Made by a program: the position numbers and the translations under genes
Notes under the pieces: model-generated
The model's database searches: none
What the model was told of the DNA's origin: nothing
What the model saw: only the letters and a program-made list of their open reading frames with translations
NCBI RefSeq assembly: GCF_021044625.1
Contig: NZ_CP087999.1
Span: 1,939,001-2,003,000 of the forward strand
Direction of reading: 5' to 3'
DNA length: 64,000 nucleotides
From: Geomonas sp. RF6
GTDB taxonomy: Bacteria; Desulfobacterota; Desulfuromonadia; Geobacterales; Geobacteraceae
Shown here: one piece after another, positions 1 through 64,000 of the stretch
Layout of the letters: the number at the start of each line of letters is the position of its first letter
How positions within the stretch are numbered: the stretch's first letter is position 1

Positions 1-1289
<1,289 letters not shown>

Positions 1290-1318
1290 CACCGTCCGTC
1301 GTCGCTGCTGTCTGGAAA

Positions 1319-1359
1319 TGCCGCTCCTGGAAAATTCTCAGGGGCGGCATTTTCGTTTT
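1319..1359 (+). terminator. Rho-independent terminator after gyrB
   Basis: The arms TGCCGCTCCT (1319-1328) and AGGGGCGGCA (1340-1349) pair with one G-T wobble and are followed by a T-rich tract at 1350-1359. It lies 30 bp past the gyrB stop. Confidence 0.8.
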
Positions 1360-1392
1360 GGGCAAGCCTCCCCAGCGCAATGACCCTCTGCA

Positions 1393-1446
1393 GCAAAAAA
1401 CCCCGCCGTGGCTCCAGAAGTAGCTGGAATCAGGGCGGGGTTTTGC
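1393..1446. terminator. Second, bidirectional terminator-like hairpin
   Basis: GCAAAAAACCCCGCC (1393-1407) pairs with GGCGGGGTTTTGC (1434-1446), giving a long stem with A/T flanks that could terminate in either direction. It separates gyrB from the regulator/katG unit. Confidence 0.75.
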
Positions 1447-1468
1447 ATTTGTATGCCTTCATGGCGTC

Positions 1469-1496
1469 TTGACAGTAAGCTTAGCCCCGGTATCAT
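1469..1496 (+). promoter_or_regulatory. Probable sigma70 promoter for the Fur-family regulator
   Basis: TTGACA at 1469-1474 and TATCAT at 1491-1496 are separated by 16 bp, directly after the terminator and about 40-75 bp upstream of the possible starts of the regulator. I saw no clear Fur or PerR box overlapping it. Confidence 0.6.
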
Positions 1497-1568
1497 TTTT
1501 TTCTATTAATAGGAACCAGTACGAATTAGGGGGGCACCATCGAATCTGACGAGATCAAAAAGAGGATC

Positions 1569-1973
1569 GTGCAGGCGCTTCGGGATGAGGGGCTGAAACT
1601 GACTCCGCAGCGCCTTCTGATCATCGATCTTCTCGCCGGGGGGGAAAACCATCCCAGCGCCTGCACCCTCCTTGAGACAGCAAAGGAAAAGGTGCCGAAA
1701 ATAAGCGCCTCGACGGTCTATTACACCTTGAACCTGCTCAAGGGTCTCGGGCTTATCAAGGAACTCGATTTCTACGACAGGGACAACCGTTACGAGCCGA
1801 ATACGGCAGACCATCTCAACCTCATTTGCCTGGGGTGCGGCAAAATCGAAGACTTTCAGGAAGGGGTGCCTGCAGCAGTCGAAGCGATTGAAGAGCGGAC
1901 AGGATTCAGGGCCCATCAGAAGCGACTCGAATACTACGGTTACTGCAGGGATTGCCTGGGGAAGGAAGGTTGA
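1569..1973 (+). CDS. Fur/PerR-family metalloregulator
   Basis: A Fur-superfamily winged-helix repressor, most likely a PerR-type peroxide sensor because it lies 98 bp upstream of katG on the same strand. The protein has the DNA-binding part (LKLTPQRLLIIDLL, about residues 9-22; STVYYTLNLLKGLGLI about 56-71) and two structural-zinc CxxC pairs (CLGC and CRDC) in the C-terminal half. The start is uncertain. GTG 1569 is the first canonical start in the open frame but has only a close-spaced AGAGG. A strong AGGGGGG at 1528-1534 sits just upstream of an in-frame ATC at 1539, which would add ten residues and restore a usual N-terminal helix. PerR versus Fur or Zur cannot be settled from sequence alone. 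Confidence 0.85.
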   Translation: MQALRDEGLKLTPQRLLIIDLLAGGENHPSACTLLETAKEKVPKISASTVYYTLNLLKGLGLIKELDFYDRDNRYEPNTADHLNLICLGCGKIEDFQEGVPAAVEAIEERTGFRAHQKRLEYYGYCRDCLGKEG

Positions 1974-2065
1974 AATCTTCTTTTTGCGCTTCCAATAGGG
2001 GAGGGCTCTGATCGGGTACAGCGCAAATGATCCAGGAGAGGGAATTCCAAGAGCACGGGAGGTAA

Positions 2066-4270
<2,205 letters not shown>

Positions 4271-4335
4271 GCAGGCGTTTTCCCACGGACAGGGCGCAAA
4301 CGAAGGGTGCCGTGGTGCGACATCAACAGCAACGG

Positions 4336-4390
4336 AAGGTCCGGTAGGCGAGTGGGGGCCCTTAGCTCCCTGCGCTGCCGGACCTTTTTT
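4336..4390 (+). terminator. Rho-independent terminator after katG
   Basis: AAGGTCCGG (4336-4344) pairs with the CCGGACC just before a run of six T at 4385-4390. Confidence 0.85.
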
Positions 4391-4774
4391 CGTGGTGGAG
4401 CGGCTTCATGGCCCGCTCACCTCTTCCCCCCTTTACTGGCAGGGTGCCCGCCAGACCTCCCACCGCGGCTTCATCCGCTGAAAGATCCCCCTGCCTAGAC
4501 CCCGCAGCATCACTGCCGCCGTCGTATGAGCGGCACCATCGTCGAGCCCACGCGCTTCACGAGCGCCGACGCGTGTGCCGTGGGAAAGGGGTTTTAATCT
4601 TCGGCTAACTATGTTACTCTCAGCAGCCGCCCAGAGACCGGTCTCTTGCCGGTGGGCTTAGAATTTGCACACAGCGGCGGCCCAGAAGTTGGGTGAGCTT
4701 GACTCCTGCTTTGGCCCCTGTCCCTCCCCCGCAAGGGCGGAGGGGAGTTTGAAATCTGATTGAAGAGGACTTTA
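4391..4774 (+). other. Intergenic region between katG and gyrA
   Basis: No convincing gene. Short open frames here lack ribosome-binding sites and family features. The stretch holds a GC-rich inverted repeat (CCCTCCCCCGC then GCGGAGGGG, about 4724-4747), resembling short GGGAGGG repeats elsewhere in the window, and must contain the gyrA promoter, which I could not place with confidence. GAAGAGGA at 4762-4769 is the gyrA ribosome-binding site. Confidence 0.5.
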
Positions 4775-7273
<2,499 letters not shown>

Positions 7274-7294
7274 CAAGGCGCGGGGAACGAGGCG

Positions 7295-8806
7295 ATGCAG
7301 CCAAGGGAAAAGATAGACCGGACCCTCGTGGCACGCCAGGCGGTGCAGGAGATCGTGCACCGGGTGCGGGACGAAGCTGTGACACTCCAGGAACTGGAGG
7401 AGATCGGTACGCGCCTGAAGGTGGCGGGGGTGTTCGCCCTGAACACCCTCCTGCGGGCTTTGGGGAAGGAGGAAGATCCCGAGCTCATCTCCCGCTACGC
7501 CTATCTCCTCGACTTCTTCGAGGAAGAGGAGTGGCTCTCCCCGCTGATAGGGATAGCGCTCAGGCGCAGGGAACTGCCGGAGCAGGGTAGGGTGGCGCTT
7601 CTCACGGCGCTGCAGGAGTACGGCGTCGACGTGGACGCACCCCCCTTCAGCTCGCTCCTGCCGGTCCATCACCGGCCGGGGGCGCAGCATGGGGCCGAGG
7701 GGAATGCCGAGGCAGATGACGATGTCATAGTCACCTTCCTGGACGATTTCCTGGGGTACTCCACGGAAGTGCAGCTCGGCGCGATCCGGGAGCTCTCGCG
7801 CTCGCAAGAGCCGTGGGTGGTACGCCTTCTGGAGGCACTGCTCTGGCACGAAGACTCTTCCGTCGTGCAGGGGGCGCTGGAGGGGCTGGGGAGGGTGAGA
7901 CTGCAGGGGGCGGCCGACGCCGTCGCCGACTTTCTCAGCGAGTGCGACCCTGCCTTTGCGCCGCTGGCGCAGCACGCCTTGCGCCGGCTTTCCTTCCAGG
8001 GGCTCGTCCCGCAGGAGCGTTGCGCGCCCCTTCCATTTCACCAGGGATACGTCAGCGCCCCGGACGGGGACGGCTACCGCTCCCTCCTGATCTCCCGCTG
8101 GGACGGGGAGGAGAGTCTCGCGGCTCTCTGCATGCAGGTGCACGAGAGGCGGGGGCTTCTGGCGGCCTGGGGAGGCGAAGGGCTCGACGTCTCGGCCTTC
8201 GAGGAAGAGGTGGACGGCTTCGGCGAGCAGGAAGAGCTGTACCGCGTGGAGCCGGAGTATGTGGTGGCGCTGGTACGGGACGCCCTGTACTGGAGCAGGG
8301 ATCTCTCCTGGCTCCCGGCCGACTTCTACCTCAGGCGGCGCATTTTCAGCGGGGTCGACCTCACACCCGCCCCCTTTCGCGCGGCGGTGGAGGATTACCG
8401 GCTTAGCCGCGGCCTGACCTATTTCGAGGGGGAGAGGATCTCCGGGGAACTCCTGGAGGATCCTTTCTGCGCCGGGTGGCTCATGCTGCAGCGCCGCGTC
8501 TACGAGGTAGCGGGGCGCTGCCGGCAGGGGGAGAGCGAGGAGGAAGTACTCGCAGCCCTCTGCGCGGAGCTCATCGCACCGCAGGTGGGGCTCGTCGCCG
8601 CGCGGCTCGTTGCCGTCGCCGATCTCATGAGGGAGTGCGGCAGGGAGCGCTCCACGGTTCTCCAGGTCCTTGGGCTCGCCCGGAGCCTGCAGTCGTACCC
8701 GCTCCCCTACCACCTGCACCCCTTTCTGCGCCGGCTCGCTTCGGAAAGCCTGCGGGTAGCTGCCCGGGCGCTGCAGGAGGGGGAGTGCCCGGCGACGGCG
8801 GGGTGA
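7295..8806 (+). CDS. HEAT-repeat-like protein of unknown function
   Basis: A 503-aa soluble, Glu/Leu-rich protein starting 21 bp after gyrA and probably cotranscribed with it. The N-terminal half consists of paired amphipathic helices resembling HEAT repeats, for example AIRELSRSQEPWVVRLLEALL followed by VVQGALEGLGRV (about residues 165-205). The C-terminal half is not recognised. No signal peptide or membrane segment is seen. HEAT scaffolds usually mediate protein contacts; a specific role is not inferable. My recollection is that a protein of this kind often follows gyrA in Geobacter relatives, which supports it being a real gene. Confidence 0.85.
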   Translation: MQPREKIDRTLVARQAVQEIVHRVRDEAVTLQELEEIGTRLKVAGVFALNTLLRALGKEEDPELISRYAYLLDFFEEEEWLSPLIGIALRRRELPEQGRVALLTALQEYGVDVDAPPFSSLLPVHHRPGAQHGAEGNAEADDDVIVTFLDDFLGYSTEVQLGAIRELSRSQEPWVVRLLEALLWHEDSSVVQGALEGLGRVRLQGAADAVADFLSECDPAFAPLAQHALRRLSFQGLVPQERCAPLPFHQGYVSAPDGDGYRSLLISRWDGEESLAALCMQVHERRGLLAAWGGEGLDVSAFEEEVDGFGEQEELYRVEPEYVVALVRDALYWSRDLSWLPADFYLRRRIFSGVDLTPAPFRAAVEDYRLSRGLTYFEGERISGELLEDPFCAGWLMLQRRVYEVAGRCRQGESEEEVLAALCAELIAPQVGLVAARLVAVADLMRECGRERSTVLQVLGLARSLQSYPLPYHLHPFLRRLASESLRVAARALQEGECPATAG

Positions 8807-8832
8807 TCGCGATCGGGGCGAGCCATTGCGGG

Positions 8833-8872
8833 TTCCGGCAGCTTGCCGGGAAGCGGCTTATCCCGGCCTACA
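8833..8872. repeat. REP/BIME-like repeat, decayed copy (one clear arm)
   Basis: The arm at 8844-8872 reads TTGCCGGGAAGCGGCTTATC then CCGGCCTACA, the G-type arm of the family described at 14004. The other arm is only a remnant (TTCCGGCA at 8833-8840). Confidence 0.7.
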
Positions 8873-8944
8873 TTGCTACATTGCACAACGAACGAGGAAG
8901 AACATTTTTTGCCGGCTTTGGATGAACGGATAGGGGAGGGGATC

Positions 8945-9952
8945 ATGGCGGACAAGATAGCGGTAGTCGGTGCCGGAAGCTGGGGGACGACCTTGGCAAA
9001 CCTGCTGGCCAAGAAGGGGCACGACGTGACCCTCTGGGGGCACGAGCCGGAACTGGTACGCGAGATGCGCGAGACGCGGGAGAACAGCGTCTACCTCCCA
9101 GGGATCACCCTCTCCCCGAATCTCGCCTTTACCAACTCCTTCGAGGAGGTGTACGCCGGGTGCCGCATGGTGCTCTGTGTCGTCCCCTCGCAGCTGGTGC
9201 GCACCGTCATGGGAAAATCGGTCCCCTTGATCCCGCGCGACAGCATCGTGGTGAGCGCATCGAAGGGGATCGAGGTCGACACCCTCGCCACCGTCTCGGA
9301 GATCTACCAGGAGATTCTCCCTCCCGAGCAGTACGCCCGCTTCAGCGCAATCTCGGGACCGAGCTTTGCGCGGGAGGTGGCGCAGGAGATGCCGACGGCA
9401 GTTGCCGCCGCCTCCGAGTCTGAGGAGACCGCCTGCCAGGTCCAGGAGGCCTTCACCACGAACTACTTCCGGGTCTATCGCAACTCCGACGTGACCGGTG
9501 TGGAGCTCGGGGGGGCGGTGAAAAACGTCATCGCCATCGCCGCGGGGATCTCCGACGGGCTCGGCTTCGGCTACAACACGAGGGCGGCGCTCATCACCCG
9601 CGGCCTTGCCGAAATAGCCCGCCTCGGCATCGCCATGGGGGCGCAGCCGGCGACCTTTGCCGGGCTTGCCGGGATGGGGGACCTCGTCCTTACCTGCACC
9701 GGCGACCTTTCCAGGAATCGCACCGTGGGGGTTCAGCTCGGGCAGGGGAGGACCCTCTCCGAGATCCTTGGGGAGATGCGCATGGTAGCCGAAGGGGTGA
9801 AGACGACGGAGTCGACCTACAACCTGTCAAAAAAGCTCGGCGTCGACATGCCGATCACCCACAAGATGTACGAGATCCTTTACGAGGACAAGCCGGCGCG
9901 CGACGCGGTCATCGAGCTCATGACCCGCGACCTGAAGGCGGAAGGGATCTAA
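8945..9952 (+). CDS. gpsA: Glycerol-3-phosphate dehydrogenase [NAD(P)+]
   Basis: Reduces dihydroxyacetone phosphate to sn-glycerol 3-phosphate for phospholipid synthesis. 335 aa from ATG 8945, chosen because GGGGAGGGG lies immediately upstream (8932-8941); an in-frame start at 8843 would add a non-conserved leader reading through a repeat arm. The N-terminal Rossmann motif is VVGAGSWGTTLA, with SASKGIEVD, GPSFAREVA and the catalytic-lysine region GGAVKNVIAIAAGISDGLG (about residues 188-206). GLAGMGDLVLTC is also typical. Confidence 0.97.
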   Translation: MADKIAVVGAGSWGTTLANLLAKKGHDVTLWGHEPELVREMRETRENSVYLPGITLSPNLAFTNSFEEVYAGCRMVLCVVPSQLVRTVMGKSVPLIPRDSIVVSASKGIEVDTLATVSEIYQEILPPEQYARFSAISGPSFAREVAQEMPTAVAAASESEETACQVQEAFTTNYFRVYRNSDVTGVELGGAVKNVIAIAAGISDGLGFGYNTRAALITRGLAEIARLGIAMGAQPATFAGLAGMGDLVLTCTGDLSRNRTVGVQLGQGRTLSEILGEMRMVAEGVKTTESTYNLSKKLGVDMPITHKMYEILYEDKPARDAVIELMTRDLKAEGI

Positions 9953-10155
9953 TTAACCATTGCTGCTTTCGTTGTGGTAGAATCGTGTGACCCCGCGCGG
10001 TTACTGCGGTTTCGGTGCACCGAACCGAGGGCCATCCTCCACACGGAGGAAGGAAGGCTTGACCGACAAAAGTGACAGCTCTGACACATGGACCACGTCG
10101 GGACCGTGACCGCGTGGAGGCGCCGGCGCGGCGAGCCGATATCAAGGGATAGGTC

Positions 10156-12462
10156 ATGCACCCACGTTTTGGCATACGAACAAAACTGCTCCTGTCCATC
10201 CTCGCCATCCTCCTTACCTCCTACTCTACCCTCATCTACTCCACCATGAAGACCCTCTCGGCCACGATCCGCGCCGAGATCGATCGCAACCTCGAGACGA
10301 ACCTCAAGTTTGCCCGCAGCCAGTACCTGGACCGCGCCCTCATTGCGAAGCACACCCTGATGAACCCGGTAACCGCGCCGAACGTCCAGGAGGACCTGAA
10401 GCACGGCCGCTACGCAGTTTTCTCCGAGCGGGTGGCCCGCTGGCACACCCTGCTCCCCTTCATGGACGTCGTCCTCCTCCTCGACGGGCACAAGCGTGTC
10501 GTGGCGGGTGCGGCGATGGAAGGGGGGGCGTCGGTGCCGTACGTGGTGGATCAGGCGATCACCTCCAGAAAGCCGGTCGTCTCCACGGAGATCGTCTCCG
10601 ACTCCTTTCTTTGTAACTCCGGCGCCTCGGACTTTTGCCGCGGCAAGAGAGGGAAAGGGGAGGAACTGGCGGTGCTGGTGGCGCTGCCGGTGGTCGCCGC
10701 CGACGGCGAGGTGGTGGGGTGCGTCCTTACCGCCGAGGTCTTGGACGGCAACGACAACCTTCCGGCCCAGGTGAAGGGGAGCGAGGTCGACTGCTTCATC
10801 ACCCAGCGCGACCTGCGGGTCGCCAGCAGCCTGAACGAGGAGAAGGCGGGGACCCTCTCGCCGCAGGTCCTGGACGTGCTGGAGCGCGGGGAGCAGTTCC
10901 GCGGTGAGCTGAAGGTAGGGGGGCGCATGTACGAGACCGCCATCGACCCCCTCATGAACAGCAGGGGGGACTTCGTCGGGTCGATCGCCGTGGCGGTCTC
11001 CACCGAGCGCTTCAAGGCGATGCGCCGTGAGAACCTGGCGAACATCTTCGCCTCCGCCTCCCTGGGGATTCTCTGCTGCTTCGCCATCGCCTTTCTCGCC
11101 AGCCGCAAGCTCACCGGGCACCTGCGCCAGCTCGCCAGAGGGGTGAAGAGGATCGAGGAAGGGGACCTGGACCAGCGGGTGGAGGAACATTACGGTGACG
11201 AGGTAGGGATCCTGGCGAGCTCCTTCAACAGGATGGCGGAGGCGCTGAAGGAACGGGACCGGATCATCAGGCTGAAGACCTCCGATCTTGAGGAGCTGAA
11301 CGGGCAGCTGGAGAAGAAGGTTGCCGAGCGCACCTCCGCCCTCACCATGGAGATGGGGAGGCTGGAGGCGGTGCTGACCGGGATGGCGGAAGGCGTGGTG
11401 GTGACGGACAAGGTGAACCGCGTCATTCTCTTCAACCCTGCCGCCCAGCAGCTCTTCGAGCTCGTGCCGTACCGGGTGCTCGGGCAGGGGATCGAGCAGG
11501 TGTGCGCCATGGGAGGGCTCGGCGCACTCGCGGCGGTGATCGCTGAGGTCGCGGCAACAGTCGGCGGGGAGCGGCGCAAGGAGGAGCTGGAGGTGAAGGG
11601 GAAGCGCCTGCACGTCTTCATCTCCTCCCTTGCGGACGAAATGGGGAAGTTTGCCGGCCTCGTCATGTCCATCAGGGACGTCACCGTGGAGCAGGAGGTG
11701 GACCGGATGAAGACCGATTTCATCTCCACCGTCTCTCACGAGCTGAAGACGCCGCTCACCTCCATGAAGGGATCGCTCCAGCTTCTTCTGAACCGCGGCA
11801 AGTGGCTCACCGAGACGGAAAGGCAGCTCCTCTCGGTGTGCTTTCGCAACACCCAGCGCCTGATTCGCCTGATCAGCGAGATCCTGGACATCTCCGGGAT
11901 CGAGTCCGGCGGCATGGCGTTCAACTTCCGCCCTGTCTCCATAGCGGAGGTGGCGGTGTACGCCATCGAGGAGATAAAGAGCCTCGCCATGGGACGGGGG
12001 ATCTCCATCGTGAACTCGGTCGGTGAGCACCTGCCGAAGGTGTACGGCGACAGCGACAGGCTGATCCAGGTCGTCACCAACCTCCTCTCCAACGCGGTGA
12101 AGTTCTCCCCGGAGGGGAAGGTCGTCATGGTTTCCGCCCAGCAGGAGGGGAACTACGTGACGGTGTCGGTGGCCGATCGCGGCCAGGCGATAGAGTGGGC
12201 CGACCGGGACAAGCTTTTCAAGAAGTTTCAGCAGATAGAGAGCGCGGAGCGTGGCAAGAGCGGTGGGACCGGGCTTGGTCTTGCCATCTGCAAGGAGATA
12301 GTGGAGCGTCACCACGGGCGGATCTACTACACGGCGCCAAAGGAGCAGGGAAACGTCTTCAGCTTCACGGTGCCGATCATAGGGGAGGGGCATGGAAAAG
12401 GACAGGATTCTGATAGTGGACGACGAGCCGGACATAGCCCTGATCCTCAAGCTACAGCTTGA
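10156..12462 (+). CDS. Membrane sensor histidine kinase (periplasmic sensor-HAMP-PAS-HisKA-HATPase)
   Basis: A 768-aa two-component sensor. Order: TM1 about residues 10-30, a periplasmic Cache-like sensor to about 290, TM2 about 295-314, HAMP (from about 315), a coiled coil, a PAS domain about 405-490, HisKA with the phospho-acceptor in STVSHELKTPLTS (His about 527), and a HATPase (QVVTNLLSNAVKFS near 638, GGTGLGLAICKEI later). The DxGxG box reads DRGQAI, a slightly degenerate ATP-lid motif. The 3' end overlaps the next gene by 71 bp, so the pair is translationally coupled. The ligand is unknown. Confidence 0.93.
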   Translation: MHPRFGIRTKLLLSILAILLTSYSTLIYSTMKTLSATIRAEIDRNLETNLKFARSQYLDRALIAKHTLMNPVTAPNVQEDLKHGRYAVFSERVARWHTLLPFMDVVLLLDGHKRVVAGAAMEGGASVPYVVDQAITSRKPVVSTEIVSDSFLCNSGASDFCRGKRGKGEELAVLVALPVVAADGEVVGCVLTAEVLDGNDNLPAQVKGSEVDCFITQRDLRVASSLNEEKAGTLSPQVLDVLERGEQFRGELKVGGRMYETAIDPLMNSRGDFVGSIAVAVSTERFKAMRRENLANIFASASLGILCCFAIAFLASRKLTGHLRQLARGVKRIEEGDLDQRVEEHYGDEVGILASSFNRMAEALKERDRIIRLKTSDLEELNGQLEKKVAERTSALTMEMGRLEAVLTGMAEGVVVTDKVNRVILFNPAAQQLFELVPYRVLGQGIEQVCAMGGLGALAAVIAEVAATVGGERRKEELEVKGKRLHVFISSLADEMGKFAGLVMSIRDVTVEQEVDRMKTDFISTVSHELKTPLTSMKGSLQLLLNRGKWLTETERQLLSVCFRNTQRLIRLISEILDISGIESGGMAFNFRPVSIAEVAVYAIEEIKSLAMGRGISIVNSVGEHLPKVYGDSDRLIQVVTNLLSNAVKFSPEGKVVMVSAQQEGNYVTVSVADRGQAIEWADRDKLFKKFQQIESAERGKSGGTGLGLAICKEIVERHHGRIYYTAPKEQGNVFSFTVPIIGEGHGKGQDSDSGRRAGHSPDPQATA

Positions 12463-13927
12463 GGATGCCGGGTTCGACACGTTGTGGGCCCGCGACGGCG
12501 TCGAGGCGCTCGAAGCCCTCGCTGCGCACCCCTTCTCCCTGATCATGCTGGACATAAAGATGCCCCGCATGGACGGAATGGAAGTGCTGGACCGGATCCA
12601 GGGTGGGGAAATCCCCGTCGTCATGATGACCGCGCACGGCAGCGAGGACATCGCGGTCGACGCCATGAAAAAGGGTGCGGTCGACTACATCTCCAAGCCG
12701 TTTTCCGACGACGACCTGCTCCAGAAGGTGAAGCGCGCCCTGGCGCAGGACCGGACCAGGAAGGAGAACGCCCGCCTCTCCCGCCAGCTCGAAGAGGAGC
12801 GGCTGAAGATGCAGGCGGTGCTGAACGGCATGGCAGATCTTCTCCTGGCTGTGGACACGGAAGGGCGCATCATCACCACCAGCCGCCGCGCCGAGCTTAT
12901 CCTCGGTGACGGTGCACAGCTCCAGGGGAAGAGGCTGGCGGAGGTGGTGAAGGCGGAGATCCCCGGCGGCGAGCTCCCCAGCGTCTGCGTGCTGCGGACC
13001 GGCGAGCCGTGCCTCGACGTTGCCTACACGATCGTCACCGGCTCCCGCGAGGTGCCGGTTCTCTCCAGCGCGGCGCCCCTGTTAAACGGCGAAGGGGAGC
13101 TCGTGGGGAGCGTGGAGATGATAAGGGACATCTCTAAGCTGAAGGAGCTGGAGCAGGAGAAGGAAGACTTCGTGAGCATGCTCACCCACGACCTGAAGTC
13201 CCCGATAACGGCGGTGGTAGGCTCCATCGATCTCGTGCGCGAGCGAAAGCTCGGGCCGATCAACGAGGAGCAGCGCGAGTATCTCAATGCGGCGGTGGAG
13301 AGCTGCGAGGAGATGGTGGAGATGATCGACACCCTCCTCGGGGTGCACAAGTTCGAGGCGGGAAAGATGCGGCTCTACTTCAGGCACGAGGACGCCGACG
13401 CCCTCATCAAGAGAAGCCTCGCCAAGTTCCAGACCCTCGCCCAGCGCGGCGGTATTACCCTCTCCTTTGACGCCTCGCCGGGGGTGCCGCAGATCTCCGT
13501 GGACCGCAGCGCCTTCAGCCGTATCCTCGGGAACCTCCTCTCCAACGCGGTGAAGTTCACTCCGGAAGGGGGGGAGATAGTGGTACGGCTCGACACCGTT
13601 GCCGATGCCTCGGCACTGGCGTCGGTCATCCCCCCCCAGAGCTACCCGGCGTGGGAGCTGCCGCGCGGCGGCCCCTTCGTACGAATCACCGTGCGGGATA
13701 CGGGGGTAGGCATCCCGCAGGAAGCGCTCGGCACCATCTTCGACCGTTTCGTGCAGGCAAAGAACAGGCGCCTCGGAAAGACGCGCGGCACCGGGCTCGG
13801 GCTCGCCTTCTGCCGCAAGGCGATAGACGCGCACCACGGATTCATCTGGGCCGAGAGCGAGCCGGGGAAGGGGAGCCTCTTCACCATCCTCTTCCCGGCC
13901 GTACTGGAGGAAGAAGAGGACGGGTAG
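12392..13927 (+). CDS. Hybrid response regulator-histidine kinase (REC-PAS-HisKA-HATPase)
   Basis: 511 aa, soluble. An N-terminal receiver (DDEPDIALIL; phospho-acceptor in LIMLDIKMPRMDG, about Asp 53) is followed by PAS (about 135-250), HisKA (SMLTHDLKSPITAV, His about 266) and a HATPase (NLLSNAVKFTPEGG; GTGLGLAFCRKAI). Start ATG 12392 has GGGGAGGGG directly upstream, inside the 3' end of the preceding kinase gene. It is probably the phosphorelay partner of that kinase; no DNA-binding output domain is present, so the signal must pass on to another protein. Confidence 0.92.
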   Translation: MEKDRILIVDDEPDIALILKLQLEDAGFDTLWARDGVEALEALAAHPFSLIMLDIKMPRMDGMEVLDRIQGGEIPVVMMTAHGSEDIAVDAMKKGAVDYISKPFSDDDLLQKVKRALAQDRTRKENARLSRQLEEERLKMQAVLNGMADLLLAVDTEGRIITTSRRAELILGDGAQLQGKRLAEVVKAEIPGGELPSVCVLRTGEPCLDVAYTIVTGSREVPVLSSAAPLLNGEGELVGSVEMIRDISKLKELEQEKEDFVSMLTHDLKSPITAVVGSIDLVRERKLGPINEEQREYLNAAVESCEEMVEMIDTLLGVHKFEAGKMRLYFRHEDADALIKRSLAKFQTLAQRGGITLSFDASPGVPQISVDRSAFSRILGNLLSNAVKFTPEGGEIVVRLDTVADASALASVIPPQSYPAWELPRGGPFVRITVRDTGVGIPQEALGTIFDRFVQAKNRRLGKTRGTGLGLAFCRKAIDAHHGFIWAESEPGKGSLFTILFPAVLEEEEDG

Positions 13928-14003
13928 GGGGGGCTAAGCCGCCGGAAGCACACCTCCTTCACGTTTCAGGGGGAGGACGGGATGCGGTTCGACGCGCTTT
14001 GCA

Positions 14004-14098
14004 TGTACGGCCGGAATAAGCGATAGCGTTTCCGGCATTCGCTGCTGCCGCGCCTGCGGGTGGACTGCCGGGAACGCGCCGCTTATCCCGGCCTACAT
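14004..14098. repeat. REP/BIME-like element (A-type arm left, G-type arm right)
   Basis: Left arm from 14004 contains CCGGAATAAGCG and CGTTTCCGGCA. The right arm, inverted, contains TGCCGGGAACG and CTTATCCCGGCCTACA, ending at 14097. The linker is about 35 bp. Each arm can form its own hairpin (CCGGAA/TTCCGG or CCGGGA/TCCCGG), and the whole element can fold as one large cruciform. It lies between two kinase genes. This is the reference description for the family. Confidence 0.9.
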
Positions 14099-14222
14099 GG
14101 ACAGAAACGGCAGCCTCCATCACAATTGCAGTGAACTTCCGGCACACCGGCAAGAGGCGTTGACGTAGCATGCGAAGCTTGATTACCTTTTCTGGAACGG
14201 TCCTTCGGGACGGGGAGGGTGA

Positions 14223-15278
14223 GTGGCACCACGGCATGACGAGGAAACATACCGGACGCTTTTCGAACTGAGTCCTCAGCCGATGTGGGTCTGCGAGGTG
14301 GAAACGCGCAAGCTCGTGGCCGTCAATGAGGCGGCGCTTGCCATGTACGGCTACACCAGGCGCGAGTTCCTCGACCTTTCGGTGCGGCAGATCGTGCGGG
14401 AGGGGAGTACCGCGCAGGGGTGGGAACGCCATCTGCGCAGGGACGAGACCCTTTTCCTCGTGCGCACGGAACGAAAAGAGCTCGACTTCGGCGGGGCGCG
14501 GGCGCAGCTCGTGCTTCTTCTCGACTCCGTGCAGAAGGTAAGCGAGGAACCGGCGGAGCAGATCGCGGAGCTCGAGCGGCAACTCTCGGAGTGCCGGACG
14601 CGGCTTGAGGCATCGAACAAGGAGCTGGAGACCTTCAGCTACTCCGTCTCCCACGACCTGCGCGCGCCGCTGAGGCACATCGATGGCTTCAGCAAGGCGC
14701 TCCTGGACGATTACGGCGACAAGCTCGACGAGGAGGGGAAGGAGTACCTGGGACGGATTTGCCAGGCGACGCAGAAGATGGGGCAGCTCATCGACGATGT
14801 GCTGAAGATGGCGCGCGTCACCAGGGCGGAGCTCGACAGGCAGAACGTGAACCTGAGCGTCGTCGCACAGGTCATCGCGCTGGAAATGAAGCACGCCGAC
14901 CCCGCCCGGCAGGTGGAATTCCACATAGAGAAGGGGCTCACCGCCCATGCCGACCCGCGGCTGACCCGGCTCCTCCTGGAGAACCTCCTCGGAAACGCCT
15001 GGAAGTTCACCGGGAAGAGGGAGGATGCGCTTATCGAGTTCGGCGCCACCGAAGGGGAGGGGGAGACCGTGTACTTCGTGCGCGACAACGGGGCCGGCTT
15101 CGACATGGCGTATGCCGGGAAGCTCTTCTCCCTCTTCCAGAGGCTGCACCGGGCGGACGAATTCGAAGGGAGCGGCGTAGGTCTTGCGGTGGCGCACCGG
15201 ATCGTGCGCAGGCACGGCGGGAGGATCTGGGGGGAAGGGAGCCCCGGCTCCGGCGCCACCTTCTATTTCACGCTGTAG
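14223..15278 (+). CDS. PAS-domain histidine kinase
   Basis: 351 aa, cytosolic: one PAS domain (about 8-110, FELSPQPMWVCEVETRKLVAVN start), HisKA with YSVSHDLRAPLRHIDGF (His about 145), and a HATPase (LLENLLGNAWKFTGKR; GSGVGLAVAHRIVRRHGG). This HisKA subtype resembles those of phytochrome-like kinases. GTG 14223 is preferred because GGGGAGGG lies four bases upstream. It sits 48 bp before a REC-PAS-GAF kinase and is probably cotranscribed with it. Confidence 0.9.
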   Translation: MAPRHDEETYRTLFELSPQPMWVCEVETRKLVAVNEAALAMYGYTRREFLDLSVRQIVREGSTAQGWERHLRRDETLFLVRTERKELDFGGARAQLVLLLDSVQKVSEEPAEQIAELERQLSECRTRLEASNKELETFSYSVSHDLRAPLRHIDGFSKALLDDYGDKLDEEGKEYLGRICQATQKMGQLIDDVLKMARVTRAELDRQNVNLSVVAQVIALEMKHADPARQVEFHIEKGLTAHADPRLTRLLLENLLGNAWKFTGKREDALIEFGATEGEGETVYFVRDNGAGFDMAYAGKLFSLFQRLHRADEFEGSGVGLAVAHRIVRRHGGRIWGEGSPGSGATFYFTL

Positions 15279-15326
15279 CGGAGTAGGATAAAGAAGGCCA
15301 GAAAGAGCGGAATAGCGAAGGTCCAC

Positions 15327-17468
15327 ATGTCCAAGCCTCTCAAATTGCTGTTGATCGAAGACTCCGAGGAGGATTGCCTCCTCCTTTTGCGCCAGCTCTC
15401 GCGCGGCGGGTACGCGCCGGTGCACAAGAGGGTGGAGACGGAGAAGGACATGCGGCTCGCCCTGGCGGAGGAGGAGTGGGACTTCATCATCTCCGACTAC
15501 AAGATGCCCTCCTTCGACGCGCCGGGTGCGCTGCAGGTGCTGCACGATCATGGCGGCGATATCCCCTTCGTCATCGTCTCCGGAAAGATCGGCGAAGATC
15601 TCGCGGTAGCGGCGCTGAAGGCGGGTGCTAACGACTACCTCATGAAGGGGAACCTCGCGCGCCTCGTGCCGGTCGTGGAGCGGGAGCTGCGCGACGCGGA
15701 GGACCGCAGGAATCATCGCACCGTCGAGGAGGCGGTGCGCCGCGGCAAGGCGGAGTGGGAGGCCGTCTTCGATGCGGTCTCCGACATGGTCATCATCACC
15801 GATTCGGATGGGCGGATCACGCGCTGCAACGGCAGGGTGAACACCTACTTCCCCCTCGGCTACAAGGCTCTGATAGGGCAGCAGATCGACGAGATCTTCT
15901 TCGGCTCCGACGAGCTGGAGCGCCGCGTCTTCCGCTTCATCCACAGCGCGCAGGGGGAGGTCGACGAGGACATCCGGTTTCCGAAGCTGAACGGGTGGTT
16001 CAACGTCGCGAGCTACCCGATGCGCTTCTCCGGGGACCGCACCGGGATCGTCTTCATCATCAAGGACATCACCAAGAGAAAAGAGGTGGAGGAGGAGAAA
16101 AGGACCAGCGACCGCGAGCTCCTCACCCTGTACGCCGTGGCCTTCCGGCTGCAGTACGCGCAGGGGGTGGAGAAGATCATGGGGGACCTCCTCTTCCAGC
16201 TGCACAACATGCTCCAGGTGGAGTTCTCCTGCATCCACCTCCTCGACAGGGGAAACCTGAAGCTGCGCGCCTCCCTCGGGATCTCCCGCTCCTTTGAGAA
16301 GGCGATGGAGGTACTTCCGAAGGGGACGAAGTACCATGCTTCCGTCATGGGTGGAAAACCGTTCCGCGGCGACAATCCCGACGACACCTTCCCGCCGAAG
16401 GCGCTGGAGGCGGCTCAGGAGATGGGGCTGCGTTCGTGGTCCGCCATCCCCATAAAACTCGTCAACGAGGTCATGGGGGTGATGACCGTCGCCACCCGTT
16501 CGGAGAGGAGCTACACCGAGCGCGACGTCTTTCTCCTTTCCTCCATCTCAGGGCAGCTGGCGGTCCTCATCGAGAACCACAACCTGTACAACTCCATGAA
16601 GGAAAAGGCGGAGGAGCTGCACCGGAGCAAGGAGGAGCTGAGGGAAAACCTGGAAAAGGTGGAGATGGCGAACCGCGAGCTCGGCCGCCTGAACACGGTG
16701 AAGAACAACTTCATCGGGATGGCCTCCCACGAGCTGAAGACCCCGATCACCTCCATCCTCGGCGGCGTGGAGTTTCTCCTGAAGTACGCCGACATCAAGA
16801 TGACCCCGGAGCAGCGCACGATCTTCACCTCCGTGTACGAGGGGACCGTGCAGCTGCGCAGGCTGGTGGAGGACCTCCTTTCCATCTCCAGAATAGAGGC
16901 GCACGGGCCGAACCTGCACAAGAAGGAAGTGCCCCTCATGCGGCTGTGCCGGGAGGTGCACGACATGCTCCTGCTCCCCCTCTCGGAGCGGCAGATCCGG
17001 GTGCACATCGCTGCGGACGAGACGCTCGTGCCGGTGGACGAGGCGCTGGCGCAGCTTGCCATCAGAAACCTCATGGAGAACGCGGTGAAGTTCACCCCCG
17101 ACGGCGGCGAGGTCCGTCTCTCCGGAAAGGTGCTGAAGAAGCGGTCCCTGTCCCGGCTGGAGGAGGAGCTGCGTCCCTTCTACACGGAGATGCCGGCGGC
17201 GTTACGGTGGGCAAAGGAGTTCTTCGTGCTGGAGGTGCAGGACACCGGGATCGGCATTCCGGTGGAGGAGCGGGTGCGCATCTTCGACAAGTTCTACGGG
17301 GTAGGGGACATCGCGCACCACTCCTCGGGGAACACCGCCTTCATGTCGAAAGGGACCGGCCTCGGCCTCTCCATCGTGAGAGGGATCATGGACGTCCACG
17401 AAGGCGCCGTCTGGGTCACCGGCGACAACAAGGGGAGCCTCTTCTCGCTCCTTTTCCCGGTGAAGTAG
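15327..17468 (+). CDS. Hybrid REC-PAS-GAF-HisKA-HATPase histidine kinase
   Basis: 713 aa, soluble. Receiver at residues 1-120 (LLLIEDSEEDC; phospho-acceptor in DFIISDYKMPSFD, about Asp 57), PAS about 140-255, GAF about 270-430 (CIHLLDRGNLKLRASLGISR), a short coiled coil, HisKA (GMASHELKTPITSIL, His about 468) and a HATPase (NLMENAVKFTPDGG; GTGLGLSIVRGI). It follows the PAS kinase and probably receives phosphate from it. This makes four kinases in 7.3 kb, without a DNA-binding regulator among them. Confidence 0.92.
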   Translation: MSKPLKLLLIEDSEEDCLLLLRQLSRGGYAPVHKRVETEKDMRLALAEEEWDFIISDYKMPSFDAPGALQVLHDHGGDIPFVIVSGKIGEDLAVAALKAGANDYLMKGNLARLVPVVERELRDAEDRRNHRTVEEAVRRGKAEWEAVFDAVSDMVIITDSDGRITRCNGRVNTYFPLGYKALIGQQIDEIFFGSDELERRVFRFIHSAQGEVDEDIRFPKLNGWFNVASYPMRFSGDRTGIVFIIKDITKRKEVEEEKRTSDRELLTLYAVAFRLQYAQGVEKIMGDLLFQLHNMLQVEFSCIHLLDRGNLKLRASLGISRSFEKAMEVLPKGTKYHASVMGGKPFRGDNPDDTFPPKALEAAQEMGLRSWSAIPIKLVNEVMGVMTVATRSERSYTERDVFLLSSISGQLAVLIENHNLYNSMKEKAEELHRSKEELRENLEKVEMANRELGRLNTVKNNFIGMASHELKTPITSILGGVEFLLKYADIKMTPEQRTIFTSVYEGTVQLRRLVEDLLSISRIEAHGPNLHKKEVPLMRLCREVHDMLLLPLSERQIRVHIAADETLVPVDEALAQLAIRNLMENAVKFTPDGGEVRLSGKVLKKRSLSRLEEELRPFYTEMPAALRWAKEFFVLEVQDTGIGIPVEERVRIFDKFYGVGDIAHHSSGNTAFMSKGTGLGLSIVRGIMDVHEGAVWVTGDNKGSLFSLLFPVK

Positions 17469-17525
17469 CGCGCGATCAGCTACTCGGGGACTGGCTCCTT
17501 TGTTAAAAGGTGCCTGTCCCCCTCC

Positions 17526-17733
17526 TGATGTGGTGTCAGCGCCTCCATGTAGGCCGGGATAAGCCGGCAGGCGTTCCCGGCAGTCCACCACAGACGGAGC
17601 CGCGCAGCAGCGAAATGCCGTGATGTGGTGTCAGCGCGGTCCAGGGTAGAGATGGGGTGATGTAGGCCGGGATAAGCCGGCAGGCGTTCCCGGCGGTCCA
17701 CCACAGACGGAGCCGCGCAGCAGCGAAATGCCG
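17526..17733. repeat. Direct tandem duplication carrying a REP arm
   Basis: The segment 17526-17620 is repeated at 17621-17733. Both start TGATGTGGTGTCAGCGC and end CAGCAGCGAAATGCCG, with the G-type REP arm inside. The second copy has about 18 extra bases before the arm. The first copy lacks the opposite A-type arm, as expected if the duplication broke inside a BIME. Confidence 0.85.
17548..17582. repeat. REP/BIME-like family, single G-type arm
   Basis: TGTAGGCCGGGATAAGCCGG then CAGGCGTTCCCGGCA. It is the first half of the duplicated unit; no partner arm follows before the next copy begins. Confidence 0.85.
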
Positions 17734-17761
17734 GAAACGCTACCGCTTATTCCGGCCTACA
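17661..17761. repeat. REP/BIME-like element (G-type left, A-type right)
   Basis: Left arm 17661-17694 is G-type; right arm 17730-17761 reads GCCGGAAACGCTACCGCTTA then TTCCGGCCTACA, A-type. Together with the duplication it fills most of the 361-bp gap 17469-17829. Confidence 0.9.
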
Positions 17762-17829
17762 ACGGCTACGACGGCCTTATTCTCGTGTCTCGACAGAAAA
17801 CAGGTGGTTGTCCAGAGGCTTTGCACGCT

Positions 17830-18753
17830 ATGCCGCAGGCAATCAAGATAGACCAGGTCACCAAGAGCTACGGCGGTTTCAAGGCCGTCGACACCTTCTC
17901 TCTGGAGGTGGAGAGGGGCACCGTCTTCGGACTTCTCGGCCCGAACGGCGCGGGGAAAACCACCCTCATAAAGATCCTCACCACCCTCATGCGCCCCACC
18001 TCCGGCGACGCCTACGTCCAGGGGTTCAGCGTCCTCTCCGCCGCGAAGGAGGTGCGCCGCCTGATCGGCGTCGTCCCCCAGGAGAACAACCTCGACCGCT
18101 ACCTCACCGCGCGGGAGAACCTGATCCTGCACGGCAGGATGCACGGCCTCTCCCCGTCCCAGTACAATCCCCGCATCGACGAGCTCCTGGAGTTGACCGG
18201 CCTCGCCGGCCGCCAGCACGACTTTCCCGACACCTTTTCCGGCGGGATGCAGCGACGGCTCGTGGTGGCGCGCGCCATGGTGCACGAGCCGCAGGTCCTC
18301 TTCCTGGACGAGCCAACGACGGGACTCGATCCGCAGTCCAGAAGGATGCTCTGGGAGCACATCCGCTCCCTGCGCCGGCGCATGACCGTCTTTCTCACCA
18401 CCCACTACATGGACGAGGCGGACACGCTCTGCGACCGGATAGTCATCATGGACCACGGCACCGCGCTCGTCGACGGGACCGCCGCGCAGCTGAAGGAAAC
18501 CTTCTCCCAGATGCACATATACGAGCTGGAGTTTCGCACCAACGGTGACGGCTACGAGGCGCTCCTCTCCGCGCTCCCCTTCGTCACCTCCGTGGAGAGA
18601 AAGGGGGCGCAGTACCAGCTCACCCTTTCAGGTGAGGAGTCGCTGAAGCCGCTCCTCGATATCGTGGGTGCCGACCTGAAGAGGATCCACTTCCGCGAGC
18701 CGTCCCTGGAGGACGTCTTTATCGGGCTTACCGGGGAGAAGGTGAGAGAGTAA
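17830..18753 (+). CDS. ABC-2 transporter ATP-binding protein (DrrA-type)
   Basis: 308-aa ATPase of an ABC-2 export system. Walker A GPNGAGKTTLIK, Q-loop VPQENNLDRYLT, signature FSGGMQRRLVVARA, Walker B VLFLDEPTTGLDPQ and the switch His in LTTHYMDEAD are all intact. ATG 17830 is chosen; the in-frame start at 17728 reads through a repeat and gives a non-conserved leader. The ribosome-binding site is weak (AGAGG about 12 bp upstream). It is followed 15 bp later by the membrane subunit. Substrates of this family range from drugs to polysaccharides and cannot be told here. Confidence 0.93.
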   Translation: MPQAIKIDQVTKSYGGFKAVDTFSLEVERGTVFGLLGPNGAGKTTLIKILTTLMRPTSGDAYVQGFSVLSAAKEVRRLIGVVPQENNLDRYLTARENLILHGRMHGLSPSQYNPRIDELLELTGLAGRQHDFPDTFSGGMQRRLVVARAMVHEPQVLFLDEPTTGLDPQSRRMLWEHIRSLRRRMTVFLTTHYMDEADTLCDRIVIMDHGTALVDGTAAQLKETFSQMHIYELEFRTNGDGYEALLSALPFVTSVERKGAQYQLTLSGEESLKPLLDIVGADLKRIHFREPSLEDVFIGLTGEKVRE

Positions 18754-18768
18754 TGTAGAAGTACAGGA

Positions 18769-19545
18769 ATGAAGAAGCGGGGTACGACAGTGTTGAAAGG
18801 GGCCTTTTCAATCTGGGGCAGGGACATGCTGGTACTGAGGAGGAGCATCTTCTCCGAGCTCCTCTCCGTCGTCGCCTACCCCCTCACCCTCTATCTCGCC
18901 TTCGGCTTCGGGTTGCGCGGCTACATCGCCGACGTCGAGGGTATTCCCTATCCGCTCTTCATAGCGCCGGGGCTCATCACCATGACCGCGGTGAACGCCG
19001 CCTTCGACGAGAGCTCCTGGAGCATGTGGTTTCACCGCAAGGTGCAGCGCACGATAGAGGAGTACCGGGTGACTCCGGTCACCGTGTACGACATCGTGAT
19101 CGGAAAGATCTTCTCCGGCTTCTCGCAGGGCGCCATCAAGGGGGCGGTGGTCTTCCTGGTGATCCTCGTTTTGACCCCTTTCCGCATCGAGTACGCCCAC
19201 CTCCCCCTCTACATCCTCTGCCTGGCGCTCGCCTCCATGACCTTCTCCTGCCTCGGTACGATCTGCGGCACCACCATCGACAAGCCGGAGAACATCGGGC
19301 GGGTGTCGTCGGTGATCATCGTCCCCCTCATCTTCATGGCGGGGATCTTCTTCCCCCTCTCCTCGTATCCCCCCTCGATCCTCCCCTTCATACGGCTCCT
19401 CCCCACGACCGCCGTTTTCGAGGGGGCGAGGGACGCTCTCCTGAAAGGGGAGATCGCGCCGGAGTACCTCGTAAACCTCGTCGTCACGGCCGCCCTTTCC
19501 TTTGCACTGGCTGTATTTACCTTCAACCGGAAAATGTCGGAGTAG
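18769..19545 (+). CDS. ABC-2 type permease
   Basis: 258-aa inner-membrane partner of the preceding ATPase. About six hydrophobic segments, for example SELLSVVAYPLTLYLAFGFG, VFLVILVLTPF, IIVPLIFMAGIFFPLSS and LVVTAALSFALAVFTF. The sequence YVTPVTVYDIVIGKIFSG-like (YRVTPVTVYDIVIGK) is the usual family signature region before TM2/3. No helix-turn-helix or other regulator accompanies the pair. Confidence 0.92.
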   Translation: MKKRGTTVLKGAFSIWGRDMLVLRRSIFSELLSVVAYPLTLYLAFGFGLRGYIADVEGIPYPLFIAPGLITMTAVNAAFDESSWSMWFHRKVQRTIEEYRVTPVTVYDIVIGKIFSGFSQGAIKGAVVFLVILVLTPFRIEYAHLPLYILCLALASMTFSCLGTICGTTIDKPENIGRVSSVIIVPLIFMAGIFFPLSSYPPSILPFIRLLPTTAVFEGARDALLKGEIAPEYLVNLVVTAALSFALAVFTFNRKMSE

Positions 19546-19765
19546 GCGATTGTTCTTGAGTTTTCCGCCCTTTTCATTTAGGATTTCGCTCGTTAACCTT
19601 TCCCCTGGAGACGGATTTGGCCCCATTCAAGCGGGTACAGGTCCGAACCTGTCGAACACAAGTCGCTAGGCAGATCGAGATTTGGTGCAATTTCCATCCT
19701 TTGCATGCGCCGTTCAGCCCCCTGCTGCTTGAAACGCAACCGATCCAGGCCATACGGGAGATACC

Positions 19766-20845
19766 ATGGCTGAAGAGTTTGTACCGAAATGGCTCGCCTG
19801 GGAGACCACCCAGCGTTGCAACCTGAAGTGCGTCCACTGCCGTTGCTCCTCGGAATTGACTTCGTCCGAAGGGGATTTCACTACTGAAGAGGGGAAAAAG
19901 CTGCTGAAGGATATCGCCGACTTTTCGAAGCCGGTGGTGGTCCTTTCCGGCGGAGAGCCCCTCATGCGCCCCGACATCTTCGAGCTCGCCGCCTACGGCA
20001 CCTCGCTCGGGCTGCGGATGTGCATGGCCACCAACGGCGCGCTCGTCACCGACGAGGTGTGCCAGAAGATGAAAGAGGCCGACATCAAGATGGTCTCCCT
20101 CTCCCTCGACGGCTCCTGCCCCGAGGTGCACGACGACTTCCGTCAGTGCCCCGGCGCCTTCGAAGGGGTGGTGCGCGCCGCCAACCTGTTCAAGAAGCAC
20201 GGCCAGAAGTTCCTGATCAACTCCTCCTTCACCAAGAGAAACCAGCACGACATCGCCAACACCTTCAAGGTGGCGAAGTCCCTCGGCGCCACCGCATGGT
20301 ACATGTTCATGATCGTACCGACCGGCCGCGGCGAGGAGATCATGAACGAGCTCATCTCCAAGGAAGATTACGAGGAGATCCTCGACTGGCACTACCACCA
20401 GGAGAAGATGGAGGACGAGATCCTCATGCGCCCGACCTGCGCGCCGCACTACTACCGCATCGTGCCGCAGAAGGCGAAGTCGGAAGGGGAGAAGTTCGAG
20501 CGCCGCTCCCTTACCTTCTCCACCGGCGGCGGGAAGGGGTGCATCGCGGCGCAGACGATCTGCCTCATCGACTGCTTCGGCAACGTGAAACCGTGCTCCT
20601 ACTTCCACCGCACCGCGGGTAACGTGAAGACGACCCCCTTCAGGGAGATCTGGGAAAACTCGGAGATCTTCAACGACCTGCGCGATTTCAAGAGCTACAA
20701 GGGGAAATGCGGTCAGTGCGAGTACCTGAACGTCTGCGGCGGGTGCCGCGCCCGCGCCGATGCGGTGCACGGCGACTACATGGAAGAAGAACCGTTCTGC
20801 AACTACGTCCCGATCAAGATGCAGCGGGAGCAGAACAAGGGGTAG
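19766..20845 (+). CDS. Radical SAM/SPASM protein, haem-biosynthesis type (NirJ/AhbC/AhbD-like)
   Basis: 359 aa. The radical-SAM cluster motif CNLKCVHC (CxxxCxxC, about residues 15-22) is preceded by [21 protein letters not shown] follows. The C-terminal SPASM-type cysteine cluster includes [12 protein letters not shown] and [18 protein letters not shown]. Relatives act on the side chains of tetrapyrroles. The gene lies 160 bp before hemE and 5.7 kb before hemH, consistent with a haem-related role. Which reaction it performs (AhbC, AhbD, NirJ or another) cannot be decided from sequence. Start ATG 19766 has GGGAGA upstream. Confidence 0.88.
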
Positions 20846-20895
20846 CGGAGGGTCTCTGAACGACCGCCGCGCAAGCCCCGCTTCCCCTTCCCCCG

Positions 20896-20941
20896 CGTCC
20901 CCTCCCTTTCAAGGGGAGGGACAGGGTGGGGATGGGGCTTC
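20896..20941. repeat. Short GC-rich inverted repeat (CCCTCCC/GGGAGGG family)
   Basis: CCCCTCCCTTT and AAGGGGAGGGACAGG form an imperfect hairpin between the radical SAM gene and hemE. Similar sequence recurs at 22045-22155, 26361-26386 and 56794-56840. It has no T-run, so termination is not claimed. Confidence 0.55.
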
Positions 20942-21004
20942 CCCGGGACGCTGCCGTAAGACATACGACTTCTGATTCATTCACTTTATATTGGAGGGCT
21001 TTAC

Positions 21005-22024
21005 ATGAATACTTCTTTCCTTGATGCCTGCTGGGGCAAACCGGTCGACAGGGTCCCCGTATGGCTCATGCGCCAGGCGGGGCGCTATCTCCCCGACTAC
21101 ATGCGCGTGCGTTCCAAGTGCACCTTCCTGGAGCTGTGCAAGACTCCGGAGCTCGCTACCGAAGTCACCGTGCAGCCGGTGGACATCCTCGGCGTCGATG
21201 CGGCGATCCTCTTCTCCGACATCCTCACCCCGATCGAGCCGATGGGGATGAAGCTCGACTTCGTCCCGGGGCCGGTCTTCGAGAAGCCGATCCGCACCAT
21301 GGCCGACGTGGAGGCGCTGCGCATCCCCGAGATGGAGCGCGACGTACCGTACGTCCTTGACGCCGTGAAGATGCTGCGCAAGGAACTGGCCGCGAAGGTC
21401 CCCCTGATCGGCTTCGGCGGCGCTCCCTTCACCCTCGCCTGCTACATGGTGGAAGGGAAGGGCTCGAAGGACTTCGCTGCGCTGAAGAAGATGATGTACG
21501 CAGAGCCCGAAGTGTACGCGGCGCTGATGGAAAAGATCACCACCATGGACATGGAGTACCTGAACGCCCAGATCAAGGCGGGCGCGCAGGCGATCCAGAT
21601 CTTCGACACCTGGGGCGGCATGCTTTCCCCGTCCGACTACGAGCGCTACGTCCTCCCCTACACCCAGAGGCTCATCAACGGTCTGAACCGCACCAACATC
21701 CCGGTAATCCACTTCGTGAAGGGCGCCGGCACCATGCTGGAGATCGTGAAGGAAGCAGGCGGCGATGTCATGGGGCTCGACTGGCACGTGAACCTCGGGA
21801 AAGCGAGGGACGTGCTCGGGAACATGGCGGTTCAGGGGAACCTCGATCCGACGGTCCTCTTCGCGCCGAAAGAGATCATCGAGCGCGAAGTGCAGCGCGT
21901 GCTGGACGAGAACGCCGGCCGCCCGGGCCTGATCTTCAACCTGGGTCACGGCATCCTCCCCACCGTTCCCCCCGAAAACGCCATCTTCATGGTGGAGACG
22001 GTGCACAGGCTGTCGCAGAAGTAA
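21005..22024 (+). CDS. hemE: Uroporphyrinogen decarboxylase
   Basis: Decarboxylates the four acetate side chains of uroporphyrinogen III to give coproporphyrinogen III. 339 aa, the usual length. The substrate-binding signature is at the N-terminus (PVWLMRQAGRYLPDYMRVR) and further family motifs are FGGAPFTLACYMVEG and IQIFDTWGGMLS. A good GGAGGG precedes ATG 21005 by six bases. It follows the radical SAM gene, and a perfect palindromic terminator lies 148 bp downstream. Confidence 0.97.
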   Translation: MNTSFLDACWGKPVDRVPVWLMRQAGRYLPDYMRVRSKCTFLELCKTPELATEVTVQPVDILGVDAAILFSDILTPIEPMGMKLDFVPGPVFEKPIRTMADVEALRIPEMERDVPYVLDAVKMLRKELAAKVPLIGFGGAPFTLACYMVEGKGSKDFAALKKMMYAEPEVYAALMEKITTMDMEYLNAQIKAGAQAIQIFDTWGGMLSPSDYERYVLPYTQRLINGLNRTNIPVIHFVKGAGTMLEIVKEAGGDVMGLDWHVNLGKARDVLGNMAVQGNLDPTVLFAPKEIIEREVQRVLDENAGRPGLIFNLGHGILPTVPPENAIFMVETVHRLSQK

Positions 22025-22044
22025 GGCAATAGAGGACTGCGAGT

Positions 22045-22155
22045 CCCCTCCCCCCTTGCGGGGGAGGGACAGGGTAGGGGGGAAGTTGCCACGAGTTAAG
22101 CAGATGGCAGCTTCACCCACCCCCTATCCCCCTCCCGTCAAGGGAGGGGGGATCC
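22045..22155. repeat. Paired GC-rich repeats between hemE and the sigma54 activator
   Basis: GTCCCCTCCCCCCTTGCGGG and GGAGGGACAGGGTAGGGGG at 22043-22081, then the inverted counterpart CACCCCCTATCCCCCTCCCG near 22120. The two halves are inverted relative to each other, about 40 bp apart. Confidence 0.6.
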
Positions 22156-22171
22156 TACACGATGGAAATGT

Positions 22172-22201
22172 AAAAAGGGCAGCCGATCGGCTGCCCTTTT
22201 T
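22172..22201. terminator. Bidirectional terminator between convergent genes
   Basis: A perfect 30-bp palindrome: AAAAAGGGCAGCCGA followed by its exact complement ending CCCTTTTT. It serves hemE from the left and the sigma54 activator from the right. Confidence 0.95.
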
Positions 22202-22238
22202 GCGTCTGTGGCACGGCGAAGGGGCGCGCTGTGAGGGC

Positions 22239-23729
22239 TCAGTCGGCGAGGTACAGCACGCTCGGCTTCCGGGAGGGGAGGTTGATGCCATATCTCTTTA
22301 TCATGGCATAGAGGGTGGGGCGGCTGATTTTCAGGGTGCGGGCGGTGTGGGAGATGATGAAGTTGTTCTGGGTGAGGGCCTCGATGATGATCTCCCGCTG
22401 GGTGTCCTGAGTCGGGGGCCTGCTGCTCGCGACCGTGAAGAGGGCGTTGCCGTCGAGCTCCATGTCGGCAGGCTCGATCTCCTCTCCGGTCGCCATCACC
22501 AGCCCGCGCCGTACCTTGTTTATCAGCTCCCGTACGTTTCCGGGCCAGCTGTACTTGCGCATTGCGAGGATGGAGCGCTCGGAGAACTCCCTGAAGGTCG
22601 TTCCCTCACTCTTGCTCAGCCGCTTCAGGAAGTATCTGGCGAGGATGACCTTGTCCTCCCCCCTCTCGCGCAGCGGCGGGAGCTTGATGGTGAAGCTGTT
22701 CAGGCGGAAGAAAAGGTCGATCCTGAAGGAGCCGTCGCGCACCATCGACTCCAGGTCGCAGTTCGTGGCGGCGATAACCCTCACATCCACCTTCCTGCTC
22801 AAGTGCCCCCCCACCTTCTCGACGATGCGGTCCTCCAGAAATCTGAGGAGCTTCCCCTGCAGGAGCTGCGGGAGATCCCCTATCTCGTCGAGGAAAACGG
22901 ACCCGCCGTCGGCGATTTCGAATTTTCCCTTCTTCGTGGTGACCGCCCCAGTGAAGGCCCCCCTCTCGTAGCCGAAGAGCTCCGCCTCCAGGAGCCCTTC
23001 CGGTATGGCGGCACAGTTTACCGTGACAAACGGCTTCCCCTTCCGCACACTCCGCTCGTGGATCGCCTTCGCGGTCAGCTCCTTCCCGGTCCCGCTCTCC
23101 CCGAGCACCAGCACGTTCATGTCGGTGTTCGCCGCCTTCCGGATCAGCGTGGAGACCTGCTGCAGGTGAGGGGAGCGGCCGATGAAGATGTCCTCGTGGC
23201 ACTGGTTCACCTTTTCGGCCATCTCGGCGTCCAGAAAGCCGATCACCTTTTGCAGCATTTCCCCGTCCAGCCGGTCGAGCCGGCTCTGGATCCTCTCCAC
23301 GAAAGAGGCCTTCATGTGCAACTTGAGATAGGTATCGTCGTCGAAGTTGAGGCAGTGGCCACAGGCCGGACAGGAGTCCCCCTTCGATTCGGTTTTTGAG
23401 CCGCAATAGGGGCAACCGTCGTTGTGCAGGAAATCGCGTATGTACTGCCAAAGGAGGGAAGCCGCCGCCTTGTTGGCATAGTAGAAGCGGACGGCGACCA
23501 GGCCGTGCTTCACCCGCACAGGTTCCGCCACGACTTCTACTTCACCGTTGAGGGGGAGTTTCAGGACCAGCAGGAAGAGTTGCTCGGGGATATGCGCGGA
23601 GCCGCTCAGCAAACCGCCGCTGAGGCTGAGCTCCTTTATGGTGACCGTTTCCTCGGTCTGGCCGCCCTTGCCGCGATAGATAAACTTCGCCAGCAGGTCG
23701 GTCTTTATCCTTGCATCGAGTCGAGGCAT
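22239..23729 (-). CDS. PilZ - zinc ribbon - sigma54 activator (NtrC-type)
   Basis: 496-aa enhancer-binding protein that drives sigma54 promoters. The N-terminal PilZ-like domain has RLDAR (residues 3-7, an RxxxR motif) and ELSLSGG (the usual D/NxSxxG position), suggesting cyclic di-GMP binding. A zinc-ribbon follows (CPYCG ... CPACG, about residues 106-126), then the AAA+ domain with GESGTGKELTAKAIHE, YERGAFTGAV (the GAFTGA sigma54 loop) and Walker B GGSVFLDEIGDLP, then a Fis-type helix-turn-helix at the end (HTARTLKISRPTLYAMIKR). There is no receiver domain. ATG 23729 is chosen over GTG 23750 because AGAGGGGG lies just upstream of the ATG and nothing upstream of the GTG. Confidence 0.92.
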   Translation of the reverse strand: MPRLDARIKTDLLAKFIYRGKGGQTEETVTIKELSLSGGLLSGSAHIPEQLFLLVLKLPLNGEVEVVAEPVRVKHGLVAVRFYYANKAAASLLWQYIRDFLHNDGCPYCGSKTESKGDSCPACGHCLNFDDDTYLKLHMKASFVERIQSRLDRLDGEMLQKVIGFLDAEMAEKVNQCHEDIFIGRSPHLQQVSTLIRKAANTDMNVLVLGESGTGKELTAKAIHERSVRKGKPFVTVNCAAIPEGLLEAELFGYERGAFTGAVTTKKGKFEIADGGSVFLDEIGDLPQLLQGKLLRFLEDRIVEKVGGHLSRKVDVRVIAATNCDLESMVRDGSFRIDLFFRLNSFTIKLPPLRERGEDKVILARYFLKRLSKSEGTTFREFSERSILAMRKYSWPGNVRELINKVRRGLVMATGEEIEPADMELDGNALFTVASSRPPTQDTQREIIIEALTQNNFIISHTARTLKISRPTLYAMIKRYGINLPSRKPSVLYLAD

Positions 23730-24223
23730 ACGGGGCCCCCTCTTCGCCACCAGCTGAGCATCGGGTACGATCCCCGCGGTTCAGCCAGGTGATCAGCACC
23801 CGCTGCGGAAGTGCTGTTCGGCAGTGCCACCGATCGCGCAGAAGTGGTACGGAAAACCGGGGGTGCCGCGCTTTCCACCTACACGGGACCTCCAAATCAG
23901 CTAGACGGTTTTTGGAAAAAAGGAGCAGGGTGTTGAATTAATTAAAAAAAGACGAGAAAAGGCTACCATTAAAGGGAGCAGGTGTCAAACTGTGCACCGG
24001 ACCCGGTGGAGGGAGAAGGTTTCCGGGAAATCTTCTTTCCTTCGAGGTGCATCGCACGACATCCCCACCATCCGAGTTTAGTGAAAGGATGAGTCTTGGC
24101 CCTTCATTAGGGGAGAATACTGGATCTCTTCTCTATTTTTCAGGATCTGGCCGGCGGACCTTCTATTTTTCTGAGTGATCCCGCGCGCCCCTTCGGACGA
24201 GGCGACGTGAAAATAGATTAGTC
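23730..24223. other. Long intergenic region between divergent genes
   Basis: About 490 bp without a supported gene and visibly more A+T-rich than its surroundings after 23900. It contains an imperfect hairpin (GAAGGTTTCCGGGAAATCTT, 24017-24036) and two similar motifs, CTATTTTTC near 24134 and 24162. It must hold the promoter of the PilZ/sigma54 activator. I recognise no riboswitch. Confidence 0.4.
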
Positions 24224-24251
24224 TTGACTACTACAGAAGTCGCATTAAACT
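24224..24251 (+). promoter_or_regulatory. Candidate sigma70 promoter for the small secreted peptide
   Basis: TTGACT (24224-24229) and TAAACT (24246-24251), 16 bp apart, about 90 bp upstream of ATG 24342. Confidence 0.45.
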
Positions 24252-24341
24252 ACGTTTATACTTCCCGCCCCCCACCCCCTCCTGCTGAGATAAAAGGTTG
24301 CCCCATTTAGGAAATGCATCCCCGCAAGAAGGAGGCGAGCT

Positions 24342-24557
24342 ATGAGAAGAATCTGGCAAAGACTGTTATTGATCATGATCATCCTGTCGTGCGGAATCAT
24401 CTTCTCCCTTGGCTCTTCTGCGCGGGACACTGCCCCTGACACGCCGGATAAGGCGGCGCAGAGCAGGGGATCCCGCGCCGGGAACGATGCTGCCGCATCT
24501 CCCGACTCGAAAAAGGTGGTGGTGTACTACGCGCAAGACAGGCACACCCCATGGTGA
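24342..24557 (+). CDS. Small secreted peptide, unknown function
   Basis: 71 aa. The N-terminus is basic then hydrophobic (MRRIWQRLLLIMIILSCG), a signal peptide or signal anchor. The rest is Asp/Ala/Ser-rich, then VVVYYAQDRHTPW at the end. The ribosome-binding site GAAGGAGGCGAGCT directly before the ATG is among the strongest in the window, and a terminator follows 76 bp after the stop, so it is probably a single-gene transcription unit. No family is recognised. The Cys in LSCG could be a lipidation site, but the lipobox is poor. Confidence 0.7.
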   Translation: MRRIWQRLLLIMIILSCGIIFSLGSSARDTAPDTPDKAAQSRGSRAGNDAAASPDSKKVVVYYAQDRHTPW

Positions 24558-24632
24558 CGCCCCGCTCTCCGGCTTTTGAGCGGTAAGAACGGCGGACGAA
24601 CGGAAAGATCTTCTCGTACCGTGCAGCATCAG

Positions 24633-24698
24633 CCAGCGGCTGATCCTTTGAGTACCCCCCGTACGGGGAGCCCAAAGGGTCAGCCGCTGGTCTTTTTT
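24633..24698 (+). terminator. Rho-independent terminator after the small peptide gene
   Basis: CCAGCGGCTGATCCTTTG (24633-24650) pairs with CAAAGGGTCAGCCGCTGG (24673-24690) with one mismatch, and TCTTTTTT follows. Confidence 0.95.
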
Positions 24699-24708
24699 CG
24701 CCCAATAC

Positions 24709-24735
24709 TAAAGTTTTCCAAAGATATGACGAAAT
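24709..24735 (+). promoter_or_regulatory. Sigma28 (FliA)-like promoter for the chemoreceptor
   Basis: TAAAGTTT (24709-24716), 11 bp, then GACGAAAT (24728-24735). This compares with the flagellar sigma28 consensus TAAAGTTT-N11-GCCGATAA, matching 8 of 8 and 5 of 8. It lies 50 bp before the chosen chemoreceptor start, right after a terminator. Confidence 0.55.
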
Positions 24736-24784
24736 GACTCCTTGTCACCGATACCTTTCTCTCGGTTCCACGGAGGATTTCTTA

Positions 24785-26341
24785 ATGTCCCAAACGACAC
24801 GAGCATTTGCGCTGAATGCCGCAATCGTAACTTCTACCGTAGCAATCCTCACCACCTGCAACCGCAGTGGAAGCATCACCGTCGCTCTCTTTCTTTGGGT
24901 TGCCATCCTTGCAATCTCTTCCTTTGCCTGCTGGGTCCTTTCACGAAAGAGCGATGCCTCCTTGAAAGAGGTCACCATCGCGCTCGAAAAGGTCGCCCAG
25001 GGGGATCTGTCGCTGCGCGTCAAGGAAGAGGGGACCGGTGACATCGCCCGCCTCGGAAAGGCGTTCAACCTGATGCTGGGCGACTGGAACAGGATGATGC
25101 ACAAGTTCTTTTCCGTGACCGACCTGGTGCGCGACTCGGTAGTGCTCGTGAAGGCGACTACCGAGGCGACGATGGCCGCAGCAGAGGATGTGGCGATGCA
25201 GGCGAGCACCATCGCCACCGCCAGCGAGGAGATGTCCGCCACCTCCAGCGACATCGCCCGCAGCTGTCTCCACGCCGCGGAAAACGCACAGATCGCTACC
25301 GACGAGACGACCCGTGGCGCCGATATCGTGCGAAACAGCTCCGTCCTTATGGAAAGCATCTCCCAGCGAGTCACCGACACCTCGCAGACGGTGGCCGGGC
25401 TCGGAAAGCGCTCCGATCAGATCGGCGCCATCGCCGGCACCATCGAGGACATCGCCGACCAGACCAATCTCCTGGCGCTGAACGCAGCTATCGAGGCGGC
25501 GCGAGCAGGAGAGATGGGGCGCGGCTTCGCGGTCGTTGCGGACGAGGTTCGCGCTCTGGCGGAACGGACCACGAAGGCGACGAAGGAGATCGACGGCATG
25601 ATCAGGTCGATCCAGCAGGAGACGCAGGCCGCCGTCGGCTCCATGTCGGAAGGGGTGGAGCAGGTGAACAAGGGAACGGCTGAGACGCGCCGTTCGGGAG
25701 AGGCACTCGCCGGCATACTCGGGCAGATAAACGATCTCACCATGCAGGTCAGCCAGATCGCCACCGCGGCCGAGGAGCAGACCGCGACGACCCACGAAAT
25801 CACCAACAACATCCAGATGATCACCAGCGTGGTGAACAGCAACGTGGTGAGTGCGCGCGGCACCAGCGACGCTACCTCGAGGCTCGCGCAGCAGGTCGAC
25901 GAGCTGCACGAACTGGTCGGGCACTTCCGTCTCTCCGAGCTCCTCGTCTGGGACGCGAGCTTCAGCACCTCCATAGCGCTCTTCGACGGCCACCACAAGA
26001 AACTGTTCGAGATGATCAACGAGCTCAGCAAGGCGATGCAGGAGAAGAAGACGAAGGAGATCATCGGCTCCATCCTGAAGCGCCTGGTGGAGTACACCGG
26101 GAGCCACTTTGCGGCCGAAGAGGAAGCATTCCGCAAGACCGGCTATCCCGACGCGGAGAAGCACTGCCAGCTGCACGCGGACCTTGTAAGGCAGGTACTG
26201 GACCTTCAGGAGAAATTCGAGTCCGGCACAGTCGTTCTCACCGCCGAAGTTACGGACTTCCTCCAGGACTGGCTGGTGAACCACATAAAGGGAACCGACC
26301 GCTCGTACTCCGCTCACCTCAGAAAGCACGGCGTGAAGTAA
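24785..26341 (+). CDS. Methyl-accepting chemotaxis protein with C-terminal hemerythrin domain
   Basis: 518 aa. Two closely spaced N-terminal membrane helices (about 8-24 and 31-52) leave almost no periplasmic domain. HAMP follows, then the cytoplasmic signalling domain with the hairpin tip [34 protein letters not shown]. The last 130 residues are a bacteriohemerythrin domain with the metal-ligand pattern H (GHHKKLF), HxxxE (SHFAAEE), HxxxH (HCQLH) and HxxxxD (HIKGTD). Such a receptor probably senses O2 or NO through its di-iron site in the cytoplasm rather than an outside ligand. ATG 24785 follows GGAGGA by seven bases; the upstream in-frame ATG 24734 has no site. Confidence 0.95.
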
Positions 26342-26360
26342 CTCCCGCTACCGTTTTCTC

Positions 26361-26386
26361 CCCTCCCCGGCCTCGGGGAGGGGAAC
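26361..26386. repeat. Short GC-rich inverted repeat before hemH
   Basis: CTCCCCTCCCCGGCC and its counterpart CGGGGAGGGGAAC form a hairpin 20 bp after the chemoreceptor stop. It could act as a weak terminator but has no clear T-run. Confidence 0.45.
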
Positions 26387-26537
26387 CTTCCCCCTCTTTT
26401 CCCTTCACCACCCGCCTCCCCTCCCACTCCCGTCTTTACACAGGCTGAACCTTTCGGCTACTATACCGCGCAGGCTGAACCGGCGCGGGGACCACCTCCG
26501 GCGCTTTCTTCAGCCCCAGATTCCACACGAGGTGATC

Positions 26538-27491
26538 ATGGCCGAAAAAACCGCACTCCTTATGCTCCAGATGGGGGGACCCGATTCTCTGGCTGCCGTT
26601 GAGCCCTTCCTGGTAAACCTCTTCACCGACCGGGACATCATCAGGCTTGGCCCCTCTTTCCTGCAGCCGTTCATCGCGAGAAGGATCGCGCGTAAGCGGG
26701 CGCCGAAGGTGGAGGAGTACTACCGCCAGATAGGCGGGCGCTCGCCGATCCTGGAGCTCACCGAGGCTCAGGGGCGCGGTGTGCAGGAGCTCCTCGGGGC
26801 AAATGTGGTCCCCTTCGTTGCCATGCGCTACTCGCGCCCCTCGACGCTGGAAGCGCTTGCCGCCATAAAAAGGGAGGGGATCTCCAGAATCGTCGCCCTT
26901 TCCCTCTACCCGCACTACTCCAGGGCCACCACGGGCTCCAGCCTCAACGAGCTGAAGCGCGTGCTGAAGGAAGCGGGGCACCCCTTCCAGCTCCGCTACG
27001 TTGACCGGTTCTACGACCACCCCCTCTACATACGGGCACTGGTGGAAAAGATAGAGGAAGCGCTCGGGAACTTTCCGCAAAGAGGGGAGGTGGAGCTGGT
27101 CTTCTCCGCGCACTCCCTGCCGCAGTCCTTCATCGACCAGGGGGACCCGTACCTCGACCAGATCAAGGAGACGGTGCGCCTCGTGATGGAGCGGGTCTCC
27201 GGGGTGAGCCACCACCTTTCCTTCCAGAGCAAGGCAGGACCGGTGAAATGGCTGGAGCCCTCCACCGAGGAGATGATGCAGACACTGGCAGCCGGCGGGC
27301 GCAAGAACCTGCTGATGGTCCCCCTCTCCTTCGTCTCCGATCACATCGAGACCCTCTACGAGATAGATATCCAGTACGCCGAGGAGGCAAAGGAACTGGG
27401 GATCGAGCGGTTCGTCAGGGCCGAGTCGCTGAACTCCTCTCCCATCTTCATGCAGTGCCTGGCCGATCTGGTGCACGGGGTGTCTCAGTAG
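26538..27491 (+). CDS. hemH: Ferrochelatase
   Basis: Inserts iron into the porphyrin in the last or penultimate step of haem synthesis. 317 aa. Family motifs: [12 protein letters not shown] at the N-terminus, [13 protein letters not shown] (about residues 121-133) and [17 protein letters not shown], with the active-site His in SAHSLP. ATG 26538 follows GAGG. Together with hemE this shows a conventional late haem pathway, relevant to the cytochrome-rich physiology expected of this group. Confidence 0.96.
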
Positions 27492-27576
27492 GGAAGGGGG
27501 CGCCGAATTCCTTTGCGTTTTCGATGCCTTTGCGCTTCAATTGCTCTGTTATGCAGTGAAAAGTCAGGGAGAAAGC

Positions 27577-28389
27577 ATGGAAAAGAGAATTATAGACGGC
27601 ATCGCGGTGACGCTGGCAAACCCGATAGAGCTGCCGCTTCGCTGGGTGGGGGATGACGAGCTCCTGAAGCAGCTCCTGGCGGCGTGGATGGTGATCGACG
27701 AGCGCGACCTTCCCTTCAACCCGCGGCTGATCGGAAAGCCTGGGGTGGGGAAGACGACCCTCGGGTATGCGGCGGCCGAGCGGCTCGGCCGGGATGTCTA
27801 TCTTTTCCAGGCGACGATGGATACCCGCCCGGAGGACCTCATCATCACGCCGGTCATAGGCCCGGACGGCACGATCCAGTATGCGGCGTCCGCGCTCGTC
27901 TCCGCGATGATAACCGGAGGGGTGCTGATCCTCGACGAAGGTAACCGCATGAGCGAGAAGGCGTGGGCCTCGCTGGCGCCGCTCCTGGACGACCGCAGGT
28001 ACGTGGAGTCGATTATCACCGGGCTCCGGATCTCCGCCCATCCCGACTTCCGCATAGTCGTCACCATGAACGAGGACTCCTCCACCTTCGAGGTACCGGA
28101 GTACATCCACTCGCGGCTGCAGCCCCAGATCTTCATCGATTTCCCCGAGGCGGATGAGGAGCTCGCGATACTGAGGGAGAACCTCCCCTTTGCCGACGTC
28201 GCCATACTTCGCTACGTCACCGACTTCCTGCAGAGAGGGCACGCGGCGGACGAGCCGTATTCGGTGCGCGACGGGATCAACATCGCGCGGTTCGCACTGA
28301 AGATGAAGCACGCCGGGAACGACTCGAGGGAGCTTCTGGCGCTCGCGGTGAAAAGTATCCTCGGCGAGGACGCCCTGAGGTATCTGTAG
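27577..28389 (+). CDS. MoxR-type AAA+ ATPase
   Basis: 270 aa. Walker A GKPGVGKTTLGYAAA (about residues 51-65), Walker B GGVLILDEGNRMSEKA (the DEINR-type motif with Gly-Asn-Arg), sensor-1 RIVVTMNED and an arginine-finger region around HSRLQPQIFIDFP. No signal or membrane segment. ATG 27577 has AGGGAGA upstream. MoxR ATPases act as chaperones, typically loading metal or activating a partner encoded nearby, often with a VWA protein. Here the gene is followed 66 bp later by a large unrecognised gene rather than a VWA gene. Confidence 0.9.
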   Translation: MEKRIIDGIAVTLANPIELPLRWVGDDELLKQLLAAWMVIDERDLPFNPRLIGKPGVGKTTLGYAAAERLGRDVYLFQATMDTRPEDLIITPVIGPDGTIQYAASALVSAMITGGVLILDEGNRMSEKAWASLAPLLDDRRYVESIITGLRISAHPDFRIVVTMNEDSSTFEVPEYIHSRLQPQIFIDFPEADEELAILRENLPFADVAILRYVTDFLQRGHAADEPYSVRDGINIARFALKMKHAGNDSRELLALAVKSILGEDALRYL

Positions 28390-28455
28390 CGTTCGTCCCA
28401 CCGTGTGGCACGGCACTGCTGCCGGCTTCATTATAACCCCAGGCCACCTGATCCT

Positions 28456-30405
28456 ATGCCCCAACTCTACCTGGAAAGATTCGGCAACGTCCACGCCCTC
28501 CCGATCCTGCACTACCGGATGGAGTTCGCCCACCTGGTGCGGCAGGCGCTGGACGAGGTGCGCCCCGACTGCATCGCCATCGAGCTTGCCCCGACCCTGC
28601 GGGAGCACTTTCTGCGCGGAGTGCGGCGCCTGCCGGAGCTCTCCGTACTCAGCTACCAGGTGGCGGAGCAGACCGTCTACCTCATCATCGAGCCAGCCGA
28701 TCCCCTCGTGGAGGGTGCCCGGCTCGCCCTCGAGCACGACATCCCGCTGCACCTCATCGATCTCGATCTCGACGACTACCCGAACCACGCCGACTCCGTC
28801 CCCGATTCCTATTCCGTCCAGCGTATAGGGCTCGCTCCCTTCTACGAGGAATATGCCGCGCGCTTCTCCGCTGTCGAGCCGGAAACGGTCGACCTGCGTC
28901 GCGAGCAGGGGATGGCGTACCGTCTGCAGCAGCTCGCCGATCAGCACGAGCGGGTCCTCTTCATCTGCGGCATGCACCACCTGGCCCGGGTGCGCGCCTT
29001 CTTCGCGGAGCCGCAGGCCCAGCCGCTGACCAGGAGCAGGCGGGAAGGGGTTACCGTGCTGAACCTGCATCCGGAGACGTGCCACGAGGTGCTCGCGGAA
29101 CATCCATTCCTCTCCGCCCTCTATGAGCTGCGCCGCTCTCCGCTCCCTCCGCTGATGCCGACGCCGAGGCTCAGCATGCGCAAGAGCTTCAACGCCTTCG
29201 AGCTCATCGAGGGGGGAAAAAGGGAGATACCGGAGGAGGCGGTGCTGCGCGAAGCCGTTGACCGCAGCGCCCGACTGGTGGGGGAGGAAGGAGAGATGCC
29301 GGACCGTCAACGGATTCTCCTGCGCCTCTTCCAGGAGGCGGCCCGGCACTATCGCCAGGAGACCGGCGACACCGTCGCCCACTGGCAGAGGCGGGCCTTC
29401 TTCCGTTTCAGCCGCAATTGCGCACTCCTTTCCGGCATGCTCCTTCCGGACCTCTTCCAGATGCTGACCTCGGCCCGCTCCTGCGTGGACGACAATTTCG
29501 CCTATGCCTTTTTCCGGCTGGCGAAGTTTTATCCGTGGCAGCGCGAGACGAGCGAGATACCGACGGTGCGACTCACCGCGGCGGATCTCTGGTCCGGCAC
29601 CCGCCGTATGCGCTTCCGCCCGAAGGAACCGCGCCGGGTGAAGGGACGCTCGGCGCTGAAGTCGCTGGGTAGGAAGAGGGAGAAGCAGCCGGGGTCGTGG
29701 CTGCAGGGGTTCGATGATCCCTCCATCTGCTCCTATCCTCCCGAGGACATCACCATCGAAGAGTATGGTCGTAATCTGAAGAAACTCGGGGCGCGGCAGC
29801 TGAGCGAGGAGCACTCCCGGACGGAGCCGTTCACCGTCTCCCTTCTGGACGGGATCGACATGCGGGAGACGCTGAGGAATTTCCACGAGGGGCGCATCTA
29901 CGTGAGGGAGAACCGACGTGTGCAGAGTGGCGTCGGGTGCGTGGTGGTAATCTTCGACGAAGACCGCGGGGGGACCCGCTTCCCTTACTGCATCACCTGG
30001 CTTGGCGAGCACGACCAGGAATCGGACATGGCCTTCTATGCGACGTCGCCGGTGGACAACGTGGTGGGGCCCGGGATTTCCCGCTGCGAGTATGGGGGGT
30101 TCCTCCTGAGCTACCCGCCGCGGCGCATGTTCGACGTGTGGAGTGACAGTGACTACGACAGCGCGTTAACGAAGGCGGAGCTTCTCCTCATGGCGGCTCT
30201 GGACTATTCGGAGGAGCGCGACGTGGTGTACGCCGCGCCGACCCCGCCCCGCGGATTCATGAAACAGCTTGCCTCGAAACTGGGGAAGCGCATCATCTAC
30301 CTGCCCCTCGCGAGCCTCTCCCCGGTGGGGCTCAAAAAGCTCCGCGTCTTCCATGTCCTCTTCGGTCGCGACAAGCGCGATATCGCGAAGGACTATATCT
30401 GGTAG
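28456..30405 (+). CDS. Large unrecognised protein paired with the MoxR ATPase (TraB/ChaN-like N-terminus, tentative)
   Basis: 649 aa from ATG 28456. The N-terminal 200 residues resemble the TraB/ChaN/Tiki superfamily: FGNVHALPILHYRMEF, then VRPDCIAIELAPTLREHFL, and VLFICGMHHLARVRAFF. This resemblance is by eye only. The middle contains a basic linker (RPKEPRRVKGRSALKSLGRK). The C-terminal 200 residues (GISRCEYGGFLLSYPPRRMF, AAPTPPRGFMKQLASKLGKR) match nothing I know. No signal peptide or transmembrane helix. The only ribosome-binding site is weak, so coupling to the upstream ATPase is plausible. Strand, spacing and order suggest the ATPase acts on this protein. Confidence 0.75.
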   Translation: MPQLYLERFGNVHALPILHYRMEFAHLVRQALDEVRPDCIAIELAPTLREHFLRGVRRLPELSVLSYQVAEQTVYLIIEPADPLVEGARLALEHDIPLHLIDLDLDDYPNHADSVPDSYSVQRIGLAPFYEEYAARFSAVEPETVDLRREQGMAYRLQQLADQHERVLFICGMHHLARVRAFFAEPQAQPLTRSRREGVTVLNLHPETCHEVLAEHPFLSALYELRRSPLPPLMPTPRLSMRKSFNAFELIEGGKREIPEEAVLREAVDRSARLVGEEGEMPDRQRILLRLFQEAARHYRQETGDTVAHWQRRAFFRFSRNCALLSGMLLPDLFQMLTSARSCVDDNFAYAFFRLAKFYPWQRETSEIPTVRLTAADLWSGTRRMRFRPKEPRRVKGRSALKSLGRKREKQPGSWLQGFDDPSICSYPPEDITIEEYGRNLKKLGARQLSEEHSRTEPFTVSLLDGIDMRETLRNFHEGRIYVRENRRVQSGVGCVVVIFDEDRGGTRFPYCITWLGEHDQESDMAFYATSPVDNVVGPGISRCEYGGFLLSYPPRRMFDVWSDSDYDSALTKAELLLMAALDYSEERDVVYAAPTPPRGFMKQLASKLGKRIIYLPLASLSPVGLKKLRVFHVLFGRDKRDIAKDYIW

Positions 30406-30468
30406 TTTCTCCGCCCCCGTACCCCTTCAGATAACACTCACTCCGGAAATCCCGGGCAAGCTGGCGGG

Positions 30469-30586
30469 TGGCGCCGCGCTGGAGCGTAGGCATCCTGCCT
30501 GCGATGGCGGCGCAGCCGCCACAGAACGCGCGGCTGGCGCCGCGGCTACAGGCTGGGAAGCCTGTGCTCCAGCGCAACCCGGATAG
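30469..30586. repeat. Intergenic repeat with CTGGAGCG ends and nested palindromes
   Basis: The unit begins CGCCGCGCTGGAGCGTAGGC, continues ATCCTGCCTGCGATGGCGGC and ends GTGCTCCAGCG, so the ends are inverted. A second, shorter copy in the opposite orientation is at 57593-57655. Confidence 0.7.
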
Positions 30587-30620
30587 CTTTTCTGATCCAC
30601 ATTTAGCCATTAGAAAATAT

Positions 30621-30647
30621 TAAAGTTAAAACTTCTCCGGTCGATTA
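30621..30647 (+). promoter_or_regulatory. Sigma28 (FliA)-like promoter for the 114-residue orphan
   Basis: TAAAGTTA (30621-30628), 11 bp, then GTCGATTA (30640-30647): 7 of 8 and 6 of 8 matches to TAAAGTTT-N11-GCCGATAA. The next start codon with a good ribosome-binding site is 30 bp downstream. Confidence 0.6.
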
Positions 30648-30676
30648 TTTGAAGGATCTCAATACCGGAGGGGTTT

Positions 30677-31021
30677 ATGAACACGAGCACGAGCTGGTAT
30701 AAGGACATGCCGGAAGGGATGGAACTGGACGACCAGGTAATCGAGAGGGTGCTGCAAAGCACCGGTGCGGTCATGGAGGTGTGGGTTGTGAAAAATAAGC
30801 GCCAGTACGAGGCGGCACTCTTCTTCGACAGACGGTACCGTCCTGGGCCGCCGGTGCCACGCCCTCTGGAAGAGCCATCGGGAGACTCGACTCATTGGAT
30901 GGGGGCGCGCCCGAAGGTCGGCCTCACGGCCGAGGAGGCGGAAAAAATTCTCCACGAGGTGACGTGTGCCAATGCACTCCACAAGATCCAGATGAAGGAT
31001 ACATGGGGCGTCGCGTCGTAG
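30677..31021 (+). CDS. Conserved-looking small protein, unknown function
   Basis: 114 aa, soluble, no signal peptide. ATG 30677 follows GGAGGGG by four bases. The N-terminal part predicts a mixed alpha/beta fold (IERVLQSTGAVMEVWVVKN; EAALFFDRRY), the middle is Pro-rich (RPGPPVPRPLEEP) and the C-terminal helix is LTAEEAEKILHEVTCANAL. I recognise no family. A sigma28-like promoter directly upstream hints at expression with flagellar late genes. Confidence 0.7.
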   Translation: MNTSTSWYKDMPEGMELDDQVIERVLQSTGAVMEVWVVKNKRQYEAALFFDRRYRPGPPVPRPLEEPSGDSTHWMGARPKVGLTAEEAEKILHEVTCANALHKIQMKDTWGVAS

Positions 31022-31085
31022 CTGTTGCCGCTCTCCCTGAGACAGTTCCTGAGCGTTCTTTAAAGTATCACTGTCAGTCCAAAGA

Positions 31086-31124
31086 GGTAATGGTAGAATT
31101 TATAAAGATAAAAGCACCATTACC
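31086..31124 (+). promoter_or_regulatory. Perfect inverted repeat upstream of the Gly/Ser/Thr-rich protein
   Basis: GGTAATGGT (31086-31094) and ACCATTACC (31116-31124) are exact inverted copies separated by 21 A+T-rich bases that include TTTATAAAG. It lies 24 bp upstream of ATG 31148. It could be an operator around a -10 region or a 5'-leader hairpin. Confidence 0.5.
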
Positions 31125-31147
31125 ATTTGCATCACAGGGAGAACGTT

Positions 31148-32314
31148 ATGGCAGCTGTCAAACGAATGATCTTTGGCACCATCGCGCTGGTTGCCCTCTC
31201 CGGTATTTCCTACGGCGCCTGTGGGGGGAGCAGCATGAAGGACGGTAGCGGAGCTGGCGGCACCACCTCCGGCACGACCAGCGGGCAAAGCAGCATGCAG
31301 AGCGGCAGCGGTGCGGGCGGCAGCACGTCCGGCGCGAGCAGCGACTTCAACCAGCAACAGCAGAGCGACATGCAGAGTGGTAGCGGTGCCGGTGGCAGCA
31401 CATCCGGCAGCAGCGACTTAAACCAGCAGCAGAACCTGCAGAGCGGCAGCGGTGCAGGTGGGAGCACGTCCGGCACAAGCAGTGACTTAAACCAGGAACA
31501 GCAGAACAACCTGCAGGGTGGCAGCGGCGCCGGCGGCAGCACGACCGGCGACTACAACCAGCAACAGCAGCAGAACCTGCAGAGCGGCAGTGGCGCGGGT
31601 GGCAGCACCTCAGGCGCAGCCAGCGGTCAGGAAGGCTTCCAGAGCGGTAGCGCGGCCGGTGGCGGCACCGGCGGCGGTTTTGGTGCAGGTGGAGGTACCG
31701 GCATGGGAAGCAGCGCCCCGCTCGGCGCCACCCTTTACGAGTACGGCCCATTTTACGGTGCCCCCGGCGGTGCTGTCGGTACTACTCCCGGCACCGGCGG
31801 CACTACCGGCACCGGTGGCACAGGAGCTGGCGGCTCCACAACGAGTCCGAGCACAGGGACCGGGACAGGCGGGAGCATGTATAACGCACCCAGCGGCGGA
31901 TCGACTGCGCCGAGCTATGGCACAGGTGGCAGCACCACCACCCCGAGCGATACCGGTACAGGCACCGGTACGGGAACCGGCGGCAGCACGACCATGCCTA
32001 GCGATACTGGCACCGGCACGGGGACCGGTACAGGCACCGGCACCGGCGGGAGCACCACCATGCCGAGCGATACCGGAACCGGCACTGGCACCGACACCGG
32101 TTCAGGGACCGGTGGCAGCACTTTGGTGCCGAGTGATCAAGGCACCGGTTCCGGGACGGGTGGGGTAACATCTCCGTCTGAACCCGCGACTCCGCCGAGT
32201 GATACCGGCGACATGGGATCCGGCGCAGGTGGTTCGACCGGCGACACGGGGTCTGGAGCAGGTGGTGCTACGGACACCGGGACTACAGGAGGCGGTGCTA
32301 CCACAGGGCAGTGA
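31148..32314 (+). CDS. Secreted Gly/Ser/Thr-rich repeat protein
   Basis: 388 aa. A signal peptide ([19 protein letters not shown], ending ISYGA) precedes a low-complexity body. The first half has about seven copies of a [10 protein letters not shown] unit separated by Gln/Asn-rich linkers such as [10 protein letters not shown]. The second half has [15 protein letters not shown] units with (Thr-Gly) runs, and the end returns to [16 protein letters not shown]. No charged or aromatic core, no anchor and no catalytic motif. It is likely extracellular or periplasmic and intrinsically disordered; a matrix or surface role is speculation. ATG 31148 follows AGGGAGA. A terminator follows at once. Confidence 0.85.
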
Positions 32315-32347
32315 CGCGCTTCAATGCTGCCTGAGCAAAACGAAAGA

Positions 32348-32377
32348 GGGCCATGTCTTTGAGGCATGGCCCTTTTT
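32348..32377 (+). terminator. Rho-independent terminator after the repeat protein
   Basis: GGGCCATG and CATGGCCC form the stem and five T follow. Confidence 0.95.
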
Positions 32378-32479
32378 CGATTGTAGGGAGGGATACATCA
32401 AGCCTCGGCGGCCACCCCTACGTACCTCCCATTCAAGGGGTTCGGCTACTGTTCACACTGGTGATTGAGGCTTTGCCAG

Positions 32480-34390
<1,911 letters not shown>

Positions 34391-34407
34391 CAGGTGCTCC
34401 AGCTTGG

Positions 34408-34557
34408 CTAATCCGGGAATTCCGGGGAAGCCGTAGTATGTTCCAATGAAGGGCCGCAGGAGGCCTCGCGTTCCCCCCTTTGCGAAGGGGGGAAACGTTA
34501 GGCCTCCTGCAGTGCTTCGTGGCAATGTACCCACGCTCCCGGAATATCCTGGATGAA
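34408..34557. repeat. Composite palindromic intergenic repeat
   Basis: Inverted halves meet at CGTTCCCCCCTTTGCGAAGG (34470-34489) and its reverse. The outer parts carry CCGGGAATTCCGGGG (34412-34426), and the reverse complement of GGTTCATCCAGG ends the right half at about 34557. The right half, read in reverse, closely matches 60208-60290. It fills the gap between selB and the ABC exporter. Confidence 0.7.
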
Positions 34558-34591
34558 CCGTTCCGACAGGATGGGGATGGGACAAGAAGCT

Positions 34592-36364
34592 CTACTGCTT
34601 GAACTGCAGCTGGTACAGCCGGTAATACAGCCCCTTTTGGGCCATCAGCTCTGCGTGGTTCCCTTCTTCCGCCTTCTCGCCGCGATGAATGACCACTATG
34701 CGGTTGGCATCGCGGATGGTGGAGAGGCGATGGGCCACGACGAGGGTGGTGCGCCCCGCCATCAGCCCTTCCAGCCCATGCTGGATCAGCCGCTCGCTCG
34801 AGCTGTCCACGCTGGCGGTAGCCTCGTCGAGCACCAGTATCTCCGGATCGAAGGCCACGGCACGAGCAAATGAAATAAGCTGCCGCTCCCCGGCCGAAAA
34901 GTTCACACCCCTTTCGCGCACCTCTTCATCGAAGCCGTGCGGAAGCTGCTTGATGAACCTATCTGCGCCGACGATGGCCGCGGCCTGCTCTACCCGGGCA
35001 AGGGCGTCGGGATCGCCGAGCGAGATATTATAGGCGATGGTCCCGGTAAAGAGATATGGATCCTGAAGTACGACGCCGATGCGGCTGCGCAGCGCAGTGA
35101 GCTCCATCTGCCGGACATCGACTCCGTCGATGGTGATGGCGCCGCGATTCACCTCGTAGAGGCGGGAGAGAAGCCGCGTCACCGTCGTCTTCCCACCGCC
35201 GGTCTCGCCGACGAGAGCGACCTTTTCACCGCGCCCCACTTCCAGAGAGAAACCTTTCAGGACGTACTGCTCGTCGTTGTAGGCAAACCACACGTCGCTG
35301 AAGGAGATGTGCTTGAGTGGCGCCTGCGGCTGGACCGGGTTTGCGGGCTGCGGCGGCGGGCTCTCCTCGCGGTCGAGGAGCGCGAAGATCCGCTCCAGCG
35401 CGGCCATCGCCCCCTGCATGACGGAGTACTTCGCCGAGAGGTCCCTGATGGGGGCGAAGAATCTCTCGATGTACTGGATGAACGCGACTAGCGCGCCGAA
35501 AGTCAGGGTTCCCCTGACGATCTCGCCCCCCCCGTACCAGATGATGAGTGCGACGGCGATGGAGGAGAGAGTTTCCACTACGGCAAAGAGGGCGGCGTCC
35601 CAGGTGATGACCGGGATGTTGGCGTCCATGTATTCCGAGTTGAGCCGGGTGAATTCCTGCGCTTCCGCCTTCTCTTTGTTGAAGAGTTGCACGACCGCCA
35701 TCCCCCCGAGACTCTCGGCGAGAAAAGAGCTGAGGTTGCCGAGGCGGGATCGGACCTGGCGGAACGCGGCGCGCATCCATTTGCGGAAGGCGAAGGCGAC
35801 CCAGATCAGAAAGGGGAGAACCGTGAAGGTGACGAGCGAGAGCCGCACGTTCATCCAGAGCATGACGCCGACGATGCCGGCGAGCACCATGAGGTCCCCG
35901 AGCACCGTGACAACGCCGGCGGCGAACATCTCACCGAGGACCTCGACGTCGCTGGTGAGGCGGGAGACCAGGTTTCCCACCGGGGTGCGGTCGAAGAAGC
36001 GGGCCGGGAGGTGCTGCAGGTGGGTGAAGAGCTCCACCCTCAGGTCGTACATCACCTTCTGGCCGACATACTGGAGGATGTACACTTCCCCGAAGGTGAA
36101 AAGGGAGTCGGCGAGGATGACCCCCAGGTATCCCGCAGCGAGCTCCGGCAGCCCCTCGAGGCGGCCGGTGACGATGTGGTTGTCGATGGCAAGCTTCAGG
36201 ATGTATGGCTGCGCCAGCTTGCTTGCCGCCATGATGGGGAGCATGAAAAAGGCGGCGAGCATGAGCCGGGCATACGGACGCACGTAGCGCACAAAGCGCT
36301 TCATGAGCCTGCGGTCGTAGACCTTCCCGACTATTTCGTCTTCGTATAGCCCGCCAAAATGCAT
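34592..36364 (-). CDS. ABC exporter half-transporter, consensus ATPase site
   Basis: 590 aa: an N-terminal six-helix exporter domain (residues 20-320) and an ATPase domain. Walker A is GETGGGKTTVTRLL, the signature reads FSAGERQLISFARA, and Walker B plus catalytic Glu read ILVLDEATASVD. ATG 36364 follows AAGGA. It lies next to a second half-transporter (36511-38220) whose catalytic Glu is replaced, so the two probably form an asymmetric heterodimer. Possible substrates include lipids, peptides and drugs. Confidence 0.93.
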   Translation of the reverse strand: MHFGGLYEDEIVGKVYDRRLMKRFVRYVRPYARLMLAAFFMLPIMAASKLAQPYILKLAIDNHIVTGRLEGLPELAAGYLGVILADSLFTFGEVYILQYVGQKVMYDLRVELFTHLQHLPARFFDRTPVGNLVSRLTSDVEVLGEMFAAGVVTVLGDLMVLAGIVGVMLWMNVRLSLVTFTVLPFLIWVAFAFRKWMRAAFRQVRSRLGNLSSFLAESLGGMAVVQLFNKEKAEAQEFTRLNSEYMDANIPVITWDAALFAVVETLSSIAVALIIWYGGGEIVRGTLTFGALVAFIQYIERFFAPIRDLSAKYSVMQGAMAALERIFALLDREESPPPQPANPVQPQAPLKHISFSDVWFAYNDEQYVLKGFSLEVGRGEKVALVGETGGGKTTVTRLLSRLYEVNRGAITIDGVDVRQMELTALRSRIGVVLQDPYLFTGTIAYNISLGDPDALARVEQAAAIVGADRFIKQLPHGFDEEVRERGVNFSAGERQLISFARAVAFDPEILVLDEATASVDSSSERLIQHGLEGLMAGRTTLVVAHRLSTIRDANRIVVIHRGEKAEEGNHAELMAQKGLYYRLYQLQFKQ

Positions 36365-36393
36365 GCACTGTCCTTTACCAGGAGGTAGAAATG

Positions 36394-36488
36394 TAGGCCG
36401 GGATAAGCCGGAGGCGTTCCCGGCATCTCCGGCGGCATCACCGGGCTGCCACCTTTTTGCCGGAAACGCTTCGCTTATTCCGGCCTAC
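36394..36488. repeat. REP/BIME-like element (G-type left, A-type right)
   Basis: Left arm from 36394 has CCGGGATAAGCCGG and GCGTTCCCGGCA; right arm ending 36488 has GCCGGAAACGC and GCTTATTCCGGCCTACA. It lies between the two ABC exporter genes of one operon. Confidence 0.9.
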
Positions 36489-36510
36489 AGTTGTACATCG
36501 CCGGCCGCTC

Positions 36511-38220
36511 CTACAGCTTTTCTATTTCCGCTTTCAGCTGCTCCTCGCGGTAGATGTCGGCGTAGCGCCCGCCGAGCGCCACGAGCTCGTCGTGGCTCCC
36601 TTCTTCGACAATCTCACCTTCGTGCAGCACGATGATCCTGTCGCAGTCGCGCAGGGGGGAGAGGCGATGCGACACTATCAGCACCGTCCTGTCCTGGTAG
36701 TACGACCCGAGCGCCCGCAGGATCTCTTCCTCGGTGTCGGCATCGACCGCGGAGAGGGGATCGTCCAGTATCAGGACCGCGGGATCCTTGATCACCGCGC
36801 GGGCAATGGCCACACGCTGTTTTTGCCCTCCGGACAGCGCGACTCCCCGCTCCCCCACCATGGTGTCGAGACCTGCCGGGAATTTGGCGAGGTCGGGAGT
36901 GAGCCCCGCGATGCGAGCCGCACGCTCGATCTCCTCGCGCGTGGCATCCGGCTTTCCATAGCCGATGTTTTCGGCGATGGTGCGGGAGAAGAGAAAGCTT
37001 TCCTGCGGTACGAAACCGATGGCGTCGCGCAGAGTCTTCAGCGGGATTCGGTTCAGGTCGACGCCGTCGAGAAAGAGCGTACCGTCCGGTGAGGGAAAGA
37101 GCCGGGGGACGAGGCGCACCAGCGAGGACTTGCCGCTGCCGACTGCGCCGACTATGCCGAGGCGCGCCCCTCGCGGGACCTTCAGCGACACGCCGCGCAG
37201 GACCGCTGCCTCCTGGTACGAAAAGGAGAGGGCCCTGAACTCGATCTCTCCGGTGATCTTCTCCATCGGGACCGGGTCAATCGGCTCGTTGATGCGGGAA
37301 GACGCATCGAGGATTTCGTTGAGCCGCACCATCGATGCCGCGCCGCGCTGCATGAGGTTCAGGATCCAGCCAAATACTATAGTGGGCCACACCAGCATCG
37401 CCAGGTAGCCGTTGAAGGCGACGAAGCCGCCGAGGGTGAGCTCGCCGTTGATGACACGGGTCCCCCCGATGAAAAGTACGATAAGGGTGCCGAGCGCGCC
37501 GGTGGAGGCCATGATCGGGAGGAGCGCCCCGCGCAGGCGCGCGATGCCGAGGCTCGCCTCGAGGTACCCCTGCGATACCACGCTGAAGGAGGCGATCTCC
37601 CCTTCTTCCCGGCAATACGCCTTCACGACGGCGGCGGCAGAAACGTTTTCCTCTACCCTGCTGGTAAGCTGCGCCAGCGCTTCCTGTGTTCTCTTCGAAC
37701 GGCGGAACATGGAGGCGCTGATCCTCTTCACGAGGAGGATCATGACCGGGAAGGGGACGATGGCGCAGACGGTCAGAAAGGGGGAGATGCGCGTCATGAG
37801 GAAGATCGCGCAGGTATAGATGACGAAGGTGTTGATGAGGCTCAGGATGCCGAAGCCGACGAGCATCCGGACATTGGTGAGGTCGTTTGCAAGCCTGGAG
37901 AGGATGTCGCCGGTGCGCCAGCTGGAAAAGTAGAGACGGTCGAGGGTGAGAAGCTTCGCGTAGAGCTCCTCGCGCAGGAGGTACTCGATGCGCCGCCCCG
38001 CGTTCAGCATGGTGGTGCGGGAAAAGACGCGCACGACCCCCTGGACGATGGCGGTCCCTGCGATGATGGCTGCGAACTGGGCGGAGGAAAATGATCCCGG
38101 CGTGGGATGCTGGAGGTTCTCGATGGCGAGCTTCAAAAGCCACGGTATGGCGAGACCGCAAAGGTTTGTGCCGACAAGGAGGAAGGCACCGCCGATGTAG
38201 GCCCCCGAGCAGGTGCGCAT
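36511..38220 (-). CDS. ABC exporter half-transporter, degenerate ATPase site
   Basis: 569 aa from ATG 38220. A six-helix exporter domain is followed by an ATPase domain with Walker A GAVGSGKSSLVRL and signature ALSGGQKQRVAIARA. Walker B reads AVLILDDPLSAVD: the residue after the Walker B Asp is Asp, where active exporters have Glu. This asymmetry is typical of one partner in heterodimeric exporters (BmrCD or TM287/288 type). ATG 38220 has no clear ribosome-binding site; a good GAGGTG near 38258 sits just before an in-frame ATC at 38250, which would add ten residues. Confidence 0.9.
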   Translation of the reverse strand: MRTCSGAYIGGAFLLVGTNLCGLAIPWLLKLAIENLQHPTPGSFSSAQFAAIIAGTAIVQGVVRVFSRTTMLNAGRRIEYLLREELYAKLLTLDRLYFSSWRTGDILSRLANDLTNVRMLVGFGILSLINTFVIYTCAIFLMTRISPFLTVCAIVPFPVMILLVKRISASMFRRSKRTQEALAQLTSRVEENVSAAAVVKAYCREEGEIASFSVVSQGYLEASLGIARLRGALLPIMASTGALGTLIVLFIGGTRVINGELTLGGFVAFNGYLAMLVWPTIVFGWILNLMQRGAASMVRLNEILDASSRINEPIDPVPMEKITGEIEFRALSFSYQEAAVLRGVSLKVPRGARLGIVGAVGSGKSSLVRLVPRLFPSPDGTLFLDGVDLNRIPLKTLRDAIGFVPQESFLFSRTIAENIGYGKPDATREEIERAARIAGLTPDLAKFPAGLDTMVGERGVALSGGQKQRVAIARAVIKDPAVLILDDPLSAVDADTEEEILRALGSYYQDRTVLIVSHRLSPLRDCDRIIVLHEGEIVEEGSHDELVALGGRYADIYREEQLKAEIEKL

Positions 38221-38360
38221 GTAGCGGTATAGTCTGTTCAGTTCGGTGATAAGGCACCTCGCGAGCCGTAACGCTTCGGCATTATTAATCGATTTCGGCT
38301 CGGGTGTCAAACGCGCAACAATTAAAAGCCGGGCGCGGGACCAATGTGCTTGAGCTGTAC

Positions 38361-38471
38361 TGTAGGCCGGGATAAGCCGGCAGGCGTTCCCGGCATTCCC
38401 TTTGCGTTGCGGCAACGGAAGTGTACCTGCACCATCGAATGCCGGAAACGCTCCGCTTATTCCGGCCTACA
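38361..38471. repeat. REP/BIME-like element (G-type left, A-type right)
   Basis: Left arm starts TGTAGGCCGGGATAAGCCGG at 38361; right arm ends GCTTATTCCGGCCTACA at 38471. The linker of about 45 bp is one of the longest in the family. It lies upstream of both divergent neighbours. Confidence 0.9.
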
Positions 38472-38565
38472 TTGCATCATGGCGTCTGCCGTGAAAGAGG
38501 GATATGTACTCACTTATCAACCTTTCCCTTGACACAGAAGCTCATTATCGGCGAAGTTGCGCCTT

Positions 38566-39441
38566 ATGCCTTACCTTCTCCTTACACTGAGCGCCCTCAT
38601 CTGGTCCGGCAACTTTGTACTGAGTCGCGCTGTCACTGCGATGATACCTCCTGCCGCACTCGTCTTCTGGCGCTGGGTGGTGGCGCTGCTGGTCCTGGCG
38701 CCTGTTGTCCTGCCGCGGCTTCAGAAGCAGTGGCCGCTGGTGCGCGACAACATCAAACTGATCGCCGTCTGCGGGCTTTGCAGCGTCACCCTCTTCAACT
38801 TCCTCGTCTACACTGCGGTGCACTCCACTACCGCGATAAACGCGGCTCTGGTCAATTCTGCCATACCGGTCTTCATCATCATCTTTGCCCGCGCCTTCTA
38901 CGGCCAGCGCATCTCTCTGAGGCAGTATGCGGGCATCGCCCTCTCCCTCGCCGGCGTCGCCACCATCATCCTGCGCGGGGACCTGGGGAAGATCGCCACC
39001 CTTACCTTCAACAGGGGCGACCTCCTTGTCCTTCTCGCCTCCGTGACCTGGGCCTTCTACTCGGTCACGCTGCGCAAGTACCCCCAGGGGCTCGACCAGT
39101 TCGTCTTTCTCTTCGCCATCTCCCTTTGCGGCCTCCTTTTCCTTGTCCCCATCTACGGCGCAGAGCTCTGCACAGGCGCGCGGATGGAGCTTTCGGCGGC
39201 GACTCTTCTCAGCATAGGGTACGTGGGGATTTTCGCTTCGGTGGCTGCCTTTGGAGGGTGGAACTACGGCTTGCGGAAGGTGGGTCCACACCTGGGAGGG
39301 CAGTTCGTGCATCTCATGCCCGCCTTCAGCACGATACTCGCCGTACTCTTTCTCGGAGAACACCTGCGCCCATTCCACGTCGTGGGGATAGCGCTGATCT
39401 TTGCCGGCATTGCCTGTGCCACATTCAGGGCAAAACGCTGA
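38566..39441 (+). CDS. EamA/DMT-family membrane transporter
   Basis: About 292 aa with ten predicted helices in two EamA repeats (MPYLLLTLSALIWSGNFVLS start; second repeat begins near GDLLVLLASVTWAFYSVTLR). The family includes exporters of amino acids and metabolites; the substrate is unknown. ATG 38566 is preferred to TTG 38557 by similarity to family starts, since neither has a strong ribosome-binding site. Confidence 0.9.
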   Translation: MPYLLLTLSALIWSGNFVLSRAVTAMIPPAALVFWRWVVALLVLAPVVLPRLQKQWPLVRDNIKLIAVCGLCSVTLFNFLVYTAVHSTTAINAALVNSAIPVFIIIFARAFYGQRISLRQYAGIALSLAGVATIILRGDLGKIATLTFNRGDLLVLLASVTWAFYSVTLRKYPQGLDQFVFLFAISLCGLLFLVPIYGAELCTGARMELSAATLLSIGYVGIFASVAAFGGWNYGLRKVGPHLGGQFVHLMPAFSTILAVLFLGEHLRPFHVVGIALIFAGIACATFRAKR

Positions 39442-39480
39442 CAGAACCGGGCGGACGATAGAAAAGCCACCCCTTCCCTT

Positions 39481-39846
39481 TCATCTCGCCGAGAGGCTCA
39501 CCACCCACCAGAGTACCAGCGCGAATTCTGCTGCCGCGTCGAGCAGGTAGACGGGGGCAATGACCCGCTTTGCCACGTAGATGACATCGACTGCGGCAAG
39601 GGCGAGCGCGCTTCCTATCGCCAGAAGCACGATCGATCCTACGATCTCCGACTGGTACCCCGCCATGAAAAGCGCTGCCCCGATTGCTGTAATGACTGCA
39701 CCGACGGTCTTCACCAGCCACAGGTCACGCTTTGGCCCGGTCACCATCTGGAAGGTGCCTATGCTGAGGATCGGCCAGACGCCGGTCAGGAAGAAGTACG
39801 CCCCCTGAGCCTGCGCCACCACGTCCGCATTTCCGAAAAGCGTCAT
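39481..39846 (-). CDS. Small four-helix membrane protein, unknown function
   Basis: 121 aa with four hydrophobic segments (AYFFLTGVWPILSIG, VGAVITAIGAALFMAGY, VLLAIGSALALAAVDVIYVA, AAEFALVLWWVVSLS). ATG 39846 is chosen because GAGGCG lies upstream at good spacing; GTG 39855 would leave no room. It is the last of three closely spaced reverse-strand genes (39481-40697). Confidence 0.75.
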   Translation of the reverse strand: MTLFGNADVVAQAQGAYFFLTGVWPILSIGTFQMVTGPKRDLWLVKTVGAVITAIGAALFMAGYQSEIVGSIVLLAIGSALALAAVDVIYVAKRVIAPVYLLDAAAEFALVLWWVVSLSAR

Positions 39847-39869
39847 CGTTGTCACGCCTCATGCCAAAG

Positions 39870-40265
39870 CTATTTCGGCGTCACCGAGACCTTCAGCTGA
39901 TAGTTCTTCAGCGGAGCCATCTCTTTTTCCCAGGGGCGCCGGTACACCAGCGTCAGTGTCGCCTCTCCGGGGGCCACGGCCCGAAAGGTAAAGGTAAATA
40001 CTCCACCCGCCCCGATGCCGCTGCTGTCAGCGGTGAATTCCGGCTCCCCCTCCAGTGCCAGAATATCTTCCGCGCCGGGTGCGAGCTCCCAGGCGAAGCC
40101 GGTTGTGGCATTGCCTCGCAGGGCAATCTGGATGCACCCGCCCACCGCCATTGTGGTGCTCGACCCTGTAGTGTCTTCCGTCAGGAGCGCCGCATTTCCC
40201 TTGCACGGCAAAATGGTAAGAGCAAAGGCGCAAAAGTGCAGCAATCGCATTGCCAGGCTGTTCAT
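39870..40265 (-). CDS. Chagasin-like (I42) protease inhibitor, secreted
   Basis: 131 aa. A signal peptide (MRLLHFCAFALTILP) is followed by an immunoglobulin-like inhibitor domain with the three signature loops of the chagasin family: GNATTGFAWE (NxTTG loop), GAGGVFTFTFRAV, and the RPWE motif YRRPWEKE. Such proteins block papain-like cysteine proteases, and bacterial homologues are periplasmic or lipoproteins. The target is unknown. It lies 24 bp after the DUF2721 gene on the same strand. Confidence 0.85.
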   Translation of the reverse strand: MNSLAMRLLHFCAFALTILPCKGNAALLTEDTTGSSTTMAVGGCIQIALRGNATTGFAWELAPGAEDILALEGEPEFTADSSGIGAGGVFTFTFRAVAPGEATLTLVYRRPWEKEMAPLKNYQLKVSVTPK

Positions 40266-40289
40266 CGGCTCACCCTTTTCCTGCCGCGA

Positions 40290-40697
40290 CTATTCGCGGG
40301 TTCCCTTTTTCACCTCGAGGTCCTGCAACTGCAGGTTGAGGGCATTGACGGAAATCTGGATCTCCCGGACGGACAGGCCCAGCGCGATCATCATGAGTAT
40401 GAGGCAGACCGTGAAGATCAGCTTGCCGAGCCACAGGTTCCCGGCGAAGAGGACGAACATGCACAGAACGCATAAAAGGACGCTCGACGCGCCGCAAAGC
40501 TGCATGTTGCGGATCAGCATAAGTCGGTGTCGCAGGTTTCCTATCTGCGCCACGATCGTCTCGTCAGGATTGCGCTGGTAGCGCTCGTGCAGGCTCCTGA
40601 TGAGTGAAGCTATGGCCAGAAACCGGCTCGTGAAGGCAAGAAGCAGCAGGGTGATGGCCGGAAAAAGGAGCGCCGGTGTCGTCAGGTCTATTTCCAT
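40290..40697 (-). CDS. DUF2721-family membrane protein
   Basis: 135 aa. Start ATG 40697 has GGAGGCG upstream; a longer in-frame reading to 40835 has no such site. Three or so hydrophobic stretches (LLFPAITLLLLAFTSRFLAI, LCGASSVLLCVLCMFVLFAG, LIFTVCLILMMIALGLSV) and a C-terminal helix (EIQISVNALNLQLQDLE) match my memory of DUF2721. Function unknown. Confidence 0.8.
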   Translation of the reverse strand: MEIDLTTPALLFPAITLLLLAFTSRFLAIASLIRSLHERYQRNPDETIVAQIGNLRHRLMLIRNMQLCGASSVLLCVLCMFVLFAGNLWLGKLIFTVCLILMMIALGLSVREIQISVNALNLQLQDLEVKKGTRE

Positions 40698-40937
40698 CAA
40701 CGCCTCCGGTGCGGCAGCACTAACGAAATCTGGTGCGGCAAGTTGTTGCTGTGGCGTCGCTTTTCGGAAGTGGCCACTCCATCGCCAGCTCCCCCACAGA
40801 TAAATGATACTATCCTTATCAGTGGCTACAACCACTTTTCTCTCATTTCTTAAAACTTTTCTGTCATAGCCTGTACTTTCTCAGAGAAGTCTTAGCCTGT
40901 TGGACGTAATTTTCTGAGACTGAAGAAGAATTGAGCA

Positions 40938-41816
40938 TCATTTGCTGCCTGTTGCGGAAGGTATCTCAGAGAGCGATTTTAAAAAGAACTGCACCAGTCT
41001 TTTTCTATACGGCCAGTCCTCGCGAATGAAGGTCTCCAGATGCCCATTCTCTGTCACTGTCCAAAATTCCTTCGGCTCTTTTGCTCTCTCCAAAAGTCTC
41101 TTTCCCTGATTCAGAGAGACAACAGGATCGTTCGTCCCGTAAATGAGGAGCAACGGGACGGGAGAGATCCGATCCACTACTTGCTCCGCGCTGTAGCGGT
41201 CGCCAAGGAGGAGATAGGAGAGGGGCCACTTGAGAAGAGCGAGGACGGGGATCTCACCGATTTTCTCTCTGACGATGCTGCGATAGGACGAGAATGCCGA
41301 TTCTATGGCGACGGCGCGGACCCCTCTGAAACCGTTCGCCCCGAGAGCGGCGATGGCGTTTGAACCTCCCAGGCTCTGCCCGAGGACGAGGAGCCGGGAG
41401 GGGTCTATGTCCTTTCGTGTGGAGATGTAGGAGAGGGCGGCGACGCTGTCCTGGTAGACCCCTTCGCGATCCGGCGCCCCTGCGGAATATCCGTAGCCGC
41501 GGTAGTCGAAGGTGAAAACATTGAAGCCCTGCGCGGGGAGCCAGGCGACGAACGCGAAGTGGGAGCCCATGTTTTGGGCGTTGCCGTGAAAGTGGACGAC
41601 GGTGCCGTGGGCTTTTCCGAGTGCCGGGACGAACCAGCCGGAGAGCTCGGTACCGTCATGACTTCTGAAAGCTACCTCGTGGAAACGAAGCCCGTAATTT
41701 GCGGGTGTGCCGTAGGAGACGTTGTCGGGGTAGTAGAAAAGGTTTGAGACCCGGCCGGGCCAGAAGAGAAAGACTGTGGCGGAAAAGAGAACGGTGAGAA
41801 GAATGATCTTGAGCAT
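40938..41816 (-). CDS. Membrane-anchored alpha/beta hydrolase
   Basis: 292 aa. An N-terminal hydrophobic segment (LKIILLTVLFSATVFLFW) anchors or exports it. The oxyanion region HFHGNAQNMG and the nucleophile elbow LVLGQSLGGSNAI (GxSxxG) are clear; likely acid Asp in YGTNDPVVS and base His in ENGHLETF. ATG 41816 has GGAGGTGG upstream and is chosen over a start at 41909. Relatives are esterase-like proteins of the bem46 type; the substrate is unknown. Confidence 0.9.
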   Translation of the reverse strand: MLKIILLTVLFSATVFLFWPGRVSNLFYYPDNVSYGTPANYGLRFHEVAFRSHDGTELSGWFVPALGKAHGTVVHFHGNAQNMGSHFAFVAWLPAQGFNVFTFDYRGYGYSAGAPDREGVYQDSVAALSYISTRKDIDPSRLLVLGQSLGGSNAIAALGANGFRGVRAVAIESAFSSYRSIVREKIGEIPVLALLKWPLSYLLLGDRYSAEQVVDRISPVPLLLIYGTNDPVVSLNQGKRLLERAKEPKEFWTVTENGHLETFIREDWPYRKRLVQFFLKSLSEIPSATGSK

Positions 41817-41907
41817 TTTCTGCCACCTCCGGCGGCTCTGGCTCTCGGGTGCCTTACGAGTCAAACGTAGCAGGAAACAGGGGATGTGAAAGTCAAAGGC
41901 TCGTTTC

Positions 41908-42066
41908 ACCGCAAAGACGCAAAGAACGCAAAGAGAGGCAATAGCATTGGAACCTCTGTCTCCAGCTCAACGTGCGCCTTTTAAAAGCTCAGGAGCGCGA
42001 CGAGAAGTGAGGAACTTCAGGCAACAGGTTCCGCTTCTCTTTGCGCTCTTTGCGTCTTTGCGGTTC
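41908..42066. repeat. Long-range inverted repeat of a Gly/Ala/Asn-type purine motif
   Basis: CACCGCAAAGACGCAAAGAA then CGCAAAGAGAGGC (41907-41939) is repeated inverted at 42031-42065 (TTCTCTTTGCGCTCTTTGCG then TCTTTGCGG). The arms are about 95 bp apart in the 378-bp gap before the TPL-like gene. The rest of this gap shows no gene. Confidence 0.75.
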
Positions 42067-42194
42067 CTGCCTTTTTTTCTTTTTTCTAAAGGGTTTATCT
42101 CTCCTACACCCTCTTGCGCGACCGGTGCGCCGATGCAATATAGATACAGAGGCACCATGCATCTGTGCAACGGATGCCTACGGAGGACCGAAAT

Positions 42195-43853
42195 ATGAAG
42201 CTCCGCGCAAATCTTGATGCCATCAGATTCAGGGGAGGGGACGGAGATCTTTCCGCCGAAAGGAAACTCGAACTGCTGTCTGCCCGCATCGCAGGGTGCA
42301 AGAGCCCCCTTCGTGCAGGGGAGTCTCTGCTGGAACTGGAAGAAACAGTGGCGCTTCGTTGTGGCACGGCGACGGATAAGGTATTGGCCCGGCTCCCGGT
42401 ACACCCGGTGGAGCCGTATCGCATCAAAAGTATCGAGATGCGCGGGGGGGGGTGCCCGTCATACGAGACGCGGCAAGAGGCGATAGAGGAGGCCGGGTAC
42501 AACACGTTCTTGCTGAAGGAGGACCGGCAGACGGTCATCTACATCGATCTTCTCACCGACAGCGGCACCTCCGCCATGAGCGACATGCAGTGGTGCGCCA
42601 TGCTGCGAGGCAATGAAGACTATGCCGGGTCGCGCAGCTACTATCCGCTGGAGAGGGCGATACAGGAGGTGTACGGCTGGCGCGAAGTCATTCCCACCCA
42701 CCAGGGGCGGGGCGCGGAGCACATCCTCTCCACCATCTACATAAAGCCGCTCCTGGAGCGTTACGGCGGCGATCCGATCTATGTGCCCAAGAACATGTAT
42801 TTCACCACCACGAAGGTCCATATCCTGCGGGCGGGGGGGACCTTTCGGGACGTGATCATCGACGAGGCGCACGACGCGACGCTCTGGCACCCCTTCAAGG
42901 GAAATGTGGACCTCGCGAAGGTGCAAAGCCTTATCGACGACTGCATCTCGCGCTGGGGGGAGACAGAGGGCCCGCGGCACATAGCGTACCTGCACCTTGA
43001 GGCGTGCGCCAATATGGCGGGGGGGCAGCCATTCTCCATGGCGAACCTGAAGGCGCTGCGGGAGTTGACCTCCAGGTACGGCATCCCTCTGCTCCTCGAT
43101 GCCACCCGCCTCATGGAGAACGCGCACTTCATCAAGATGCGGGAGGAAGGGTACGGCGACCGCACCATAGCCGAGATCGTGCGGGAGGTGGGAAGCCTTA
43201 CGGACGGCTGCACCATGAGCTCAAAGAAGGATCATCTGGTTAACATAGGGGGGTTCCTGGCGCTCAACGACAAGGAAAAGGGGGCGAAGGCGAGGGAGAT
43301 GCTGCTCGATTTCGAGGGGTTCCCGACCTACGGCGGGATGGCCGGGTACAGCATGGAGGCGCTCACCGAGGGGATCCGTGAGTCGGTCGACGACAACTGG
43401 ATCGCCTACCGCATCGGACAGACCCACTACCTCGGTGCGCTCCTGCAGGAGGCGGGGGTGCCGATAGTCCTGCCGGTCGGCGGACACGCGGTATTCCTCG
43501 ACGCACGAAAGTTCCTGCCCCATCTCCCCCAGGAGCAGTTCCCGGCCCAGGCGCTGGCGAGCGCCATCTATCTCCACAGCGGAGTGAGGAGCATGGAGCG
43601 GGGCATCGTCTCCGCGGGACGAAACAAGGAGACGACGCAGCACAACCTCTGCGAACTGGAGCTGGTGCGCCTCACCATCCCGCGCCGGGTTTACACCCAA
43701 TCGCACATGGACTACGCGGCCGAGAAGATCATCGAACTCTACGCTATGCGGGACAGGATCAGCGGGCTGGAAATCGCGTACGAGCCCCCGGCCGGATCGC
43801 TGCGCTTTTTCCTGATGAGGTTTTCGCCGCTCGGCGGAGAGCTCATAAGGTAG
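42195..43853 (+). CDS. Tyrosine phenol-lyase/tryptophanase family enzyme
   Basis: PLP-dependent beta-elimination of an aromatic amino acid (tyrosine to phenol, or tryptophan to indole, plus pyruvate and ammonia). 552 aa; the classical enzymes are about 455-475 aa. The core from about residue 80 has the family pattern: VEPYRIKSIE, LLTDSGTSAMSD, THQGRGAEHIL, and the PLP-lysine motif CTMSSKKDHLVNIGGFLA. The motif is closer to phenol-lyases (VNIGGFL) than to tryptophanases. The N-terminal extension of about 65-75 residues (MKLRANLDAIRFRGGDGDLS) is unusual. ATG 42195 has GGAGGA upstream, so the extension looks translated. Confidence 0.9.
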   Translation: MKLRANLDAIRFRGGDGDLSAERKLELLSARIAGCKSPLRAGESLLELEETVALRCGTATDKVLARLPVHPVEPYRIKSIEMRGGGCPSYETRQEAIEEAGYNTFLLKEDRQTVIYIDLLTDSGTSAMSDMQWCAMLRGNEDYAGSRSYYPLERAIQEVYGWREVIPTHQGRGAEHILSTIYIKPLLERYGGDPIYVPKNMYFTTTKVHILRAGGTFRDVIIDEAHDATLWHPFKGNVDLAKVQSLIDDCISRWGETEGPRHIAYLHLEACANMAGGQPFSMANLKALRELTSRYGIPLLLDATRLMENAHFIKMREEGYGDRTIAEIVREVGSLTDGCTMSSKKDHLVNIGGFLALNDKEKGAKAREMLLDFEGFPTYGGMAGYSMEALTEGIRESVDDNWIAYRIGQTHYLGALLQEAGVPIVLPVGGHAVFLDARKFLPHLPQEQFPAQALASAIYLHSGVRSMERGIVSAGRNKETTQHNLCELELVRLTIPRRVYTQSHMDYAAEKIIELYAMRDRISGLEIAYEPPAGSLRFFLMRFSPLGGELIR

Positions 43854-43872
43854 CTGGTGTTGCGCCTCCAAA

Positions 43873-43954
43873 TGTAGGCCGGAATAGGCGGAGCGTTTCC
43901 GGCAGCTGTACACCAACTGCTGCCGGGAACGCCTGCGGCTTATCCCGGCCTACA
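43873..43954. repeat. REP/BIME-like element (A-type left, G-type right)
   Basis: Left arm CCGGAATAGGCGGAG and GTTTCCGGCAG; right arm GCCGGGAACGCC and CTTATCCCGGCCTACA. The linker is about 18 bp, one of the shortest. It lies 20 bp after the TPL-like gene. Confidence 0.9.
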
Positions 43955-44238
43955 AATGCCTGCCAAAATCAACTTTTCCTATCCACTTCCCTTCTTTGCC
44001 GTCCCGTCTGGTGAGACCAATCCTGTTATTCAGGACGTATTCCTGCACGGCAGGACGGGTCTGCCGGCATACCGTAAGTACCTCCTGTGAAGGGCGGAAA
44101 ATGGGCGTCTGACGGTCAGCGAGCCGGGTCAATTATTGGTACGCCGTATGCTGCTAAAAGTATAGAACCACGGCGAAAGACGGCGCCCCAGAAAGGGGAG
44201 AACGAAGTATAACAGCGGGCTCGCGACGGAGGTACGCC
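43955..44238. other. Intergenic region before the 81-residue membrane peptide
   Basis: No supported gene. It contains an inverted repeat GCCGTCCCGTC (44000-44010) and GGCAGGACGGGT (44050-44061), which could fold as a hairpin, and GGAGGTACGCC as the ribosome-binding site for the next gene. I see no clear promoter. Confidence 0.4.
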
Positions 44239-44484
44239 ATGAAAAACTTCAACATGAGACTCAAAGTGTTCAACTCGGAATCACCTCTTTTCAGAATCCT
44301 GAACATACTGCTTCTCCCGGTGATGCTGGTCGCTTCTTCCATAGCTTTGATCATCTACCTGTCGGCGATGTTCCTGACGATACTGGTCATCCAGTTTACC
44401 GGGATCCTCCTTGGCATCTACTCCGGACTCAAGTGGGTCCACTCCGCGCTGTTCAGCCATCGTCCTCTGCCGATGAGGAGATAG
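44239..44484 (+). CDS. Small membrane protein, unknown function
   Basis: 81 aa. Two hydrophobic helices (about residues 20-46 and 48-66) flanked by basic ends (MKNFNMRLKVFN; SHRPLPMRR). ATG 44239 follows CGGAGGTACGCC, a strong site, and a terminator lies 37 bp after the stop. It is likely a single-gene unit. No family recognised. Confidence 0.75.
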   Translation: MKNFNMRLKVFNSESPLFRILNILLLPVMLVASSIALIIYLSAMFLTILVIQFTGILLGIYSGLKWVHSALFSHRPLPMRR

Positions 44485-44520
44485 GTGCAGTACTTTAAAA
44501 CGCTTTTCCACGGAAACAGA

Positions 44521-44550
44521 TGGGGCCCAGAGATGAGTTGGGCCCTTTTG
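44521..44550 (+). terminator. Rho-independent terminator after the membrane peptide
   Basis: GGGGCCCAG and TTGGGCCC form the stem and TTTTGATTT follows. Confidence 0.85.
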
Positions 44551-44617
44551 ATTTCTGTCACAACGCCCTCTCCCAAACACCCCTGCCAGTCACAGATGGA
44601 GCCAGCCCAATTTACTA

Positions 44618-44645
44618 TTGACATAAGACCCGCTCATCGTATACA
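44618..44645 (+). promoter_or_regulatory. Sigma70 promoter for the PAS protein
   Basis: TTGACA (44618-44623) and TATACA (44640-44645), 16 bp apart. The resulting 5' leader is about 130 nt before ATG 44781, long enough for regulation, but I recognise no riboswitch in it. Confidence 0.65.
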
Positions 44646-44780
44646 AGACGAACACCTTTTTATTGTTCCGCTGTAAGACGCCTTTTTCGTTCTGCGCGTA
44701 GTTGTACGTGTGGGGCAAGGCTCCGATGCGGCCACTGAACAACTGCAGTAACCACATTTGCCCGCGGGAGGAGAAAAGTA

Positions 44781-45116
44781 ATGAGTGAAATGGTATGGGA
44801 AAACCTGAACACCGCAGTCATCGTATCTGACCCCAGCTTCAATGTGACCTTTGCAAACAAGCGGGCTTTCTCGCTGTTCAACGAGCTCAACATCCCGGGC
44901 CTCGAGGTCGGCAAGAACATGGCAGGCTGCCACAAGCCGGAAACCATGGAGAAGCTGAAGGGGATCTACCAGGATTTCGCAGACAAGAAGATCAAGATCA
45001 ACTACCTCACCATGCCGGTCGAGAACGGGATCATCACGGTCGTCAACGTGCCGTTCTATGACGGCGAAGCACTCGGCGGCGTCGTTGAAATGGTCTTTGA
45101 AGGTTCCCTCGCGTAG
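44781..45116 (+). CDS. Single-domain PAS protein
   Basis: 111 aa, one PAS fold: VIVSDPSFNVTFANKRAFSLF start, a helical region with MAGCHKPETMEKLKGIY, and the beta-sheet end VENGIITVVNVPFYDGEALGGVVEMVFE. The lone Cys-His in GCHK could hold haem, but that is speculation. No output domain is present, so it must signal by protein contact. GGAGGAGAAAAG precedes the ATG, and it is bounded by its own promoter and terminator. Confidence 0.85.
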   Translation: MSEMVWENLNTAVIVSDPSFNVTFANKRAFSLFNELNIPGLEVGKNMAGCHKPETMEKLKGIYQDFADKKIKINYLTMPVENGIITVVNVPFYDGEALGGVVEMVFEGSLA

Positions 45117-45150
45117 GACTTAGCGGGGTACCGAAAGAACCGAACAAAGA

Positions 45151-45186
45151 AAAGCCCCCGGCTCAGGTAGCCGAGGGCTTTTTTTT
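45151..45186 (+). terminator. Rho-independent terminator after the PAS protein
   Basis: AAAGCCCCCGGCT and AGCCGAGGGCTTT form the stem and further T follow. Confidence 0.95.
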
Positions 45187-45227
45187 GCTGTGGAACTGCT
45201 TTGCGAGGCTGAGACTCGCGGGCAAGT

Positions 45228-45258
45228 GCGTTCCCAAGCTGGAGCTTGGGAACGAGTT
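45228..45258. repeat. Perfect palindrome GTTCCCAAGCTGGAGCTTGG region
   Basis: GTTCCCAAGCT (45231-45241) and AGCTTGGGAAC (45244-45254) are exact inverted copies. It resembles widespread intergenic repeats of this type and lies just before the convergent PilB-type gene. Confidence 0.7.
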
Positions 45259-45307
45259 CCGGTATCCGGAAGCGCCGGCCCATTTATCGGTGTATCCAAC
45301 CCCTCCG

Positions 45308-47155
45308 CTACTTCCCGACGAACTGGTTCTGAGTATCTTGAAATGCTCCGTCGAACTCTGCGCCGAAGAATTCGTCTTTCGCGGGAAGGGTGACGATTTC
45401 GGAGTCGCGGGAAAGCTCCTCCTGTGCCATACGAGGCGCTTCCGAAGCGGACATCGTCCCGCCCAACATGTTGATGGCCACCTCCTCGATCGTGGTCTCC
45501 CCGAGCTCCACTTTTTTCCAGGCGGCATCGATGAGGGCGACGGTACCGGCAGCGCGGGCGGCAACCCATAGCTCGTCTTCGTCTGCCCCAGCCGAGATCA
45601 GGTGCCTGATCTCCTTCGTTATCGGCAGGAACTCGTAGATCCCCACCCGCCCCTTGTAGCCGGTCATCTGGCACTCGCGGCACCCGCTCCCCTTGTACGC
45701 CACCGTGAGAAAAGGGATGCCGTACGTTGCCAGCTCCTCCCGTTGCAGCCTCACCCGGCAGTGGGGGCAGATCCGCTTTACCAGCCGCTGCGCCATAACG
45801 CCGGAGAGTGCCGCATTGATGAGGTACGGCTTTAGCCCCATGTCGTAGAGCCGGGCGATCGTCGCGACCGTGTCGTTGGTGTGGATGGTGGAAAAGACCA
45901 TGTGACCGGTAAGCGCCGCGCGCGCCGCAATCTCTGCTGTATCGTGGTCCCGTATCTCGCCGACCATGATGATGTCTGGGTCCTGCCTCAGGACCGAGCG
46001 CAGCGTGGAGGAGAAGGTCAGCCCCGCCCGCTCGTGTATCCCGATCTGCGTTACCCCTTCGAGCCGGAATTCGACCGGGTCCTCGATGGTCACGATATTC
46101 TTCTTGTCGGTCTGCAACTGCTGGAGCACCGCGTGCAGCGTGGTGGTCTTCCCGCTGCCGGTCGGCCCCGCAACGAGGATCATTCCGCGCGACCACTTCG
46201 TCATCTGGAAGAAGGGGCGAAACATCTCGTCGTCCAGGCCGAGCTTCGCCAGCGGGATCTTTCCGGTCGCGTGGTCGAGAAGGCGCATCACCACCTTTTC
46301 CCCGAAGACGGTAGGCATGGTGGAGACCCTGAGGTCGATCGGCCTGTTGAGGATCTTTACTGCGCAGCGGCCGTCCTGAGGAACCTTGCGGTTTGCGATG
46401 TCGAGGCTGGCGAGGATCTTGATTCGGGAGGTCACCGCTACCTGGGCAGCCTTCGGGAAACGCATGAGGCTGCTCAATTCGCCGTCGATGCGCAGTCGCA
46501 CGTTCACATCGAACTCGTGGGGCTCCACGTGCACGTCGCTGGCTCCGCGCCTCACCGCCTCGTTGATAATAAAGCTCACAACCCGGACGATCGGCGCGGC
46601 GTCGATGATCTCGTCCCGCCCCTGCTGTACGGCATCGAGCCGCACTTCCTTGATCGCCTCGACCTCGTCTGCCGGAAGGGTGGTGAGAAGCTCTACAATC
46701 CGCGCCGACGAGCCGTAATACTTCTCCATCAGGTCGTGGATGACCGATTCCGCGGCGACGAGAGGCGCGACGGTGAGCCCTGACCGGAAGGAGATCTCCT
46801 GGATCGTCATGTAGTCGAGCGGGTCCACCATCGCCACCAGGAGGCGACGGCCCTCGACCCTGAGGGGAACAAGGTGCTTCTTTTCCGCCAGGTCCTTCGG
46901 AACGAGCAAAAGCGCCTCGCGGTGCACGACGCAATTCTTTAGATCGACGCAGTCAATACCGAGGGTGTGGTGCAGGGCGGCGACGATCTGCCCCTCGGTG
47001 GTGTATCCGAGTTCCACCAGGAGCTTTCCGAGCCGCTTCCCGGTCCCCTTCTGCTGCTCGAGGGCATCCGCCAGCTGCTCGGGCTTGATGTCTCCGTTGG
47101 CGATCAGGAACTCGCCTATCTTGCTCAATCGTGCCTTGTACTCTTCAGCCGGCAT
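45308..47155 (-). CDS. Type IV pilus/type II secretion ATPase (PilB/GspE-like)
   Basis: 615-aa assembly ATPase. The N-terminal domain (residues 1-150, SKIGEFLIANGDIKPEQLADAL) resembles MshEN, which in relatives binds cyclic di-GMP. Walker A is VAGPTGSGKTTTLHAVL, Walker B and Asp box are IIMVGEIRDHDTAEIA, followed by the His box FSTIHTNDTV. A tetracysteine zinc site is present: CPHC and CREC. The last 60 residues (KKVELGETTIEEVAINML onward) form an extra tail. No pilin or pilC gene is in the window, so it looks like an orphan copy. ATG 47155 follows GGGGGT. Confidence 0.92.
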   Translation of the reverse strand: MPAEEYKARLSKIGEFLIANGDIKPEQLADALEQQKGTGKRLGKLLVELGYTTEGQIVAALHHTLGIDCVDLKNCVVHREALLLVPKDLAEKKHLVPLRVEGRRLLVAMVDPLDYMTIQEISFRSGLTVAPLVAAESVIHDLMEKYYGSSARIVELLTTLPADEVEAIKEVRLDAVQQGRDEIIDAAPIVRVVSFIINEAVRRGASDVHVEPHEFDVNVRLRIDGELSSLMRFPKAAQVAVTSRIKILASLDIANRKVPQDGRCAVKILNRPIDLRVSTMPTVFGEKVVMRLLDHATGKIPLAKLGLDDEMFRPFFQMTKWSRGMILVAGPTGSGKTTTLHAVLQQLQTDKKNIVTIEDPVEFRLEGVTQIGIHERAGLTFSSTLRSVLRQDPDIIMVGEIRDHDTAEIAARAALTGHMVFSTIHTNDTVATIARLYDMGLKPYLINAALSGVMAQRLVKRICPHCRVRLQREELATYGIPFLTVAYKGSGCRECQMTGYKGRVGIYEFLPITKEIRHLISAGADEDELWVAARAAGTVALIDAAWKKVELGETTIEEVAINMLGGTMSASEAPRMAQEELSRDSEIVTLPAKDEFFGAEFDGAFQDTQNQFVGK

Positions 47156-47286
47156 TCGACCCCCACCACAACAAAAAGAACGATGGACTGCACTGTTACA
47201 AGCACGTAACCACAATCGGGCTGCGCCTGTCAACTCATTAAAAGTGCAGTCTCACCATTCCTCTTCGGCGGCGGGAGCCGATGCTT

Positions 47287-48186
47287 TCACGCGGCTTCTT
47301 CGGGCGCCAGCGAAGTGACCGGGGCGGGCAGCGCCTCCCTGTGCGCCGTGCGTCCATCCGGGGTGATCCAACTCGGCCGGCCGGAGGTGAAGGGGAGCTT
47401 CATGACCTTCCCCACCGTCAGCTCCCGCGGGTCCTGGTAGGCGGTGACGCCGATGGTGATCTTGTCCTGCGGGACGTTCAACCGCGCCGTCCCGTGGAGG
47501 TAGTCGGGCCAGCTGAAGATGGTGGACCAGTTGGAATCGGTCTCCTCCCGAATCGCGGAGTGATGGATGCCGTGCATGCGCGGCGTCACGATCGCGCGGC
47601 ACAAACGGCGCTCCACCCCGTACGGCAGTCGCACGTTGGAGTGGTGGAACATGATCTCCATGAGAGTGATGGTCTGCCAGAGCGCGAGGCTGAAGGGGGA
47701 GATCCCGAGGAGCGCCACCTGCGCGCCCCGCCAGGGGACCGAGAGGAGCATCTCTCCGGCGTGGAATCTCAGAGCCGTGGAGGCGTCGAGGTCGAGGTCG
47801 ACATGGTGCGCGAGGTGAAAGCGCCAGAGGAACGGGACCTTGTGGGTCAGGTAGTGCCACATGTACAGCGTGTAGTCGAGGAGCGCCACCGAGAGGATGA
47901 TCTCCGCCCAGGGCGGCAGCGGGCGCAGCTTGAGAAGCCCGAAGCGGTGCTGTTCCACCGCCCGGGAAAGGGGCGCGGTGACCGGCTTTTCAGTGAGGGC
48001 GATCGTGGCGGCGGTGGTAATGGACATGAAGAGATTGCGGGTGTCCCTCACGACCTTGTCCTGACGCTCCTTGCGCAGCGGACGCCTCATCTCCATGTAC
48101 ACCACCGTCACCAGTGTCCCAAAGACCAGGATCGCGTTGAGCCACGGTGGGAGCTCCCGGTTCATAAAGTCTCTTTTGCGCGACAT
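47287..48186 (-). CDS. Fatty acid hydroxylase/sterol desaturase-family membrane protein
   Basis: 299 aa with several hydrophobic segments and the di-iron histidine clusters of this family: HYLTHK, HLAHHVD, FHAGE, HHSNV and HGIHHS. It probably hydroxylates or desaturates a lipid, at the cytoplasmic membrane. ATG 48186 has AAAGGAGGG upstream. It lies 15 bp downstream of the DUF1440-like gene and is cotranscribed with it. Confidence 0.9.
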   Translation of the reverse strand: MSRKRDFMNRELPPWLNAILVFGTLVTVVYMEMRRPLRKERQDKVVRDTRNLFMSITTAATIALTEKPVTAPLSRAVEQHRFGLLKLRPLPPWAEIILSVALLDYTLYMWHYLTHKVPFLWRFHLAHHVDLDLDASTALRFHAGEMLLSVPWRGAQVALLGISPFSLALWQTITLMEIMFHHSNVRLPYGVERRLCRAIVTPRMHGIHHSAIREETDSNWSTIFSWPDYLHGTARLNVPQDKITIGVTAYQDPRELTVGKVMKLPFTSGRPSWITPDGRTAHREALPAPVTSLAPEEAA

Positions 48187-48201
48187 GGCACCCTCCTTTG
48201 C

Positions 48202-48708
48202 CTATCTTTTTGCGACGCGATGCACCATCTCCGCCGCGGCCGTCCACGCCACGTGGTTTGCCATCTCCTTTGCGCTCGGCTGCCACGGAACCTTCTTGAG
48301 GTTCGGCGAAATCCCCAGGAGTGGAGCGATCATCCCATCACAGGCAAGGAAGAAGGGAATGGCGAAGGAGATTCCGCCGTAGCGGGAAAGGCGAGGGTAT
48401 TTCCTCCTGACAGAGGCATAGATGGCGCCCCACATGAGGGAATAGGCGATGCTAAAGACGGTCCTTGCCCGTTTCTTCCCCGTTTCGGAGATCTCTTTGC
48501 GCGCAATCTTCTCGGCGAAATACGGCCCGGCGATCTCGTGCGCGCTCCCCTTTCTCAGCGCGCGGTCACGCGCCTTCTGCTTCTCGCTCACCAGCCCGCT
48601 GAGGAGCCGGTCCGATACCGCGGTAAGAGCGGTCGCAACCAGACCCGCTGCCGCTGCAGTAAGAAATCTCTTCTGTCTCGTCGTCAAAGTACCAGTGCGC
48701 ACCTTCAT
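48202..48708 (-). CDS. DUF1440-like membrane protein (YagU type)
   Basis: 168 aa. Hydrophobic segments AAAAGLVATALTAVSDRLLS and ISFAIPFFLACDGMIAPLLGI, with FSIAYSLMWGAIYAS between. ATG 48708 has AGGAGGTGCCGT directly upstream and is chosen over 48723. The family's function is unknown; YagU has been linked to acid resistance. Confidence 0.75.
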   Translation of the reverse strand: MKVRTGTLTTRQKRFLTAAAAGLVATALTAVSDRLLSGLVSEKQKARDRALRKGSAHEIAGPYFAEKIARKEISETGKKRARTVFSIAYSLMWGAIYASVRRKYPRLSRYGGISFAIPFFLACDGMIAPLLGISPNLKKVPWQPSAKEMANHVAWTAAAEMVHRVAKR

Positions 48709-48941
48709 ACGGCACCTCCTCATCTTTTTCTTCCATTCGTCAGATGACTTCTGAGCTCATCCCTTGTTGAATGAGGGTCCTTCCTGTAAAGTGTAGCACC
48801 CCGTCCGCAGGTGCCTCTGTCATGTAATTGACATTGGGGGGTATCGGATTACCATCACGGTATAATTTTCGAGAAGAACCGGGAGAACGTGCTGCGTAGC
48901 GGCAGGAGAAGGCTTTATATCGGGAATGGAGGTAAAAAGGG

Positions 48942-49895
48942 ATGAGCGGACATGTGATAGCTGGAAAAGGAGCGCTCCTTGTGGTGGCATGCATCATCGT
49001 ATCCGTCTTGCACGGCTGCGGAGGCGGCGGCGGAGATAGTGGCGGCACGCCCGCCGCGTCTGTCACCGTGTCGGGGGTAGCAGCGACGGGAGCACCGATG
49101 AACGGAAGCGCCTTCATGAAGGACGCTGCGAATTCACCCGAAATGAGCACGACGATCGATCCGCAGACGGGCAGATTCTCCTTCAACGCGACCGGGAAGA
49201 CGCCGCCGTTCATGCTTCGGGCGGGTTCGCTCTATTCCATGAGCGGCGGGTCCGGGACAGCGAACATCAATCCGCTCACCACTCTCATGGTGGGAGAGAT
49301 GGGCGGATTCAGCAACATGTCGTCGCTGAACGGTTTTTACAACCACCCCGATCCCGGAAGGATGAACTCGATGTTCGCCAATATGAGCACGTCGAGGATG
49401 CACATGCGTGACAAGATGCGACCTCTCCTCGATGCGTACGGGGCAGGGGATACCGATCCGATGAACGGCACTTTTGCCATCGGGCAGGGGATGGACAGGA
49501 TGTTCGATGATGTGAAGATGAGCATCGACGCGAACGGCAACGTGACCATGATGTATGTGAACGGAAGCCAGGTGTACAACGGCCCCATGGGAAACATGAT
49601 GGGGGGCACGATGAATACCGGAAATATCCACCAGCCGGGATCAGCGACCACCAGCAGCGTGACCATATCACCGTCAGTAGCAAGACTGCGTCCGGGGCAG
49701 ACGCAGCAATTCACCTCCAACCTCGCCGTCAGCTGGAGCGTGGTCAGCACCAACGGCGGAACGATCAGCTCCACCGGGCTTTACACCGCGCCCGCTACGC
49801 CTGGCATGTACATCATCAGGGCTACCGGCATATCTGATACCTCGCAGACAAGGACGGCGACGGTAATGGTAGGAAACAGCGGGATGATGATGTAG
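48942..49895 (+). CDS. Methionine-rich lipoprotein with bacterial Ig-like C-terminus
   Basis: 317 aa. The lipobox LHGC (Cys about residue 26) precedes a Gly-run and an unrecognised middle very rich in Met (NSMFANMSTSRMHMRDKM; PMGNMMGGTMNTGN), with Met also at the end (GNSGMMM). The C-terminal part (SVTISPSVARLRPGQTQQF ... GGTISSTGLYTAP) resembles a bacterial Ig-like domain. Met clusters are known from periplasmic copper proteins, and a metal-efflux operon lies 1.1 kb downstream; a copper or silver role is therefore suggested but not shown. ATG 48942 follows GGAGGTAAAAAGGG. Confidence 0.85.
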   Translation: MSGHVIAGKGALLVVACIIVSVLHGCGGGGGDSGGTPAASVTVSGVAATGAPMNGSAFMKDAANSPEMSTTIDPQTGRFSFNATGKTPPFMLRAGSLYSMSGGSGTANINPLTTLMVGEMGGFSNMSSLNGFYNHPDPGRMNSMFANMSTSRMHMRDKMRPLLDAYGAGDTDPMNGTFAIGQGMDRMFDDVKMSIDANGNVTMMYVNGSQVYNGPMGNMMGGTMNTGNIHQPGSATTSSVTISPSVARLRPGQTQQFTSNLAVSWSVVSTNGGTISSTGLYTAPATPGMYIIRATGISDTSQTRTATVMVGNSGMMM

Positions 49896-49911
49896 GGGAG
49901 AAGGTGAGAGG

Positions 49912-50355
49912 ATGGACATCGCGGCACTCATAAAGGTTGCCGCAGTCTCCCTGGAGGCTACCGGCATTCTGGTTATCGCCATCGGCGCGATCCTGTCGAC
50001 TGCACATGGAGTAGCCGGGTATCTCCGAAGGAACGCGACCGTCGATCTCTACGCCGCCTATCGCAGGCAGCTCAGCCGGGCCATCCTCTTGGGGCTCGAG
50101 TTTCTCGTGGCGGCGGACATCATCCGCACCGTCGCCATCGAGCCCACCTTTACCAGTGTCGGCATTCTCGGCGCGATCGTCGCCATAAGGACGTTCCTCA
50201 GTTTCACCCTGGAGGTGGAGGTAAGCGGCCGGTGGCCCTGGTCGCGCCCCGGGCAGGAGCAGCCGAAAGAGGAGGCGCGGCAGGGCGTGCCACCGGACCC
50301 GCGGGGAGCGCCGCTGGAAGGACCGCGGGAAGGCCGTCCATGTAGGCCGGAATAA
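49912..50355 (+). CDS. DUF1622-family membrane protein
   Basis: 147 aa. Three hydrophobic stretches (AAVSLEATGILVIAIGAILS, ILLGLEFLVAADIIRTVAI, VGILGAIVAIRTFLSFTLEVE) match the DUF1622 pattern. The last 40 residues are Pro/Gly/Arg-rich; the final codons and the stop TAA (50353-50355) lie inside a REP arm. It follows the Met-rich lipoprotein by 16 bp, so they are probably cotranscribed. Function unknown. Confidence 0.85.
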   Translation: MDIAALIKVAAVSLEATGILVIAIGAILSTAHGVAGYLRRNATVDLYAAYRRQLSRAILLGLEFLVAADIIRTVAIEPTFTSVGILGAIVAIRTFLSFTLEVEVSGRWPWSRPGQEQPKEEARQGVPPDPRGAPLEGPREGRPCRPE

Positions 50356-50437
50356 GCGGAGCGTTTCCGGCAGAAAGGTGGCAGCTCCAAGATGCCGCGG
50401 GAAACGCCGGGAACGCCTTCGGCTTATCCCGGCCTAC
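50341..50437. repeat. REP/BIME-like element (A-type left, G-type right)
   Basis: Left arm TGTAGGCCGGAATAAGCGGA from 50341; right arm GCCGGGAACGCC and CTTATCCCGGCCTACA ending 50437. The left arm overlaps the 3' end of the DUF1622 gene. Confidence 0.9.
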
Positions 50438-50454
50438 ATTTGCTGAAGAGCAAA

Positions 50455-50495
50455 TCCCCCCTGTCCCCCCTTCGCAAAGGGGGGAACGTAACGCC
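50455..50495. repeat. CCCCCCTT/AAGGGGGG palindromic repeat
   Basis: CCCCCCTTCGCAAAGGGGGG (50465-50484) with flanking CCCCTGT and GAACG. The same core recurs at 34470 and 60262. Confidence 0.7.
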
Positions 50496-50569
50496 TCGTT
50501 ACAACTCTGACTCCCCGCCTTATATTGATTCTTGCATTTTCCCCTTGATTGCCTTAATGTGTCGCCGCG

Positions 50570-50923
50570 ATGCTCAAATCAATCCCGGTCAAACTTTTCT
50601 GCAGGCTTCTCCTCCTGGTCCTGCTGCTTGTCGCGATTAACGGCATGCATCAGCGCGCCCATGCCGAGGGGTGCACCATCTCTGCGTCCAGTCAGACCGA
50701 TCCCTCTGCGTCTCAAGACTCCCCCGCCATTCCCCTCGACCAGCACACCGAAAGCGACGGCTGCGATAGCTGCATCGATTGCGCCTGCCATGCTCCGCTG
50801 CCGGTCCAGCTCTTTCACCTCTGCTACATTCCCGTCGTCACCGACGTAGCAACCGCTGAGCCTTTCAAGCCGCTCCCCGAAGTCTACCTCTCAAAGTTCA
50901 TACCTCCGCAGTTACTCGCCTGA
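50570..50923 (+). CDS. Small secreted Cys/His-containing protein upstream of the metal efflux genes
   Basis: 117 aa. The hydrophobic N-terminus (KLFCRLLLLVLLLVAINGM) ends QRAHAEGC, a signal peptide. The mature part has ESDGCDSCIDCACHAPLP (CxxCxxCxCH), a likely metal-binding patch, and a hydrophobic C-terminal half. It precedes the RND efflux operon by 115 bp on the same strand, so a metal-sensing or chaperone role is possible. The start ATG 50570 has no good ribosome-binding site. Confidence 0.75.
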   Translation: MLKSIPVKLFCRLLLLVLLLVAINGMHQRAHAEGCTISASSQTDPSASQDSPAIPLDQHTESDGCDSCIDCACHAPLPVQLFHLCYIPVVTDVATAEPFKPLPEVYLSKFIPPQLLA

Positions 50924-51038
50924 ACCCGCACGGCAGGAGTGCGTCCTGATCCCTCCCGGGATTGATGCGCCTTCTCCCTCCCGTGCAGCTGCAATCGCAC
51001 AAAAACCGTCCTTAATAACTGAATAGGAGGCCAGTCCT

Positions 51039-52334
51039 TTGGGAAGAACCGCATTCACACGGCGCGTCCTCTTCCTTGCGCCGATACTCGTACCTGTTTT
51101 CTCATTGCAGGTGCAGGGAGAGGCGCAGGGGGGATCGCTGCCGCAAGTAATCGAGTATTCACTGCAAAACAACGGCGAGCTGCAGGCATACCGGCAGGAG
51201 AAGGAAATCCGCGAGGCGGGCAAGGTAAAGGCCCGGCTCCTGCCGAACCCCACCCTCGACCTGGAGGCCGGAACCGGTGCCCTCAGCGGCAGCGAAGAAA
51301 ACAACCTGGAGCTCGGCATCTCCCAGGAGTTTCTCCTGTGGGGCAAAAAAGAGAAACGCCTTGCCGTTGCCGAGCGCGATCTGGACCTGTATCGCTGGCA
51401 GGTCGCCGAACGGGAGCGGGGGGTGCGCGAGGAAGTCGCCCTCGCTTACTACGACGTCCTTGCCGCGCGGGAGCGGGTGTCTCTCGGCGACCGCTCCATC
51501 GCACTGAGCCGCCAGCTCCTCGATGTGGCGAAAGAGAGGCTCCAGGCGGGGGACATCCCGGAGCTGGAGATGAACCTCGTCAAGGTGGAGGTGGGGCGCA
51601 GTGAGGGGGTACGGTTGGAGGCGGCAAGGGACCTCCTGCAAAAGGAGGCGCGTCTTGCCTCCCTTTCCGGCGCACCCGGCGCTGGTGAAGCCGCCCCATA
51701 CGGAAAGCTTGAGGATGGCATCGCGGACATGCCGAAGCCCCTCGCCGAGCTGAAGCTCCTGGCGCGTGAGAGGCGGCCGGATCTGAAGGTCCTCGACGCG
51801 GAAAGACGGCGGGGGGAAGCGGAGATATCGCTCGCCCGGGCGGAGAGGATCCCGAACCTCACGGCAGGACTCGCGCTGCGCCGCGACACCACAACGATGG
51901 AGATCGGCGGGGTGGAGGGGAAGGAGACCGCGTACACGGTAGCGCTCCGGTTCTCGGTCCCTCTTCCTGTCTTCGACAAAAACCAGGCAGCGCTCCAGGA
52001 GGCGAGGGGGCGGCGAAACAGCAGCGAAACCCGCCTCACGGCAGCAGCAAGAAATGTGGAGCGGGAAGTCGGCACCGCCTACGCTGCCTTCGAGAATGCC
52101 ACTTCCGTACTCTCCCTCTACAAGGGCGAGATCATTCCGCAGCTGGAGGAAAACGTGAAGCTGACCCAGGAGGCATACCGGCTCGGCGAGGTGGGTATCC
52201 TCAGCATCATTGAGGAGCAGAGGAAATTTTTCGAGGTGAGTGAAGGGTATCTTGCGGCGCTCCATGCGCGGCAGACGGCCTTTGTCAGACTCATGTCCGC
52301 GAGCGCGTCGGACCTTACCGGAGGTGAGAAATGA
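51039..52334 (+). CDS. RND efflux outer-membrane factor (CzcC/CusC-like, TolC family)
   Basis: 431 aa with a TTG start: AGGAGG (51026-51031) lies eight bases before TTG 51039 and no better ATG exists. A signal peptide (RRVLFLAPILVPVFSLQVQG) precedes two outer-membrane-efflux repeats. ATGA overlaps the next gene (52331-52334). It forms the outer-membrane duct of the tripartite pump. Confidence 0.9.
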   Translation: MGRTAFTRRVLFLAPILVPVFSLQVQGEAQGGSLPQVIEYSLQNNGELQAYRQEKEIREAGKVKARLLPNPTLDLEAGTGALSGSEENNLELGISQEFLLWGKKEKRLAVAERDLDLYRWQVAERERGVREEVALAYYDVLAARERVSLGDRSIALSRQLLDVAKERLQAGDIPELEMNLVKVEVGRSEGVRLEAARDLLQKEARLASLSGAPGAGEAAPYGKLEDGIADMPKPLAELKLLARERRPDLKVLDAERRRGEAEISLARAERIPNLTAGLALRRDTTTMEIGGVEGKETAYTVALRFSVPLPVFDKNQAALQEARGRRNSSETRLTAAARNVEREVGTAYAAFENATSVLSLYKGEIIPQLEENVKLTQEAYRLGEVGILSIIEEQRKFFEVSEGYLAALHARQTAFVRLMSASASDLTGGEK

Positions 52335-53596
52335 AGAGCAAATTGGTAATCCTGGCCGTCGCCGGATCTATAGCGCTCGGCTGCGGGCTCGGGTACCGCT
52401 TCGCGAAACTCGACGGCGGCGGTGAGGGAAAGCATGGCACCGCGCAGCACGAGGAGGAGACTCACAAGGTGGAGACCCACAAGGAGGAGGCGCACGCAGA
52501 GGGTGCAGAAGAACATGAGGCACACGGTGAAGAGGTTGAGGTCGCCATGACGCTCGAGGCACAGAAGGCAAACGGCATCGCCGTCCAGGGAGCGAAGGCG
52601 GAGCGTATCGCCGGCGTCATCAGCGCCACCGGAAAGGTGGAGGCCAATGCCGACCGCATCGCCCACGTTTCCCCCCGCATCTCGGGAAAGGTTGTTTCCG
52701 TCAGGGGATCGCTCGGGGACGCCGTCGGGGCCGGGCAGACGCTCGTGACGCTGGACAGCGTCGAACTCGCCGACTCCCTCAATCGCTACCATCAGTCGAG
52801 GACGAAGCTCGCGCTCGCCCAGTCCAACATGGAACGGGTCAAGGCGCTGGTGGAGAAGAAGATAGCGGCACGAAAGGAGATCCTGCAGGCGGAGACGGAG
52901 TACAAGTACGCCCAGACGGAGCTGCACACGGACGGGGAGCGCCTTGCGCTGTACGGCGTCTCCGTCTCCGATCTCCAGAAGGGGGGGCGCAAAAAGCCGG
53001 TCCTGCCGGTCACCTCTCCCATCAGCGGGATCATCACCGAAAAGCACGCGATCGTGGGCGAACTTGCCGACCCCACAAAGAGCCTCTTCACCGTCGCCGA
53101 TCTTTCCTCCGTCTGGGTAGTGGTGGACGTCAATGAAAAGGACCTCGCCAAGGTGCGCCGGGGGCAGGTCGCCACCGTCTCCGTCGGGGCATTCCCCGAT
53201 CTCAGGCTGAAGGGGCGCATCACCTACATCGCCGACCAGGTAGACGAGTCCACCCACACGGTGAAGGCGCGGGTGGAGGTTGCCAATCCCGGGCGGAAGC
53301 TGAAGCCGGAGATGTTCGCCACGGTGGAGCTCGCGCTCGCTCCCGACGCACCTCCTGTCCTCGCGGTTCCCGAGGACGCCCTGCAGGACCTCGACGGGAA
53401 GAAAGTGCTCTTCATCGCCGAAGGGGACTCCCGCTTCGCTGCGCGCCCGGTCCAGACCGGCCGGAGCGGCGGCGGCATGGTGGAGATCGTCTCGGGGCTG
53501 GAGGCTGGGGAAAAGTACGCCGCCAAGGGCGCCTTCATCCTCAAATCCGAGGTGAAGAAGGGCGAAATAAAGGACGAGCACAATCATGGCAAGTGA
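52331..53596 (+). CDS. RND efflux membrane-fusion protein (CzcB/CusB-like) with His-rich N-terminus
   Basis: 421 aa. An N-terminal hydrophobic segment (LVILAVAGSIALGCGLGY) is followed by a His/Glu-rich stretch (HEEETHKVETHKEEAHAEG; about residues 38-68) that should bind divalent or monovalent metal, then a HlyD-type coiled hairpin and beta-barrel (ISGKVVSVRGSLGDAVGAGQ; TSPISGIITEKH). It overlaps the RND gene by 11 bp, showing tight coupling. Confidence 0.92.
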   Translation: MKSKLVILAVAGSIALGCGLGYRFAKLDGGGEGKHGTAQHEEETHKVETHKEEAHAEGAEEHEAHGEEVEVAMTLEAQKANGIAVQGAKAERIAGVISATGKVEANADRIAHVSPRISGKVVSVRGSLGDAVGAGQTLVTLDSVELADSLNRYHQSRTKLALAQSNMERVKALVEKKIAARKEILQAETEYKYAQTELHTDGERLALYGVSVSDLQKGGRKKPVLPVTSPISGIITEKHAIVGELADPTKSLFTVADLSSVWVVVDVNEKDLAKVRRGQVATVSVGAFPDLRLKGRITYIADQVDESTHTVKARVEVANPGRKLKPEMFATVELALAPDAPPVLAVPEDALQDLDGKKVLFIAEGDSRFAARPVQTGRSGGGMVEIVSGLEAGEKYAAKGAFILKSEVKKGEIKDEHNHGK

Positions 53597-56500
53597 TGCG
53601 AGGGAGAGCGCAAGCGGCGGACGAGAGGTAACGGTGCTGGAAAGGGTCATCGCTTATACCTTGCGGCAGAAGGGGATGATCCTCTTCCTCGCCCTGCTGA
53701 TCGTCATTTTCGGAGCCTACTCCTACATCAAGCTCCCCATCGACGCCTTTCCCGATGTGACGAACATCCAGGTGGAGGTGGTGAGCCATGCCGACGGCCT
53801 CTCGGCAATAGAGATCGAGAGGAACGTTACCTACCCCATCGAGATGGCGATGCGCGGACTGCCGGGGATCGAGCAGATGCGCTCCGTCACCAAGTTCGGC
53901 CTCTCCATCGTCACCATCGTCTTCAAGGATGACGTGGACATCTACTTCGCGCGCCAGCTCGTCTTCGAGCGCCTTGCCGAGGCCCGGGAGAAGGTCCCGA
54001 AGGGGGTGGAGGTCGCCATGGGGCCGATCGGCACCGCCATGGGGGAGATCTACCAGTACACCCTCGAAGGGAAGATGCCGCAGGACCCGCAGCAAAAGAC
54101 CACCTATCTCACGAACCTGCGGACGATCCAGGAGTGGATAGTGACCCCGCAGCTGAAAAGCGTGGCGGGTGTGAACGAGATCAACTCCTACGGCGGGTAC
54201 TTCAAGGAGTACCAGGTCCTCGTCTCGCCGGAGAAGCTCCTGAAGTACGGCACGACGGTGGACGACGTCTACGAGGCGATCGGCAGCAACAACGAGAACG
54301 TCGGCGGCAACCTGCTGGAGCGCGGCACCGACCAGTACATCGTTCGCGGCGTCGGGCTCATCAAGGACGTCTCCGACATCGAGCGAATCGTCCTTAAGTC
54401 TCCGGGGGGGACACCGACGTATCTCCGTGACGTTGCCACCGTGAAGGTCGGGGAGGCGGTGCGCATGGGTGCCGCCATGAAGAACGGCAAGGACGAGTGC
54501 GTCGGCGGGATCGTCATGATGCTGCGCGGCGAAAACAGCCGCGAGGTCGTGCGCCGGGTCGCAGAAAAGGTGCGGGAGATCAACGAGAACAACGTCCTCC
54601 CCGACGGGATAAAGATCGTCCCCTACTACGACAGAAGCGACATCGTGAAGGAAAGCGTCTCCACGGTGAACAAGGCGCTCATCGAGGGGTCCATCCTCGT
54701 GCTCATCGTCCTCTACCTCCTCCTGAACAGCATCAGGGGGAGCATGGTGGTCCTTATCGCCCTCCCCCTGTCGCTCCTGGCGACCTTCATCGTCATGAAG
54801 CTCACCGGGATCAGCGCGAACCTCATGTCGCTGGGGGGGCTCGCCATCTCCATCGGCATGATCATCGACACCACCATTATCCAGGTGGAAAACGTCCAGC
54901 GGCACCTGAGCGAAGAGGGAGGAGACCGCACCAAACTCGCCACCGTGCTCCGGGCCGTCATGGAGGTGAGGAAGCCGAGCATCTTCGGCGAGCTCATCAT
55001 CGCCCTCACCTTTATCCCCATCCTCTCCCTGGAGGGGATCGAGGGGAAGATGTTCGGGCCGCTGGCGATCACGGTCGCCATCGCTCTGGTGGCCTCCCTC
55101 TTCCTCTCCATATTCGTGATCCCGGTTCTTTGCCTCCTCTTCCTGAAGCCGCAGCCGGAGAAGGAAAGCGCGATCATGAGGGAAGCGACGAAGGCGTATT
55201 TGCCTCTTCTGGAATACGCCATGGGGAGGAGAGGGGCGGTCCTCGGCGTCGCCGGGATTCTGCTGGTCAGCTCCATCTTCCTTCTGACGCGCCTGGGGAC
55301 CGAGTTCATCCCCGCCATGGACGAAGGCTCCTTCGACATGGACGTCTCCCTGCTCCCCGGGGTGTCGCTCGCGAAGGCGATGGAGGTGAACCAGCGGGCC
55401 GCCGAGAAGCTGAAGGCGTTTCCGGAACTCGACACGATCGTTTCACGAACGGGACAGACCGGGGTGGCGCTGGACACCAGGGGCTCGGACAAGACCGGGT
55501 ACGTGGGGATCTTCAAACCGAGGAGCGAGTGGAAGCGGGACATCTCCAAGGAGGAGCTGACCAACGAGATGCGCGAGTCGCTGGAGTCGATCGCGGGGAT
55601 CACCCTCGGTTTCAGCCAGCCGATCCAATGCCGTATCGACGAGCTGGTGGCCGGGACGCGGGCGCAGCTCATCGTGAAGCTCTTTGGAGATGACATGGAG
55701 ACGCTGAGCCGGAAATCCACCGAGATAGCGAAGGTTCTGTCCACGGTGCGGGGGGGAACCGACCTCGCCGCGGAGAAGGTGTCGGGGCAGCCGTACCTGA
55801 CGGTCGACATCGATCGCGGCAAGATAGCCCGGTACGGCCTGAACATAAGCGATGTGCAGAAAGTCATCGAGATCGCCGTTGCCGGGAAGGCGGCTTCCGA
55901 GCTGTACGAGGAGAACCGCAGCTTCCCCATATCGGTGCGTCTGCCGGAGGAGAAGAGGAACTCGCTGGAGGCGATCAACAACCTGATGATCGCTACAAAG
56001 ACCGGGGGCAATGTCCCGCTGGCGCAGCTGGCGGAGGTGAAGATGGTCGAGGGGCCGGTGCAGATCAGCCGCCAGGACGGGGTGCGCCGGATCGGCATCG
56101 AGATGAACATCACCGGCCGCGACATAGGGAGCTTTGTCGCCGAGGCGAAGGAGAAGATCAGGAAAGAGGTGAAGCTGCCGCCGGGGTACTATATCACCTG
56201 GGGCGGCCAGTTCGAAAACCAGCAGCGCGCCATGAAGAAGCTGATGATCATCGGTCCTGTGGCGGTCGCCGTGATCCTGCTCCTCCTGTACGTCACCTTC
56301 CGCTCCATCCGACTGGCGCTTCTGGTCATATCGAACCTTCCTTTTGCACTCATCGGCGGGGTCTTCTCCCTCTTCATATCGGGGCAGTACCTCTCCGTCC
56401 CCGCTTCCGTCGGTTTTGTCGTCCTCTTCGGCGTCGCGGTACTGAACGGTCTCGTGCTGGTGTCGCGCATCTCGCAGCTGCGGGACGAGGGGCTCGAACT

Positions 56501-56738
56501 CCAGGAAGCGATCAGGAAGGGGAGCCTCGACCGGCTGCGCCCGGTCCTGATGACCGCATCGATCGCCATCTTCAGCCTGGTACCGATGCTCCTGGCGAGC
56601 GGCACCGGCTCCGAGATCCAGAAACCGCTGGCAACGGTCGTGGTGGGAGGACTGGTGACTTCCACGCTCCTCACCCTCCTGGTCATTCCATCGCTGTACG
56701 GGTGGTTCGAGAAGAAGGGGGCCGCGGCGGAGAGGTAA
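53586..56738 (+). CDS. RND heavy-metal efflux inner-membrane pump (CzcA/CusA-like)
   Basis: 1050 aa, full length. Twelve transmembrane segments, two large periplasmic loops, and the proton-relay helix TM4 reading SIGMIIDTTIIQVEN, with a single Asp plus Glu rather than the paired Asp of CzcA-type pumps. Typical family strings include YIKLPIDAFPDVTN, GLPGIEQMRSVTKFGLSIVT and PSVGFVVLFGVAVLNG-like PASVGFVVLFGVAVLNG near the end. The pump exports metal cations; the TM4 pattern is closer to CusA, but I did not find a clear Cus-type methionine triad, so the metal is undecided. Confidence 0.95.
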   Translation: MASDARESASGGREVTVLERVIAYTLRQKGMILFLALLIVIFGAYSYIKLPIDAFPDVTNIQVEVVSHADGLSAIEIERNVTYPIEMAMRGLPGIEQMRSVTKFGLSIVTIVFKDDVDIYFARQLVFERLAEAREKVPKGVEVAMGPIGTAMGEIYQYTLEGKMPQDPQQKTTYLTNLRTIQEWIVTPQLKSVAGVNEINSYGGYFKEYQVLVSPEKLLKYGTTVDDVYEAIGSNNENVGGNLLERGTDQYIVRGVGLIKDVSDIERIVLKSPGGTPTYLRDVATVKVGEAVRMGAAMKNGKDECVGGIVMMLRGENSREVVRRVAEKVREINENNVLPDGIKIVPYYDRSDIVKESVSTVNKALIEGSILVLIVLYLLLNSIRGSMVVLIALPLSLLATFIVMKLTGISANLMSLGGLAISIGMIIDTTIIQVENVQRHLSEEGGDRTKLATVLRAVMEVRKPSIFGELIIALTFIPILSLEGIEGKMFGPLAITVAIALVASLFLSIFVIPVLCLLFLKPQPEKESAIMREATKAYLPLLEYAMGRRGAVLGVAGILLVSSIFLLTRLGTEFIPAMDEGSFDMDVSLLPGVSLAKAMEVNQRAAEKLKAFPELDTIVSRTGQTGVALDTRGSDKTGYVGIFKPRSEWKRDISKEELTNEMRESLESIAGITLGFSQPIQCRIDELVAGTRAQLIVKLFGDDMETLSRKSTEIAKVLSTVRGGTDLAAEKVSGQPYLTVDIDRGKIARYGLNISDVQKVIEIAVAGKAASELYEENRSFPISVRLPEEKRNSLEAINNLMIATKTGGNVPLAQLAEVKMVEGPVQISRQDGVRRIGIEMNITGRDIGSFVAEAKEKIRKEVKLPPGYYITWGGQFENQQRAMKKLMIIGPVAVAVILLLLYVTFRSIRLALLVISNLPFALIGGVFSLFISGQYLSVPASVGFVVLFGVAVLNGLVLVSRISQLRDEGLELQEAIRKGSLDRLRPVLMTASIAIFSLVPMLLASGTGSEIQKPLATVVVGGLVTSTLLTLLVIPSLYGWFEKKGAAAER

Positions 56739-56793
56739 CAGCATCCCGGGAGGCCGGAGCGATTTTATCTGGTAGCATCTTTTACTGCGGCAT

Positions 56794-56840
56794 CTGATGC
56801 CCCCTCCCAGTCGGGAGGGGGTAGGGGAGGGGGGACCCTT
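56794..56840. repeat. GC-rich inverted repeat before the secreted protein gene
   Basis: TGCCCCCTCCCAGTCGGGAG then GGGGTAGGGGAGGGG, a member of the CCCTCCC/GGGAGGG family, just upstream of the AAGGAGGGAGGA ribosome-binding site region of the next gene. Confidence 0.55.
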
Positions 56841-56885
56841 TCTGCAGCGGCGGTCGCAGCTTTTTCTGACAAAGGAGGGAGGAAA

Positions 56886-57461
56886 ATGAAAAGAGGAGCA
56901 TGGGGACTTGTCATAGCGATGGCATTAACATGCAGCGTCGCCGCGAACGCAGAGACGGTAAAGGGTGGCAGCGGCGGCATCATGCAGGAGGCGGGTGTTG
57001 CCACCGCGGCCTCGAAGGGGTATTGCAACCTGCGCATCACCGCCTCCCTGAAGACCCACACCCCCGGAGTCCATTCCACCCCCGACCTTCACGGCACCCC
57101 GGAGTACAAGCTGCTGCTAAAGATAGACGGCAAGGACGTGCCGCTGCCGGCAACCTTGCGGCAGGAGGAGACGGAAATGCGGCGCCTCGCGGACGCCGAG
57201 GTGGGGGCGGGGATGCTGTACAGCTTCTACAACAATGTGCCGATCCCGGCGGGGAGGCACGAGATTGTCCTCGCGATACCCGCAGATAAAGTCGTCGTGG
57301 AGCGGGAGATAACCCTTGCAGAAGGAAGCAGCAACACCCTCTCCTTTGAGCCGGAGTACAGGTGGGCCCCGGGCAAAGAGCGCCTGCGGTTCTACGGGAC
57401 GACGAGCTACAAGGAAGGGATAAAAGGGTTTACCGTGGTGTTAAACGGGAAGGCGCTGTAA
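56886..57461 (+). CDS. Secreted protein of unknown function downstream of the RND pump
   Basis: 191 aa. A signal peptide (LVIAMALTCSVAANA, cleavage about after residue 23) precedes a beta-rich mature part (YKLLLKIDGKDVPLPATL; AGRHEIVLAIPADKVVVERE) that could be an immunoglobulin- or PEGA-like fold. No Cys pairs apart from one in GYCNL. A strong AAAGGAGGGAGGAAA precedes ATG 56886. Position suggests a link with the efflux operon; family unknown. Confidence 0.8.
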   Translation: MKRGAWGLVIAMALTCSVAANAETVKGGSGGIMQEAGVATAASKGYCNLRITASLKTHTPGVHSTPDLHGTPEYKLLLKIDGKDVPLPATLRQEETEMRRLADAEVGAGMLYSFYNNVPIPAGRHEIVLAIPADKVVVEREITLAEGSSNTLSFEPEYRWAPGKERLRFYGTTSYKEGIKGFTVVLNGKAL

Positions 57462-57474
57462 GCAAATGTGGCAA

Positions 57475-57573
57475 TGTAGGCCGGAATAAGCGGAGCGTTT
57501 CCGGCAAACAGGTGGCATTGGAGGGGAATCACCAGGGTCTGCCGGGAACGCCTGCGGCTTATCCCGGCCTACA
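57475..57573. repeat. REP/BIME-like element (A-type left, G-type right)
   Basis: Left arm CCGGAATAAGCGGAG and GTTTCCGGCAA from 57475; right arm GCCGGGAACGCC and CTTATCCCGGCCTACA ending 57573. Confidence 0.9.
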
Positions 57574-57592
57574 TGAAACCGTTGAAGCAGCC

Positions 57593-57655
57593 GCGCCGTC
57601 ATGTCGGCTGCGCCGCCACCGCAGGCAAGATGCCTGCGCTCCAGCGCGGGTTGCC
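57593..57655. repeat. Second copy of the CTGGAGCG/CTGCGCTCCAG repeat
   Basis: GCCGCGCCGTCATGTCGGCT ... CGCAGGCAAGATGCCTGCGC then TCCAGCGCG, read in reverse, matches the repeat at 30469. Confidence 0.65.
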
Positions 57656-57684
57656 CTTGCGTCTCTTCGGACGACGTGCAGCAA

Positions 57685-57716
57685 TGTAGGCCGGAATAAG
57701 CGGAGCGTTTCCGGCA
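57685..57716. repeat. REP/BIME-like family, single A-type arm
   Basis: Left arm as in the copy at 57475, followed by the same kind of linker (AAAAAGGCGGCATTGG), but no G-type partner arm follows. This is a truncated duplicate of the neighbouring element. Confidence 0.8.
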
Positions 57717-57803
57717 AAAAGGCGGCATTGGGCGCGATCACCCTGCTCCACACCGAGAGAGAGGAAGTCTACTGCCATACAAATCTGTCGGAGAGGAGGG
57801 GCA

Positions 57804-57989
57804 ATGCAATGGAAGAAGGTGGTTCCATCTTCCTCTGTGACAATCGACGCTTATGCCACGAAGGTGCCGGAGGGCTATACTATAGGTGAGGACCGGAAGG
57901 TGTTTACGGAGGACCCGGCATTGCAACGATCATGCGCCCTCCGGACCGGCGCGCACCGGAGGCACCGCAGGAAGCGCCGCGGTATCTGA
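57804..57989 (+). CDS. Possible small protein, unknown function
   Basis: 61 aa in the gap before the universal stress gene. ATG 57804 follows GAGAGGAGGGGC, a strong ribosome-binding site. The first part (SVTIDAYATKVPEGYTIGED) looks protein-like, while the end is Arg/His-rich and may be out of frame. It could be real, a degraded gene, or chance. No family recognised. Confidence 0.35.
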   Translation: MQWKKVVPSSSVTIDAYATKVPEGYTIGEDRKVFTEDPALQRSCALRTGAHRRHRRKRRGI

Positions 57990-58047
57990 TCCCGCAAAGG
58001 GAGTACCGTTCCGGATCGCTCAAAGAGGTGCCAGCGAGGAAAGAACC

Positions 58048-58530
58048 ATGTTAGACGTCAAGCGCATTCTCGTGGTGAACCGTCTTACCCAGTACAGCCG
58101 CGACGCCCTCGTAGTGGGGGTGAAGCTGGCGAAGCGTTTCGGCGCGGAGCTCAGCGTCATCCGCATCATCTCCAATCCGGTCGACCTGGAGGCGGTGAAC
58201 GCCCCGAGCGTCCTCTTCAGTGGAGAGCAGTACCGCAACTACCTTTCGGTCCGGGAGCAGTACAAGGAGGACCTGGAGAAGGCGGTACAGCAGGTAACGA
58301 GGGACGGGGTGCCGATAAAAGAATATCTTGCAGAGACACAGCCCGTGAAGGAGATAGTGCGGATTGTGGAGCGTGAGGGGATAGACCTCGTGGTGGTTCT
58401 GGCGCACGAGGAAGGGCGCCTGGAGCACATGCTCTTTGGCGGCGAGGATGATGCCTTGATACGGAAGCTCCCCTGCTCGATCCTCCTCGTGAAGCACGAA
58501 CCGCAGCCGGTATCGTGGAAAGAGCCGTGA
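58048..58530 (+). CDS. Universal stress protein (UspA family)
   Basis: 160 aa with the Rossmann-like Usp fold: KRILVVNRLTQYSRDALVVG start, long helix, IDLVVVLAHEEGRLEHMLFG and the end LIRKLPCSILLVKHEP, where the ATP-binding G2xG9G(S/T) motif is degenerate. ATG 58048 follows GAGGA; in-frame upstream starts have no site. Confidence 0.9.
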   Translation: MLDVKRILVVNRLTQYSRDALVVGVKLAKRFGAELSVIRIISNPVDLEAVNAPSVLFSGEQYRNYLSVREQYKEDLEKAVQQVTRDGVPIKEYLAETQPVKEIVRIVEREGIDLVVVLAHEEGRLEHMLFGGEDDALIRKLPCSILLVKHEPQPVSWKEP

Positions 58531-58549
58531 CAGAGCGTTGAGAACGAGA

Positions 58550-58587
58550 GGGCGGGAAAGGATGGACGCGTCCGCCCTTTCCCGCCC
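58550..58587. terminator. Hairpin between convergent genes (probable terminator)
   Basis: GGGCGGGAAAGG (58550-58561) pairs exactly with CCTTTCCCGCCC (58576-58587). No T-run follows on either strand, so it may act with Rho or simply protect 3' ends. Confidence 0.5.
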
Positions 58588-58591
58588 CCTC

Positions 58592-59983
58592 CTACGTCTC
58601 CATGAAGTGATAAAACAGGTTGTTCAGCGCCTCCGCGAGATTGGGGTGACTGAAGACCGCGTCGCGCAGCGCGGTGTACGGGAGCCTGCCCATCATGGCT
58701 ATCTGCAGCTGCGCGGCAATCTCTCCTCCATCGATCCCGAGTGCCGCCGCTCCCAGGATCTCTCCGCTTTCGGCATCAACCACAGCCTTCAAAAATCCCC
58801 TCGTCTCGTCCATTTCCAGTGCCCGCGCCACATACGACATCGGCATCTTCGCCACCTTGAGGCGGCGCCCGTGGGCACGGGCTTCCGTTTCGGTGAGCCC
58901 CACGCGGCCGAGCTGCGGGTCGATGAACACCGTGTAGGGGACCAGCCGCCCCGCAATGGAGGCGCTGCCTCCCTCGAGAAGATTTCTGCGGATGACCCGA
59001 AAGTCGTCATACGAGATGTGGGTGAAGGCGGGCCCACCCTTTATATCGCCGAGCGCGTAGATCCCTTTCACATTCGTTTCCAGTCTGTCATTGACCACGA
59101 TGTAGCCATGGGAGTCGGTGGCGACCCCCGCCGCCGGGAGATTGAGCAGGTCCGTATTGGGCACGCGCCCCGTCGCCACCAGAAGATGCGAACCTTTCAC
59201 GTCGCTCTGTTCCTCGTCCCCGACCATCAGGTGCACCCTTGAGCCGTGCAGCTGCACGCTCCCGGCCTTCGCCTGAAGCATCACGTGGATGCCATCCTGC
59301 TGTAGGATCGCCTGCACAGCCTGCGCGACATCCGCATCCTCTCGCGCCAGGAGCTGGCTGCCGGAGTGGATGATGGTGACTTCGCTGCCGAGGCGTCGAA
59401 AGAGCTGGCCGAACTCGAGGCCGACATAGCCGCCCCCGAGGACCAAAAGATGCTGCGGCACCGTATCGAGTTCCATGATGCTCGTGCTGTCGAGAAAGGG
59501 GATCTGTGGGAACCCCTCCAAGTCGGGCACTGCGGGGCGGCACCCCGCGTTGATGAAGAAGCGCTCCGCCGAAAGCGTGAGCGGCGCGTCCTGCCACGGA
59601 TCGACCACGATCTCCTTCGGACTGGTGAACGATGCCTCCCCGGCGATGAGGTCGAGGTTTGGCGTGCTCTCGATCCGCCTTTCACTTGCACCGCGGAAGC
59701 TTTCCACGATGTCCCGCTTGCGCTTGCGCACGCGCGCCATGTTGACGCGGGCAGCCTCCGTGTTGATGCCGTACGCAGCGGCGCGGCGGACGAGGTAGGC
59801 GACCCGGCCGCTGGCGACCATCGTTTTGCTCGGCGTGCACCCTTCGTTCACGCACGTCCCGCCGACGTGCTCGCGTTCCACCAGCGCCGTCCGAAGCCCC
59901 GCCTCGGCAAGCGCCTGGCAAAGCGGCGTCCCCCCCTGTCCCGAGCCGATAACGATCGCATCATATTTTCTGGTCCCGCTCAT
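58592..59983 (-). CDS. MerA/Lpd-like FAD-dependent pyridine nucleotide-disulfide oxidoreductase
   Basis: 464 aa from ATG 59983 (AGGAGGTGCCGGG upstream). N-terminal FAD motif DAIVIGSGQGGTPLCQALA, redox-active CVNEGC in GGTCVNEGCTPSKTM, a second dinucleotide fold VLGGGYVGLEFGQLF and the C-terminal dimerisation domain with HPNLAEALNNLF. It lacks both the N-terminal HMA domain and the C-terminal Cys-Cys pair of mercuric reductases, so mercury reduction is unlikely. Relatives include dihydrolipoamide dehydrogenase-like and stress-linked oxidoreductases. Confidence 0.9.
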   Translation of the reverse strand: MSGTRKYDAIVIGSGQGGTPLCQALAEAGLRTALVEREHVGGTCVNEGCTPSKTMVASGRVAYLVRRAAAYGINTEAARVNMARVRKRKRDIVESFRGASERRIESTPNLDLIAGEASFTSPKEIVVDPWQDAPLTLSAERFFINAGCRPAVPDLEGFPQIPFLDSTSIMELDTVPQHLLVLGGGYVGLEFGQLFRRLGSEVTIIHSGSQLLAREDADVAQAVQAILQQDGIHVMLQAKAGSVQLHGSRVHLMVGDEEQSDVKGSHLLVATGRVPNTDLLNLPAAGVATDSHGYIVVNDRLETNVKGIYALGDIKGGPAFTHISYDDFRVIRRNLLEGGSASIAGRLVPYTVFIDPQLGRVGLTETEARAHGRRLKVAKMPMSYVARALEMDETRGFLKAVVDAESGEILGAAALGIDGGEIAAQLQIAMMGRLPYTALRDAVFSHPNLAEALNNLFYHFMET

Positions 59984-60124
59984 CCCGGCACCTCCTGGCT
60001 CCCGTTCGAGGCGTTCGGCGTCTCCCGCAGAGGCCTCCACCCCTGATGAAAGTGTATCAAACACGCCCCATTACCCGCGCATGCTGGAGATGGGTGTCCG
60101 AAGCAGAAAATGGCGCTAAAGGGA

Positions 60125-60300
60125 CTTCATCAGGCATTTCGCGGGTTCATCATTGAATTTCCACGAAGCACAGCACGAGACCTAGCGTTCCCCCCTTTGC
60201 GAAGGTTCATCCGGGAATTCCGGGGAGTAGCGTGGGTGCACCACGAAGCACTGCAGGAGCCAAACGTTCCCCCCTTTGCGAAGGGGGGACAGGGGGGATT
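60125..60300. repeat. Composite intergenic repeat, second locus
   Basis: Two successive units carrying a CACGAAGCAC ... CGTTCCCCCCTTTGCGAAGG pattern (60165-60202 and 60240-60282) with GGTTCATCCGGGAATTCCGG between them. The second unit, with GGTTCATCC, CACTGCAGGAG and the CCCCCCTTTGCGAAGGGGGG core, matches the half-element at 34408-34557. The rest of the 374-bp gap shows no gene. Confidence 0.7.
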
Positions 60301-60357
60301 TTGCCTTTGGAAGGTGAAATGCAAAAGTTTCGGCAGCGGAAAGGGGACAGCGACCAG

Positions 60358-60933
60358 CTACTGACGTCCCATTACGGGAACGACTGTACCCCGGAAATAT
60401 CGAATGATGACAGGGAGGAAGAACATGGCAGCAAGAACGATCAGCATCGCCGTGTCGGGATCGTGAAAATAGGCATTGAGGCGAAGGGTGGTGAGGGCGA
60501 TGACCGCGAAGTAGAGCATGTCGCCGGCAATGGCGAAGGCCCACCCGGCGAGGAACCCGTGACCCGCGGCGAGCGCGGCGGCCCGTCCCGTCATGGGATC
60601 GACACCGAACGCGACCATCAGGAGCGAAACCGGCCCGGCACCGGTGCCACTGAAATGTGCCGTGCTGCGAGCAGTTGCAGTCTTCATCGCTACGCTCAGG
60701 CGCGACAGGAAGTGGATTCTCCTGCACATCTCAGCGAGAAGCCGCAGGATCGGCTCAAAGGCAACCGCGAGGATGACATCTGAAACCAGGTAGAGCGCTG
60801 CGGTGAGCGCCCACGGCAGCCGATCTGCGCGCGCGAGCAGAACTCCGGCAGGGATCCCGCCCCCGACAGGAATGAGAAAGAGCTTGAGCACGGAGAATGA
60901 ACTGGCGAGGCACGATGCCGGGAGAAGGTTCAT
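60358..60933 (-). CDS. Small integral membrane protein, unknown function
   Basis: 191 aa with about five hydrophobic segments (FLIPVGGGIPAGVLLA, LTAALYLVSDVILAVAF, GPVSLLMVAFGV, GFLAGWAFAIAGDMLYFAVI, AMLIVLAAMFFLPVIIRYF). It recalls small multidrug-export-type proteins, but this is weak. Start ATG 60933 lacks a clear ribosome-binding site. Confidence 0.7.
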   Translation of the reverse strand: MNLLPASCLASSFSVLKLFLIPVGGGIPAGVLLARADRLPWALTAALYLVSDVILAVAFEPILRLLAEMCRRIHFLSRLSVAMKTATARSTAHFSGTGAGPVSLLMVAFGVDPMTGRAAALAAGHGFLAGWAFAIAGDMLYFAVIALTTLRLNAYFHDPDTAMLIVLAAMFFLPVIIRYFRGTVVPVMGRQ

Positions 60934-61099
60934 AGAGTGGCGCTGGGAGCAGACTTTTGGATTGGTGGCGGAGCGAGTACCATGGAGCCTTTATACACCA
61001 ACGCGGGTGAAGATGACAATGGAGGCGTGTTGGCGATGGCTGATTCACACTTTAATTTGATAACATAAGGGCTGGAACTTTAAGGAAAAGAGGTGTCAG

Positions 61100-61678
61100 A
61101 TGAGAGCGAGGTTTCTATTGGCGGTCATCGCCATAATGATAGCTGGCTGCAGCAGCACGACGGTTAACCACGCGTGGAAAGATCCTGGTTACAAGGGCCA
61201 AGGGATCGGCTCGGTCATGGTCGTGGGGCTCCCGATGAATTCCCCCGTCGGGCATCAGTGCACAGATGACTTCGTCGCCGAGCTGGAAAAGCGGGGGATC
61301 CGGGCCACCCGCGGGTACAGTGAGCTCCCCGAGCAGGCCTCCCAGGAGGCGGCGTTGGCCAAGACGAAGGATCTGGGACACGAGGGACTGCTGGTTTGCA
61401 GGTTCATGGAGAGAAAATCCGAAGTCGACCTCTACCCGAGCGGCGGGCATTCCTTCTTCTTCGGCCCCATGTACTGGCAGCCGTATGATTATGTAGAAAA
61501 CAAGTACGACGTCTTCGGAACCTTGCTGTATCAGACCTCCACCGGCAAACCGATCTGGTCCGCCGATTCCGACACCCTCGCCGGCCAATCGGGGCAGAAG
61601 ACCGTTCAGTCGTACGTAAAGAAGATGATGAAAAAGATGGAAGAGGAGCGGGTCATACAGCCGACTTCACGGAAGTAG
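61100..61678 (+). CDS. DUF4136-like lipoprotein
   Basis: 192 aa. Lipobox IAGC (Cys about residue 17) and the family end pattern: WQPYDYVENKYDVFGTLLYQ, TGKPIWSADSDTLAG. ATG 61100 follows GAGGTG. DUF4136 proteins are outer-membrane-type lipoproteins of unknown function. Confidence 0.85.
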   Translation: MRARFLLAVIAIMIAGCSSTTVNHAWKDPGYKGQGIGSVMVVGLPMNSPVGHQCTDDFVAELEKRGIRATRGYSELPEQASQEAALAKTKDLGHEGLLVCRFMERKSEVDLYPSGGHSFFFGPMYWQPYDYVENKYDVFGTLLYQTSTGKPIWSADSDTLAGQSGQKTVQSYVKKMMKKMEEERVIQPTSRK

Positions 61679-61728
61679 GAGTCGTGGGAGGCAGTTGACG
61701 CATCTGCCGCATCCCTTGATATGAGCGA

Positions 61729-62052
61729 TTAGTCGGCGACACCAATCCAGAGCGCCAAAAGCCTCGTGATCTCACTCATCTGCTTTTGCGTGAGGTTCCC
61801 GATACTCTGACCCGCTTTGTGCCGGGCGATGGTCATGATCTTGTCTATCTGAACTTGGGAGGTAGTAGCAAGGCCGTTCTCAGGGGATGGGTCGACGCTA
61901 TAGCGGAACAACGGCGTCTGTTGCAGGTGAGATGTGAGGAGACAGATGGTAACGCTTGGATGCTCAGAGAAGAGGTCGGTCTGGACTACCAGGGCCGGGC
62001 GGGGCTTCCCATCACCGGGAGCGGTGATGACCACGAGCTCGCCACGTTTCAT
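61729..62052 (-). CDS. MazF/PemK-type endoribonuclease toxin
   Basis: 107 aa. The N-terminal motif KRGELVVITAPGDGKPRPALVV matches the MazF/PemK (RGE...RPALV) pattern; the catalytic region includes VTICLLTSHLQ and TTSQVQIDKIMTI. MazF proteins cut RNA at short sequences. ATG 62052 overlaps the antitoxin gene by four bases (62049-62052), so the pair is translationally coupled. Confidence 0.92.
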   Translation of the reverse strand: MKRGELVVITAPGDGKPRPALVVQTDLFSEHPSVTICLLTSHLQQTPLFRYSVDPSPENGLATTSQVQIDKIMTIARHKAGQSIGNLTQKQMSEITRLLALWIGVAD

Positions 62053-62255
62053 TCGTTACCCCAGTCCGCTATTTCGGCCAGCAGGTCGATGTCATGGGCC
62101 TCAGCAGGATCATTTCGAATGATCAGCGACTGCCTTCGGCACTCGGCCGCGAATCCAGGGGCAAGCGGGTCCGGAATCCAGATCTGCACAGGCTTGAGCC
62201 CGGCGGATCGAAGGCGTTCCCTGTGTGTTTGAACCCGATGTCTTGTCGGTTGCAT
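62049..62255 (-). CDS. MazE-like antitoxin (DUF3018 type)
   Basis: 68 aa. ATG 62255 follows GGAGGGAGC. The sequence RVQTHRERLRSAGLKPVQIW near the N-terminus and FAAECRRQSLII then DLLAEIADWGNE match the DUF3018/antitoxin MazE family that pairs with MazF. It neutralises the toxin and, with it, represses the operon. A perfect palindrome lies 17 bp upstream of its start. Confidence 0.88.
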   Translation of the reverse strand: MQPTRHRVQTHRERLRSAGLKPVQIWIPDPLAPGFAAECRRQSLIIRNDPAEAHDIDLLAEIADWGNE

Positions 62256-62272
62256 GGTGCTCCCTCCATTTT

Positions 62273-62288
62273 GTGTTACATGTAACAC
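62273..62288. promoter_or_regulatory. Palindromic operator of the toxin-antitoxin operon
   Basis: GTGTTACATGTAACAC is a perfect 16-bp palindrome. On the minus strand it covers the likely -10 (TTACAT) of a promoter whose -35 TTGACA lies at 62308-62303, 17 bp away. It is the expected place for MazE-MazF autorepression. Confidence 0.65.
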
Positions 62289-62453
62289 CGACCCTGTCGG
62301 CATGTCAATGAGTCACGATGTGAGGAGCGGGTCATCCAGTCGACGTCACGGAAGTAGGGAGTGACACGGAAGGATCCTCGGGCTGTAGCGGGGCAATCCC
62401 AACTTTCGGGCGGTCAACGCCTCCGACCTACGCGCGGCACCATTGTACCCTCG

Positions 62454-62676
62454 ACCACGAAGGCACCCTCCACGACCAGCTTCGTCGTCACGACCACAAG
62501 CTTCGTCCTTGCAACCACGAGCTTCGTCCTTGCGACCACGAGCTTCGTCCTTGTGACCACAAGCTTCGTCCTTGCGACCACAAGCTTCGTGCACGCGACC
62601 ACAAGCTTCGTGCACGCGACCGCGAGCTTCGTCGTCGTAACCACCAGCTTCGTACCCGTGACCACCAGCTTCGGCT
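62454..62676. repeat. 21-bp tandem repeat array (minisatellite)
   Basis: About ten imperfect copies of a 21-bp unit of the form GACCACAAGCTTCGTCCTTG plus one base, most with AGCTTCGT intact. Because 21 is a multiple of three, several frames on both strands stay open (for example TTSFVLA heptads on the plus strand and TKLVVAR on the minus), but none has a ribosome-binding site or start typical of this genome. Region 62289-62453 has no recognised feature. Confidence 0.9.
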
Positions 62677-62740
62677 CCCACGGCCATCATCTTCGCCGCA
62701 GGTGTTACCGAAGTGGCACTCGGTGACCACGAAAAACAGA

Positions 62741-62767
62741 AGAGGTTAGCCTCTGCGGCTAACCTCT
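62741..62767. terminator. Hairpin downstream of tRNA-Ala
   Basis: AGAGGTTAGCC and GGCTAACCTCT form a perfect 11-bp stem with loop TCTGC. On the minus strand it follows the tRNA 3' end by 10 bp, and on that strand CTTCTGTTTTTCG follows. It is the likely tRNA terminator. Confidence 0.8.
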
Positions 62768-62776
62768 CGTGAACAC

Positions 62777-62852
62777 TGGTGGAGATGAAGGGGCTCGAAC
62801 CCTCGACCTATGCGTTGCGAACGCATCGCTCTCCCAGCTGAGCTACATCCCC
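62777..62852 (-). tRNA. tRNA-Ala, anticodon CGC
   Basis: 76 nt with encoded CCA. Acceptor stem GGGGATG/CATCTCC contains the G3-T70 pair that identifies alanine tRNA; D arm AGCTCAGCTGGGAGAGC; anticodon stem ATGCG/CGCAT with loop TTCGCAA giving anticodon CGC (codon GCG); T arm AGGGTTCGAGCCCC-like. It lies just upstream of a histidine kinase gene transcribed toward it. Confidence 0.95.
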
Positions 62853-62913
62853 ATCCTACTTCCTTAAAGCCGCTTCCCTTCATACCGCAGACATTCCGCC
62901 TGACAAGGGAGAT

Positions 62914-64000
62914 CTACTGCTGCAACGGCAACAAAACCGTGAAATCCGCGCCGACGCCGGGTTTGTTGTGCACCTGTATCTTCCCGCCGTGGTTGATGAT
63001 TATCCTGTTGGCGATCGGAAGCCCCAGCCCTGTCCCCTTCTCCTTTGTGGTGTAGAAGGGGGTGAAGATGCTGTGCAGCGCCTCCACTGGAATGCCTCCT
63101 CCGGTGTCGGATATCTTCACCGAAACACCTTCGCTCCCGTCGACTTCGGTCACCGTAACGGCGAGCTTCAGCTGCCCGCCGCCTGCCATGGCGTCCTGCG
63201 CGTTCCCCAGGATATTGATGAAGACCTGCTTCAGCTGCTGCGGGTCCCCCTGAAGGTGCAGGGGGTGGCGACAGAACCTCGTGCTCACGGTGATCTTCCT
63301 ATCCATGAGACCCGGCGTGATGACCTGCAGCGATTCCCTGATGATCTGCTTCAGGTTGCAGCGCACGTAGGCGGTGCCGCTCTTCTTGGAAAAGAAGAGG
63401 ATCTCGGAAAGGATAGCCTCCAGCCGCATCACTTCCCGCACTATGAGGTCCGCGTCCCCCCACGCGCCGCTGTCCTTGGCGAGCTTTCTGGTGAGCCTCC
63501 CGGCGAACCCGCCGATGGCCACGAGGGGGTTCTTCAGCTCGTGCGCGATACCCGCCGCCATCTCTCCGATCGCCGCCAGCCTCTCCCTCTGCAGCAGGTG
63601 CTCCTGCGTCTCGCACAGCTGACGATTGGCGTCCTCCAGCCTGTTGTACAGGATCGAGTTTTCGATCGCCATTCCCGCCTGGTTGGTAAAGAGCTGCAGA
63701 AAGCGTAAATCTTCCTGGGTGATGGTCGTACCGGTGAGGGCATTGTCGACACTTACTGCTCCCACGACTTTGTCGTGTGCCAGAAGCGGCGCGACCGCGT
63801 AGGAGGTGGCGGTTGTGGATTCTGCGCTGTCGCCTACATAGATGAGCTTTTTTTCCAGCACGGCCCGCGAGGCGGCGTTCAGCGTCTTGTTCAGCTCCAG
63901 CCGCATCCCGCGTACCTCTTTGCTGAAATCGGACTCCTGCTGCGATGCCATCACCTCTTCGGAGATGTCCCAGCGGCTGGAGAGGATATCCTCGCTTCCC
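62914..64000 (-). CDS. GAF-domain histidine kinase, 5' end outside window
   Basis: The frame stays open to the right edge, so the N-terminus is missing. Visible: part of a GAF domain (KLIYVGDSAESTTATSYAVA; HDKVVGAVSVDNALTG), a coiled coil, HisKA with AAGIAHELKNPLVAIGG, and a HATPase (VFINILGNAQDAMAGGG; GTGLGLPIANRIIINHGG). This NtrB/ZraS-like HisKA type often pairs with sigma54 activators. The tRNA-Ala gene lies 61 bp after its stop. Confidence 0.93.
   Translation of the reverse strand, partial: GSEDILSSRWDISEEVMASQQESDFSKEVRGMRLELNKTLNAASRAVLEKKLIYVGDSAESTTATSYAVAPLLAHDKVVGAVSVDNALTGTTITQEDLRFLQLFTNQAGMAIENSILYNRLEDANRQLCETQEHLLQRERLAAIGEMAAGIAHELKNPLVAIGGFAGRLTRKLAKDSGAWGDADLIVREVMRLEAILSEILFFSKKSGTAYVRCNLKQIIRESLQVITPGLMDRKITVSTRFCRHPLHLQGDPQQLKQVFINILGNAQDAMAGGGQLKLAVTVTEVDGSEGVSVKISDTGGGIPVEALHSIFTPFYTTKEKGTGLGLPIANRIIINHGGKIQVHNKPGVGADFTVLLPLQQ

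Follow-up and report, generated by a model that had tools for sequence, protein, structure and literature searches.

A MoxR-type AAA+ ATPase gene and the gene for a large protein that follows it almost always occur together or are missing together, and do so without the VWA partner that usually accompanies such ATPases; this nearly constant pairing in the absence of a third component suggests a protein machine of two parts that has not been described before. The pair was found in a 64,000-nt stretch of the Geomonas sp. RF6 genome (contig NZ_CP087999.1; hereafter, the window). Descriptions of MoxR ATPases give them VWA proteins as partners, and a widespread pair in which an enzyme-like protein takes the VWA place would test whether the mechanism requires the VWA domain or whether that domain is one of several adaptors. 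Through its two genes, the pair also opens a way into the YehM/DUF5682 proteins, which have been little studied, and its large protein offers a C-terminal domain that is strongly conserved and belongs to no known family.

The gene pair and its ATPase

The observation of an ATPase and large-protein pair is confirmed, both open reading frames being found where the first-pass annotation had put them (27577-28389 and 28456-30405), on a common strand and separated by a gap of 66 nt. The features discussed below are as follows, in window positions.

27577..28389, + strand: MoxR-type AAA+ ATPase (AAA_5), 270 aa, ATG start (ORF, profile matches)
27733..27756, + strand: GKPGVGKT, ATPase residues 53-60, which we take to be the Walker A motif (sequence; conserved among relatives)
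28456..30405, + strand: large partner protein, 649 aa, ATG start (ORF; start consistent with relatives)
28456..29139, + strand: N-domain, residues 1-228, predicted TIKI/TraB/Ere/ChaN-type fold (AF2 model, structural matches, DUF5682 matches)
28510..28512, + strand: His19, putative TIKI-type catalytic residue (kept in 124 of 131 sequences)
28582-28584, + strand: Glu43, putative TIKI-type site (126 of 131)
28900-28902, + strand: Arg149, putative TIKI-type site (129 of 131)
28978-28980, + strand: His175, putative TIKI-type site (126 of 131)
29227..30402, + strand: C-terminal half, residues 258-649, without recognised family or fold (AF2, Foldseek, VIA-align)
29596..29727, + strand: basic low-confidence segment, residues 381-424 (mean 32% Lys+Arg, range 19-44%, in 131 sequences)
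29728..29748, + strand: near-invariant CSYPPED motif, residues 425-431 (alignment of 131 sequences)
30004..30030, + strand: near-invariant GEH-x-x-ESDM motif, residues 517-525 (alignment of 131 sequences)

Immediately upstream of the ATPase gene stands an ORF (26538-27491) that we take, with the first-pass annotation, to be hemH. A scan of positions 27300-30900 for promoters and terminators gave no signal exceeding shuffles, and an Rfam scan of the whole window returned a single tRNA and nothing else.

That the smaller protein is a MoxR-type ATPase, as had been proposed, is borne out by its match to Pfam AAA_5 (E 4.9e-19; 69.2 bits, curated cut-off 22) and by its ATP-site residues: G53, G58, K59, D120, E121, N165, R180 and R231 are invariant in 19 aligned ATPases, including that of the window, and K59, D120, E121, N165, R180 and R231 are presumably the Walker A/B, sensor and arginine residues. 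The closest solved relatives of the ATPase family profile in the PDB are midasin (E 5.4e-40), NorQ (6.1e-14) and CbbQ (1e-10). The AAA modules of midasin (Rea1) are the top match, but the window ATPase consists of one bacterial module of 270 aa, its partner being another protein. NorQ-NorD and CbbQ-CbbO, members of the CGN subfamily of MoxR with VWA partners, supply the nearest bacterial ATPases of solved structure, whereas the partner of the window ATPase is not a VWA protein. The NCBIfam GvpN model is weakly matched by 17 of the 19 ATPases (best E 1.3e-10), the window's own score of 35.3 bits falling far below the cut-off of 266.8. An insert in helix 2 is given as the mark of the MoxR clade in an excerpt of PMC7159879.

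Joint presence and order in other genomes

Among 395 genomes of the phylum, 64 carry both genes, three the large protein only (all partial matches), one the ATPase only and 327 neither, the large protein being matched in 67 (a few partially). Either gene is present in 68 genomes and both in 64 of these (Fisher p 5.7e-69, a plain count that ignores kinship), and among 58 relatives, six, spread over two families within the window's order, lack both genes, which suggests that joint presence is more than an effect of kinship. The pair also extends to another phylum, a Neochlamydia (Chlamydiota) plasmid bearing the two genes 5 nt apart, and co-occurrence, on which the first-pass annotation had made the pair depend, is thus sustained. 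In G185, an ATPase of 35-38% identity precedes a divergent large-protein relative that aligns over 568 columns.

The idea that the two genes are always adjacent stood as far as order and strand are concerned, since in all 57 two-gene genomes with a common contig they share one strand with the ATPase first (57/57), but it failed for distance, 3 of these 57 pairs lying more than 1 kb apart and the remaining 7 of the 64 genomes having the genes on different contigs. Retrieved DNA held both genes at 71 of the best 80 of 549 stretches, a sample biased toward the window's close kin; all are on one strand, the genes lying no more than 5 nt apart at 38 of the 71 loci, overlapping by 4 nt at one, and being separated by more than 900 nt at 7. 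Within the window's own family, 34 of 35 genomes have a match (one a 24-residue fragment), single in each genome except G004, where the large gene is present and the ATPase finds no match at E ≤ 1e-40; G018 is the reverse, with the ATPase present and the large gene missing.

When neighbours were clustered at 35 loci, by a gene caller trained on GC-rich genes that called three genes or fewer at 9 of them, the pair's genes appeared in 25 and 24, and hemH was next in frequency with 11, all from the window's taxonomic order. No recurring third gene was seen near the pair among the loci with usable gene calls. By eye, the genes that separate the two in six relatives seem unrelated to one another, save that L057 and L059 share some.

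The place of the VWA protein

No VWA gene (families PF13519 and PF05762) lies in the pair's operon in any of 16 pair-bearing genomes. PF13519 is matched in 11 of the 16 and PF05762 in 9, neither occurs in the single-contig genomes G040, G154 and G359, and the one such gene near a pair, a VWA_2 gene in G014, stands 2.2 kb away on the opposite strand. The large protein is not a VWA protein in disguise either, there being no VWA family among the Pfam matches of 27 members at E ≤ 1 and a probability of 0.7% when it is compared with YehP by hhalign. Both results agree with the first-pass annotation, which had denied the partner a place among VWA proteins, and no known VWA-type family emerged from them.

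The E. coli genes yehL-yehM-yehP-yehQ are annotated as MoxR ATPase, uncharacterised, VWA and SWIM, and here, too, a MoxR-type ATPase gene is directly followed by a gene related to the N-terminal part of the large protein: hhalign aligns the large-protein family profile with YehM over columns 15-187 at a probability of 80% (E 1.3e-5). The C-terminal half, however, does not align with YehM, and the window pair is seen without an adjoining VWA or SWIM gene. Membership of the ATPase in the YehL subfamily was rejected because identity reaches only 25% over 124 aa (E 0.008, a single comparison).

A predicted TIKI-type N-domain

Searches of Pfam, NCBIfam, PADLOC, PHROGs and PDB sequences brought up nothing credible for the large protein of the window, its score against Pfam DUF5682 (PF18934) being 13.1 bits at a gathering cut-off of 26. 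Five relatives in the genome search pass that gathering score, and 18 of the 27 members match the family at E ≤ 1 (best 5.4e-10). Neither the DUF5682 model nor YehM aligns with the large protein over its full length; the N-terminal parts alone align. No mention of DUF5682 was found in the literature searched, and the word YehM is absent from titles and abstracts among the literature matches listed.

In the AF2 model, for which the alignment comprised 49 of 82 related loci and the window, the N-domain forms blocks of pLDDT 73-98, mostly at least 85. Its top match in BFVD is a TraB family protein (E 1.2e-4, prob 1.00, TMt 0.44), and VIA-align places it beside ChaN (Z 7.7; 146 aligned, 4.3 Å) and HopBA1 (Z 7.5; 156 aligned, 5.1 Å). 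EreC (Z 6.4) and RRSP (5.4, or 6.1 for 6a7h over the same residue range) follow, within about 1 of the unrelated rows, which start at 5.4, and the tool's own note grades such Z values as middling. Foldseek against the PDB returned nothing at E ≤ 0.001. The DUF5682 matches, the structural match to ChaN and the BFVD match to TraB together support the TraB/ChaN-like N-terminus that had been proposed, and the modelled N-domain appears to share the alpha/beta core of the TIKI/TraB/Ere/ChaN superfamily. The likeness consists of a His/Glu/Arg/His set and of the predicted fold, which spans roughly residues 1-188; unlike those proteins, the large protein adds a big C-terminal half and is tied to an AAA+ ATPase.

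Conservation was assessed in 131 large-protein sequences, the number left after removal of identical ones from 168 that span at least 560 aa and include a stop codon; shorter fragments were excluded. The full set of H19, E43, R149 and H175 is present in 124 of the 131. These residues constitute a candidate TIKI-type site, the assignment being based on their order and spacing and on the analogous 2His/2Glu/Arg set of TIKI-type proteins given in an excerpt of PMC6254334. Five relatives have damaged TIKI residues and an intact C-half signature, so hydrolysis cannot be required everywhere.

A conserved C-terminal half

Judged by the alignment, the C-half is the best conserved part of the large protein: residues 425-649 exceed residues 11-228 in conservation in 98.5% of pairs among the 131 sequences. 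In the CSYPPED motif, C425, S426 and E430 are kept in 130 of 131, D431 in all 131, P428 in 129 and P429 in 121; in GEH-x-x-ESDM, G517 is kept in all 131, E518, E522, S523, D524 and M525 in 130, and H519 in 129. Seventeen polar or Gly/Trp positions of the C-half are identical in 130 of the 131, the five TIKI-damaged sequences included. The sole sequence without GEH-x-x-ESDM is L087, a divergent relative that keeps all four TIKI residues and lacks the C-half motifs, a combination that counts against the view that the C-half is the essential part in all members. Ahead of these motifs, pLDDT drops below 50 at residues 381-383 and 386-425, and the basic segment 381-424 contains a partly conserved R..E.rpGeW stretch.

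Modelled alone, the C-half reaches pLDDT 74 and pTM 0.53; Foldseek found nothing in the PDB at E ≤ 0.001, the best VIA-align Z (4.5) was not above background, and the large-protein profile reached E 0.23 at best against PDB sequences. The earlier description of the C-terminal half as unrecognised thus holds for family and fold alike, and structure prediction, which had been suggested for the large protein, delivered a TIKI-type model for the N-domain and no recognised fold for the C-half. Several RNase H-like chains scored Z 3.0-3.7 in VIA-align, within the chance range. Rows for RNase H-like and short-Argonaute proteins that kept recurring (Z < 4 or Foldseek E > 0.08) were not believed because, in our reading, the acidic pattern fits only partly.

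A proposed two-component machine and its alternatives

Taken as a whole, the data are probably, if not securely, best explained by the two genes encoding one two-component machine in which the large protein occupies the position of the VWA co-chaperone. By analogy with NorQ, the ATPase would form a hexameric ring that spends ATP remodelling a complex that includes the large protein. The C-half, which may carry the main function of that protein, and the flexible basic segment 381-424 might dock on or into the ring, a guess in view of the low to middling confidence of the C-half fold, while the N-domain may be an esterase- or amidase-like hydrolase of TIKI type, held or exposed by the ring and directed at a presumed target. 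Our best reading is that a bifunctional partner takes over from the VWA protein and is either the object of the ring's action or the means by which the ring acts; the chaperone-client module proposed at first is one of two readings, beside co-chaperone. A fuller version can be put forward only tentatively, namely, a VWA-independent MoxR machine in which a midasin/NorQ-like ring drives a dedicated bifunctional enzyme that joins a TIKI-type hydrolase to a C-terminal domain of a new enzymatic fold, the latter being essential in the main family, with the basic segment serving as the counterpart of a VWA 'finger' in the pore. NorD offers a precedent, an excerpt of PMC9976466 proposing that this VWA partner inserts into the pore of NorQ.

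It is rather doubtful, but worth weighing, that the large protein serves purely as a co-chaperone or adaptor in place of the VWA protein, bringing to the ring a third, unlinked client such as a metalloenzyme. Excerpts of PMC3893208 and PMC9976466 describe MoxR rings that use a partner to activate a separate target, and the damaged TIKI sets would fit such a role; the lack of a recurring third gene at loci with usable calls counts against it, although a client need not be linked, and the near-invariant polar residues of the C-half resemble, in our view, an active site more than a binding surface.

We consider it improbable that the pair works in conflict or anti-phage defence, the TIKI domain acting as its effector. 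MoxR-based conflict systems exist, including MoxR-vWA ternary systems that combine a MoxR ATPase with a further large component (excerpt of PMC7159879), and both the patchy distribution in the phylum (large-protein matches in 67 of 395 genomes) and the presence of the pair on a plasmid would suit one. Yet the pair has no vWA gene in its operon in 16 genomes and no defence-model match: PADLOC gave none of 27 large-protein members at E ≤ 0.01 and for the ATPase a single weak match, TRIP13 (E 0.0048), and a search of 50,697 phage records gave no match, so neither search supports a defence system. The nearly invariant C-half and the mostly single matches throughout the window's family also weigh against it.

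That the pair, through a link to hemH, is a chaperone for inserting haem or metal is more improbable still. ChaN, a structural match of the N-domain, was solved with haem, NorQD inserts iron (excerpt of PMC9976466), and hemH stands upstream in the window and at 29 of 103 ATPase-bearing loci (114 loci minus 11 without an ATPase match, some genomes counted twice). At 58 of those loci, however, hemH is absent from at least 2.5 kb of upstream DNA (16 others are too short), and no adjacency was seen outside the window's order, where some flanks are short; within that order it was seen in a part only. These counts rule out the haem or metal link of the first-pass annotation as a general feature. Finally, some genomes do separate the pair by other genes or contigs, but accidental adjacency is scarcely credible in view of joint presence and absence and a fixed order over many family labels and in another phylum.

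Distribution and gene order of the pair

The gene for the MoxR-type AAA+ ATPase and that for the large protein lie 66 nt apart in a 5.26-Mb, single-contig genome whose named close relatives, among the matches listed, are Geobacteraceae such as Geomonas.

The two genes in the window
27577-28389, + strand, ATPase gene (270 aa)
28456-30405, + strand, large-protein gene (649 aa)

Among 58 relatives (ATPase counted at E <= 1e-40), 49 carry both genes and six carry neither, while two have the large protein only (G003, as a 24-residue fragment, and G004) and one, G018, has the ATPase only. In this last genome, which is 78% complete, the ATPase frame (G018:C37:14082-14894) contains a stop codon and is perhaps the remnant of a decaying pair. 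Across 395 genomes of the phylum, 64 encode both proteins, 327 neither, three the large protein only (G323, G410 and G441, each a partial match) and one the ATPase only (G404, a distant match). The constant adjacency raised as a check in the first-pass annotation holds for order and strand but not for strict contiguity: in all 57 genomes with both genes on one contig, the ATPase gene lies upstream on the same strand, within 1 kb in 54, but in seven of the 64 the pair is split over different contigs, and in some relatives further genes, seen by eye, intervene. In L057-L062, order and strand are unchanged across about 1.6-7 kb of intervening genes that by eye appear signalling-like, SNF2-like, toxin-antitoxin-like and shikimate-pathway-like.

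A contig scan, in which one gene can hold two patterns, returned at least 549 encoding stretches; among the best 80 of these loci, 71 had both genes in the fetched DNA, always on one strand, with a gap of <=5 nt in 38, within 300 nt in 64 and >900 nt in seven. The pair is also present on plasmid pS13 of Neochlamydia sp. S13 (gap 5 nt), and in genome G185 an ATPase at 35-38% identity is followed by a protein whose alignment with the family profile covers 568 columns at a probability of 99.7; this divergent pair (L087, 5118-8304) has a second protein of ~770 aa. The pairing is real and spans deep divergence.

Genomic neighbours

Clustering of neighbours at 35 loci, nine of them with too few called genes to judge, revealed wide recurrence only for the two genes themselves (25 and 24 loci), followed by hemH (11). 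The link between hemH and the pair is a lineage feature. An ATPase match was present at 103 of the 114 loci examined; 29 of these have a co-directional hemH no more than 1.5 kb upstream, and in 16 the upstream DNA is too short to tell. The possible haem or metal connection suggested in the first-pass annotation is not borne out, given that hemH is absent from 58 of the 103 loci, each with 2.5 kb or more of sequence available upstream, and from the vicinity of the pair in every examined locus outside the window's order.

The ATPase matches Pfam AAA_5 (E 4.9e-19), and its profile, built from 19 aligned sequences with invariant ATP-site residues, matches the solved structures of midasin (5.4e-40), NorQ (6.1e-14) and CbbQ (1e-10). 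Close kinship to E. coli YehL was rejected (25% identity over 124 aa). In the 16 genomes with the pair that were searched, VWA_2 was matched in 11 and VWA_CoxE in nine, with just one match near the pair, a VWA_2 gene 2.2 kb away on the opposite strand (G014:C1:934225-934593); no VWA partner from these two families was seen in the pair's operon. Neither domain was found in G040, G154 and G359, pair-carrying genomes assembled as single contigs. In the window's genome, the CoxE match and the six VWA_2 matches adjoin two further AAA_5 genes, at about 3.91 and 0.44 Mb.

The N-terminal domain of the large protein

Profile-library searches assigned the window's large protein to no family over cut-off. 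Among 27 members of its family, 18 matched DUF5682 at E <= 1 (best 5.4e-10), two NCBIfam traB (best 5.2e-5) and three, weakly, TraB_PrgY_gumN (best 0.062). DUF5682 was over cut-off in five of 198 phylum genomes searched, each time in a gene of this family, and was matched in two of 14 control genomes, E. coli and Deinobacterium chartae. Because hhalign of the family against YehM gives a probability of 80% (E 1.3e-5), we infer from sequence that the E. coli match is YehM, of the yehL-yehM-yehP-yehQ cluster; YehM aligns with the N-part only.

A structure model built from 50 sequences (mean pLDDT 76) is confident over most of residues 1-228, the N-domain. Foldseek of this domain against the PDB returned nothing at E <= 0.001. 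VIA-align placed Tetrahymena complex IV chains on top (Z 10.6), followed by ChaN (7.7), HopBA1 (7.5), EreC (6.4) and RRSP (6.1 and 5.4); unrelated folds start at Z 5.4 and go down, so EreC and RRSP stand almost level with them. PMC6254334 unites ChaN, HopBA1 and RRSP with an Ere-family protein in a single superfamily, TIKI. Since the Z values are middling on the tool's own scale, the case for a TIKI fold rests on the joint appearance of these four, a BFVD match to TraB (E 1.2e-4), the profile matches and the putative catalytic residues H19, E43, R149 and H175 (kept in 124, 126, 129 and 126 of 131 sequences), which resemble in order and spacing those described there as necessary in RRSP. Together these uphold the TraB/ChaN-like N-terminus proposed initially.

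The C-terminal half

Residues 258-649 (the C-half), modelled alone (pLDDT 74, pTM 0.53), gave no convincing structural match and remain unrecognised, as first described. This half is the most strongly conserved part of the large protein: across 131 sequences, mean pairwise identity is 0.645 for residues 425-649 versus 0.507 for the N-domain, and higher in 98.5% of pairs, which are not independent. Seventeen chosen positions (C425, S426, E430, D431, G466, R474, G517, E518, E522, S523, D524, G540, G547, G548, W562, E575 and H633) are identical in 130 of the 131, the sole exception being L087. A basic segment (381-424; mean Lys+Arg 32%, low model confidence) sits between the N-domain and the conserved C-terminal part.

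Five sequences (L082, L083, L084, L086 and L171) have lost at least one TIKI residue and retain the C-half positions, with the ATPase retained in their genomes or loci; L143 and L157 are truncated at the start. As L082-L084 share one genus label, about three separate losses are implied. In this small-genome lineage (G154, G084 and G395), the N-domain has lost TIKI residues and the C-half and ATPase are kept, a naturally occurring uncoupling of the halves. L087 shows the opposite, with all four TIKI residues present and the C-half motifs absent; the C-half thus looks, from sequence, like the constant part inside the main family but not in the wider one.

A putative two-protein machine

The simplest reading is that the two genes encode one two-protein machine. 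In NorQ-NorD, the VWA partner is proposed to enter the ring pore and grip the target (PMC9976466). The partner here is a different kind of protein, and therefore must bring its own means of engaging the ring. The C-half is proposed to provide this and to carry the main function in this family, with the TIKI domain as a putative hydrolase under its control. Alternatively, the large protein might merely present an unlinked client. For the two-protein machine, no such combination without VWA was found in the open-access literature searched; its components are of known kinds, save the C-half, for which the libraries searched contain no family.

At L171 (368-4583), on an IMG/VR contig, the pair carries a degenerate TIKI site and adjoins an integrase-like ORF and phage-like genes (by eye); the stretch probably represents host DNA flanking a prophage. 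In the window, an ORF at 31127-32314 (+ strand, 395 aa) is built mostly from Gly/Ser/Thr repeats of the [10 protein letters not shown] type.
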